Assembly (NCBI GenBank): GCA_029964075.1
Contig: CM057142.1
Location: 34,660,392 to 34,724,391, forward strand
Length of the DNA: 64,000 nt
Origin: Patiria pectinifera
Taxonomy: Eukaryota > Echinodermata > Asteroidea > Valvatida > Asterinidae
Reading direction: 5' to 3'
Shown here piece by piece: positions 1 through 64,000 of this stretch. The position numbers were made by a program, and so were the translations under genes. Below the pieces are notes generated by a model, which was not told the origin of the DNA, did no database searches, and worked only from the letters and a program-made list of their open reading frames with translations. Position 1 is the first letter of the stretch; every line of letters starts with the position of its first letter.

Positions 1-904
1 GAATTTGATTGTCAACAAGCGCTCGCTCGAATTTAGAGCCGTGATCAGTCCATTGTATACATTATTATTCGTATGCCCCCTTTGTTTGAATTATTTGGCT
101 TTAAGGACGATCATGTTTTCATGATTTTGTTTATAGTTGACATTAATTAATCGAGCAATTACCTGAGAAGTTTGAAGAGGATACCGATTACAATGTTTTA
201 ACTATGTATATATTATTTGCTACCTTAACATCATGATGATTCTGATATACGCTAAAAGATGCTGTGTTTCAGATTACGATAATAATGACTGTTAGAAGCA
301 TAGGTAGTTCTGATGACATTGTACATACTTTGAAGTAGGAAATCGCTATTTCAGCTTTGCAACCTTAAATTTGCATTCCCGTGCTATTTTCAAGCTTAAT
401 CCCCAAAACTAGATTGCTATTCTAAATTGCTATTTTTTTTTAGCAATACGAAAGTTCTTCAAATTGGAATGATAATTTGACGTTTAAATGGCTCACCTTT
501 AGTTGTTGAACTACTTCCTCACAATCATCCGTTCTGGCGGGATAGGCTGGTTCCCGCCCCATAATCAATATCGATAATGTACGGACCGGCAGCCAGTCTG
601 CTCTCAAGGCGGATCTGTTTATGACCCCCCCCCTCGCCAAAAAAATGCAAGTTTTAAATGTATTTAATAGAGAATGAGAAAATAACCCACGAATTTGTTG
701 AACAGCACGGAAATGCAACTTTAATTAATCTTTTTGTGTGTCATGAATACTTAAAAAAAAAACTTAAGGGGGAATTGTCAGGAAATATATTCTGTGTGTG
801 GCATAAAAGTTGTATAGTATGCTATACTTATTCGTTGTGTTTCGAAAAGGTGCATGAAGATGTTGTTTTTACTTGCGGACTAAAAGAGTTCTAAAGGTCA
901 ACAA

Positions 905-1258
905 GTCATCTTTAATTTTCTTTCCAATTTTCGGTGGGTTGACTAATGACTTTTAGAGAAATTCTCACGCAAAGAAGACGACCCCTAAAACGAGTGAGGT
1001 TTCTCGAAGCGAAAAAGGTCGCCATCTTGAAAAACGATCCCTCCACGACATGGCTAAACAGCGCCACTTTTGTGACCAATTGCATCCAAAATGCTCGGAA
1101 TTGGAACCCCAAGTCCGGGCCAGAGGTGCATTGCCGTATCTCTTTAATTGCCCAATTCCGTTGGTCTCAGAACTCTCAAATAAAGAATAATTTGAGTGTA
1201 TAACTTTTATTCATGAGCTCGGCGGATGGATTTTTGACCTATTTACACGGTTGTACCC
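905..1258 (+). repeat. Dispersed repeat, copy 1 (about 350 bp)
   Basis: This stretch aligns collinearly with 25787-26135 in the same orientation. Shared blocks include GAGAAATTCTCAC, TTGCATCCAAAATGCTC and AACTTTTATTC followed by CTCGGCGGA. There is no clear coding frame and no obvious terminal inverted repeat. The element class is unknown. Confidence 0.7.
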
Positions 1259-2232
1259 CTTAGGCCCGTTTGACTCCGTCCGAGAAAAAAGGACAAACAA
1301 GTCCAGTTGAAATTGTGCGGGTAAAATGCCATTGTAACATAGTGAAACAAAGGAACTTCATTGCCAACAAGATAGTTTTCCGTTTTTGGGGATATCCTTC
1401 AATCTTGTATGGGGCGATAACAATGTAATGTGCATTAGAGATAAGATGTGAATTTGTTTCCTACACTGGATTTAGAAATGGTCCAGTGATAATGCTCTTT
1501 TTGTTCGTGCAGTGCATGTTTTGCTTTAACTTTATATATCTGAGCAACGGTTTAATCGGTCAGTTGCTTTTGTTTGTCCAGGTACACTTATACTGTTATC
1601 ATACATATTCTTTATGCTGTTGTCTTTGTCTTTGTGTATTAAAAAAAAAAAAAGACATATGTATATAAAATAAGACTTGATTATTGTTTCGATGTGATTT
1701 ATTGCATGCGAGTATCAACTTAAATGAAGCACAATTGTGCTTTTTAAAAATCGGAGCCTTGGTTAGTTTTGTTTGGGATGCTAAGAGTTGCCAATTACAT
1801 GCCCCTTTAAGGCCCCAAATTGTTAGGCTTAATTGATGTAAATGCTGAATCATAGGGCTCAATCAATCAAAAGCGAGCCACCGTGCAAAGTTCGAGGATG
1901 GTATTTCAAAATTGTGGTAGCTTAATTTGTACAGCCTAAAATATCTCATATCTATATCAAAAAATAAGCGGCAATGCCTTATAAGGCATGCCTGTTGGAA
2001 ATGAGAGTCAATAGAAGTCCGTGTGCGATCGATGCACAAAAAGGTACTAGATAAGAGGTAACCTATGGACATGCAGTCTCAGCTAGCTGACCTGAAAATG
2101 TCAAGGGACTTTTGTAGGAGTTGACCTCCATTGCCACTTGTAGGTTGGGGTGCACCATTGGGTATTAATATAGCAGAAGTACAACACAGGCCAACTTGCT
2201 GCATTCAACTCCAGTATTCCAATTCAACCAAA
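1259..2232. other. Upstream region of gene A, no gene seen
   Basis: No open frame here resembles a known protein. It contains a poly(A) tract near 1640 and AT-rich DNA. The gene A promoter and 5' UTR should lie in its right part, but I see no convincing TATA box or initiator. Confidence 0.4.
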
Positions 2233-5200
2233 ATGGCGGAGGCTTCAATACTTTATAGAATCCCAGTGTTCTTGGCTGCACTTGTGCCAGCCATTTTCCT
2301 GATAGGATTTGTGGGGTTTGTGTTGTATCTGTTCTACCAGCACAAACGGTTTGCACACTTCCCAGGTCCACCACGAAGCGAGTAAGTGCATGCTAACAGG
2401 CAGATCTGAGTATATACGAACCACCTCAGGTTTTTTTGTTCTTATTCTGTGTTCGATAACATCAGTGGCGTATTGTGCAGAGAACTTTGGGGAGGGGGAT
2501 GGGGGATGACTACAACAAAACATTGCCTGTCCGTGGACATTTGAACTGCAGGGCGGGACGGGTGAGGGGCGGTTGGTGGGCTGCTGGAAAAATGACAATA
2601 GGAGCCGCTGTTCGTAATATAGATGTACAGTACATTATACTTACGCCCCTTCACCTTACATCAAACCGGCGCATATAAAGCTATAACTTGTACTTTTTCT
2701 CCCCTTACTATTTGTACCATGTACATTATAAGTAACAAGTACTATCGAATACATCGTCGTTGTTGGGAAGTTCGAAAACTACCTCTCAATCCACAAAATA
2801 TTTAACCCACAAAACTGTGGGATGTTCCAGTAGCCCCCCCCCCCCCCACTCAAAGAGTGTACGGTATAGATACCCCCATCGCCCGGGAATTATGCCCCTG
2901 TTCGACATATGATGGACAGTCAACACTTAAAACTATTTACCTAACGAGGTATTAAGATGCATTTCGTGCATCGAGGCAAGAAAACATCATCACACGTACT
3001 GTCCCATGTTTTTGTGCATTTACTATGGAGGAAGCATGATAAAAATCCAATTAATGGTAAAACCGTACGTACAACAGACGATGAAAATATCAAGTTTAAT
3101 TGCAACATTTTGAAGATATGGAGAGGATTGGATTTGGGCAGTTGTTTTGGTGTACTGTTTCACCACCGCATTTACGAAGTGAAAAGATATTCCTCCCACA
3201 CACCGTCCTACCATTAGCTATTTTAAATTAAAGGCATTATCAATTGCATTTATCCCACGAGTATAAATTGCGAATAAAGATCAAAAACGTATTTGGATAA
3301 CATATGGTACTGATTTCAAACACCCCGTGAAATTATTCCGTCTGGCTTGCTGTCATTTAGAAGAAATCAAGAAATGTTAGGTGATTTCCAACGATCAGTC
3401 AATTGACTGATTTTGGAAATAGTTCTATTGACGAAATTGGCGTGTTTCATGGTTTTTCACTGTTTTCTCGAAAAGTGTAATATCTAAAAAAAAGTGTAAA
3501 AAGTGTAAATTCTTCTTCGGAGTTTGAATGTTTTTATTGTTGAAAACGAACAAAATGCATGAAAACAAATAATCCCATATGCCTTTAATTCAGAAACAAT
3601 GAATTAAATTCGGAGAGAACTCATGCAAATCCCGTGGAACGAAAGCACACTTCTCACTGACAGCCGCAAAGGAACTGATATTTATAAGCTAATGTTCAAA
3701 GAGCCCTAACAAGTCGCTGATACAGCTAACGACCCACCCATTGTTATCATTATTATTATTTATTCGGCCAACAAATGAACAAAAGTACAATGACAAAGCA
3801 AATATATATCATTAAAGAAAACAAAAACTGAAAATTAAAAAAAGTATTACCAGACAAGACAGATGGGACTGAAGGATGCGAGAAGGAAAGGGAGGGTGGA
3901 CAGTTTGAGAGAGGAGATACATTGTAGAGGGACAGAAAACAAGGACAATAAAGCATTCCAAACCGGCTAGGGTAAGCAAAAGTGCACTTAAACACTGTAG
4001 CCCTAAGGCCTGCCTACCCATGCTCGAAATGACTACTCAATAAACAAATAGATCTTTAACAAAATGTATACAATATAAATATGAATAAATGAAAAGCAAA
4101 TGAACAAAAACCACGCATGCACCAAGATGCGCTTCTTTTAACTTAAAGCTTAATGTTGCCTTCGCAAATTATTGTTCACAGCTTCTTTACCGGCCATGTC
4201 AGGCAGATGATTGACCGTATCAACACCGGCTCCTCGCTGGCAGAATATCTAACGGACCAGTAAGTCTTGAGAACTTCCCTTTTATCTCGCTAAGAAATTG
4301 TGATAAAAAATCGAACTGTAACACGGATAGACCCGTCTGTTACCAATAAAAGACGTGACAGTCACTCAAAGTCAATTTAAAAAAAAAAGTGAAGGGAAGA
4401 TTTTAAGACAAACGCATAATCTTGTATCCATCCGGAAAGTCACTGTTCCTTTATATTGTTTCTCTTTTTGGTGGGTTGCTAGTTTGCAAACAAGTTCAGT
4501 TTAAGTTGGACGATAAGATCTAAATTTCGATTGGATCTAAAATCAGTGTTTCTGGTATCTTGTGTATATAACTGAGAATAGATTCATAAATAGTTGGGGC
4601 ATAATATGTCAATTTGTCACCAACATGACACCACCATAGCGTCCCTTAACTTTCCTTCAGAAAATATCAGCCAAGCCATTTAAGGTAGATAATTTCATTT
4701 GATAATGTGGAAAATCAGGATGACATTAAAGCTTTTGGTTTATGGTGGATTGTGTTGCTTAACATGTGCAAAACGTAGGCAAGCACGTGTACACCTAGTC
4801 TGAAATGCACCATTTCTGCGCCAATGTCTCTTTTGTGTCCTCCAGAATGAGAGCATACGGACAAGTCTACCATCTTTTTATGTTCCATAAACCTGTGGTA
4901 GTGGTTCTGGAGCCCAACTTCTTAAAGGTTTGTTTATCAGTCATTTTTGAGTGCTGTTTTTTCTTTCTTTAAAACTGCTTTTCTTTGAGAAAAAAAAATG
5001 TTAGAGATCGACATTTCCGGCTTTTTTCAAGAGAGACACAAATCGTCCTCTTATCCTAATCGATCTTAAAAAAGATAATTGTAGATTTTGTTATTTTATG
5101 AAAATATGGTGATTTGAAAGGTACTTTGGAGGTCCAAAGTTTGGACATAGGTCCGTGGTCTATAACGCCAAAGTCAATATGAGATAAAAACTTCCCTGAC

Positions 5201-8200
5201 CTATTTGCGTGGCTAGAAGGGCTTGCAAATGGCTTATTAGAAAATCTGCAAAGTTAGGAGAAATAGAAAAGCTTTAGACAAATGAACAACGTTTAGTTAG
5301 CTGGCCTGATGTTTCGTTATAAACAAGACCTGCTTCTAAGGCCAATGACAGTGGTTCAAGAAACAAACATGTAGGGACACACGCTTGCAAGGGTGGAACT
5401 GGAAGGAGAAACACAGAAGAGGGATTAAACAGGGGATGGCCCAAGGGAGTGCAAAGTAGTATTTATCAGTTTTAAACATATTGAATACATCTGTCAACTT
5501 TCTACGAAATATATTACCAACAATCAACCTCAATTGAGAAATATCTGTGCAAAGTAAAACCCATGCTACATTTCATTCCTGGACAGGAAGTAATGCACTC
5601 TACGACACACACCAAGCCCCCAGAGGAGGCCAGTACGTTCTGGTATGTCTTCGGCCAGAGATTCCTTTACCACGGTCTGTTGACGGAGACAGATATTCCA
5701 AAATATCTCAAGAGGAGGGCGCTCTTCAGTCCTGCTTTCCATCGAAGGTAAATCAGCAAGAAACCACAAAACAAACATACAACAACAACATCTAAGTGGA
5801 GTATTTGTACTCTGACCTCTTCTCATATGCATTCTTTTCTGACAGTAGAATATTTGTAACCATGGGTCTGGGAGGGGGAAAAAACCTGTAATTTTTGCAC
5901 GTTTTTATATTTTTGTAACTTTTTCAATTCCTGATTCAACATGAGCAGGTTCGGTGGGCCAACTGCACATGCCCTCATCAATAAATGACATTGATTACTG
6001 AATTGGCAATCTGCATAGTTTTATGCATTCAGAAAGACGAAGACAATTATCATTTTTGGCAAAATGTTGGGTTAAGTCCCTGCACAGGGTGCGGGATCTC
6101 GTCTTTGTATTGTAAATCGGAACAAGCACGATTCTTTGTCGTTACGGTTAATCCTCATGTGCACACGCACATAGTTGGCATAACAAACTGTCCTGTTCCA
6201 AATTGATTGAAAACGTATTGTTCACTGCATTATGATTATGGATTGGAACATTAAAAGTAAAACAATTTTGATTGTGCTTGGAAGAACACACATCGTTTCT
6301 TTAATTAAATTCCTTTAGGTCTACTGCAGAGCAAAAAAACAAAAAACAAGATCAATGGTAATGTATTTCAATGTTACAACTGGTCTATCAAAGTGCTTAT
6401 TGCGAATCTGGCCCATTTCACAGCCAGGTATATTTTCCATTTATAGGACCTATTCTTCCAAGCATGTTTCCTCTTCCAAGTATGTTTCCACAACTCCTCT
6501 AAGACTCATCGGAAATATTTTTCCCCCTCCTATCCTCAGTTATCTGATGAACCTGATGGGTTCCTTCAACGAGAGTACGGACATTCTGATTAACAAGCTG
6601 GCTGAGAAGGCTGATGGCAAGACGACGGTGTACATGCTAGATGAGCTCAACCAAGTCACATTGGATGTCATCGCAAAGGTATCAACCTCAGTATTGTCAT
6701 TTTTTTCTGGAACTTGAGGTAACACTTTTTCCCCCCAAATTACATTGTTGGGGAATGAAATTGTGTTTAAAGGATGAAGTTAAGAATAAGCACTGTGCCA
6801 AGGCATTTGTTTTTCCTGTTTTGAATTGAAAAACGATGCGAATTTAAGGCAAATGCTTATTTTGGTATGGCAAAATCTCAATGGGTAGAATGGATAGAAT
6901 TTGCAGCAAACCTCTCGCAACATTGTTTCTTTACTTTTTTTTCATACGAACACAACTGTAGTACACAATCTGATGTGGCAGTGTTAAGCTATCTGTTGCG
7001 ATTAAAATTGAAAATGTGTTTGTTTGTTTGTTCGTTTGCCGGGTTGTTGGAGTTCGGGTTGTGTGTTAGTTTGTATTCATTTATAGGTTGCTTTTGGATT
7101 ACATCTCGACAAAAGTGCCGACAGCAAGTTTCCGTTCACGACAGCCGTTAAGACGTCCCTAGAAGGCGTTAGCGCGTCTTTTCTTCAGCCCTGGATAAAG
7201 GTAGGTTTCGGTTTAAATTGATTAAGGACTAGAACTGCGTAGACACTCTCATTTTTAATGAAACTTTCCCCAGTAAACTGAGCCATTCAGATCAAATAAC
7301 ATTCTCTTGGACAAAGAACCACCGGATACGACGGGGCACATTGAGAAAAATGAATAATTTTTGTGAGTGGCGAACGCTCTTACAGAATATGTAATCAGAA
7401 TTGACTTTAAAAACAGTAAAACCTTGCAAGACATTTATTGGCTGCAATGGCTATCACACATTGGCTTTACTTCTAGTCAAATAAACAAACGGAACGGAGA
7501 AGTTTCTCGTTGCGACCAGATCTCTAGTTAGATATTCAACCAGTGGAAGCCATTCCGTGTCTTAAAGAGAATATACATTTGCAAACATAAAAACAAACAA
7601 ACAAACAAACAAACAAACACAAAAACGAGATACCTTTCTGAACTGTTGATGAACGAAAGTCGAAAGCACCCTTGTAATCATGGCACCTGGTGTGCTGTCA
7701 TTTTCAAGAAAGTAGTATTTTTGTATCAATTTCCAACGCTGGTCTATATAATTATACTAACCCCTCATATCCATCAAATTACAGCAAAAGCAAATGTTGT
7801 ATATTCCCTCTAACTGACTGTGTTCATGAAACGGTGCTCAACTCAAAATTGTCACTTTGGTCTAATGGAAAACATATCTGTATACAGGATGTTTTATCTT
7901 TCAATTCTTCTCAACAGTACAGCTTCCTGCCCTCCCATCGCCAGTTTAAGCAAAAAGTACGGGATTCCATCCATCATCTTCGCGAGACGGGACGCAAGTG
8001 TGTCCAGGGGAGATTGGAAGCCAAGAAGAGAGGCGAGAAACTCCCCAACGACATCTTGACTTACATCTTGGATGCATCCAACGACCTGCAGGCGGATGCT
8101 GACTTCAAGATGGAGGAAATGCTGGATGAGTTTGTCACTTTCTTCCTGGCCGGTCAGTATACCAGAAAACGCTCATACCCAACACGTTTATTCTCAGCTG

Positions 8201-11200
8201 TCATTTTTACATCAATCGATTTCAATTGTATCGATTGTCGTTAATTATTACTGAGACAGAAATGTTAGGGAATGCATTTTTTTAAAGCTTAAAACTGGTC
8301 ACATCAATGTAACATTCGTAACAATGTTCTGAAAAGAAAATCGACAGTAAAACAAGAACCTGTTTGAGCCTTGTTTTCATGTTTATGGTTGCATGGGCAC
8401 GCCTATTTTCATATCGAGTGTCGAGTTACGTGAACTCAAAATCGACAAATGCAGCCGTTTATGAAGTTATGATTATGATCACAACAAAATGTCATTTAAA
8501 TTTGAACTACTTATTTTGATAAGGTAGAAATCAGGTCTCATTTTCACGTAGCTGCGTAGCAGAAAATATGATGAGAATGTATGTGTTATGCAAAAAATAA
8601 GTTCAGACCATTCACAGACCATAAACATTGATGGACACTTTGGTAAACTGGTGATGCTGAGACATTATTTTTTGTGCCCTGCAAACTTCTCTCAATATTT
8701 TTCGAAACCTTTAGCGATGGCAGTAAATAATCAAATTGATTGTGTTACCATTGACTTTATTAGGGCAAGAGACAACGTCTAACTTGATGGCTTTTATGTT
8801 ACATGAGCTAGGACACCACCCTGAAATCATGCACAGGTGGGTATCAAACCTTATTTTCTTATTATTGGAGCTTCAACGATAGCCTTCTCAAAAATCATCA
8901 ACTGTTTCGTCACTCAGATTGTTCGCCTCCTCCTTTAAGAGGAGGAGGAGTTCAAATCAAAATGTCTTTTAGTCAAACGACACGCTGCTGTATCAGCTAC
9001 CCCGTAACCAACATGCTCGTCTATATAAAGACTCCAAAATTCTGCTGATCGTACTGTGAGTCTGGCTCCCTTTAGAGCCCATACCACCCCAAGTTTGCAG
9101 TCTCTGCTCTGGCTCCCTGTTGCTGACCAGATTAAGTTCAAGCTGTTACTGCTTGTTTTTCATTGCCCGCATGCTTCAGCTCCTGAATACAACATAGGCT
9201 TTCTCAAATGATTTGCAGACAGGATTTTTTCCCCACAAGGATGGTCCATGAACTTGCAGTTGACGCGCACCAAATCATCCTTTTCAAGTCTTCTAATCCA
9301 TTGATTTTCATGCATTGTGGTGTTTCCAGTTATAAAACCACTCACAATCCAAAGAAAAATGTTAAAATTCTAACCTGTTGAAGTTTCAGCTTAGGGGACC
9401 TTACACTTTTCGAGGTGAAAAAACATGCAAGGTGACAACCATGCCGCACGACCTTTTGATCACGAAACACTCTTTATTCCAAAAATCAGTGAATTGACTG
9501 ATGATCGTTAGAAATCACCTACACTTCTGGATTTCCTCGAAATGACAGCAAACCAGACGGAATAATTTCACAGGGTGTGAAGTACCTGTACGGCCCTTCA
9601 TCCAAGTAAAGTTTTTGATAACAATTCGCTAGGTTACTTTTGGGATAAAGGCAAGTGATCCTATATGCCTTTGAAAAGGTAGGCGTTGCAGAAGTTTATA
9701 CTTTTACTTAAGAAGTGTAATTGAAAAAAAGCTCTCTACGATATTTTATGCTTGACCTCAGAGTGGTGACTGAAGTAAACGCAGTTCTCGGGGATCGAGA
9801 CTACGTCGAGTATGCGGATCTGGCAAAGTTTGAATACTTGTCGCAGGTAGGTACACATTGGAAATAAAACATACAGATCAAAACATCAACGGACCGTACC
9901 GCCAACCCTTGCTGGACTGAGCAATAGAGAACTGTTTTCCATATATCGGTTCGGAATCAGTGGGCATGTTGGAAGATTTGATGATTTTTTTAAGGGAAAA
10001 ACAATTTCACCCGACAACTGGCATGAAAGAAACTCATTATTTGGTTTAGTCGAGTATCATTATTACCTTATTTTGGGAAAGGCTTGCCTGAAGTTAGCAA
10101 TGTTTGTTTAACCCACTGATGAACGAGAAGTTTAAGACTAGTTCAAAATGTGTAGGGCGTGTCCCGGTATATAGAAGAGCTTCAGACATTCTTTTTGGCA
10201 GAAATTCTCACACTTCATCGACATAATCCAAACTCCTCCAACTTAACCATGCAGGTGATCAAGGAGACGCTTCGTTTGTGGCCGCCAGCTTTTGGAACCA
10301 ACCGCTTGATGGCGTCTGATGTCACCGTGCAAGGATTGAAAATCCCAGCGGGAACAGTTGTTTGGGTACAGATTTTTTTTTTACAATTTTGTCATTGTAA
10401 AAGGAATTAGGCCTACAAAGATATAAACAAAACACCTAAAAACCAACTACAGCATACATTAATCATGGAATACCCTTTTACGATTGGTCCAACTGATGGA
10501 GCAAAACCCACGCAAATCCAACTTATCTCTCCAAAAATTAGGGGACAATATTATTATGAAAATCCTGATCACGAAAACCGTTGAATTCAAATAAATGTAA
10601 ATGGGGATTTTAAATAAATGTAAGTGGGCATGCATTCAGATGCAATTTTTCTATTGTTGAATTGAAGTATTTCTATTTTGTTAACTATGTTGTATTTTAT
10701 AGCTCAATACCTACGTAATGGGACGGATGGAGTCACACTTCAAGAACCCGCTCGTGTTTGATCCTGACCGGTTCCACAAATCCGGAAGTGAGGACAGGTG
10801 AGTTAATTATTCAATTCAATTGATAAATCCAAAAGACAAATAAGTGTTGTTTGAAGCTTTGTATGGTGCTGCGGTAAGTAGGGAAGTTTGTTTGCCGGTA
10901 TACAATGGACAGATCGCTTTTGTGAGGAAGTGTTGGCTCTGAAGGCGGCTGGTGGTGAGAGTAATGTCTGCGGATGCTTCGAACCGTAAACTCGGTTCGT
11001 CTTTAGGAGACGGACAGAGTTTACTGTTCGAAAACGTAGAGACCTTACTTTCATCACCGGCTGTCGTCCGAGCCAACACTTACTCACTAAAGCGATTTAT
11101 CCTCGGTGTACTTGCATATCTACTTCCTACAAAAGTTAAATATTCAAATTTATTCAAGTCTTCAACCTCAAAACCAAATTCGAGAAAGAAATGCCCTAAA

Positions 11201-11773
11201 AACGCTTGGAAGATACACCATGTGAAATGGCTTTACCAAAGGAGTTGTTATTTCGATGCTTTGGTCACTGTACTTCATTCGTTTCTTTTTTAGACCGCTG
11301 TACGCTTACTTTCCGTTTTCCATGGGTACTCGCTCGTGTCTGGGACAGCCATTTGCACTGGTAAGCTAAATTGATTTGCTATACTGGTCGAGATGCCCTA
11401 CTCTTAATCTTAATTCTAAAGTTGAACAAAGAAATTGACTGTAGATCTTCACAGACGAAAATGGCGATAGCTTCATTTCGTGAAAAGGAAAAGTGAGTGC
11501 ATTGATTTGATTGTAGTAGTGTTATAGACGAGTAGCACCAAGCCTATACTTCCATGACAAGACAATTTTGCTCATGAGATAAAATAAATATTGTTGCCTC
11601 CTCTTCCCTTTTTTTTTTTTTTTTAGATTGAAGCTCGATTGATCATGGCCAGACTGCTTCACAAGTTCCAGTTCAAGCTGTGTCCTGGTCAGCCCCGTGG
11701 GGACATCGTTCAGCACGTGTCTCTCCAGCTCCGAGACCGATGCATGACTTACCTTACACCTGTCCAACATTAG
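2233..11773 (+). CDS. CYP46A1-like: Gene A: CYP46A1-like cytochrome P450, complete, 13 exons
   Basis: Exons: 2233-2381, 4182-4259, 4846-4927, 5587-5747, 6540-6678, 7087-7200, 7918-8152, 8764-8836, 9762-9846, 10255-10365, 10703-10797, 11294-11360, 11627-11773 (stop TAG). All introns are GT..AG, phases join cleanly and the product is 511 aa. The start is the ATG at 2233 (A at -3, G at +4). A hydrophobic anchor (about residues 8-36) is followed by the proline-rich hinge HFPGPPR. The I-helix motif AGQETTSN starts at about residue 319, ExxR is KETLR (E376, R379), then GRM and DPDRF, and the heme loop PFSMGTRSCLG places the thiolate at Cys456. The family hydroxylates sterols in the ER using P450 reductase; human CYP46A1 makes 24S-hydroxycholesterol. 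The substrate here is inferred. It faces gene B tail to tail. Assignment to the P450 superfamily is certain; CYP46-like is by motif and order. Confidence 0.94.
3321..3480 (+). repeat. Dispersed repeat (gene A intron 1), copy 1
   Basis: It is an inverted relative of 9401-9581. Both contain GAAATTATTCCGTCTGG, a T-rich AGGTGATTTC block, the palindromic core CAGTCAATTGACTG (imperfect in the other copy) and the end CGAAAAGTGTAA. A short related end (GTGAAATTATTCCGTCTG) occurs at about 17946. Probably a miniature element; class not determined. Confidence 0.6.
3740..4020 (-). mobile_element. Possible non-LTR retrotransposon 3' end
   Basis: Read on the minus strand, this stretch is pyrimidine-rich and ends in GGCCGAATAAATAATAATAA, i.e. 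a short (TAA)-type tail at 3748-3775. Such tails are typical of LINE 3' ends. No reverse transcriptase sequence is present, so this is a weak call. Confidence 0.3.
7589..7619. repeat. (AAAC)n microsatellite
   Basis: About seven to eight AAAC units in intron 6 of gene A. Confidence 0.9.
9098..9190 (+). pseudogene. LINE reverse transcriptase fragment (CR1/L2-like)
   Basis: One frame reads LLWLPVADQIKFKLLLLVFH followed by CPHASAPEY. This matches the conserved SLHWLPV..RI.FK.LLL...LHG.AP.YL segment just after the polymerase domain of CR1/L2-type non-LTR elements. Only about 31 codons remain, so it is a dead fragment in intron 8 of gene A. Confidence 0.5.
9401..9581 (-). repeat. Dispersed repeat (gene A intron 8), copy 2, inverted
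   Basis: Reverse-complement relative of 3321-3480, with the same order of blocks: ATTATTCCGTCTGG, GGTGATTTC, a CAGTCAATTCACTG core, and CGAAAAGTGTAA at the far end. It lies between the LINE fragment and exon 9. Confidence 0.6.
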
Positions 11774-13699
11774 AATTTTTTCCCGGCATGCTATCATGTT
11801 TGCTGGACCCGATGATCTAGCCTTTTGTTTTGGGAATAACTGAGTCACTGAGTGACTGACAGGATGACCGGCCGACTTACTTATTGCTGAGTATTAAGTG
11901 GTCTAAGCTGACACTTTCCGGTCCAACTCGGCTATACAAGCCTATTGTTTCTTCTTCAACCAAGTTTATTTACTTATCACAAGGCATGTACATGTATCGA
12001 CGAATCCGGGCACGTATTCACTTTATAATCTCACGAGGCCCCCTTCGATGGAGAAACTATTGTGCACGCTAGCCTATTGCACAAAGCAACTGTCCCGTGT
12101 CGGATTATCTAGACAATAGCTATACACAGTGCTATCGCCATTGGAGGGGGCCTTTGTGAGAGAATTGACAGAGAGCCCGGATTGATCTATACATATAACT
12201 GTCAATGGAAAAGCGTTCAGAAAATGTGAAATTGTTTCATTTTGTATAGGACTTGTTTACATGAAGGGAAAAATCGCATATAAGGGGAACCTGTCAACTT
12301 CTATACCACATCACTCCAAATTGTCCTCAAACAAAAAAACACATAAAAAACCCTTAAATTACTTGATATAATCCTTCAATCACTTGAGATATACCATGCT
12401 TTAGTATAGTGAGTGACAAAAGCTAGTTGCAGAACAAAATAAATTTCGGGATTCTGAGGGCGGTGATAATGCCAAGTCGTAAGAAATTTGGAGCGAACAA
12501 AATGTAACACTATAGTGAAATCGGATATTTAAAAACAAATTCTGACGAAAATTGAAACACATTTCTGATTATGGGGAAGCCTTCATCAGCGTAAAAATAT
12601 CAATGCAAACACTCTTTTGTGAGGCAATCAATCAGAGTTTTATATTTTAATTTTTCTTCTTTCATGAATTAATTACAAATGCAGCTCATAACTTCAGGAA
12701 GACATTAACTTACCATGTGTAATAGCTATCTTCCTTGAGAAGGGAATTCATAATTCCGTGAAAACACTACTTGTTGCTTTGTAAATAGCTTGTTTTGTAA
12801 AGCATATTACAACAAACTCCGTCTTATAGTTTCCTTAACACCATTACTGATATTTCGTTTTCAAGATATCTCAACGTCTCAATCATAGTTGTCACTTATG
12901 TTCTAACGAAAAGCATTATAGATTGAAAGCAATGTAAGGAAACTTATTAAAATACATAACATTTGATTGTAATGAAATACGTACAGGTTGTCATCTGAAT
13001 TTAATTTCATGGAGAGATAATTATTATTAAACAAAATAAACGAGTATTGTAAAGTATTCACGCCATTTATTTCCATAAACAAACTGAACTTTATTATGTT
13101 TGTTACTTCAATTTCACAACAAAACTGTACAGGTGATCATTAAATGGAGTAGAACAGCAATACTCTTAAAAATAGGATTAACATTATTTTCCGAGTAGCC
13201 TACACAATCCTGGTCCATCATGAAAAGGCCCATTTTCAGCCAGATTTTAATTGCCACAAACGAAATCTGAAGGCAAATACTTGTGGGGGATAACGAAGAA
13301 TACTTTAAAACTAATGTGGAAACTTCAATGTTTTACACGAAGTTACCTTCACAGTCACTAATCTAATTACAATGTATCTAGGCCTTTAATTTCCATGTGG
13401 ATTTGTGTAAAAGCAACTTTTATTTATTTCGATTAAAGAAGGCCTTAACTGTTTGAAATTGGAGTAACTACTTTAATACGCAAAAGCAAGAACTGTTACG
13501 CTATACGGGGCATTTTCAAGAATAAATGACGCGTTCTTTTAAGATCACTGAACATTCTTGTTTTAACGATGTTTACACATTTGCAAAATAATGGGAGAAA
13601 ATGCTTCTATTTTTCTGTTTCTTTTTTAAATCTGAAAAAAGTAAGACAGCTGCAAACTGCTTACTGACTGGATGGACCTGAAATATATAAATCTAACAA
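11774..13699. other. Gene A 3' flank, no gene seen
   Basis: AT-rich DNA with no credible coding frame. An AATAAA at 12438-12443, 665 bp past the stop, is the first exact polyadenylation hexamer I noticed on this strand, but nothing else supports its use. Confidence 0.35.
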
Positions 13700-13834
13700 T
13701 TAATGTGGCCTGACGTTGCGAACTTAGCAAGTTCTTCTTCAGAGGCTAAAACAGAAATGACAGAGGTACATACATTAACATGGGGGTGCACACAAACATG
13801 CAGGGCTGAAAGAAGAAACACAAAAGGAGGATTA

Positions 13835-14206
13835 GGCCAAAAAAAAAAAGTCTCCGGTTTCTGGTATGCGCGCGCGTCGCCGTAGCCATGCGCGTCGGCA
13901 AAATGAAAAAGTTTTTTTTTCAATGAAAGATGATGTCTCAAAACCGCCAAACTCACTGGTTTGACTGGAATTCTGCTGCTGCGCAATTTCAACGTGTTTT
14001 TAGATGGGGTGTTATGATCGAGAATAAGCATTATGTGGCCTCTCTGGACTCCCATATATTTGCACTAAGTTTAGTCGGGCACCATTTGCAGTCATCAGCC
14101 GACATTTGAAGTAAAAAAGTCGGGTAAAAAAAAAAAAAAAGCCGCGTCGCCGCACCACTTTTTGGACAAGCTCCATACCAGAAACCGGAGACTTTTTTTT
14201 TTGGCC
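13835..14206. mobile_element. MITE, GGCCAAAA termini, TTA target duplication
   Basis: Inverted termini: GGCCAAAAAAAAAAAGTCTC at the left and its complement at the right, extending through CCGGTTTCTGGTATG. Flanks are TTA at 13832-13834 and TTA at 14207-14209. It sits in the 3' part of the Penelope-like element. A relative is at 38500-38845. Confidence 0.75.
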
Positions 14207-14506
14207 TTAGGTGGGAAAGGTGTGAAAAGATGCAGGGGAGGGTGGATGAGAGAACAAAGAAACATAGGGAGATGGCAAACCACAAGGGGTCTGGTATAAA
14301 CAGGGGAGGGACCAGAAAGGGGAAGGATCAAAGGTCACAGGGAGTGGGAGCGGACAAAAGAGTGTGATAGTGAAGGGGGATTATGAGGGGGGGGGGGGAA
14401 CAGTATGGAGGTGAAAAGGGATGAAAGATGGGGGAAGATGGGTAAACACAAACAAGGAAGACCAGGTGGATTATCTGTAATAGAAGACAATGGAGGAAGA
14501 GAAGTA

Positions 14507-16083
14507 TTAATCATTTCCAAGTTGGATGTTGAGACCATGTGGTTGAATACTTCGAAGGCGATTCATCCACACTTTCTCTCTGCTGAGGCGAACTGAGTCC
14601 TTGCGATGGCCAAGAGATTCAATGCCCTGCAAAATCATATCAGAAATGGAGTGGTTAGGCAGGTTGAAGTGATGACCAACAGGGGTGTCTAGTTTCTTAG
14701 TGTTGACCGTTGACCGGTGGGCTTAGAAACGCTTCTTGAGCGTATTCTTAGTCTCACCTACATACTGCACTCCACAGACCCTGCAAGAAATGAGATATAT
14801 GACATTAGAGGTGTTACAAGTGATGTTACCAATGGTTCTGTGGGTAGTGACAGAAGAGTGGCCAGAAAAGGAGTCAGACTCCTGGATATGAATCTGGCAG
14901 ACAACACATCTGGAACTGCACTTGAAAGTACCATGCTGGGTGGGAGGGGATGCATCTAAGGATGGGACTTCAGCTCGAACAATCAAGTCCCGTAGATTTC
15001 GAGACGCCTGTAAGCCAATGTGGGGCCGTTGGGGATGGCGCGGGCAAGGCGATCTGAAGTATGGAGGATATGATGATTGTCATTGGTGATTTTGCGAAGG
15101 GGAGGGAGATTGGGGTGAAACGTGGTAACCAAGGGAATAATGGGTTTGGCCATGGCATCAGGGGCCTTTCCCGTGAGAGCTAGATTTCTGGGGATAGCTT
15201 TAGCTCTGGCAATGGCACGATGAACTTGGCGAGAGCTGTGGCCCCTGGCCACCAAGTTGTTCCTCAGTATCTGTGTATGGCGGGAGAAATCGGAATCATT
15301 AGAACAAATTCTTCTGAGTCTGAGTGCCTGGCTAAACGCTATGCCAGTTTTGCAGTGCCTGGGGTGACAGCTGGAGGAGTGGAGGTACTGGTGGGTGTCT
15401 GTGGGTTTGGAATACAGGTCAGTGGTTAGTGAGTTGTCTTGCTTGAGGACGGTGACATCCAGAAAGTGGGTTTGGTGAGCCGAGAACTCCGATGTGAATT
15501 TGATGGTTCTGTGGAAGGAATTGATGTGGTTAGTGAAGGTCAAGAGACTGTCTTCATCACTGGTCCAGATGAAAAAACCATCATCAATATATCTCCACCA
15601 GATCCAAGGGCGACATGGGGCCGAGGCAAGAATGCGTTCTTCGAGGTCACCCATGAAGAGGCAAGCCATGGAGGGAGCCATGCGAGTGTCCATTGCAGTG
15701 CCGTGTACCTGTTGATAGTGTTCACCAAGGAAGGAAAAATTGTTCTTCGTTAGTATAAGTCTCATGAGGGTGCCAACATCACTGATGGGAGGAGTCGTGT
15801 GTCCTGCCTTGGCCAGAGCCAAGGAGCAAGCACGAACACCCTCCTCATGTGGGATGTTGGTGTACAGAGATGAGACGTCGAAAGTCCCAATGATGGCTGT
15901 GCTGGGAATCTGGTCCTTGATTCCTTCAAGCTTGCGTAGGAAGTCTGGGGTGTCGTGAATGTATGACGAAATCTGTGGGACAAGGGGTTTGAGAAAACTG
16001 TCAATGAACAGGGAAATGCGTTCCGTGGGTGAGCCATTACCGGAGATGATGGGTCTACCGGGGTTGCCAGCCTTGTGAATCTT
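14507..16083 (-). pseudogene. RT plus GIY-YIG ORF remnant of the Penelope-like element
   Basis: The longest open part is 15822-14983, and the frame stays open upstream to 16083. The tail, frame-shifted, is 14986-14723 and then, past one stop, to 14507. Domain order RT then GIY-YIG is diagnostic of Penelope-like elements. Two lesions (a frameshift and a nonsense codon) show that it is not functional. Confidence 0.85.
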
Positions 16084-16885
16084 TTAAATCGGCTGCATCT
16101 TTCATTGTTAAAGATGGGATGATTATTGCTGATAAGTAATATTGATTATGAAAAAAATAATACTGGTGATAACATTATTGTTTACATTTTTTATTCAAAT
16201 TGTCACTAAACTTTTACTGAATAAAGCCACTAAGTACGCCGTTTATCTCGCCCGCCTCGTATGCAGACCATTCAATTCAAGCAAAATACATCGATAGGGG
16301 AAACCCTCGCTTGATTTGAATCCACCTGTCTCGTTATTTTCCCCCTGGTATAGACCATGTCATATAAGACGTTATGCCCCTATAGGCAACAGGCATCTTT
16401 CTCTTGTCACTTTGCCCACACAGATAATGTCAACATTTTTTTACCACCTATATTTCAAAAGATATACGTGCCTAGCAGACTAGATAAGGCGAAGTCGACA
16501 TCACGTGACCACAGCATTCACAACGGTAACAGGTGTAACACGGTCTATAATGCAACTTTCCTGCATTCTAGTGTTGTCAAGTCAGTCACTATCCAGTTTC
16601 AAGTCAAGTCACAAGCTATTCAAGGAAACTGTCACAAACGCATTCCTATTTCTTTGAAAATATTACGTCACACGGGTGGGACCTGGTGCTTGTGAATTGT
16701 ATTCATTGACTGAAAAATGACAATGCCTTTCTTATGAAACAAAAATATTTTTTTAACTGAAATCAACTGTATACATGTACATTGTCTATTGCGCTTGCGT
16801 ACAGCAAGCTTCATTGACTGTCACAATAATTACCCACGACATGAGATTTGCTTCTCTTAATCACGGACCTACTCTAAATGTCAAC
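16084..16885. other. Gap between Penelope-like element and gene B stop
   Basis: No coding frame is credible. It should contain the gene B 3' UTR; a minus-strand AATAAA equivalent (TTTATT near 16190) is about 690 bp past the stop and unproven. Confidence 0.35.
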
Positions 16886-19800
16886 TTATTCGGCGAGAGT
16901 GATGTAGTTCTTGCAGCGTCCCTTGGGTTTGATCAGAATCTCCTGCAGGACATCGCCCCTAGGTTGGCCGGGAACCAGACGAAAGTTGAACGTCTGCAGC
17001 AGTCGGCTCATGATCAGTCGTGCCTCGATCTGTGCGTCAGATAACAAGAACGGGTTGAATTAAATTACGTTTTGCCCTTCACCGACGTTTAAACACTGTA
17101 TACTCAGTGTGTTACCTCCCGAGTGAAAAAAAGTGTTCGAGTGTTTAAACGTCGTTGAAGGGCAAAACGTAATTTAATTCATATCACCCCGACGCAAAAT
17201 TCCATCTTATAAGAACGGGTTGGTTAACTTCAAACTATGGTCTTGTTGTAGGCGAAACCTCTTAGGCCTTTCTTTCCTTTGTAAATATTTAGCGCCATTT
17301 CGTACGGCCTACCACAAGGGCATATTTTTTAGGCCGCGGTTGGCAACAGATTAAGCAAACATTACACCCTTGTGATGTAAGAAAGAGACATCTTTTATTA
17401 CGGCTTTGGTATCGTGTGTTGATTTGGTATTTCCAACAATCCACAGAAGCGTTTGTGAACATTAGTAATTATTCCTTTTGTTTTGCAATGTTAACATTTG
17501 ATAGTTTGGCAACTTCGGGTTGGCAAAAATGTCAACCATGCACTGGATGGCAAGGTTTATATATGCCCATATATTTGAGAGCTGCGGACGTGGTCTGAGA
17601 TACGGTTGGTGTGGAATTTAGGCCCACGTGGTTTGGCGAAATGCATCGACAGTTTTGTGGGGGTGTAGGGTCGCTTGGTAGCAGGTGTGATTGGGTATTT
17701 GACTGCAGTATGGATAAGGAAACAGCACTGGGGTTATGGATATCCAATTCAAGCTTCATAAAAAGGCGCCCAATTAGGATATGCGAGGAAATAAAAAAAC
17801 TTCACTTTTGGCATCATAAACACCTTCAAAAATGTTAGGATTTTGTTTACCTTGAATATGTTAAAAGGCACATAATCACCCAGACACGAACCTACCCATA
17901 TATAAAAAGGCTAAAAAGAGACAAAACACTTGTACCAAATACCTTGTGAAATTATTCCGTCTGAAACTTGAAGTTTGGAAGAAAACAATCATTATAGGAT
18001 TTGGAAAAAAGAAGAAGCTGGAATGTAATTCCCGTGGAATTGCGTGTCAACGGGACACCGATAAAGCATCACTCAGTGACAAATCAGCGCAAGACAGTCA
18101 GAAGGATAAGGAGATGTGGGGTGGGGCTGGGGCTGGGGGTGGGGGGGGGTTAACCCATGGACCGTCAGAGGTGTAAATAAAACATCTTGACATCAAATGA
18201 GTAATACACTGGTATAACATTATTATACTCACCAACGCAAACTGTTGGCCGATGCAGGACCTTATACCCATTGAGAAAGGGAAGTGAGTGAAAAGGTGCC
18301 TGCACAAACAAACAAACACGACGAACCCAATTCAACACATTTTAAACATCTTCTTTGTTAGCATTACATTTTGTTCAACTCGACTAAAATGCGCTGGCCA
18401 TAATATGATAAGACACACAAGTTGCTGTCAAATCTTTATTTCACTCTAGAAGTATTGCAGAATTAAGTTCATCTTAATTCTTGTCGTAGGAATATCCTGC
18501 TCTTTTATCTCATGAAGAGAACTTTAGAAATCAGGCGCCCCCCAGCTCTGTCAAACGATTTTTTTTCCATAGAAATTCATGGGAAAAAATGCGACCTTCA
18601 CCCTGCTCCGATATCTTCCTGTGATATAGTGTAAATAATCGTCAGATTTGAACAGCGCCCCCATTGCAAGTATGGTACTAACCCCTCTCCCCCTCCTCCC
18701 GCTTTTTGATTTTACGGAGGCCAAGTGTCCGGAGAAAAAAACGTGTCAACATGTTAGATTTTTTTTGCCGATGAAACCCCCCCCCCCCTCCCCATTGCAA
18801 AAATTCCTGGATCCGCCCCTGCAAATGTTCGCAATTCTACAACAATTCACGGAAGATTTCGTGTTAGACGTGTATAACCTGCAGCTAAAAACACAATAAG
18901 TGCAGAACTGTACACGCCGGCTACCAACATACCCGCAACATTCTTTTTGCGAGGCTCTTGCGTCGCCGCGGAAACACGTACCGACTTATTTGTTTTATAT
19001 CGTTTTAAAGCTTTGAATCTTAACTTTATATCTAAAAAAGTATTGCTTTGATTTTTAAAAGGGTTTTGAAATTATTCGTGTTCAAATAAAGGCATGTCAA
19101 AAACTCAACCGATTTCAAGGAAAATCGATGATGCGGTTCATCAGATACAAACTTGAGTCATATGAGAAATAAATTTTAAAAAAACAGTTGATGCATATTA
19201 AAATCGAAAAGAAATGAAACACAGAAAGTAAAAGGCAACAAGATCGTCACATCATGAACATGATGAAGCATTTCCACATTAAAAAAAATTGATTGATTTT
19301 CCTTGACATCGGTTGGTGAGAAACAAAAAAAGGCGGATTCTAAGGCATGTTTCGAACTTCCCAACAACCGAAATGTATTCAATAGTACCAAAAAAAGGCA
19401 GGAAAAAGTACGAAAGCGTTAAATGCGCCGTTTTGATGTAAGGTTAAGGGCCGGTGTAAGTATACATAAGATGCACATCTTTATCATGAACAGCGGCCCC
19501 TTCAATTTTTTTTCATTTTTTTTGTATATTTCTGGTCAATCCAGTCAGTCAGCAGTTTGCAGAAATTGTATCCATATTTTTCGAGTTAGTTATATTTTCG
19601 AAACGACTCCACGCGCTACAGACGAAAGCCAGAAGGAGTTGGGAAACAGCCTGACACACAATTTGTATATTAACCCTCAATAGGCCCAAGATTTCTATGT
19701 AGAATTCGGTTTTCGCGGTTCGTTTTCGATTCTGCAAAAGCCGAACTGTGCCATAACTCACCTGTCCTCCCCAGTATCAATGAATCGGTCAGGATTGAAG

Positions 19801-22800
19801 TCGAGATGATCGGGAAAGTACTTTTCATTTCTTCCCATGGTGTAAGTATTGAGCTTCAAAAAGAATTTTAAAAACATAAATTTTCCACATCTTAATTGAA
19901 ATACTTTGCATCATTTTTCGTTTTCATATAGTAATTCAAGGTACCAGAGATAATCCAAATATTGGGGTCGAAAGTCGTTGTAGGGTTTTGAAAAGGCTCA
20001 TTTTCTGAATTGTTAACTGATAAGTGGATCGAAAATTACGAATATTTTTTACATGTATTGTTTATATTTTAACAAAATTTCGTGCTGAAAACAAGAGTTT
20101 CTCAAGTTTAGGTGCACTGGAACTGGAGCTCGCACGCTTGAAGACATTAAACGAAGAAGTGTCAAGTATTAAAGGTATGATGAAACTCCTGGTTAATCCA
20201 TAAAATAAAGTAGGGACTGAGATACCAATCCTGTAGTTGGGATTTGAACCTGGGTCACAGAGAAGCAGGGGCATTAATTACCACTGCGCCAACCTGATCT
20301 CCCAGACGAGTGACTGATCAATACGTACCCATACAGGGGTGCCAGCAGGTATCTTGTAGCCCAGCAGTGTCTCCTCGTGGGCCAATTGACGACTCGTCCC
20401 AATTACGGGCGGCCACAGTCTCAAAGTTTCCTTGATTACCTACACAGAGAACCACAGAAAAATAGTGTTACACGAAAATAAATAGATCCAAGGGGGCAAT
20501 CCTTCAATTACATGTCACAATTTCGGTTGGATCTTTTATCAGAGGTTAGAAACACCGAATTATGTGAGCAGGAAACCTATTCAAAATTTCTGTATTCCTC
20601 TAATTAGAATAAACAATGTCCTTTCCACTAAACCTTCTGTTCCTCCGGTGGTGCCGGCGTAGGACTAATGTGGGGTCGGTAAACGTGGTGCATTGTTCCA
20701 TCAATTAAAATACAAAATTGATCTCAAATTCTCACCAACATCATATACTCCAGTTTCCCGAGGTCTTCGAACTTGACATAGTCACTATCTCCAAGAACAG
20801 CCTTGGCCTCTGTTTGCAATCTGGAATATTCATGATACACAACATTATTTCAATGTGCAAATTAATTATGTGCAATCATTGTAAATATTGACGTATCGAG
20901 GGATTGAAAGCACAAACACGTCAAACCTGTAATGATAAAGACCACCCCCCTTATTGTTTTTTTTTTCTGACTAAGTAATTTTCCGGGCCCATTTTCAAAA
21001 GAAGTCCACATTTTGGACATCTGAACACAAACCCAGAATGGTTACTGCCGGTGTAGATCCTTAGCAAGGACGGAAAGAAAAAAAACACCAAAAACAAAGT
21101 CACTACGTACACCACCATCTTTTCCTTCCAAAAATGTGGTTAAGTTGGTCAAAAATTGACTCAGATCGCACCACTGAATATCTAGAATCCAATTTTTTTC
21201 AAGGGCCCAGAAGCCCACGCCGTAATATTTTTGACCCACTTGTTGATGGGGACCAACAAAAAAATGTGTTCCAGATCCGCCCTTGATCCTCAGTGTGGTG
21301 AACTTAACCTTTATGACCTTTACTATCTTGTCTAGAAATTAGACTTCAACAGACTCCGAAAATCTAGGAGGTCAATACAGAGAGGTCACAGTGATAACAC
21401 TATATTATACTCCAAGTGATTTCATTCATATCTGAAATTAGCACTTGTGAAATTACCTGTGCATCACATCGGGGTGGTGCCCCAGTTCGACCAGCATAAA
21501 CGCCATCAGATTAGCCGTAGTTTCTTGACCTGTTATAGTAAATTAGCTCAAATCAATCGCGGACAAAGGATACGACCCCGGATCGGCCCCCCCCCCCCAA
21601 AAGGTGGTTTTTTTTGTTAGCGCGTTTGCTAAGGCAGGCCAACCTATGGGTTAGATTGTCAGATCCCTATCATATTCTTTGAGATTTTCCTCGAATGTCA
21701 AAAAAACAAACAAACCAATGATTCTTCATGGTCTTTCATCTTTTCTCCCTTGGCTTAGACGAGTTCAGTGCACGTGCACGTTTAGGCTATCATAAACAGG
21801 AAACTTGGCTACATTTTCTAAACATCGGCCGCATTCCGGAACCGTCTCCGTTTATACCTCCAATATCATTTTGAAACCTTCAATGTTAAATTTACTAATG
21901 ATACGAAACTAGAGTTTTGCCCTCTCGTATCGGTTTGTATGTTCCTGAATCATTTGTACAAGGGTGACTATCGAGCCGGGGTCCACATGATCAGGGGCCT
22001 AAATCACCTAGAGCCAAAGCCGCAAGAGAAGCCATGGATTCGAAAAACCAGATTTTTTTACGGGCAACTGTGGAAACTTACCAGCAATGAAGAACGTGCA
22101 GAATTCATCCAGCATGTTTTCCATATTGAAGTCCTCGTCCCCTTGCAAGTCGTCTGACTGATGCAGAATATAGGTCAGTATGTCGTTGGGGATTGGCTCT
22201 CCTCTCTTCTTGGCGTCGATCCGATCCTGAACGCACTGGCGTCCCGTCTCGCGGATCAGTCGGACACTCTCACGACACTCCTGCCTGAACTTGCGATCGG
22301 AGGCCAAGGGACTCCACTGCAAGTAAACAATAACGAAGAAATGTCTCCATTCTTTTTGCACAACATCATTATAATCCAAAACGAGAGAGCAGGCAATTCG
22401 GACATTGCTGATTTTTTTATTTACAAACCCACATAATACTTTGGTAGATTAATTACTACCTGATTGTTTTATTTACAACCATACATATATACTTTGGTAG
22501 ATTAATTACTACCTGAATCCATGGCTTGTAGAAGCAAATCTCAACTCCAACCAGTGATTTGCAAATGGCCTTGTTGAACCCTTTGTCCTCCAGAAGATCC
22601 AAACCGAATGCCACCTGCAGGTATGTAATTAATTATATGAATCAGCAAAGTGGATTCAAAGAATTTCCTCTATTAGCTCCGATTTAGAGCAGTTACATGC
22701 TTTTTCGTCATGCGGTACTCATATACTCTTCCGAAAGAACACTTCCGTTAAATGCAACTGATCTCTTCTTATAATCAGGAGTCATTAACTTGTTTTTATG

Positions 22801-25800
22801 TATATATAAGGTTTTTCATATTTTCTGTTTCAAATACATCTTATTATTAACACTAGTATGAGTAAATACGCACAAAATGTCACACATAATTTTTATATAA
22901 GACATTTTAGTTTATTTCCAGAGCGACAGGCCTAAAAGATAAACAGTACATGCAAACACCATGCAAACACCATGTGAAACTGTTCAATATTATAACTTAT
23001 TAAGAAAGTAATAATACTTTCTTCAGTTACCAAACAGGCGAACACTATTAGAGTAGACCCTATATATACTCATACCTTTGCGAGGACATCGAGGGTAAAT
23101 TTGTTGAACTCGTCCAACATGAGAACCTCGGTCTTTCCGTCTGCAACCTTAGCCAGCTTGTCAATAAGCACATTGGCGCTTTTGTTGAAAGATGAGATCA
23201 AATTCTTCAGGTATCTAGATACGAAGAAAAAAAAGAGCCGGCACTTGTAGCAAAGGTTTAAAGCTTCCATTTGTCGGACACTCTTGATATCATAAGTGTT
23301 ATAAACAAAACTTTACAATATCAATTGTCATATATTATTGTTGCGCCCGATGTTTATAAGGTTGGACAACAAAGCATATAGCAGTGACGCTGGTATTGTT
23401 TACGTTGCACTCTTTTTGATTGGCAGTATACCTTACTAAAATTCCATCTATTGTTTGAGATTGCACTTATAGTCGCTTTTATAAGTACGTAGTCGGTAAT
23501 TTTCCTTGTTAATGTTTTTCTTTTGCATAAAAAGAGATATTCAGTTGTATATTTTCTTCAGGAATGGATCATACTCCGACCTAATTCGTTATTTAGTGAA
23601 AGCCCCTTCTGAGTTTTGTTTTATCCAGGTGAATTGAAAATAATAAAACCGGAAATGTGTTCTCGTACGAACACAAGCTGTTTCGTCTATTCTCGAAATG
23701 GCTCTGTGACATGTTGTGACAAAATGATTCCTCATGATGTCACTTAATATCATGTATTCATATACATAAAACTATAACACCAAGTACAACTGAACCGGAC
23801 CTTTACTCCTCTAAATAAAGGCCTCAGCAAAATGCAAAAAAGAAAACGGAAAAGAAGGGGATTTTCATTCTATTTTAACCAACACAAGAGCAGTTTCGGA
23901 GTATGCACTCCGAAACAGCTAAAACTAACAGCTTGCTGAACAATTTTCGTCCAACATTTGAAGAGCTAAATCTTACTTTCTGTGGAAAGCAGGATCAAAG
24001 AGCGCCCTTCGCTTCATGTGTTTGGTGACGTTAGACTCGGTGAGAAGCCCGTGGTGTAGGTATCGCTGACCGTACACACTCCAGAAAAACTGCACCTCGG
24101 AGGGTGGTTTGAAATGAGTCGTAGAATGGAGGATTTTCTGATAGAAAATATATAACAAAAATATACGTAAATGGTAAATGGCGTAAATAATAACAGACTT
24201 AAATGAAAACAACACTTCAGTTCACTACACCTACACCTTCGCATATCGACATCCAAATATTGACAATGTTACCTATTAGTCTGCGTATGTTTTTAATACG
24301 TGTAGAAATAGTTTAGGAAAAAAAAAAGATAATTATAAGCCCATTTTACCCCACCAGGATGTCATTTATGTCAGTGGCAGTGCTTTCCGAGAGCTATTGA
24401 TAAAATAATCACATTTCTTTAACTAGTTTTCTTACAAAATTCGGTTCAATGTAACCGGGAAAAGTTCCATTCAAACAGGACTCCCCATAAACGGCAAATA
24501 TTCTACCAAACATTTTTTTTTTAAATTCTTGTTCCAAATTTCCTTTTATTATTTGATTGTGTTTGCTTGCTCCTAACCATGAGGTATTCATCTACAGCTG
24601 TAGATGACTTGTATACAGGTCAGTCTCTGCAGGTTGCGATAGAACGTTTAACATTTACCCCATTTCTGCACCGACCTTTGAATTATTGATAAATAAAAGG
24701 AGCAGAAGTGGCGAACTTTAGATTCTTATCAAAAAGTAAATCAGATGGTATCAAGTGTTGATCTATATTCACCAATGAGTAAGCACAACTAATTCCATAA
24801 ACAGATATCATTCATGGAGCGGATAGAGGAAACATTTGGAGGAATTGAGCCTTTGATGATATTTGGCACACAGACAGAGTATGTCATGAGAAAGATATTT
24901 GGCGAGAGGGCCATCGCAGATATGTCCTTTGAAAAAATTAGGTAGACTAACATGCAATTGTCAAAATTTTCAAAATGGCTGCCATTGCTTGTTATTCTTT
25001 ACCTATATTTTTTTGAAAGGAGAAATCTGCGATGGCCCTATAGCCAAATATCTTTCTTATGACGTTCTCTGACTGTGTGCCAAATTCCATGCTTGTATCA
25101 TCAAAGGTACAATCTTATCACCTATCTGCCGTACTAAGTAGGCCAATTCTTATTCTTTTTAAACAACCTTAGGTTATGCAGAAGCAGCTTGTTTAAAAGC
25201 AGACACTAGTATGGTCATTGATGAGTTTCTCTTTTGTCTGAAGATTTGGATTCTCAAAGAAATCCGTTAAATTGGTTATTTAGACCAAAAAAGGCGAAAT
25301 CCCTCACTATTTGAAATACCTTAGTACAGCTGGGATCCAGACAGATGATAGAGGGTTTGGTGAACATGAAGAGATTAAATATGCTGCCGTAGATTCTCGT
25401 CCTGTGAGAGGCATAAATAAGGCAAAATAAAATACATGGCTTTCGTTCTTGTTATTAATAATTTGGCACTACCAGTACCATTATTATATTTTCGTCATCT
25501 TTTTACAGGCTACCTCGGTTTTCATCACGATCAGTTCGTCCGTTAGTCGGTTTTTGTACGGAGTGCATAACATTCAGTAATTAAGTAGACCCATCCCAGT
25601 TGCCCACTTTTTGTGATTACTGCAGGGGGTGGCTTTCCACCACTATAATGGGGCGTTCCTTAAGGGTGCACCCAAGTATAAAAAAATCCCATACACCCGT
25701 GATAAAATGCCCATACTTCACGATTCTTTTTAAAATACCCAAAACTCTCCCAGGTATTAAGGCTGCAGAGAAAAATGATAATCAACATGTCATCTTTCGT

Positions 25801-28579
25801 ATTCTTGTCAATTGTTGGTGGGGTGAACGATGACTTTTTGGAGAAATTCTCACCCATAAAAGACCGACCCTAAAACAAACAATGTTTCCCAAACTGGAAA
25901 AGTAGCCATTTTGAAAAGGATCTCGCCACAGCATGGCTACATAGCGCCACTTTCGGACCCAATTGCATCCAAAATGCTCAGAATTGGAATCCCCAGTCCA
26001 GGCCAGAAGTACAGTGCCATATGTCTTACTTTCCACCAATTCCATTGCTCACAGAACCCTATAGAATAACTTGAGTGTGTAACTTTTATTCGTGAACTCG
26101 GCGGACTGATTTGTGGCCTATTTACTGGGATGCACTCATCTTCAGTGACGTAGCCAGAGCTTTGCAGAGCGCATGTGCAATGGGCGCTCTAGCATGTAAG
26201 CGTTCCAGTAAAGGCAGACAATACCAAACTCGTAAACCCAAATTTCAAAATAGGATTGGGTGTGTAGGTTCATAAGTTTGTGCAGAAATCGAACTGTGAA
26301 ATGCCTAAAGGGATACCAGAACACTAACACCAGAGTAAGTGTCGGGAATTAGCTTGGTATGGTTGGAAGTAAATAAAAAGCCCTTTAAAACCACAAAGGG
26401 AAACAGTATAATATTGTTTAAGTAGAACAAAGAAATTGACTTGAGCAGGGTTGGACCTGCGACCTCCGGATTGCTGTTCCGGCGCTCTACCGACTGAGCT
26501 TTTCAGATCTATGTTGGCGGTTCCCCCTTTAATCAACGTCCTTGTTCGTGGAGTTGTAATCAGAAGCCAAATAAGATATTAATAATTATTTAATTAATAG
26601 CCAATTTCCCAATTTCTCAAACCAGTGTACAGAGACACAAAACTCGTTTGTGTGTGAAATTCAGTTTATATCCGGATTGAATCTACAACTGCAATGATCA
26701 CTTTGCCGAAATGTAAATCTAAGGTGCGGGGAAATATGTGGGTGCAGTACACTCGAGGAAGGTTTTGTAACAACAATATAACTAATATGCTGTCATGATA
26801 TTACTTATCAAAAGCAAACATACTATTAATAGTCATAAATACTATTTTTGGACTGATGAGTATATTTTTGCCAGATGTTAACCGTTTGTATAGATAGGTC
26901 AGCCACAAAGCACACACAGAGGCTAATTGTCAACAAGGTGTACGTACTTTTATCTTGGCACCTGTTTTTTTTGGCAATTTTGTCCAAATATGAAACCTAA
27001 TGAATTGTTTTCAGATCTTGCATCTTTGATCTTTTTTCTTTTAAATATTTTTTTTTTATGTTTGGGTATTTTTTTTCAATTCTAGGGGTCAGTCATGAGG
27101 GGTCAACGAAATGCTTTTATTCAATGAAAATTCGATATATATTTTTAAATTCGTGGGGCATATTTCACATACCAGTCGATGAACGGTGGCGCAGTGGCGC
27201 ACCCAAGGGGGGGGGGGGGAGGCTGTTTTTTTGTGTGTATTTTTTCGTATTTTTTTTGTCCCACGATTTGACCTTGTTGATGTGTAATGTGGCCTAGTTT
27301 TGAGTAGTATAATAGGGGTTTAAGTGGCACCACCAACGTCAATATAGTCCCCCCGCTAAAAAAAAAAAAACCTTTTGGGCAACATTGTTTGAAAAAAAAA
27401 AATGGACCCCCCCCCAAAGCCAAATCCTGGGTGCGCAACTGCAGTCACGGTGGAGCTTCGTTCACTGCCTTCTTACGTATGTTCTGTATCCTTTGTTCAC
27501 TCCCCCCCCGCCCCCCCCCCTCCCACAAAGGAAAATATCTTTATGTTCTTGCTCTCCAAATGCACAAAGATTGACCAGAGTGGGAATCTGTGCTATAAGA
27601 ATACTCACTGCTCCACAACGAAGTCTGAAAATGATGAGCCTTTATCGATCGTTTCCATTACCAGTCTGGCATGTCCAGTGAAGAAGCTGCAATTGAAAAC
27701 CCAAGGAGCCAAACCTATTATTTAGTTATTGGAAATGGGGAGAAATAGTATTTCACATTATTTAAGGAATTGTGAATGGAACCCAAAAAACGATAGTCGG
27801 TCTGTCCGTCTCTGCCTCTGTTCCACATGTGTCATTGCCGTCGCATTTTTAAGCCCTGCATGGCAGGGATCATTTTGATTGATTTCAATTTTGTTGTTAG
27901 CTCTGGCAGGGATCATTTTCATCGGTTTCATGAAAGACTGTTTGCAAGATTTCTTGCAACGCGGCCAGAGCTTAATATTGTGCATTTGCACTTGTTTTTT
28001 TTATCCTCCTTAGGGGTTGCTGATAATTATCGTTTGATCGATTGCATACAAGCCTCTCATGTAAGACTTTTATCAACACGGCCAGCGTTTATTGTGTAAT
28101 GTACACTCGCACTAGCGCTGTATAACATCTTCCTCGAACAAGGAGGATGCCATTATGTGTAGAGGTTGGACGGTACACAGAAGGAGGAAATGTCGCCAAA
28201 AACTGACCAAAAGTATTGTGTTCCATATTGTGCAATCGGCATCGCATTTTTCGCCGGAGCTTATTGTGCACTCGCACTTCTTTTTTTTTTAAGTTCAGTA
28301 CAGGTAATTTCCGTTTACCTCATTTCGTCGTAATTACGGAAAAAGCTCGGATTCCTGATGATAAAACAATGTGAAACAAATAGTGATCCATTGTTTTGGT
28401 CTAGACCTACTTTAAAAGACTTACTCTTTCCTCGGTGGGCTAGGTATGTGAGCAAATCTCCTGTGCTGATAGACGAGATACAGGACCAGCACTGAGATGG
28501 CTCCGACAATCAGAGTCGGCACGATGACCGCTAGGGCCACCAGGCACTCCCACAACAGTCTCCCTGCACCGATCTCCAT
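16886..28579 (-). CDS. CYP46A1-like: Gene B: CYP46A1-like cytochrome P450, complete, 13 exons
   Basis: Exons in coding order: 28579-28425, 27686-27609, 25401-25320, 24137-23977, 23214-23076, 22614-22513, 22316-22082, 21529-21457, 20820-20736, 20439-20329, 19853-19762, 18299-18233, 17029-16886 (stop TAA). The product is 507 aa with no in-frame stop. The start ATG at 28579 has A at -3 and G at +4. The N terminus is one long hydrophobic anchor followed by AHIPSPPRKE. Key motifs: AGQETTAN (Ala317 onward), KETLRLWPP (E374, R377), NPDRF, and heme loop PFSMGIRSCIG with Cys453. Exon 6 is 102 nt instead of 114, so four residues are missing between VAFG and the following helix. The introns hold several MITEs. 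Exon 6 has a duplicated splice donor (see findings). Expected to be a microsomal lipid or sterol hydroxylase; the substrate is unknown. Confidence 0.94.
17057..17180. repeat. Palindromic element in gene B intron 12
   Basis: Arms of about 41 bp, beginning GAATTAAATTACGTTTTGCC at the left with the near-perfect complement at the right, are separated by about 40 bp. A 12-bp direct repeat AAGAACGGGTTG occurs at 17046-17057 and 17211-17222, bracketing the hairpin. Confidence 0.75.
18642..18833 (-). repeat. Dispersed element with GGATCCGCCCCTG end
   Basis: Inverted relative of 34022-34215. Both contain CAGGGGCGGATCCAGGAATT (reverse-complemented here), a C- or G-rich run, TTCATCnGCAAA, CCGGACACTTGGCCTCCGTA and AAATCAAAAA. 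The CAGGGGCGGATCC end is typical of hAT-type miniature elements. Limits are approximate. Confidence 0.55.
20150..20303 (-). mobile_element. tRNA-derived SINE in gene B intron 10-9 interval
   Basis: On the minus strand, a tRNA-like head carries box A TTGGCGCAGTGGTAA and box B GGTTCAAATCCC at about 20235-20303. A non-tRNA body follows toward 20150. The head cannot fold as a normal tRNA. The right limit abuts exon 10 (20329). Confidence 0.55.
21065..21286. mobile_element. hAT-like MITE in gene B intron 8
   Basis: Termini CAAGGACGG (left) and CCGCCCTTG (right), flanked by ATCCTTAG (21057-21064) and ATCCTCAG (21287-21294), an 8-bp target duplication with one mismatch. The interior matches 45540-45801 and 60132-60450 (ACACCACCATCTTTTCC, CAGATCGCACCAC, ATCTAGAATCCAA). 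Confidence 0.75.
22436..22516 (-). repeat. 53-bp tandem duplication at the gene B exon 6 donor
   Basis: Copies of ATACTTTGGTAGATTAATTA then CTACCTGA lie at 22436-22463 and 22489-22516. The right copy spans the exon 6 end, so CAG|GTAGTA occurs twice, 53 nt apart. Confidence 0.85.
23650..23922 (+). repeat. Short hairpin-tagged repeat element (gene B intron 4)
   Basis: It starts GGAAATGTGTT with the palindrome GTGTTCTCGTACGAACAC (23657-23674), then the tag AAGCTGTTTCG. It ends with a hairpin at 23889-23920 whose arms are CAGTTTCGGAGT and ACTCCGAAACAGCT, then AAA. The same terminal layout is found at 49941-53283, with a satellite interior there. Confidence 0.6.
24850..25107. repeat. Foldback repeat in gene B intron 3
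   Basis: Arms 24850-24923 and 25023-25107 are inverted copies: CTTTGATGAT, ATTTGGCACACAG, AGAAAGATATTTGG and GGGCCATCGCAGAT are each mirrored in order. The loop is about 100 bp. Miniature foldback element of unknown class. Confidence 0.7.
25787..26135 (+). repeat. Dispersed repeat, copy 2 (gene B intron 2)
   Basis: Collinear relative of 905-1258, with shared TTGCATCCAAAATGCTC and CTCGGCGGA blocks. No coding capacity is visible. Confidence 0.7.
26437..26515 (-). mobile_element. tRNA-like SINE head (gene B intron 2)
   Basis: On the minus strand: box A GCTCAGTCGGTAGAGCG, an anticodon-stem-like CCGGA..TCCGG, and box B GGTCCAACCC. The loop lacks the invariant U33 and no good acceptor stem pairs, so I read it as a SINE or tRNA relic rather than a functional tRNA. 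Confidence 0.5.
27190..27446. mobile_element. MITE with GCGCACCCA termini (gene B intron 2)
   Basis: Ends GCAGTGGCGCACCCAAGG and CCTGGGTGCGCAACTGC are inverted copies. ACGGTGG occurs on both sides (27183-27189 and 27447-27453) as a likely target duplication. The interior is homopolymer-rich. Confidence 0.6.
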
Positions 28580-29881
28580 GATGTTGCTTCGTATGTGACT
28601 CTGCAAGTCAATGTTTACCAGGACCCATCGGCTACAGCTGCACTGCGAGCTATAGCAATACACCTACAGACTTTGAACTCGAACTTTTGAAATCTTTGGG
28701 AATAACCTAGGACCCCTAATCACAGGTGATGGCAAGTATATGTTTGGAATAGACGGCTGCAGCGTGTAGGATCGGGTATCAAGATTTAGGGTCAAGGATT
28801 GGTAAACTTGGTATTTTTTTCTGAAAAAAAAGGTGGCATTTTTTTGTTCTTGCAACCAGGATTGGGCATTGTTAAATAATGGGATTCGAGGCACTGGGGA
28901 TAACATTTCTTTTATTTTTTTTCCTGACCCTATTTTTTCTTTCTTTAATAATAATGAAAAATAATGGCGAAATGTTCCGAGGGAGGGGGGGGGGGGCAAA
29001 TCCATTTCCATTTCGGGATATCTCGAAATTTTGAAATCCATTAAAAAATTCTCCAAATTATCACCCAGAAGCATTTAATATGTTTGAATGAAGTAATTGG
29101 AGACTTCTTGAAATGGTATATTTCTTGCAATTATCAGATGTTACCTCTTTAACTTGAGTAACTGTCACTTTTGCGCGCCATACCAATGCTTACTAGTGAA
29201 TAAGCATGACTTGTGCACGTTAACAACTTTACATAAAGTTTGCGAACAAGTTGACCCTAAAGGTTACTCCTTTGGACCGATCTGTTCAAATAAGAAGACG
29301 TTAAAGGGAATGTACAACATTTGCTTCTGCTGCAGTTTTCATCAATTAATGAATTTTTTTTTGAGGATAAGTATGTTATAGCAAATACTGTATTGTTCAA
29401 CTAACTTGTTTCACGTTTTGGGCTTGTAGATGCTGGAAAAACATAGAAAACCAATCATGTTCTTGTAGTCTGGTTCCCTGACCCCACTTAAAATGAAACA
29501 GAGCAATGTTTAGACATTGGGGAATTGTAAGGTCAAAGAATCAGTCTAGCAGGCTTGTACCCCTTCACAAGTGTGTAATCAATTGCAAAGAAAATGCGGA
29601 ATAGCTAAATATGAAAAACTAGGAGTAGTTTTTGAAAAAAAGCCAGTTTTTTTCCAACGCTGGTCGGCCGACCAGCGTTGGAAAAATACATTTTTTCATG
29701 AAAATGTCAGCACATCAGGAGCCACAATTTTACAGGATGCTTTAGACTGTCATTCCCTAACAATTCAGTAAGGTATTTCGTGATAATTTGATCATTTCGT
29801 TATCTGATGTTTGTAAATGTTGTATCTTCCCTTTATTAATCGGTAAGGCTCAGGGACTTTGCCCTGCTGGTAAGGGTCATG
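28580..29881. other. Gene B upstream region, no gene seen
   Basis: The gene B promoter and 5' UTR should lie here. A 136-codon open frame (29074-28664, minus) has no recognisable domain and crosses a G-run, so I do not call it a gene. No TATA box is convincing. Confidence 0.35.
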
Positions 29882-30489
29882 CAACTTTCTACTCCACTTA
29901 AATGTATAAACACTAATTCACATCCCTTTTTGGTTAATTGTATTGAAAAGTGCACTTCTTAAAACACTCAGAATTGTCCATGCTTTTCCGGACAACTTAG
30001 GGCGCTGTTGCTGTGATGTCATTTCGGGAAGACAACTTTCAGTTTAGGGGTTTTCTGTTCAAATTGTAAACCCAACATTTGCTCATTGAAAACATTTGTA
30101 AGAAGGGGTTTGCTCATTGGCTTACTGCCATGTACTAACACAACAAAGAAACACCAAACGACCGCAAAATATCCAACATTCTGACAACTTTTTTGTGCTG
30201 AAATAGCTGTCTGCCCGGAATGACATCACAGTAATGTTTTGCTCATGAATATGGAAATTCGCATTATCGTAAATAAAGACACCAAACCACTCTAATAAAA
30301 TGAAAAACGGAAATTAAAAATCAGGTTAAATGGGACACAAAGGTGCATTTTCAAGGATTTCATTAAAGTTTGCAATTCATTTTGTATTTACATTTTATAT
30401 TATTTTTGTTAAAAAGAACATGTGAACGAAAAGGCTGGTAAGGACCCCTTATTCTAAGTTCAACTAACCCGCCACCCGATCCCCATATA
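29882..30489. repeat. 608-bp direct duplication, copy 1
   Basis: This block and 30495-31102 appear identical by eye over their whole length (period 613), separated by ACTTT. No coding frame is visible. Either a very recent duplication or an assembly artefact. Confidence 0.9.
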
Positions 30490-30494
30490 ACTTT

Positions 30495-31102
30495 CAACTT
30501 TCTACTCCACTTAAATGTATAAACACTAATTCACATCCCTTTTTGGTTAATTGTATTGAAAAGTGCACTTCTTAAAACACTCAGAATTGTCCATGCTTTT
30601 CCGGACAACTTAGGGCGCTGTTGCTGTGATGTCATTTCGGGAAGACAACTTTCAGTTTAGGGGTTTTCTGTTCAAATTGTAAACCCAACATTTGCTCATT
30701 GAAAACATTTGTAAGAAGGGGTTTGCTCATTGGCTTACTGCCATGTACTAACACAACAAAGAAACACCAAACGACCGCAAAATATCCAACATTCTGACAA
30801 CTTTTTTGTGCTGAAATAGCTGTCTGCCCGGAATGACATCACAGTAATGTTTTGCTCATGAATATGGAAATTCGCATTATCGTAAATAAAGACACCAAAC
30901 CACTCTAATAAAATGAAAAACGGAAATTAAAAATCAGGTTAAATGGGACACAAAGGTGCATTTTCAAGGATTTCATTAAAGTTTGCAATTCATTTTGTAT
31001 TTACATTTTATATTATTTTTGTTAAAAAGAACATGTGAACGAAAAGGCTGGTAAGGACCCCTTATTCTAAGTTCAACTAACCCGCCACCCGATCCCCATA
31101 TA
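30495..31102. repeat. 608-bp direct duplication, copy 2
   Basis: Second copy of 29882-30489, starting CAACTTTCTACTCC and ending GATCCCCATATA. The flanking sequence differs on both sides. Confidence 0.9.
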
Positions 31103-32153
31103 GCACCGGCGGGTTGAGGCGGTGTAGCACGGACGTCATTTGCTTCAAGTTGTTCAACTTTAATCCTTAAAGTAGCTCGACAGTATTAAGGGTGAACTGT
31201 GGATGGGAGTATCGTATGTAGTGGTTGGAGCCGAATGGAAATGGAATGAAGATTGGGTACATGAGATGCTTGAGGTATGGGTTCAATGGCGTATAAGCAA
31301 ATTCCTGCATACGCCAGCGGGCGACAGAGTTGGGGGTGAAGTTATTTGGATTGGCAGTAGATGAGTAAATGACGGAAATCAACAGCTAAAAGCCAATGTG
31401 TAAGTGATTAAGTGAAGAGGAGGTTTGTTTTGAAAGTGAATTATTATTGAATGATACTCAATTTCGTGATAGCCCAGTGATAAAAGCCGAGAATTAACTC
31501 GGCCAAATGTTACAAGTTCAGACAAATGGCCTATATTCCATCTGATAAACATGCACGATTACTTCACAATTGCTTTGTATGTTTACCGTACGGATGCGAC
31601 GCTCTAAATTTAGACGTTTGTTCAAACATCTTTATTGAGACAAAGTAAAGACAAGGTTATACTTGAAATTTAACCAAGAATGTTTTTTTTTTAAATGTTA
31701 GAACCATTCCATGGCTCGAATTTTAGACTTTGGTTCAAACCTCTTGAGGTTAAAAGCTGCTAACCAAACAGTGACACTCGCAGGATTCGCATATTTTACA
31801 CGGTGCTGCCATTTTGACAATTCTTGTTCGATAACACTATCGTTTCATTTGGGGTTAACATGTTTGCAGGGCCCATATAGCTAATATATAACGAACGCAA
31901 CCGCATTCGCGTGTGTGTGGAAATACGTGAATACGGTTTCAGACTTTTCCTGTTTTATCATTTAAACAAGAAGTTCTGAAAAACTTCTTTCCACTTTGGG
32001 GAAAAAAATGGCAATGCTTACTTTGCGGGTTCAATAGTATACACCGTAAAAAAGTAAAACACAGTTGGGCAAAGTTATTTGGTATGAAATTCGTATGGAT
32101 AATTCGGGTACAAATCTAACTTTCGGGAATAATTTTGACCAAGAGTGTAGGTC

Positions 32154-32398
32154 TACGCTCTAAAAAGTCCCGGGTCAGAATTGACCCGGAAAAAGGGTCA
32201 TGTGGGGCCTAACCCTTTTCCGGGTCAAAAATGACACTTTTCTTGGTCAAAATTACTGTGTAACTGTTTTCCTTGTTATTTTAAACCGGAAAAGTGTCAT
32301 TTTGGACCCGGAAAAGGGTTATTTTTGACCCGGAAAAGGGTCAGGCCCCACATGACCCTTTTTTGGGTCAAATCTGACCCGGGACCTTTTAGAGTGTA
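32154..32398. mobile_element. Hairpin MITE, CTCTAAAA..CCCGGGTCA termini
   Basis: Nearly the whole 245 bp is palindromic. The left arm runs TACGCTCTAAAA..GTCCCGGGTCAGA, then GACCCGGAAAA and GGGTCATGTGGGGCC; the right arm is its complement ending TTTTAGAGTGTA. GACCCGGAAAAGGGT-type units recur inside. A target duplication could not be settled. Confidence 0.8.
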
Positions 32399-32969
32399 GG
32401 TAGTTGGGTATGTTGACCAACATTGGGCAAAATACCAACCAATTGCAGGGGTGTTCTGAGGCTCCGACGTTACGTGTGCATGGCCTCACTATGACATCTG
32501 ATGTACAAGCACGCACATTTCATGCGGTGACCCCGTGCGCCAGCCGATCGGAGCCGCCTTTAGTTGTGACGTCACGTAGAGCAAAAATTTGGCTAAAGCT
32601 GATGATTTGTCAATAGCTGTCATGTTGTTGTCATACAACATCGGGTACCGAAGACATGATAGAAGGCGTCAGCTGAATGGTCAGAAAACGACGCAGTGTT
32701 GTTTTGCCTAATATGGGCATCATACATGCTTGCAGGTAACCTATCATAATTTATAACCCTGTTTGATGTTCATTAACAAGTTGTTCAAATAAAGGTGTGA
32801 TTGTAATAGTTTTGCAAGTTCGGTAGAGTTGAAATCAAGTCGTTAATTGGCCGGGTTTTGCTCGCCCGCCGCGCACTGCGTAGTCTTGGGTCAATACGCT
32901 CTTGCTGTAAAGTGGATACGCAATCATTCGCCGAAAGAGGGCGTTATCAAACCGAACCGCTATCTTAAT

Positions 32970-33022
32970 TTTTGGACCCACTTTTTGGCGGACCAATTTC
33001 TTTTCGATCCGCCCTTGTTTGT
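32970..33022. repeat. Fragment of the CAAGGGCGGATC hAT-like MITE
   Basis: GGACCCACTTTTTGG, GGACCAATTT and GATCCGCCCTTG match the right end of the elements at 21065-21286 and 60132-60450. The left part is not recognisable. Confidence 0.45.
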
Positions 33023-33425
33023 TTTATGTAGTACGCATGCGACCGAAAGTGAACATCATTTTTCAGTTGGATGGAAAACTTTTAATTTCAATAAGGTATT
33101 TTTTTAGATCTTGGAAACTACATTCATAACACGGATTTTATTCTTCTACTACTTACTGATCACAAGCGGGATAATCATTAACTCAAGAAGGATTATCTAA
33201 TGATCACTATAGTAACAAAAGTTTTAAATCTTAGCCTATATTATATTCGTCAACAGAGTGAGTAAAAGAGGATCAATTCATTGTTTGCGACAAACAGGTG
33301 CTTTAATTGTTGCAGATGTTTGTACCCAATCAATTACAAATGATTACAATGGCTACCATTAGACCGTAAAGTTGCGCGCATTTACCTCTTCCCAAGTATA
33401 GTTTTGCCCAACCACACTATAAATG

Positions 33426-35754
33426 AGCTTTGTTACAACCGATAATGTATCACAAATTGACCGATATTGTATCACTGACCGATAATGTACCAAAAATTGA
33501 CTGATAGTGTAGTAAAACTTGTATCCGATAATGTATCACTTGTCGACGGATAATGTAACTACAAAATAAGTGTATCCGATAATGTATCACCACGGAACGG
33601 ATACTGTATCAACCGATAATGTATCAAAATTCAACCGATAATGTATCAGTATGGGGAAAAGGTGTACACAAATGTTTGTTTTATGTCCGATTATCCGCCC
33701 CACGTTTTGACCAGGGAGGGGGGTCTGGGCTAGTTGATCACCACCACCCCCATTATTTTGTATTAATTTATAGAAAAAGGGCAGATTTTGAGGTATTTTT
33801 TCAAACTTTCCAACCGCCGAAATGTATTAAATAGTACTGAAAAAGGGAGAAAAAATACAAATAGCTTGAAATGCGCTGGGACGTCTGTATCATGAACAGC
33901 GCTCCCAGTGTCATGTGGTCTCCAGCAAGGCCCCCCCCCCCCGGTTTGTATTTCACGGCCAGGACTTTTTTTTTTTTTTAGCTATCCCCCATCCCCAAGT
34001 CCCCAGCACAGATTTACGCTACTGTTGCAGGGGCGGATCCAGGAATTTTCGCGGGGAGGGGGAAGGGGGAAAGGGGGGTTCATCAGCAAAACAATCTGAA
34101 ATGTACACAGGATTTTTTTTCCGGACACTTGGCCTCCGTAAAATCAAAAACTTGGGGAAGGGGGTATCATATTTCAATAGGGGACGCTGTTCAAATTTGA
34201 CAATAATTAACACTGTATTACAGAATGGTGTAAAAATAGCCCCTATCTAAGCTGCCTCCGTCCGTATTTTGAACAGGCGGACATTATACCAGTAATTTTT
34301 TGGGAGGTGTCACCGCAGAGGGGGGGGGGGGGGGTATTATTTTTTTTTAGGAATTTGTATGCAATTTGTTTTGGGACACAGCTGGGGGACTCCCCCCCCC
34401 CGGATCCGCGCCTGTGTTGGCCTCAAGGAAGCGGCAGGCTCGTGACGTTTGGACTCCAAACTGTGTGGGTTGAACAAACTGAAGTCAGTGGGTAGACATA
34501 TAACAAATGACGTCACATGCGAACGGTGCCCCCCCCCTAAAAAAACCGGGGCATTATTTTGTACGGTACAGTAATATTGTGTACATGATTGTAGGATTTT
34601 ATCAGCGCTACCCGTTGAAAATATGGCACGACCCCCTCCCCCCCCATCGACCCCCTCCCCCTCATCCCCCCCCCCCTCACCCCCACTAAATGAGCAGTAA
34701 TGCTGTGATTGTGCCCTTATCAAATCTGTAAGAAAAAAATCGACTGGGGTCGACAAGGGACCCATGAAGCTTGATCGCATGTAGACTATCTTTGACGATT
34801 GCCGCCTAAATCCGGTAAACTTGTTATATTGTATCTTTTGTGACAGCTCAAGTTACATGATCATTTCAGATGGTAGTTTTGCTATCCTCGCCACTCGTAT
34901 GTGTTCCCGGTTCATGCACAGCGCGTATTTTGAATGATGCAAAGTTATTGGGGGAGGGAACGGTCTGGGAGACCATCGCAAGTTAAATGGAATGTATGCG
35001 CGCGCCGACATTTCCTGACGCTCATGCGAAGACGCTGCTGCTAATAGCCACATTCTGGCACATTCTGGAAGTGGTGTGGAACTTTGCGCGCGAACCAGTA
35101 CAGTACAGTACGCACATGCTGTATCCCGTCCATTGATCGGAGATCAATGGTCCCGTACGTCCACGGGGCTCTCAAAAGAGGTAAAACGCACCCTCTTGTG
35201 TCACAGCACGGAGCCCATAATTATGGAGGCCAAGTGTCCGGAGAAAAGAACTTGTCCACATTTCGGCGCGGATGTGCGAGTGCGGTTACCCCCCCCCCCC
35301 TTGACATCAAAAGCTGGATGCGCCACTAGCCTAGGCCCACTTGGAAGTAGAGCGTCTCCAAACCAGAGCAACTCCCTACCTCCCAAATAAAAAAAATATT
35401 CTTAATGATAAACTTTCTCGAGTGGGGACTTATCATAGTAAAGGCACTTATTAGACTTTAATTAATTTGCAATATTTCCACCTTTTCCCCATACTGATAC
35501 ATTATCGGTTGAATTTTGATACATTATCGGTTGATACAGTATCCGTTCCGTGGTGATACATTATCGGATACACTTATTTTGTAGTTACATTATCTGTCGA
35601 CACGTGATACATTATCGGATACAAATTTTACTACACTATCAGTCAATTTTTGGTACATTATCGGTTAGTGATACAATATCGGTCAATTTGTGATACATTA
35701 TCGGTTGGTGATACGTTATCGGTTGGTTACTACATTATCAGTTGTAACAAGCTT
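33426..35754. mobile_element. 2.3-kb foldback element built on CCGATAATGTATCA units
   Basis: The left arm (33426-33662) holds about ten degenerate CCGATAATGTATCA units. The right arm (35481-35754) is its inverted copy, including TCAGTATGGGGAAAAGG and the outer AGCTTKTTACAAC. The interior holds other repeats and long C or G runs but no transposase frame. Gene D's otherwise related 3' flank (54.75-54.9 kb) has no such element. Non-autonomous; superfamily unknown. Confidence 0.8.
34022..34215 (+). repeat. Nested dispersed element with CAGGGGCGGATCC end
   Basis: Inside the foldback element. Inverted relative of 18642-18833 (CAGGGGCGGATCCAGGAATT, then TTCATCAGCAAAACA, CCGGACACTTGGCCTCCGTA). A further partial relative, with GGAGGCCAAGTGTCCGGAGA, is at about 35225. 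Confidence 0.55.
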
Positions 35755-36143
35755 CAAACTCACAAAGTTACATACACATATATTGTTCAGTTAGCGACCG
35801 AATTGATTCGATTTCAGCACGTGCCTCTCTAAGAACAAGACCCAAATCTGGTTTTAAATATCACCACACCTATAGTTTGAATAGTTATTAAGCCTTTAAA
35901 AACAATCAACTAATAACACCACAGAAAACATTTTCCAAAAGGAATATAAGATTACGCTTCTATAATAGCCCTCTCGAACTAAAACTAAAACATCATTTAC
36001 CTGGTATCAACGTAAAAAGGCCTAAAATGCAGTTTTAATATTACCAAACCTTAAGTGAACTTTGAAAAAAAAAGTGAAATCCAATTCTAAAGTACATTCT
36101 AGCGGTGCTTGTAAATAATACACCGTGATATTTGGTCTAACAA

Positions 36144-36149
36144 TTTATT
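36144..36149 (-). terminator. Candidate polyadenylation signal of gene C
   Basis: AATAAA on the minus strand, 152 bp past the gene C stop codon. The homologous site near gene D (about 55210) is altered, so the two genes may end differently. Position only; no transcript data. Confidence 0.35.
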
Positions 36150-36300
36150 AAACTACAGACCACTGATTTCAAACTCAAGCTCCGGGCTAAGTCCAAATTC
36201 TTCCTCAAATGTAACATCTCAATATGAAACTGCCCGTATTCTTTTGTTGAGTTGTTGGTATAACTGTGAGATATTCGAGTGTTTTTGAGCTCCCAAACGT

Positions 36301-39300
36301 CTATTCCACAAGACGTAAGTAGTTTCTACACCTGCCCATCGGTTTCAGAGTGACCTCGTCTAGTATCTCGTGAGCTTGTCCGGGAACCAGGTCAAAGTTG
36401 AATTTGTGGAGCAATCTGGCCAATAAAACTCGAGCCTCGGTCTGTAGGGGAAAAAAGACAAGTATTAACAGACAACAGTGATTATTTCTCCTTTCGTGCC
36501 TTTCTTATACAATAACATACAAAACAAACACTACTGATACAACACTCACAAAATATGATATTTGCAAACAAAGATAAGTCGGAAATGCATGTGTCAAATG
36601 ATTCGTCAGTCGCACCACGAACCGACATATCGCGATTTTTGGTGTTTTGAGAAAAACAGATTTAAAGGTGGTCATGATATTTTGCTAGGCTCATTCCTTA
36701 TACTTCCTGTATAAGAATTCAGTCGGTTTCGTTTCAGCCAGACTTAATCGTATGCAATTCGCTTGCTTCTGAGTTGCTTAGTTTAAGGATATTCAGTTCC
36801 CAAGATACAACGTTCTTTATTTTATTTTATACAACGCGCGTAACAATGAATTCACACTTTTCATGATGGTGCTCATGAGTTATGTCACAGCGCTAGGGGA
36901 ATTAGCGCGAAGCGGTGTATTGGTATACGCCACTTCGTGGTGCAACATTTTTGATTTTCTTTTACAGATACGCCGCACAGTCTAATTACCGTTCTTACTT
37001 AATTAGAACTCAAATCGGCAAAAAATCGAGATACACCGGTTCGTGGTGCGACCGACGGATTATTCTCATTCAAATAAAAAGCTAATACATAAAATATTCA
37101 GGATGATCTGGACCGTTTTTGCTTAGCGCATATTCGATGACAAAAAAACAAAAACAAATTGCAAAGGGGGTTATATAGCAAATATTTTTTGTCTGAATGA
37201 CGTTGGAGGTCTCCGTTAAGACTCGTCCCAATACTCACCAATGCAAACTGCTTGCCAATGCAGTTGTGGCGTCCCAGTGAAAAGGGAAAATATGCATATT
37301 GTGATCTACGAAACAAAATAATAATAATTATTATGAAATACCTAAGACAGTTTACCCATTCCTATTGGTTGAGAGCCCGTCACGTGGCCGGTCTTAAACA
37401 ATTGATAAAACATCGGCTGGTGCAACGCGCGCATGCCACCCTCCTTTATAATGAGTTGTTTATGACTACTTGCTAGAGGCACATACCATAACATAGCTAG
37501 AGGAGTGTTAGACAAAAAACATGAAACACACTTGTTGAAGAAAATCATTGAAAACTTTTAATTTTTGATTTGTTTTGACTGTTTGACTGAAAGGATATTG
37601 ATGAATGGGAATTTTGGCTCGGTAATTATCAGCGTCCAGACTCTAAATCAACCTTAAACATAGTGTTTAAAACCGGTCACGCACACCTTGGAGACCGACT
37701 TGTGGTGTGCAAAATTCAAAGACGTCATTGCTAAGATCCCATCTGAGCAATACGGCAAAGTGCATGCCTTAGAATGATTAAATTTCAAACAAAGGTGGGT
37801 TGTAACGTTCTGAGGTGGACATTTGACGGGTTTCCCCATCTTTTCCTCCTCGGCCCCTGACAGGCAAGTCTGTAAATAAAAAAGGTAGAACTACTGAAGA
37901 AATTTGTTTGGCACATAAACAAATAATAAACTTGATAGTGTTCAGTTCGGCACCTGCCCCTGACATTATTTTGGCCCCTTACACGATGAAATATTAACAA
38001 ATGTAATTAATGACGCATACAAGGTACTTACTTGTCATCACTGGCCTTGAAGCGATCGGGATCAAACTGCAATGGGTCGTGAAAATACTCCTCCATTCTC
38101 GCCATAACGTAGGTGTTGACCTGTAAACAGTGTTGATAAAAAAAATAACCTTCAATAAAGTATGAAGGTATGTCAAAATACAGCTAAACTGATCGAGGTC
38201 TTCTGTTTAGAAGCATAGACCTCTTCTGTGAACTTGTTTAAAGGTTTCTCTACAGGAACTGAACTAAACAAAGAAAAGAAAAAGTGGATGAAAAATACAA
38301 AACAACTTTGAGATAACAACTTTAATAAGAAAATAAAAAAATGACATCTTGTGTACTGATGCACAATTAGGTAGCCTAGACAGATGTTGTCAAAGCACGC
38401 AAGCACTTGTGAACTTGAATGTGGAGGAAAACGTTTAATTATAATGATGTTGTTTTCGAGCATACATAAATGCAAATCAGAAATCCTAAATACTGGTTAG
38501 GCCAAAACTCTGGTCAGACCGAAGTTCCGGAATTGATGCGGAGACGCGGTTTTTTTGGTTTTTTTTGGTGGCTTTTTTTTTCAAGCTTGTATTGTACAGA
38601 CAAGGTGGGTGCTATTTTGCTTTTTTGTGTCATCATACATTGGTGTCCTCCATAATATGCCCTTTATCATTTGCCTTGGTGCAATTTCCCCATTCCTTAG
38701 TGCTCCTTGATACAAACATTGAGGAGGCGCGGCAATAGAGGGCGCTGTTGTAGCTTCCGTGTTAATTTGAAGGAAAAAAGGTTGACGCGCATGATTAAAA
38801 TCGACGCGCTCGCTGACCGGAGACCGAGTATTTTTTTTTTTGGCCTTAGTGAAGATTTTCCTGGAAATCTACAAAACATCAGTTCATATCTTCAAAGACT
38901 GTTTTATGCACTTACCACAACTATGCTTCCCTTTGGTATCTTGTAACCTTTGACCGTGACGTCACATGCGAGCTCCCTAGAAGTCCCAACTGCTGGTGGC
39001 CACAGCCGAAGGACCTCTTTGAACACCTTCGTCAAATTGGAAGCGATCTTTAGTAAATGTGAGTCTGTATTTTAATGTATTCTTTATGTGACACTTATTG
39101 CAAAGTGTTATACATTGACGCAGCCTGAATCTGAGATGAAAGAAAAACTCGTCTGTACATTGACTTGAAAATGATTTAAAAAAAAAGGACCAGGAACTCG
39201 TATCTAACCTGCATCATATACGTGAGTTGACTGATGTCAGAATACTCCAGATATTCCTTGTCCCCCAAAACGGCCTCCACTTCCGTCTTCAGTCTACAAT

Positions 39301-42300
39301 ACAAACAGGTTATCCGTTAGGCTTGCAGGTCGACCTGCGATAATACATGTACTTGTTTGTAACACAACAACAAAATGCCGAGGTATTGAACAAGTAACAT
39401 TTAGTCCAGCGGATATGTGAAAAAATTGTGCACTTTTGCATAAAAGCGTGAAACTTGGCACAGATGTTTATATTCATGCGAGAAAATGTTTTAGATGTGG
39501 AGCCATCGCAAATTTACCCTTTTAGGGGCGTGGCATCCATTTAAAAAAAGGGGGGCGGGACTTGTCGTGCCCGCAGTGAAAATGGTTTTTCCCACTTGTT
39601 ACAAAAGCAGGAAACTTCACAAAGACATAATTATATAGATTATTAAAGTTTTCCAGATTCGGAGCCACCAAAAAAGTACCTTTTTGGGGGCGTGGCAGCC
39701 ATTAAAAGAAAAGGGGGGGGGGGGTTAATTATTATGCCCACTTTGGAAAACATTGTGCCCACATTTCATGAACGAATAAAACGTCCCACAGACGTTAATA
39801 TTCTTGAGAAAAAGGATTCCAGATGTGGAGCCATCTCGAACACACCCTTTTAGGGGCGTGGCAACCATATAAAAAAATAAAGGGGGGCGGGGTTTTCATT
39901 TTGCCCACCCTGGAAATATTGTTCCCACACTCATAGAGAAATGTAACTTTCCAGAAACATTCACATTCATGGAAAAAAAAAATTCCAGATGTGGAGCCAT
40001 CGCGAACACACCCTTTTAGGGGCGTGGCAGCCATATTGAAAAAAAAGGGGCGGGGTTCTCATTATGCCCAACATGGGAAAAATGTGCCCACATCTCATAA
40101 ACGAATGAAGCTATTCCCACAGACATTAATACTCACGAGAAAATGTCACATGTGGAGCCATCGTAAACACACCCTTTTAGGGGCGTGGCAGCCATAATAA
40201 AATGGGGGGGGGGTAGTCATGATGCCCCTATAAAAGAAAGTTGTGCCTACCTTTCATAAATGGATTAAATTCCACTAGGACAATATATTCATAAAAATCT
40301 TTTTTTTTTATAAATGTGAAGCCATCACAAACCTACCCTTTTAGAGGCACGGCGTCCATTTTTTAAAATGGGGGGGGGGGGTACTCAATATGCACAACAT
40401 GGAAAATTTTGACCGCTTTTTATATAATAAAATCCACCCCATATAGCTGTTTAATGTGTTGGAGTACATGCAGGGCCGCCTTTATAGTTGGAAGTTACTG
40501 TTGGCAAACCCTTTGTTTTCTTTCACTATGTATTCTTGCCTCATCTATATTAACCCAGTTACTGGTAACCTTTCAACTGCAACAATATCTGAATTGGGGT
40601 ATAAACTGGGGTGCCTCAGTTAGTCCTGGAAAGACTAGTGTTACTTCTCCAAATACATTGTTTCCCCTGCCTTTTTTTCTGACAGACCAAAAAGGATTGT
40701 GTGGTGGGGGTACACAGATTCATTGAATGTGAAGTCATAGTGGACGTGTCCACCACTTTGTGAGGCGAGTACATCGTATTGTTACCCAATCTGCTGCCAA
40801 TGCGGCGCAACGGGTAGGGGGTAGGGGGATTTTACACCCTAAAAAGGATTTCCATGGCCCTTAAATGTTAAATGTTAGAGTTTAGGGCTGCCATTGTGTG
40901 CTGTGTATTTGTAATTATGAAATCACTCTGGAATTTAGATGTGCATGATAATATAGGTGCAAGTACACACATTGAACCCTATAACACGGGTTAGCCTACC
41001 GGTACTTACCCATGCTCTTTGGTGTAAGTCATTGTATTACCAAATAATATAGGTTATGGGCCAATCAACATTATAAGAAAGCAACAACAAATTATAAAAA
41101 TTGCAATTGTGGGCACAGTGAGTAGGCCCCTCACACCTCTAATATGATGAGTTTGCTGTGGCTCTACATATGAATTTATTATCTTGCACCAAGTTTGTGT
41201 GAAGTTTAGTCATTTATGAAAGTTCGATGGTGGGCAAATGATTAGTAGCACCCCCCCACCCATTTTTTTAAAAATAGATGCCATGCATCTAAAAGGATAA
41301 GTTTGTGATGGCTTCAAATTACAAAAAAAGAAAAGATTTTCATGAATATATTGTCCGTGTGGAGTTTAATCCATTAATGGGAGGTAGGCATGACTTTCTT
41401 TTATAGGGGCATCATGACTAACCCCTTCCCCCCCCCCCCCATTTTACTATGGCTGCCATGCCCCTAAAACGGTGTGTTTACGATGGCTTCACGTGTGACT
41501 TGTTTTTTTCTCGTGAATATTAATGTCTGTGGGAATTAGCTTCATTCGTTTATGAGATGTGGGCAATTTTTTCCATGTTGGGCATAATGAGAACCCCGCC
41601 CCTTTTTTTCCAATGTGGCTGCCACGCCCCTAAAAGGGTGTGTTCGCGATGGCTCCACATCTGGAATTTTTTTTCTCACGAATGTCAATGTTTCTGGAAA
41701 GTTCCATTTCTCTATGAGTGTGGGAACAATATTTCCAGGGTGGGCATAATGAAAACCCCGCCCCCCTTTATTTTCTTATATGGTTGCCACGCCCCTAAAA
41801 GGGTGTGTTCGAGATGGCTCCACATCTGGAATCCTTTTTCTCAAGAATATTAACGTCTGTGGGACGTTTTATTCGTTCATGAAATATGGGCACAATGTTT
41901 TCCAAAGTGGGCATAATAATTACCCCCCCCCCTTTTCTTTTAATGGCTGCCACGCCCCCAAAAAGGTACTTTTTTGGTGGCTCCGAATCTGGAAAACTTT
42001 AATAATCTTTATAATTATGTCTTTGTGAAGTTTCCTGCTTTTGTAACAAGTGGGAAAAACCATTTTCACTGCGGGCACGACAAGTCCCGCCCCCCTTTTT
42101 TTAAATGGATGCCACGCCCCTAAAAGGGTAAATTTGCGATGGCTCCACATCTAAAACATTTTCTCGCATGAATATAAACATCTGTGCCAAGTTTCACGCT
42201 TTTATGCAAAAGTGCACAATTCATCGATATTTTGTCACATATCCGCTGGACTAATTCAGCAAACCTCGGTCATTTTCGGAAGCTGGAAGAATCGGTCACA

Positions 42301-45300
42301 TCCTATTACCATATCTCAAAAATATTCATCAGGCAACTGCGGCATTTCATTGGTCCATTCCAGCAACTCAACTGTGTGAAAGTTTTTATTATATAACCGA
42401 CATACAGATCCTTGTCATTTGATTGGTGGAACTCACATTACGTGACATTCGTTATTGCTCCCATTCACGCCGCGGCTCAAAAAGTACTATACTATTGAAC
42501 AGTTAGGATCATGACGCGGTATTTGTGTGCAAATTCACGTTGGTGTGCGCGTTCAACGTTGCGCGTAGCGCGTATTGTTCCAAAGAGCCAGCGCTACAGC
42601 GTTGGGTTAAAACATGTTCGTGTAGGGTTGGTTTGGAAGAGAGAAAGTAATTTTCCTCCAGTTTTGTATTGAAATAAAAGTTCAAATATATCAAATGACA
42701 AGGATCTATATGTCAGTTTTATAAAACAAATATTGGGTGGCTTTAAATTGTGAAATGGGAGGAATATTATCGCTCGGTAAAATCTGGACTTTTCCACTTC
42801 ACTCGGCTTCGCCTCGTGAAATAAAGAAGTTCAGATTTTACCTTGGGATAATATTCCTCCCATTCCACGCTGAGCCACTAAATGTTTGTATACTATTTCC
42901 CCGCTTCTTCGTACGCGCGCCTGACGCACAAAAACCAGGGAGGTACTATCACACACCTGGGTCGCAACCTTAGATTTGTTCCAGAACTGTGTGATCTCTC
43001 TCTCAACGACACATGCGCTTTACGAGCGTACCGTGGAGATCACCAGTGGGGACAGTTGTCATGTGCCAGTCTATACATCAAAATGGCGACCGTTGGTGCT
43101 CGCTTTGTGATTTTAACCGAGGAGGAACTGGTTGAAATTTTACACAATAATAATAAATCCAGTGTTTTGTGTGAATGTTAAAGTTATTAAATGACACAGA
43201 ATTAACTTTCTATTCTGTTTGTCTCCTTAAATTGAAAATAATGTTTCACTTTATCCAAATACTGCACGATCAAAAACAATGTGGACGAATGAAATAGCGC
43301 AGCTGCCTGATGAATATTTATGAGGTATAGTAAAACAAATACAGCATGTTTTTGCGGGGAAATACTGAAAAGAAATGATCCCTCGGTGTTGGTTTCGCCT
43401 CGGGAGATCATCCAACACCTCGGGGTCATTAGTTTTCACTATTTCCCCACAAACCATGTTGTATTTGTATACTATCATCTAGCTACACCATTTTCTGAGA
43501 GCTAGATCCGCCCATGATCTAGTGACGGTTTTAGCGTTATCGTATGAGAGTGTAGCCCAGTTTCATTGCTCTGCGATGCCAACCATATAATTTACTCCTA
43601 TCTTTCGATCATGCATTATTGCCATCTTTAGCGTAAGATAAATCTACCTGTGCATAATCTCAGGGTGATGACCAAGTTCCAGCAATGTGAAGCTAAGGAG
43701 ATTGGCACTTGTCTCTTGACCTGATTTTTTAAATATAAAAACCAATGGTACATTAATTTAATAGGTATTGCATTACACCGAGACCCACGACAATGGCTGC
43801 CAATGTGAAATGTGAAAACTGAAAGGGCGCTTGAGAGAAGTGTGATCAAAAACGAAATGACAATATGTATAGGTCTCAGAATAAACTTTTAAATCGGAAC
43901 ATTACTATAAAAATTCAACAATCAGTTGTTTGATAAATACTAACAGAAGCCAAAGGGAGTGCACTTAATGCTTACCTGCGATGAAGAACGTTAGAAACTC
44001 ATCCACCAAACCTTCCATATCGAATTGCCCGTCCCCCTTCAACTGGTCAATTTCCTTCAGGATGTGCGTCAGTATGTCATTGGGCACCTCCTCCTGTTTC
44101 TCCATGGCTCGTAGTCTCTCCTCGATGCATCGACGTCCTGTCTCCCGAAGGAACCTGATGCTTTCCCGGACTTCGTTCTTAAATTTCCTAGCAGCTGGAA
44201 ATGGATTGATCTGCAACCGATTGGCAAAGTTGTGGGTTTGCTCTTATCATAATACAAAATTAATCCGAATCGAATCCGATCAGACCTTAAATAATCCCTT
44301 ACAAATATGGGCAAAACTCGACCCGATCCGACCCAAACCGACCCAAACCGAACAAATCCCGCATATCTCCGACTTTGATCAAACATGTTATACGAAGCCA
44401 ATGTGGGCCCTGATCAGCTTTGGCCATCCAACCACCATTTTTACTTCAGTTGATATTCCGTATCGAAAAAAAAATACCCCGAGAAAAACGTTTAATGAAT
44501 TTTAAGACACCATTCGCAACGGTGTTAAATTTACATCCCATTTTTTTGCAGTGCGTAGTGAGACTGGATTTGTAAACAGACTCTAAACTACTGCAACATT
44601 TCGATCTCCTTCAATTATTTGCCCGGGGAACTAGTGCTATCGTGAGTGGAGAAAAATAAACAGTCACAAAATAAAATACCTGCATTAATAACTAATTAAA
44701 ATTTGTACATCTGCCAACCGCTTACGTCACGATTAGTACAAATGTATTATCGCCTTTAATGAAAGGTGATTGAAGTGTCAATCCAGGGATTCACACTATT
44801 GCGAGTTTGAGTTCGAATAGCAATGCCAGTTAGAGTAATTTGAGGTCGGGATGGTTTCGGTTTCGGGTCAGGTTTGCACATCTTCAGCCTACCTGTGTCA
44901 TAGGGGAAGACATACTGACGGCCAATCCCCTAAAGCACATCGAAATCGCTCGGTTGAAAGCCGACTTATCATCGAGTGTGGCCTTGAGATCCATCCCGAA
45001 AGCAACCTGGTGTTAAAGACAACATGTCGATGAGTTTACAGTACTTGAAACGACGAAAACTCGTATTTTCCATATCCACCCTCGCTGACCAATGTAGTCT
45101 TACTCCTGTACGTCATCAGTCTACCCTGGCAAACCGAGTCCACATAATGATTTTGACAACCGTCGTCAGCCAATCAGATTTCCCGCGTAGACATTTGTGA
45201 CGATTTCCTACGCACGGAATATTCATGAATCCTACTTGTTCATCGATAGGAGATAGCGCGTTACATGTAGCCTTGGGTTCATGTTTTTTTAGGCCACAAG

Positions 45301-48300
45301 AAAATGGCGACCGTTGTGTACGTATACGACAACAAAATGTCGAGGATTGTTTTTTCGGAGCAGACAGTCTACATGATCACCAGAGAATTTTCATTCCGAT
45401 GTTTTTGTCGGAGTGAGGACTGAACCGATGAGTTCACGTTTGTGGTCAGCTTTTGTAACAAGGAATCGACACACATGTTCGCCAGTGTTCTATCTTAAGA
45501 CGAACAAGAGTGAGACTACCCTGGTTAGCGAGGATGCATCAAGATCGGATCCAGAACACAATTTTTTTAGGGGGCCCCCAAAAAAGTGTGTCCCAAAAAA
45601 TTACGGCGTTGGGTTCGGGGCCCGCTTAAAGGGCCCCGAAAAAAATTCTAGATGCTCTGTAGTGCGATCTAAGGCAATTTCTGACAACTTTAACCAATGT
45701 TTTTTTAGGGAAAGATGATGGTGTACTCATTGCCATGCCTTTATTGCAAAGTGGGGGAAAGGGGGGGGCATGGCCCCCTTTGTCCCCCCCATCCGCCTTT
45801 GGGATGCATGTAAACAAAAGACGCTGTGAGTTTCACCTTAGCAATGACATCCAGGGTGGCTCGGTTAAATTCATCCAACATGGCGACCTCCGTCTTACCA
45901 TCAGCCTTGTGTCTCAGTTCGTTAATCAAGACATCAGCTCCTGCATTGAAATGTTGCATCAATCCCTGGAGGTACCTGGATAAACACGTTAAACCTTGGC
46001 GCAATTAGTCACGCAAATCAGACGTAAAAAGGCGGTTTATCTTGTGCTGATAAAACAGAATGAAAGTATTTATGGAAATTGTCGAATAAACTATTTCATT
46101 GATGTTCGAGTAAGGAAGGAGTGGGATGTTTTTAAATAGTTAAAATTTTATTCCGCGATGTTTTAGTTGAATCTTTCATAAATAATGTGATGCTTCAAAA
46201 TTCGCTAAGTCGATTTGAAAATACACTTTGAAACGGTTTGCACCAGTAACACCATTCCAGCCATCACCATAGCCACGTCGCAAATAACAAAATACGTTAC
46301 ATCAGATTTACTTTCTGTTGAATGCAGGGTTGAGGAGTGCTCTTTTGGCATCGTGGGTGACGGGGTTGGCATCTACTGCAATCCCTGAGCCAAAGAATCT
46401 CAGCCCAAATACCCAGCCGAAAATCCTATACACAGAGGACGGCTTCAGATGTGTGGACGTGCACAGAATTTCCTACAAAAAATATTGAAACGCGAGATTG
46501 TAAGAAAAGTTTACTTTATTAACAAATACTTTGACCCTATTGTGATTATTTTAGTATACCTCACATTTTGTCAACATACATTTTGCACTTTGTGTACCCA
46601 CTGGTCTTGTCCATTTGTATACTCAAATTTCTTGTACATGAGCTTTGCACATTCACTCACCTTTTCTAAATAACATACAATGTTCTCCAAATAGAAAAGA
46701 AATTCTATTCTGGGGTCATATGCATCAATGTAGTTTAACCTAAAGCAAACAATAACGAACGTTCCATGTGATCCTGGTGTCATGTTATGGGAACAGTGCA
46801 TGTCACGGTTGCGAGGCATTTGTGGGTTTTTTTCTCGCAACTTTTCTAGTGTAATATTGATTAAGTACCCCTCTACGTCAATCGATCACACAAAAAGTAA
46901 AACGCTTATTATTTTAAGAAAGTTCACCTTTACGAAATCGGCATCAAGAACCACCACCACCGCGCTGAAGTAAAAGAAGACGTGAAACACTGGACCACAC
47001 TCTCGCATGCTAAATCAAACCAGCAAATAAGTGAATAGATAAATAAAAATTCAAAGTTGATTTAAAAAAATTGAGATTCAAGTGCCTGCTTTACATTTTC
47101 TTTACTCAACGAAAATTGGTTTACTTATTTATCCATTTATTTATGTTTTTGTTTGAAACTGAGGTGGATAACTTCGGTATCTTTACTTTTTACACAAAGG
47201 CACTGAGTAGAAAGTATAAGGTTATTTTGGTATAAATTTCAAGTGATCCTTTATGCTTTTAAAACACCCGCCCATTAATAAACAAGGCAACCGACCGATA
47301 ACTGCTTTTAGTTTGACATGTAATATTCTGCTGGAATAAAGATACCACCATGTTTGGGAGTACATCCTTGAAAATGATCTTCCATTAATTCTACGCCCAA
47401 CTTAGTCAGCAATAGTGCGTCTGATTTGGTCAGCTGCTCTAAAAGCTACGAAGCTTAAACACCTTTTGGTAACAAGTTGAATTTTCCATGATGATGCATG
47501 GAAAGCCTGTTTACATATCATCCTTGGAATGTTAAAGAGTGCATATTAAATGTACTTACATGTCAACAAATGCTTCTGAGCTTGCCATATTCCTCTTTTT
47601 ATAGGAAAACACCCAGTCCACATGACCATTAAAGAATCTGTTTTAAAAAGAAAACAAAACTAACCAGTTAAAACAGAAACAGTTTAGGACACCTCCCTTT
47701 TTGTACTTGTTCCGTACAACAATGACTTTTGCAAATACTGTCAACTTTTCCAATGACTTTTGCAGCCCCAAGCAGTTTTTTTTTTGAATTAACTCTCGAT
47801 TTTTGTAATTTTGTATAATGCGACTTTCTTGCCTGTTGTAGCACTAATAGAGATAACTGAGTCACAGCTTCAGGCGCTGTCACCATGATTTTCTTCATAG
47901 ATAAATTACCCTGACCTCTTTCTTCAAAAATTTAGCGAACTAAGAGTCCTTTCGTTCTCTTGTAGTATGGAACGGGATCCTAAACTATTACCCTTAACCA
48001 GAATCACCCGTTCATCTGCAGTGCTAGACGGGTTGACTGCATGACACTATAAGTTTGACCACTGCGGTATACAGTGCATGAACTACTTGCAACAAACATG
48101 AACTCAGTGGTTTGGAATCCTCATTACTAACACATTGTCGTAACAGTGCCGGCAGAACACAATTTTTTTGGAGGGGCGGGGGGGGGGAGCAGTTTCGTTC
48201 CCGAATAAGCCAATTTAAAATATGAAAGCTAGAAGGTTTCAAACGTTTTGCTTCGGTTGAGTTTGTAGATGGTGTACGCAGTGTAAATATTCAATAATAA

Positions 48301-49570
48301 AACTCGTTCGGACAACCCACAAAGAGTGCCGATAACGTCATTATTATTACAGCGATTATAACGACAGAGGCCGCAATTAATTCGCGTTTGATTGTGCAGA
48401 GTGAGAATTTCTACGCGAACTCATTCGCATAAAATGTGACCCCACAATTTCTTTTGAAAACGGAGACCGTTTGGCTTTAAAATTGATGGAATTGTGTTTT
48501 TATATCCAAGAATTACCTCCCTGGATTTGGGTTTCCATTTGAGGGCAGGCTTGATAAAATTACGGTTGCAAAGTGGGTCCTGTTTGCCCGAGGAAGTAGA
48601 CCAGGATGCCACTTTAAAAATGGCTGCATGTAGGCTTGGAAGTAATATAACCCTGGCATGATAGCTGAGGCCAACTTTAACCCTAACGGAGGGTATTAAC
48701 CTTAGATGAGGGCACTGAGCCCTAACGGATCGTAACCCTAACGTGTTCGCAACCCTAACGGATCGTAAACCTAACGGAGGGTAACCCTAATAAAACGTAG
48801 GCCTAACCCTAACTGGAATGGTTGAAAGGGGGGGGGGGTTGCTGTTGAAACTTCGGGCGCTATGGTGGGGTTCGTGGGTGGGGGATGGATGGGGGGGGGG
48901 GGGTAATCCATTAAAGACAATGAACCTGCTAAATATAACCTTCCTTGACAATGAAACAATTCCTCCCCACCCTTGGAGATATTTGCCTTTCTAGATAACC
49001 ACACCCACCCCACAAACAGGAAGTAAATATTCAAATAATAAACAAAAATCATAAAAATCAAGCAAACAAAACATAAATTAATGCTCTCGTGTGCTCACCC
49101 AACCATCCATACACCCACACCCACGAACATTTTGGCAAACATATAATTTTATTAAATGATGCTAGCGTCTTTCTGACTCTATGTCCAATTTCACATACAC
49201 AGATTCCCAAGAAATTCTCTGGGCAGAAGTAAAAAAAGAATACAACTGCCAAAATTGTCTTTACCCATAAATGAAATTAGCTACTAGGAATCTAAACTGA
49301 TAACTGAAAATTAAACTGATCTGTATTCTAAGCCCCACTTCCGCATTAAAGTACACGCTTTATAACTATTTCAGTTCGGGACTCAGTGTAGCCTACTATA
49401 TAAATGATATTGGTTTGCACTTACCCTCGTCTGGGTGGCGATGGAATGTGGGCATATTTGAGGTGTTGATAATGGACGAATAGAACAAACGCAGCAAGCA
49501 GCAAACCAATGCAAGCCACCAGCGTAACAACGACCAACATCAAACAGGTTGTCAGTGATAGAACGGCCAT
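36301..49570 (-). CDS. CYP46A1-like: Gene C: CYP46A1-like cytochrome P450, complete, 13 exons
   Basis: Exons in coding order: 49570-49425, 47637-47560, 47009-46928, 46472-46312, 45975-45837, 45006-44893, 44210-43976, 43720-43648, 39293-39209, 39026-38916, 38120-38032, 37305-37239, 36441-36301 (stop TAG). The product is 506 aa. The ATG at 49570 has A at -3 and G at +4; in-frame ATGs further upstream are possible but less well placed. The anchor is followed by AHIPSPPRRG. Motifs: AGQETSAN (Ala318 onward), KEVLRLWPP (E375, R378), MARM instead of MGRM, DPDRF, and heme loop PFSLGRHNCIG with Cys453. The usual Arg two residues before the Cys is His. Intron 8 is 4.35 kb because it holds a 2.85-kb foldback element. 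Gene D is a tandem copy. Probably an ER sterol or lipid monooxygenase; substrate not determinable here. Confidence 0.94.
38500..38845. mobile_element. MITE, GGCC termini, TTA duplication (gene C intron 10)
   Basis: Starts GGCCAAAACTC and ends TTTTTTTTGGCC, with TTA at 38497-38499 and 38846-38848. Related by ends and inner CGGAGAC-type motifs to 13835-14206. The gene D intron shows the same flanks around a single TTA (CTGTTAAGTGAAG at about 56928-56940), i.e. the empty site. Confidence 0.8.
39402..42253. mobile_element. 2.85-kb foldback element with mirrored tandem arms (gene C intron 8)
   Basis: Outer ends TAGTCCAGCGGATATGTG and its exact complement; ATT flanks both sides (39399-39401, 42254-42256). 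Each arm (about 39402-40430 and 41230-42253) contains six units of about 163 bp centred on GGAGCCATCGCGAACACACC then CTTTTAGGGGCGTGGCAGCC. The right arm mirrors the left in order. The 0.8-kb centre shows no transposase frame. Gene D lacks it at the matching intron position. Confidence 0.85.
42384..42727. mobile_element. MITE with ACATAYAGATCCTTGTCATT termini (gene C intron 8)
   Basis: Left end ACATACAGATCCTTGTCATT and right end in inverted form (AATGACAAGGATCTATATGT) give inverted termini of about 38 bp. The interior is GC-rich compared with its flanks, with GCGCGTAGCGCG. No coding frame. Confidence 0.65.
42754..42863. repeat. Hairpin repeat with TTCGCCTCG loop, copy 1
   Basis: Arms AATGGGAGGAATATTATC and its complement close over a loop with CGGCTTCGCCTCGTG. 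A similar hairpin at 43326-43476 has GGTTTCGCCTCGGG in its loop. Confidence 0.65.
43083..43181 (+). pseudogene. Possible N-terminal remnant of a transposon ORF
   Basis: ATGGCGACCGTTGGTGCTCG opens a 32-codon frame, MATVGARFVILTEEELVEIL.., ending in TAA. The RF..LTEEEL pattern recalls N termini of domesticated or transposon-borne tyrosine-recombinase-like (DUF3504) proteins, by memory only. It lies between the two TTCGCCTCG hairpins. Weak call. Confidence 0.2.
43326..43476. repeat. Hairpin repeat with TTCGCCTCG loop, copy 2
   Basis: Arms TATAGTAAAACAAATACAGC and complement; inner arms GCGGGGAAATACTGAAAA and TTTTCACTATTTCCCC; loop with GGTTTCGCCTCGGG. Confidence 0.7.
45540..45801. mobile_element. 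hAT-like MITE, perfect 8-bp duplication (gene C intron 5)
   Basis: Termini CAAGATCGGATCC and ATCCGCCTTTG; flanks GGATGCAT at 45532-45539 and 45802-45809 are identical. The interior is an inverted relative of 60132-60450 (GGATCCAGAACACAAT, TTACGGCGTTGGG, GATGGTGTACTCATTGCC). The gene D intron lacks it. Confidence 0.88.
48678..48823. repeat. Degenerate CCCTAACGGA repeats (telomere-like)
   Basis: Roughly nine CCCTAAC or close variants, often followed by GGA or GGATCGTAA, in intron 1 of gene C. Too irregular for a true interstitial telomere of CCCTAA units, but clearly repetitive. Confidence 0.7.
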
Positions 49571-49940
49571 TTTGAATAGTATATGCATGGGACTAGACAG
49601 AGATTGTGACTGCAGCCCTGTACACAATAATATTGTGTCGACCCATGGCACTCCGTTGAATGACTCGCTCTACCAAACAATCTTGAACCTTGACCGACGA
49701 AATATGCACGTGAACCGTAAATAGTACGAAAATGGTTCCTAGCTTTGTGTGATAAACAGTGTATCATGTAGGTCAGGCAATGCATGGAGTTCAGGATAAG
49801 TTTGATTGTTTTAAGTGAAATTCATATTAATTGGAATTGAAGAATACTGCTCAAACGGACTTTTGGCACTCCCAAAATTCAGATAATAATTAGAGCAGCC
49901 TCTATAGAAGTTACTTGTAGAGACAAAAAACAACAACAAA

Positions 49941-52080
49941 CTAGAAATGTGTTTGTGGACAAACACAAGCTGTTTCGGATATTTGAAATACTCTGTGCAC
50001 GTAATGAACACTTGATGAAGTCACTTCGAATGTCATCTGCCAAGTGAAAAGTCAATCAGACATATAGTGCCAAAGTATGATTTGAAGAAAAACGTGTACA
50101 AACCCTATGGGGAAAAATGCATCTTTAATGTGAAGTAACCTTACACCTGATGATGTCACGATCACAATTTTTTTCTAGGACCATCTGTGGGTGGTAGACT
50201 AAGTGTGTACCAAGTCTAACGTCGATCGGATTTACGAAAGTGCCAAAGTAGAATGTTTTAAAACGTGTACAAACCCTATGGGGAAAAATGCATCTTTAAT
50301 GTGACGTAACCCAACCCCTGATGACGTTACGATCACAAATTTCTTCTAGGACCATCTGTGGCTGGGAGTCTAAGTGTGTACCAGGTCTGACGTCGATCGG
50401 ATTTACAGAAGTGCCAAAGTGGAGTGTTTTATAACGTGTACAAACCCTATGGGGAAAAATGCATCTTTAATGTGACGTTACCCAACACCAGATGACGTCA
50501 CGATCTCAAATTTCTTCTAGAACCATCTGTGGGTTGTGGTCTAAGTATGTATCAAGTCTGAGGTCGATCGGATTTACGAAGATGCCAAACTGGAGTGTTT
50601 TAAAACGTGTACAAAACATATGGGGAAAAATGCATCTTTAATGTGACGTAACCGAACACCTGATGACGTCACGATCACGAATTTCGTCTAGGACCATCTG
50701 TGGGTGGTGGTCTAAGTATGAATTAAATTTAAAGTCAATCGGATTTACGAAGATGCCGAACTGGAGTGTTTTAAAACGTGTACAAAACATATGGGGAAAA
50801 ATGCATCTTTAATGTGACGTAACCTGACACCTGATGACGTCACGATCACGAATTTCTTCTAGGACCATCTGTGGGTGGTGGTCTAAGTATGTACCAAGTC
50901 TGAAATCAATCGGATTTAAAAAAGTGGCAAAGTGGACTGGTGGAAGAAACGTGTGTTAAACCTATGGAGAAAAAGTCTGAAAAAGGAGAAAAAAAAAACT
51001 AGAAATGTGTTTGTGGACAAACACAAGCTGTTTCGGATATTTTAAATACTCTGTGCACGTGATGAACACTTGATGAAGTCACTTCGAATGTCATCTGCCA
51101 AGTGAAAAGTCAATCAGACATACAGGTGTATAGTGCCAAAGTATTATTTGAAGAAAAACTTGTACAAAACCTATGGGGAAAAATGCATCTTTAATGTGAA
51201 GTAACCTTACACCTGATGATGTCACGATCACGAATTTCTTCTAGGACCATCTGTTGGTGTTGGTCTAAGTATGTACCAAGTCTGAGGTCGATCGGATTTA
51301 CAAAGAGGCGAAAGTGTAGTGTTTTAAAACGTGTACAAAACATATGGGGAAAAATGCATCTTTAATGTGACGTAACCCGACACCTGATGACGTCACGGTC
51401 ACGAATTTCTTCTAGAACCATCTGTGGGTGATGGTCTAAGTGTGTACCAAGTGTAACGTCGATCAGATTTACGAAAGTGCCGAAATGGAGCGTTTTAAAA
51501 CGTGTACAAACCCTATGGGGCAAAATGCATCTTTAATGTGACGTAACCTGACTCTTGATGACGTCACGATCACGAATTTCGTCTAGGATCATCTGTGGGT
51601 GATGGTTTAAGTGTGTACCAAGTGTAACGTCGATCAGATTTACGAAAGTGCCAAAATGGAGCGTTTTAAAACGTGTACAAACCCTATGGGGCAAAATGCA
51701 TCTTTAATGTGACGTAACCTAACTCTTGATGACGTCACGATCACGAATTTCGTCTAGGACCATCTGTGGGTGGTGGTCTAAGTACAAATTCAGTTTAAAG
51801 TTGATTGGATTTACGAAGATGCCAAACTAGAGTGTTTTAAAACGTGTACAAAACATATGGGCAAAAATACATCTTTAATGTGACGTAACCTGACACCTGA
51901 TGACGTCACGATCACAAATTTCTTCTAGGACCATCTGTGGGTGGTGGTCTAAGTATGTACCAAGTCTGAAATCAATCGGATTTTAAAAAGTGGCAAAGTG
52001 GATTGGTGGAAGAAACGTGTGTTAAACCTATGGAGAAAAAGTCTGAAAAAGGAGAAGAAAAAAAAAAAGAAAAAAGAAAA
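49941..52080 (+). repeat. Higher-order satellite: two 1058-bp blocks, each five 171-bp units
   Basis: The landmark AAAATGCATCTTTAATGTGA recurs at about 50113, 50285, 50455, 50627, 50799 and again at 51180, 51350, 51523, 51695, 51866. Each block opens CTAGAAATGTGTTTGTGGAC with a GTGTTTGTGGACAAACAC palindrome (49941 and 50999) and closes AAACGTGTGTTAAACCTATG. Seven of the ten units carry TGATGACGTCAC. It lies between genes C and D. Confidence 0.9.
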
Positions 52081-52110
52081 ATAAAAATCTTAACGAAAAC
52101 AAGCTCTAAA

Positions 52111-53218
52111 AACTAGAGCTGTGTGTCTGTTTGCAAACAGAACACAGGGCTTTTCCGCTCATTACTTTTTAATTCCATGCTTTCTAGCGACTTGGGCCCA
52201 AGACTACGCGCCCACTGGTTTTGCACTGCCACGTGGCCCTTTCAGTGAATGCATGTACATACATGTACGTACACGCACCCTGTACACTGTTCATGAAGTT
52301 TTGATTTACATATATACACGTAACTGTATATTTGCCAAGTTTCAACCGAATTGGCATGCTAAAACTACAGATATCAATTATTTAAATTATAATCTTTAAT
52401 ACGACGTAACATGACTAATGATGACGTCATTATATCACTTGTTTAGGACCAACTTTACCTAAGGGCCTTGTAATACGCCTAGTTTAAAGTTAATATGATC
52501 CCATTTCATGTAAAATTTTGCAAGTAGAAGAAACAGTAAAAGAAAATTAAAAATTAATAACAAATCAGGTGATGATGTCATCATGACGTCACTTCAGATT
52601 TTGCATACTAGTAACAGTATCTACCTACCCACCAAGTTTCAAGACGATCAGACTTACTGTTATATGTGAAATAAAGAATCGCATTTTTGATGACGTCATC
52701 ATGACGTCATGCACTTTTCACTTTTTTGTCCAAGTATATATTACTTAACAAACCCATTGCAAAAAAAATTTTGAATTTACCATGTTCCGTTGATAAGATA
52801 TGGCTTGAAGGTTCAAAACTTCAAAAATTATTGTAAAATCACGCGATGACGTCATCGTGACGTCACCTCAATTTTGACCTATAACACATCCCGGTCTACC
52901 TACATGCCAAGTATGAACCAAATGGGACTTACCATTCTGGCGATATAGGGCCCTAAAGTATGCACCTGTAAGGTGACGTCACATGACCCATGATGACGTC
53001 ATCATTGCGTCTATCTTCGCGAACGACCTTTGCTATATGTTCTGTGACTATGTTAAGTTTTGATGTCATATGACTTTGTTTTATGCCAAAAGTGTTTGCT
53101 AGAAAAAACGTGCACAAAGTCTATGGCATTTTGGTTGGAAGTCCCAAGAGGAAAAAAAAAATAAAGAAAGAAAATTCGTAGAGAAACAAAGGCTTTTCCG
53201 CAACTTTGCGGAAAAGCC
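52111..53218 (+). repeat. Hairpin-tagged element with GGCTTTTCCGC tag
   Basis: Starts CTAGAGCTGTGTGTCTGTTT with palindrome CTGTTTGCAAACAG, then the tag GGCTTTTCCGC (52148-52158). Ends with the hairpin GGCTTTTCCGC-AACTTT-GCGGAAAAGCC (53191-53218). The interior has degenerate TGATGACGTCATCATGACGT units and CACCAAGTTTCAA-type blocks. No coding frame. Confidence 0.6.
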
Positions 53219-53250
53219 AAAAAGAAAAAAAAAATCTTAACGAAAACAAG

Positions 53251-53279
53251 AGCTGTTTCGGTGAGTCACCGAAACAGCT
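53251..53279 (+). repeat. Hairpin AGCTGTTTCGG / CCGAAACAGCT
   Basis: Perfect 11-bp arms around a 7-nt loop GTGAGTCA (shared base counted once), followed by AAA. The arm equals the tag found after the start palindromes at 49941 and 50999 and matches the hairpin at 23889-23920. Confidence 0.8.
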
Positions 53280-53283
53280 AAAT

Positions 53284-55379
53284 ATCAGAGTCTGCCATAA
53301 CTTATTTGATCCATCTGACAAACATGAATGCCTAAAGTGGATGGGTAAAAAAGCCAAAGAAAGTCTACGGGATTTCGGAAAAGAGGAGGAAGAAGAGAAA
53401 CAATGTGGGAATAAAAACAAAGCTTTCCCGCAGGCTTTTGCGGAAACCCCAACCTAAGAAAGCTAACATTAAGCACAAGTTACAAACTATATAGATGTAT
53501 ATCGATCTATTTGATGAACAGAACACAGGGCTTTTCCGCATTGAGTTTTAAAGAGTTGATTCTTTTGTGCCCATGTGCAGTCAGTTTGATGTTCAATTTC
53601 ATGTATGAACAAAGTTCCATGACTTATATAAACTTATTTAGTTATTCAGTAAGTTTTGCAGTTCTCGATCTATATACACGTAGGACAATGCTCTCTAAAT
53701 AAAATCTTATACTAGAACCATTTTCTACTCACCGAGTTTTATGACGATTCAACCCACCCTTACACGTGTTTTCAAATTGTGAATTTTATTTTGATGAAGT
53801 CATCACGACGATACACATTTTGTCATTCTTTAATTGTGCAAATATGTATCACTAACGTATTAGCAACCTTATTTTGAATTTAGGATGATCTGGTTTTGAG
53901 ATATGTCTTAGGTTTAAAAATAAAACAAATCATCAATTCACATCGTTAAGTCATTATGTCATTAACATTTTTATTATAACACACCCCTATCTAGGTACAT
54001 ATTACAATTTAATCCAATCCGACTATCAGTACACTCTATACAATCTAAAAAATGTGCACTTTTAAGATGACATCACATGACCCATGTTGAGATCATCATG
54101 ACGTCACTTGTCTAGAACCAACTTTGCTGTGGAGTCTTTGTCTTTGCATAGTTTAAAGTCAATCTAATATTATTTTATGCCTAATTATGAGAGCAGAGTA
54201 AATTATACCAATTGAAAATACATATAAGAATTAATAGATGACATCATCTTGACGTCACTTCCAATGTTACATACAAGTAGCAGTATCTACCTACACACCA
54301 AGTTTCACAAGGATGGGACTTACTCTTTTTGTGCAAATAAGTATGACGTAGCAGACCAATTACAAAAATAATATTGAATTTAGCATGTTCTATTTGTGAG
54401 AAATGACTGTAAAGTTCTAAAATTTAAAAATCATAAAAAAACCACACACGATGATGGTATCCTGACGTCACGAATGTAGACATTCCGGTCTACTTTACAT
54501 ACCAAGTTTCAACCCGATCGCACTCGCATTTCTCTGGATATAGGACTTGAAGATATCATGCACGTTTCAGATGAGGTCATATGTCCTACGATGACGTCAT
54601 CATGACGTCCTTTCAATATTAACCTATCAAACATCCTGGTCTTCCAACATACCATGATTCAACCCCACCGGACTTAAAGTTCTCTAGATATAGGACTTTA
54701 ATATATGTACCTTTAAGTTTTGAAAGAAAGTGGATAAATTCACTGTTTGTGACAAAAAGGTGCTATCTTGTAGATACTATACTGTAACTGTACCCACCCA
54801 ACCAATCACAAACGGTACTATGGAGGGATCGTCTAGTGCTAGTCATGTCTTGACAACATACGGACTGTTTAGTTAACAAAGACCGATTCCGGTTTTAAAT
54901 ATCACCACGACTAGTTTGGACAGTTATTCAACCATTAAAAACAACCAACTTATATAATAATGATATTTATAGAACCACGATAAAAAAAATCCAAAAGGAA
55001 TATAACCTTTGCTTCTTTATCGTTACCCTTCTTGAACTAAAAACAAAATGCGATTATACAGACAAATCCTTTACCGATTATCAACGTGAAATAAGTATAA
55101 AATCACAGCTTAAAAACTACCAAACCTTAAGAGTACTTAATGGAACTTAAGGGCAATATGAAATATATTTCTAAAGTACATTCTAGCGGTGCTTGCCGCA
55201 CCGTGATGTTTGGTCTAACAATATTGATTAAACTACAGACTACTGATTCAAATTCAAGCTCCGGTCCCAGTACAAATTCTTCCTAAAACGTAATATCTCA
55301 CTATGAAACGTTACGTATTCATATGTTGAGTCATTGTTATAACTGTGAGATATGCGACTGTTTTTGAGCTCCCAAAGTT
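53284..55379. other. Degenerate TGACGTCA-rich repeats and gene D 3' flank
   Basis: To about 54650 this continues the degenerate repeat (GATGACGTCATCATGACGTC, ACCAAGTTTCAACCCGATCG). Another GGCTTTTCCGC tag is at 53528-53538. From about 54750 it aligns with the 3' flank of gene C (33.28 kb, then 35.85 kb onward). No gene seen. Confidence 0.55.
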
Positions 55380-58300
55380 CTATTCCACAAGTCGTAAGTA
55401 GTTCCTACATCTGCCCATGGGTTTCAGAGTGACTTCGTCTAGTATATCGTGAGCTTGTCCGGGCACCAGGTCAAAGTTGAACCTGTGAAGCAATCTGGCC
55501 AATAAAACTCGAGCCTCGATCTGTAGGAAAAATCAGACAAATATTAACAGACAATAATGTCTTTATTATAAAAATATACGACATACGATAATATCTGTGA
55601 TGCTAGAGTTTGTGCCACATGTTTATTCTCATTCCCATAAAGGGGTTTGTGCTGCAGGATGATTTATTCGATGACACGCCCAAAATGAAAGACCTATTAG
55701 ATCGGAACATCACTTACAAAGTGGTAATAGCCACTTTTTTCATTAATGTCGTATGGTTCATACAATTGCGACCCCCTCCCCCTACATTGGCAGTTTAAAA
55801 AAATAAAATATGTTTCAGGAGAACTGATTTCGTTTCCTTTTAAAGATAAACCAACAGATGGGTGTGAATAACCTCAACAACCCTTCAAAGAAATCATGGA
55901 GAGACAAAAACCAAATCTTTTAACTGATATTAGAATTATATTATGCTGCACTGTTGAACGTCTCCGTTGAGACTCGTAATTCATCATCCGAATACTCACC
56001 AATGCAAACTGCTGGCCAATGCAGTTATGGCGTCCCAGTGAAAAGGGAAAATATGCATATTGTGGTCTGCGAAACAAAATAATAATGATTGTTATTCATC
56101 ATTGGGGACCGACTTGCAGTATGCAAAATTCAAAGACGTCATTGCTAAGATCCCATCGAAGCAATTCGGTACAGTACAAGTCTTGGAATAATTAGACTTC
56201 AAAATAAAGCTGGATTTTTGTAGGGATGGATATTTGATGGGATTTTCCCATCTTTTCCTTGACGGTCCCTGACCAGCAAAACTGTAAAAAATATAAAATT
56301 ACTGAAGGAATTTATTTTTTTTGGCACACAAAGAATTAATAAACTTGAAAGTATTCAGATCGGCACCGGCCTCTTACATTATTTTTGACTCTTACAATGA
56401 TTATGATAAAATATCAAAAACCTCGCTATTTATGACACATACAAGGTACTTACTTGTCATCACTAGCCTTGAAGCGATCGGGATCAAACTGCAAGGGGTC
56501 GTGAAAATACTCCTCCATTCTTGCCATAGCGTAGGTGTTGACCTGATGCAAACAGTGTTGATACACAAACAAACTTATCAATAGAGTATTCATTAAAGCA
56601 TGAAGGTTTAAGTAAATCAAAACACTGCTAAATATTTGATCGGGCTCTTCTGTCGATCGGGCTCGTCTGTCGAGCAGCAAAAACGTTTTACAAAGGTTCC
56701 GGCAAAAAAAGAAAAAAAAATGAAAAAAAGAAAACAAGTTGAGGTGATAACTGCGATCAAACATAACACACGACTTCATGTGTAATGTTCCATGAGTTTT
56801 AGCAAGACAGATTTCGTCCACGCATACAAGCAATTGAGACTTAAATTGTGGAAGAAAACCCACGTTCAATTATTAATGATGTGGTTTTGGAGTATACATA
56901 AATACAAAGAAGCAATCATAAACAAAACTGTTAAGTGAAGATTTCCTAGGAAATCTACAACAGTTTCAACAAAGACACTGTACTAACCATAACCATGCTT
57001 CCTTTAGGTATCTTGTAACCTTTGACATTGACGTCACAAGCCATCTCCCTCATAGTCCCGGTTACTGGTGGCCACAGCCGAAGGACCTCTTTGAACACCT
57101 TTGTAAAATTGGAAGTGAACTTTAGTAAATGTGAATCTGTATCATTTTTCCAATGACAAGGCATTTTTGGAACTTAATGTGAAGTTTATTGCAAATCTGT
57201 GGTGTTTGTCAATGAGAGATTGACGCACCCTCAAGCTAAGTTGAAAAAAATCGTCTACACATCGACTAGAAAATGACTTTCGAAAGACCAGGCACTCTTC
57301 ATCTACAGACACTAAAAATCAACTATAACTTGAAGCGCTGTTGCTTACTGTAAACATGACAAAGTAACTTGATTTTGGTGGCAAAAGTCAAGCTTGTACA
57401 GTCCTATATTAAACAAAGTAAGATTTATTATACGATATTATTTTGTCAAAACGCCAAAAGTAACATTATCTGCTCAGAATAAGATTCAGCTGATGAGGTT
57501 TTTTTGTTTTCAATTGGTCTGCCTGCCAGGGTCGACTGTGTACGTGTTCATGATGCTTGATTGGGGTCCGCTCATAAGTCCGACGCCTCATAGGTCCGAC
57601 GCCTCATAAGTCCGACGCCTCATTAGTCCGACAACGTAAAAACGAGGCGTTTAATTTGTCGGACTTATGAGGCGTCGGACTTATGAGGTGTCGGATCTAT
57701 GAAGCGGAATTAATAAATTGTATGCCTCATAAGTCCGACGCCTCATAAGTCCGAAATTTCGGACTTATGAGGCGTCGGACCTATGAGGCGTCGGACTTAT
57801 GATATGGCCCCGCTTGATTTATAGTGTAGGTAATTTGTTGTTAAATATCGTGGTGATTCCCCAGTCTGGTAAACCTTGAGCTTTATTTGCATAGAAATTT
57901 TGGCCCACACGTGCTGAATTACAAAACGTTTTCTCAACGACACTCCCGTCGGCCAGAAGACGCTCACATTGTATACATTTGTACACATTTGTATATCATT
58001 GTATACTTGTTCATACATTTGTATACATTTGTACACATTTGTATACATTGCACTTGCATTGTCTTGCACGTTTTCGGAGACAGTTCCCACGCTCGACTCC
58101 TGCTGCTCGGAAGCAAGGCCTGTTTGATGATGGCTGCTTGTGGAATAACGTAGCTATCTGATCTTTCTGATAATTTTTGGGAAACTTTGCGACATCAGGG
58201 TAAGACTAAACTAGAAAGTTATTTCATACATTATCAATTCGTACTTGAAGTCTTGCTTACTGCTGTATAAATAATAGACTTTCAAGGTGTGAAATGTACC

Positions 58301-61300
58301 CGCTTTAGAGAACTGAATAAAGTATTTTTCTGTTTCTTTGCAGGTTTTTTTTATGTTTTCGTTTCTATGTGATCTGACTCGATTTGATCGGCTTATACAT
58401 GTAAATCATCATTTAAGAGCAAATAAAGGAGAAGAGTCCCGCGCAATGATTGCCTTCCCTCAGTAAGCCTTCCCTCCTCCTAAACTGGTTGATGGATGGC
58501 CCCTCTCCGACTAATACAGCAGGGCAACCACTACAATGTGATGACTGCACTGGCGCCAACTTCAAGCTGGAATGAAAGTTGGCTGCAATAGTTCACTCCG
58601 CTCGCTTCATTTATAGACTCATGTTTCCGTTCGGCAATTTCATCATTCCATCCTGCATATAATAACTAACCAAACAAGAGCCCAATGGAAATGATACATT
58701 TACCAAATAGAATCAGTTTGCCAAACTGAATGATGAATCTGACGAAGCGAGTGTAATATTGGAGACAGTTTTAGCGAGTTCCAGAAACACAAAACCACAC
58801 CGTATCTCACCTGCATCATATACGTGAGTTGACTGATGTCAGTGTACTCCAGATATTCCTTGTCCCCCAAAACAGCCTCCACTTCCGTCTTCTGCCTGCA
58901 ACACAAACATGTTACCCGTTAGGCTTATAGGTCGACCTGCGATACACATGTTTTGACACGACAATAAAATGCCGTGGAATTCAAAAAGTCATTGACACGT
59001 TCCGCAAACATCGGTCATTTTCGGAAACTGGAAGAAAGGTCAAGTCCTACTGTGGTGACCGCTCTTTTGTCCGAAAGTTTGATAGTCCGAAGGGCCCATT
59101 TGTCCGAAAATAGAATAAGGTTGAATAATCCGAAGGTTCGATAGTCCAAATAGACGATGAAGTTCGATATTCCGAATTGACAATAAGGTTCAACCGTCCG
59201 AATTGACAGCATTGGACATTATTGTCAATTCGGACTATAGTGTGCTTTCTGATTTATCCGCACTATTGAACCACGTTGTTCAACAGACAACGGTGTGAAA
59301 GGCCTGTGTTATGTTTCTACCAAACCCCCACATTAATGCCATGTGTGGCGTAAATCAAATGTTATGTACCTGTGCATGATCTCAGGGTGATGACCAAGTT
59401 CCAACAAAGTGAAGCTAAGGAGATTGGCAGTTGTCTCTTGACCTGATATTTCAATCAAATTCAATGGTACATTAATTTCAGCAGTATTGCATTACACCGA
59501 GATCCACAACAATGTCTGCTAAAGCTTTCATGTGAAATGTGAAATATGAAAGGGTGTTGGAGAGACGTCTGACCAAAAAACGAAGTTACAATACATGTAT
59601 GTATAAGAGAAAACCTTTTAAATCAGAATTTGACTTCAAGAATCATTTGTTTGATAAACACCAACATAAGCAAAATGGACTACATAGAATGCTTACCTGC
59701 GATGAAGAACGTTAGAAACTCATCCACCAAACCTTCCATATCGAATTGCCCGTCCCCCTTCAACTGGTCAATTTCCTTCAGGATGTGCGTCAGTATGTCA
59801 TTGGGCACCTCCTCCTGTTTCTCCATGGCTCGTAGTCTCTCCTCGATGCATCGACGTCCTGTCTCCCGAAGGAACCTGATGCTTTCCCGGACTTCGTTCT
59901 TAAGTTTCCTGGCAGCTGGAAATGGATTGATCTGCAACCGATTGGCAAAGGTGTCAAGGAACCGATGAAGTCAAATCTAGGCAGTTGCGAAACAACTAAA
60001 GAAAGTATAAATTAGCACACACAAAAATGATAAAATACATGCATTAATAACTAATTAAAAGCGCTAAATCTCCCGACTGCTTCGGTCAGGATTCAAGCAG
60101 AGGACATTAGCTTCGCGCACTCCTGCACTGACAAGGGCGGATCCGGGGGGGTCAAAGGGGACCATGCCCCCCCCCCCCAAAAAAAACCAAATCAATTTCT
60201 TTCTTTTTTTTAGTGACTTCGCAATAAAGGCAGGCAATGAGTACACCACCATCTTTTCCAAAAAAAACATCGGTTAAAGTGGTCAGAAATTGCCTTCAGA
60301 TCGCACCACACAGCATCTAGAATCCAAAAATTTTTGGGGCCCTTATTAAGCGGGCCCCGAACCCCACGCCGTAATTTTTTTGGACGTACTTTTTGGGGAC
60401 CAATTTTTTGGCCCCCCCCCAAAAAAAATTGTGTTCTGGATCCGCCCTTGTGAACTGAGTGGGTGCATGGTGGAAATGTATCATCGCCTTGAAAAGCAAT
60501 TAGTATTCACACCATTTCGAGATTGAGCTCGAATAGCTAGTAAGTGTGACAGTGACATTTTACGGTCGGGTTGGTTTTGGTTTCGGGTCGGATTTGCAAA
60601 TCTTCGGCCTATACCTCTGTCATGGGGGAAGTCATAGCGACGGCCAATCCCCTGAAACTCGTCGTAATCGCTTGGTTGAATATCGACTTATCATCACGTG
60701 TGGCCTTGAGATCCATCCCAAAAGCAACCTGGCGACAAAAACAACGTGTTGATGAGTCTACAGTACTTGAAACAACGAAAACTCGTATTTCCCATACAAA
60801 CCATGCTCGCTAGCGAGGTTCGTCTTACTAATTATCAGACTACCTTGGCAAATCAAGTCCCCACAACAAAATTTGACACCCTGTTGTTAGCCAATCAGAC
60901 TATCTGCGTAGTGTGACGCTCTCCCACGCACTGAATATTCATGGCTTGTTCATTGATATGAAAGGGTGTTAGCATTAGGTGCCTTTTTTCGGCTACCAAA
61001 ATATGGCGAGCGTTGTGTACCTATAATTATGAACGAAATGTCGAGGATTTTTTGGAAGAGAATTTCCATTAATGCCCTTAATTAATGGGGATATTGTTTG
61101 TAAGAGTGAGGACTGGGTAGGCCATGAGTGTGCTTCATGTCCTACTCGGTGGCAGCAGCTACGGCATGCCTTGTATGTAGCCCAAGGGCCTATCTGGTTT
61201 GTAAGTGACTATATATACACGCGCACGCACTGGCGCCCATTTGCTATATAAAATGCCATTTTGTACGTCCCCTTCTAGTGGTTCCGATTGCTACTCCGTG

Positions 61301-62761
61301 TGTAGCCGGCGTGTTTTACGTTGAAATGACGTCGCACTTACGAACCGGATTTGGAAGCGTCTTGAAAAATCAATCGCCATCTTGCGCAAGGTCAAAATAG
61401 TAAGTATAAAGTCGGTTTGCCAAGGCACCGTCTTGAGACGTACACGAGTAAGACCACCACAGCGAGGATCTGTGAAACAGTTTTACCTTAGCAATGACAT
61501 CCAGAGTGGTTCTGTTGAACTCATCCAACATGGCGACCTCCGTCTTACCATCAGCCTTGTGACTCAGCTTGTCAATCAAGACATCGGCTCCTGCATTGAA
61601 CTGCCGCATCATACCCTGAAGGTATCTGGATAAACACATTAAACCTTGGAAGTCACCAAACCAATACGTAAAGAGAAAGTTCATCTTTTCTCGGCTGAAA
61701 AAAGGGACTATTTATAGAAATTGTCGAATACAATATTTTATTATGTGTTATACAATGTGCTACACATAAAGTAGAGGGATGCTCCTAAATAATACAAATT
61801 GCATTTTGCAATGTTTCAATCGAAAGCTTTTGGGAATAATATGATGTTTGAAATTCGCTAAAGCGATTTGAAAATTCACTTTAAAACGGTTATCACCAGC
61901 AACACCTTTTCTTTCATCACCATAATCACGTCGCAAATAATAAAAAATGATTTACATCAGATTTACTTTCTGTGGAATGCAGGGTTGAGGAGTGCTCTTT
62001 TGGCATCGTGGGTGACAGGGTTGGTATCTGCTGCAATCCCCGAGCCAAGGAATCTCGTCCCAAATACCCGGACGAAAATCCTATAAATAGAGGACGGCTT
62101 CTGATGTGTGGACGTGCACAGAATGTCCTAGAAGGTGGAAACAAATTAACTTATATAAAACTGTATTATACATTGCGAATACAATTTTAGTTTATTTAAC
62201 GATGCTTTGACCCTCAACTATTAGAGTGCGTTTGATTACTTCCCCCGCGCTTCCTCGCGCAAGCGCGACAGCGTTCGATATACCTCTCACGTGACTTCTC
62301 GCGCTTACTCGAGCCTGGCCAAACTCGCCGAGCCGGTTACTTGGGTTAAGTCACTAAGGACATGCAATAAACATGGCTACCAACGTGACGTCCGGCGGGC
62401 GCCTCACGTGTCATGTCAAAGTTCAACTTTCCAGTTCTTGCACGAAACTTTACCCGAAACCGGTCGTTTATTTAGCTCCATTGCGCATGTCTGTCATCAC
62501 GCGAGGAGCCAGGCGTGAGTAAGCTGGGAGACGTAATCGAACGCAACCATTAGTACTTAACCGTCCAATTTGTTTTTGTTATTACCTACTCATATCCTAC
62601 GCAAAGCTTTCACAAAAATACAATTTTGTTCATTCAGGTATTGGATTTTCTTTTTATTACTGTCAATTAAGAAACTCACCTTTACGAAATCGGACTCAAG
62701 AACCACCACCATCGGGCTGAAGTAGAAAAAGATGTGAAACACTGGACCACACTCTCGCATG
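55380..62761 (-). CDS. CYP46A1-like: Gene D: CYP46A1-like cytochrome P450, exons 3-13, 5' end outside window
   Basis: Exons in coding order: 62761-62680 (exon 3), 62127-61967, 61625-61487, 60728-60615, 59931-59697, 59442-59370, 58895-58811, 57098-56988, 56542-56454, 56066-56000, 55520-55380 (stop TAG). These give 431 aa that align to residues 76-506 of gene C without a break. The two genes share sequence in introns and 3' flank, so they are tandem duplicates. Motifs: AGQETTAN, KEVLRLWPP, MARM, DPDRF and PFSLGRHNCIG, the same His-containing heme loop as C. Exons 1 and 2 (anchor and hinge) are expected beyond 64000; I saw no exon-2-like sequence between 62762 and 64000. If they exist, gene D is an intact P450. 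If not, it would lack its membrane anchor. Confidence 0.92.
57562..57812. repeat. Foldback repeat of GTCCGACGCCTCATAA units (gene D intron 9)
   Basis: Many direct and inverted copies of CCGACGCCTCATAAGTCCGA within 250 bp. Outer ends GGGGTCCGCTCATAAGTCCG and an inverted form ending CGGACTTATGATATGGCCCC. No coding frame. Confidence 0.8.
57960..58046. repeat. Minisatellite TTGTAYACAT
   Basis: About seven to eight units of ACATTTGTATAC or ACATTTGTACAC in tandem. Confidence 0.8.
59050..59250. repeat. Repeat of GTCCGAA / TTCGATAGTCC units (gene D intron 8)
   Basis: GTCCGAA-like words recur about every 15-25 bp, and an inverted pair CCGAATTGACA / TGTCAATTCGG closes the right side. It is similar in style, not in sequence, to 57562-57812 and 33426-35754. 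Confidence 0.6.
60132..60450. mobile_element. hAT-like MITE, CAAGGGCGGATCC termini (gene D intron 6)
   Basis: Perfect inverted ends CAAGGGCGGATCC and GGATCCGCCCTTG; flanks TGCACTGA (60124-60131) and TGAACTGA (60451-60458), one mismatch. The gene C intron has no element here. Family members at 21065-21286 and 45540-45801. Confidence 0.85.
62226..62546. mobile_element. MITE with TGCGTTYGATTAC termini (gene D intron 3)
   Basis: Ends GTGCGTTTGATTAC and GTAATCGAACGCAA are inverted copies; flanks CTATTAGA and CCATTAGT (6 of 8 match). GC-rich interior with CACGTG and CGCG words, unlike the surrounding intron. The homologous gene C intron lacks it. Confidence 0.7.
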
Positions 62762-63068
62762 CTAAATCAAAACAGAAATATACACATTGCAAGCCTTTTC
62801 CATATGTTAGTTTTTGGTTTCTTTTGGAAAGAAAATACAAAGTGGGATTCAAGCGGTAAAACTGATTTTCTTGAAGAGCGGCTGCTTTTTCTGTACTCCA
62901 CGAAAATTGGTTTATTTGTTTCTTTATTTGTTCTATTTGTTCAATAATTTATGTTTGTGTATTAAACTGAGGTGGTATCTTTACTTTCTACCTTGAGATG
63001 GATGTGAATTCAAGTCAAGTTTTGTTTAGGCTAGCCTGCCAACTCGTTTGTTAAATATAAGATCAAAG

Positions 63069-63345
63069 TGTGGGGTGCTGTGGTCCAATGGTTACGGTGT
63101 TCGACTCGTGTATATGGGTTCGAATCCAGACTGTGGGAACATGGTGTTTGCTCTCTTGAGCAAGGCACTTTAGCAGTATTGCTCGGTCCTTCGGATGGGA
63201 AGTAAAGCCGTGTGTTGTGTAATGCATGCTAAAGAACCCAGTAACACTTATCGCTAAGAGAAGGGTTTGCCCCGGTGTTTCTGGCAGTGGCTGCTTAATG
63301 CGCCGCAGCACTTTGTATACCCTTATAGGGTACTACATAATGGAT
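63069..63345 (+). mobile_element. tRNA-derived SINE
   Basis: tRNA-like head with box A TGGTCCAATGGTTACGG (63081 onward) and box B GGGTTCGAATCC (63116-63127). The body has GCAAGGCACTTTAGCAG, TGCTCGGTCCTTCGGATGGG, GCTTAATGCGCCGCAGCAC and the end ACCCTTATAGGGTACTACAT. I recall similar SINE bodies from marine invertebrates; family name not assigned. Confidence 0.8.
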
Positions 63346-64000
63346 CACATAATTATTTCTCATAAACTCCATTTACCTGTCTCAAATAATATACATAATT
63401 TCCAACGCCTTCAGTACCTAATTGTTGGCAGATGTACGTGCGCCATATGACTCCGGTATCATTATTATTAGTATGCATAATGTTAAACGATATAGCGCCC
63501 CTTGCAGCAACATGGCAGCAGCAATATTTGCTTTACAACCAAGTCCAGTCGACAACCGTGACGCGCATGCCACAGCTGTCGGCGCAAGTCGAGCAGGGAG
63601 TTCAAGCGAGAAGAAAAGATGGATTCTACTTCGGTGAACACAATAATTGATCAAATGATTATGCACAGAAATCAATCAAAGGTAAAATACTCGTTTTTAA
63701 GAACACCAGTGTGGAAGGAGATGCTCACGGCCTCTCAGGATATTCCGTCCCCCGGATGATTTTCCTGGTTTTGCCTGGATATTGTGCCCGGACAGTTTTC
63801 CCTAGCCTCATAGTGCCCCCCCCCCCCTCTAGGATATACATGTACTAGTATCCCACAGAATGTTGTGTCCCATGCAGCGGAAACGTTTAATTTCAAGTCT
63901 GGAACCCAGACACGGGGTCCTTTAGTCCCTGAAGTAATAGTTAAAAAAAACTGAGCTCATACAACAAATCTGATTATGCTTTTCAGATTACCCTTTTATG
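63346..64000. other. Right edge, no gene seen
   Basis: Expected to be gene D intron 2 or upstream DNA. No exon-2-like sequence (FF.GH.. coding) was found on the minus strand. Short open frames around 63422-63675 have no recognisable features. Confidence 0.4.

Follow-up and report, generated by a model that had tools for sequence, protein, structure and literature searches.

Organization of the repeat block

The stretch of the Patiria pectinifera genome analyzed here (64,000 nucleotides, hereafter the window) contains a satellite-bearing block with unusual ends: read along the plus strand, a palindrome followed by a short tag opens the block, and a hairpin that uses the same tag as one arm closes it. 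The question is whether this layout represents an undescribed kind of mobile element or a known kind read from the wrong side. A reading of the sequence alone favored the former. The two families involved, termed A and B, are new, and their architecture is already known. They are very probably non-autonomous Helitron2/Helentron elements (HINEs) lying in minus-strand orientation, most of them carrying a tandem satellite.

All motifs named in the sequence-only reading are present to within one base (its first start, given as 49948, lies at 49949). On the plus strand, GTGTTTGTGGACAAACAC starts at 49949 and again at 51007, with the A tag at 49968 and 51026; two A starts are served by one A hairpin, and a satellite array follows each start. 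The B start CTGTTTGCAAACAG occupies 52127-52140, its tag 52148-52158 and the B hairpin itself 53191-53218.

Read on the minus strand, the whole of element A spans 49941-53281, with 5'-TT at 53281 and CTAG-3' at 49941. Its 5' end (53251-53281) consists of TT, the 5' inverted repeat AGCTGTTTCGG, a loop and CCGAAACAGCT, the hairpin proper being 53251-53279. Its 3' end (49941-49978) consists of CCGAAACAGCT as the 3' inverted repeat (49968-49978), the stem-loop TGTGTTTGTCCACAAACACA (49948-49967) and CTAG (49941-49944). A second A 3' end on the same strand (50999-51036; inverted repeat 51026-51036, stem-loop 51006-51025, CTAG 50999-51002) belongs to the same array and has no 5' hairpin of its own. 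Two central satellites, at 50089-50936 and 51155-52002, each contain 5.0 copies of a 171-bp unit. Element B (52113-53220, minus strand) is nested inside A: its 5' TT and hairpin GGCTTTTCCGC..GCGGAAAAGCC lie at 53191-53220, its 3' repeat at 52148-52158, its stem-loop at 52126-52141 and its CTAG at 52113-52116. The block proposed earlier is real; its limits are better placed at the CTAG (49941) and at the AA that follows the hairpin on the plus strand (53281), and it contains two A starts and a nested B.

Two further minus-strand pieces lie elsewhere in the window. The short A copy of 0.27 kb (23649-23922) has ends like those of the long A and lacks the 171-bp satellite; its plus-strand start is at 23657 and its hairpin, whose arm AGCAGTTTCGG has one mismatch, at 23889-23920. 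On the minus strand, its 5' end is 23889-23922 and its 3' end 23649-23685, with CCGG where the terminal CTAG is expected. A B-type 3' inverted repeat with adjoining bases (53522-53539) has no CTAG nearby and is probably a remnant. No transposase gene is found in the A and B copies of the window.

The window holds other repeats and coding traces. An inverted repeat at 39424-42221 has arms (39424-39732 and 41913-42221) that are 98% complementary and built of tandem units of about 165 bp; another at 33436-35707 has 229-bp arms, also 98% complementary, with short units such as CCGATAATGTATC. A perfect 608-bp tandem duplication lies at 29882-31102. A 366-aa open frame (14983-16083, minus strand) gives a sub-threshold reverse transcriptase match, and the domain profile search returned one sub-threshold P450 match.

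Abundance and linkage of the two ends

Both families are abundant. In the genome searched (613.5 Mb, 1020 contigs, called C1, C2 and so on), the exact A hairpin with a loop of 3-12 bases occurs at 1140 places, and the A start, with stem arms fixed and the eight middle bases free, at 746 (408 + 338). The exact B hairpin occurs at 596 places and the 18-base B start at 57 (25 + 32). Reversed-pattern controls gave 0 matches for each of the four. These numbers far exceed chance, and the earlier claim that two tag families obey one layout is right.

The tag ties the two ends of an element together, a link with good support for A and thin support for B. Among the 17 exact A starts on C1 (every place listed), 14 are followed by an A hairpin within 6 kb, against a chance expectation of about 0.6%; the other three have no exact A hairpin within 6 kb. 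An A hairpin lies within 6 kb upstream of two of the 17, both within arrays, and a B hairpin downstream of one, at a locus where A and B hairpins adjoin. For B the sample from C1 and C2 is small: three of four starts have a B hairpin downstream (two of these three also have one upstream), and one of the two starts testable for it has an A hairpin downstream. The lack of linkage by which the sequence-only reading would have been refuted was not observed for A or, in this small sample, for B. A third hairpin tag, AGCTGTTCCCAATT, is present in seven copies at one locus; no start of the predicted form was found for it, the genome-wide search giving one exact 16-base match where 0.3 were expected.

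When the stretches examined were searched de novo for this layout, the pairs recovered were the window's B pair, two of type A on C1 with a common start, and an unrelated one at window 32191-32334. The stem test used passes over most A pairs, and the result is not a count.

End structure and known systems

On the minus strand the parts come in this order: TT and the tag hairpin, then the satellite, then the reverse-complement tag, a stem-loop and CTAG. The terminal bases are regular in the stretches examined. Of the starts, 47 have 40 or more bases of context on the left; CTAG is present in 42 of them, and in 41 of these 42 an A precedes it on the plus strand, which is a T after CTAG on the minus strand, in keeping with a T-rich target. 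At the other end, 30 hairpins have the usual upstream context, and 29 of them are followed by AA on the plus strand. Outside these ends, flanks vary from copy to copy.

The 3' stem-loop is preserved by compensating changes in several copies. All 47 starts have a stem of at least 5 bp beside the tag, the set having been selected for such a stem. Paired changes keep the A stem intact in TGTGTTTG/CAAACACA, in TGCGTTTG/CAAACGCA (three sites) and in TGTGTTCG/CGAACACA (one site), and the B stem in TCTGTTTG/CAAACAGA (two sites). Some stems are broken or shorter, e.g. ATGTGTTTGTGGACAAACCC at two sites, a B stem on C1 with a one-base loss, and the mismatch at window 23656.

These ends can be set beside published systems, as described in the available portions of three papers. 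The 5' TT differs from the canonical 5' TC of Helitron1; the canonical 3' CTRR after a hairpin is found here, as CTAG, in the 42 starts. In Helitron2, the 5' inverted repeat forms part of a hairpin and is set back 0-2 bp from the 5' end; the 3' repeat immediately precedes a hairpin, at a distance of about 20-30 bp from the 3' end (PMC3627910, as far as available). The A and B ends share both features: the 5' repeat is 2 bp from the 5' end, and from the 3' repeat to the CTAG end there are 27 bp in A and 35 bp in B of the window. They differ from Helitron2 in that the window copies lack a transposase gene and carry a kilobase satellite, and hairpins elsewhere stand in series.

HINE/DINE-1 elements provide a second likeness. 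According to the accessible part of PMC4067079, subTIRs of HINEs and Helentrons are palindromic or paired with an inverted 5' copy, a stem-loop stands near the 3' end, the target is T-rich and not duplicated, and some copies hold tandem repeats; one proto-Helentron has 5' TT and 3' CTAG termini. A and B resemble them in subTIRs, inverted 5' copy, 3' stem-loop, T-rich target, absence of duplication and internal tandem repeats, a likeness drawn from the described layout. In HINE/DINE-1, however, the 3' repeat lies 38-60 bp from the end, compared with 27-35 bp here.

The bivalve Cg_HINE and Pearl elements come third. Their order, in the portion of PMC7492417 consulted, is repeat, complementary copy, microsatellite, satellite, repeat and palindrome. 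The left flank (repeat, complementary copy and microsatellite-like stretch) is like that of A and B, the satellite unit is about 160-170 bp in some, and a 60-bp right flank holds the repeat and a palindrome. Their target is TT and is not duplicated, as here; the likeness is one of descriptions, not of sequences.

Because the minus-strand layout fits the published end rule, the “tag equals hairpin arm” rule is the asymmetric inverted repeat seen backwards. The comparison with HINE and pearl elements made from sequence alone was apt, and the idea of a distinctive, undescribed layout has to be given up: it equals the asymmetric inverted repeat of Helitron2 (PMC3627910) and the subTIR rule (PMC4067079, PMC7492417) in the parts of those sources available. 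The orientation is also reversed, the supposed end hairpin being the 5' end and the palindrome plus tag the 3' end on the minus strand. Among the papers listed by the literature searches, none is a study of the A and B families themselves; such a study could still exist.

Association with Helentron genes

The genome encodes candidate enzymes in number. A profile search gave at least 148 matches to the Helitron Rep domain PF14214 and at least 144 to PIF1, each count being a lower bound taken from the 150 best candidates scored. In the one copy that was read downstream (C10:8107141), an Exo_endo_phos domain closes the stretch beyond PIF1, whose frame, by calculation, is that of Rep. The genome therefore holds at least one Helentron of the Rep-helicase-endonuclease type.

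Rep matches are unevenly distributed: contig C7 (44.85 Mb, 7.3% of the assembly) holds 86 of the 148 PF14214 matches among the best candidates scored. It is a Helitron-laden chromosome, possibly a sex chromosome or another with low recombination. Past the Helentron endonuclease frame at locus L076 (1846-2722; C10:8112445-8113321) lies a tandem array of 9.0 copies of a 98-bp unit.

Direct sequence links between these genes and the A and B elements were sought in several ways. No exact A or B tag occurs in the 4 kb downstream of Helentron L076, and 31 Rep stretches compared with seven element stretches have no detectable sequence in common. A partner carrying exact A or B tags within the Rep stretches was rejected: there were none, and the only one-mismatch A tags, in L046 and L047, do not show the layout. 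Four A ends near the Rep loci L077-L080, considered as a Helentron 5' region, proved to be satellite-type ends like the others.

The strand of neighboring helicase genes provides a link of another kind. Two sets were compared. For the first, 128 of the 144 PIF1 matches were used (16 second or short fragments omitted) and merged to 127 loci; A ends were 100 of 148, those listed, plus all 90 A joins, merged to 185. The second set drew on 100 of 165 matches, again those listed, 54 of which were absent from the listed A ends of the first set that were entered for this comparison; eight of those first 100 were left out of it, and none of the eight equals a place in the second set. In the first set, all 25 pairs of an A end and a helicase within 30 kb lie on the same strand (17 helicase loci); within 20 kb there are 18 same-strand and 0 opposite pairs, where 500 random shifts gave means of 2.5 and 2.5. 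In the second, all eight pairs within 30 kb are on the same strand (shifted means 1.4 and 1.5); they represent seven helicase loci, five of them already in the first set. The rule weakens past 30 kb: at 50 kb the first set has 36 same-strand and 3 opposite pairs and the second set 16 and 2, and at 100 kb the first has 50 and 8. In the pairs listed (to 25 kb for the first set, 30 kb for the second), the distance between the A end and the start of the PIF1 match is about 11-25 kb when the A end precedes it and 7-23 kb when the A end follows. The same-strand clustering ties the families to Helentrons, and Helentrons of the same genome are suggested as the enzymatic partner of both families.

The helicases near A ends are also skewed by clade. 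Clades were set by the starting point of the PIF1 profile match, a criterion in agreement with the sequence clusters for those loci that could be matched by eye. The first set supplies 15 helicase loci within 25 kb of A ends, and the second adds two. Of these 17, 12 belong to clade 1 and three to clade 2, one of the three being Helitron1-like, and two are unassigned; against all PIF1 matches used of both clades, Fisher's p is 0.011 in a small, post hoc comparison. Near B ends, four helicase loci lie within 40 kb, every one of them of clade 2 and on the same strand, again a small, post hoc sample.

Strand also bears on the most serious alternative, that A and B form a new class with its own single-stranded DNA logic, in which the 5' end would really be the palindrome plus tag, and the tag hairpin would act as a terminator by reading the tag. 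Within 30 kb, the helicase genes of all 33 pairs run in just this orientation, and the inner members of arrays would then lack the 3' hairpin, as the available text of PMC7492417 has it for tandem Helitrons. Since A ends share the helicase strand in the orientation of the sequence-only reading, Rep would run opposite to the orientation defined by the ends under the Helitron2/Helentron assignment. That arrangement has precedents, however: it is known for Helentron-Da-40, Helitron-1_DR and Helitron-2_CRe, as a minority arrangement (PMC3627910 and PMC4067079, in the parts available), and PMC4067079 (same limit) is the source that reports it for Helentron-Da-40. The reversed reading, moreover, fits the published end rule, as excerpted, in the points compared, including CTAG beside the 3' stem-loop. 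A new class is accordingly improbable, and non-autonomous Helitron2/Helentron elements remain the preferred identification.

Head-to-tail joins and insertion site

Many elements are joined directly. An A hairpin arm is followed within 2-12 bases by CTAGAAATGTG at 90 places, with AA alone as spacer in 32 and AAAAA in 20; a B hairpin arm is followed by CTAGAG at 40 places, with AA in 23 and AAAAA in seven. Together these are 130 hairpin-to-CTAG joins, 55 of them with AA alone between. The CTAGAG pattern leaves the tag of the next element unfixed. Among the 40 B joins, at least two run into an A start and two into an exact B start, the A starts compared having been picked by eye from partial lists.

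Other arrangements are also found. The 42 CTAG-bearing starts comprise 20 that follow the tail of a unit without a hairpin, six that follow a hairpin and 16 that follow another flank. At C1:21185992-21189186, four A starts stand ahead of one hairpin at 21190283. The 5' hairpins also occur in series, at times with mixed tags: at C2:16300157-16300941, thirteen hairpins (tags A, B, a B variant and a third tag) follow each other about 50-110 bp apart.

An empty site was sought with the joined flanks of the copy at C1:29641775-29643122. The query gave 12 matches: its own two flanks, nine elsewhere that cross the junction and one elsewhere that does not. The nine cover query positions 56-151 (one 60-151) at 77-84% identity, and three were read. 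Compared with these three paralogues, this one insertion has no target duplication, which bears out the Helitron-type expectation for insertion sites. Host bases balance at 17 against 17, by hand count on the alignment, if the element runs from TT to CTAG. Because the empty-site paralogues differ by about a fifth, the exact target bases are not fixed. The window duplication of 35.8-47.0 kb and 54.9-62.8 kb was considered as a natural empty site and set aside, the stretch adjoining the element having no alignment within the window.

Cut-and-paste MITEs with 11-bp terminal repeats that are palindromic by chance would account for the inverted repeat that does stand at both ends; the absence of a target duplication at the one empty site, the asymmetry of the ends and the exact head-to-tail joins argue against them, and this explanation is very improbable. 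Plain satellite arrays, multiplied by unequal exchange and with palindromes present by accident, would suit the predominance of satellite within the window's A block and the 20 starts that follow a unit tail without a hairpin, but flanks that vary between copies, the existence of an empty site and a 0.27-kb copy without satellite leave this explanation almost no credence.

Proposed mechanism and significance

For the Helitron2/Helentron assignment, a mechanism can be outlined. The Helentron Rep-helicase-endonuclease would nick one of the strands and copy it in a rolling circle; the shared tag, presumably recognized by Rep, would bring both ends into register, and the 3' stem-loop would act as terminator. 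Missed or repeated termination would yield head-to-tail joins and arrays with several 3' ends. Rolling-circle copying beyond the element end would explain the exact TT/CTAG joins; joins without a hairpin would require truncation or slippage in the A-rich tract.

The tag might further serve as an address: each Helentron clade would read its own tag and mobilize its own satellite passengers, and coding and non-coding elements would spread together as same-strand concatemers through rolling-circle copying across the CTAG-TT join. This extension is possible, if rather doubtful; the reading of an address is made less likely by the two B hairpins that join A starts.

An apparently new architecture is thus reassigned to a known one. 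With two tags, hundreds of ends, 130 joins and a same-strand link to helicase genes, the A and B families constitute a natural data set on which Helentron end recognition can be tested. The same data set is suited to the question of how satellites ride on Helentron elements and multiply within them.
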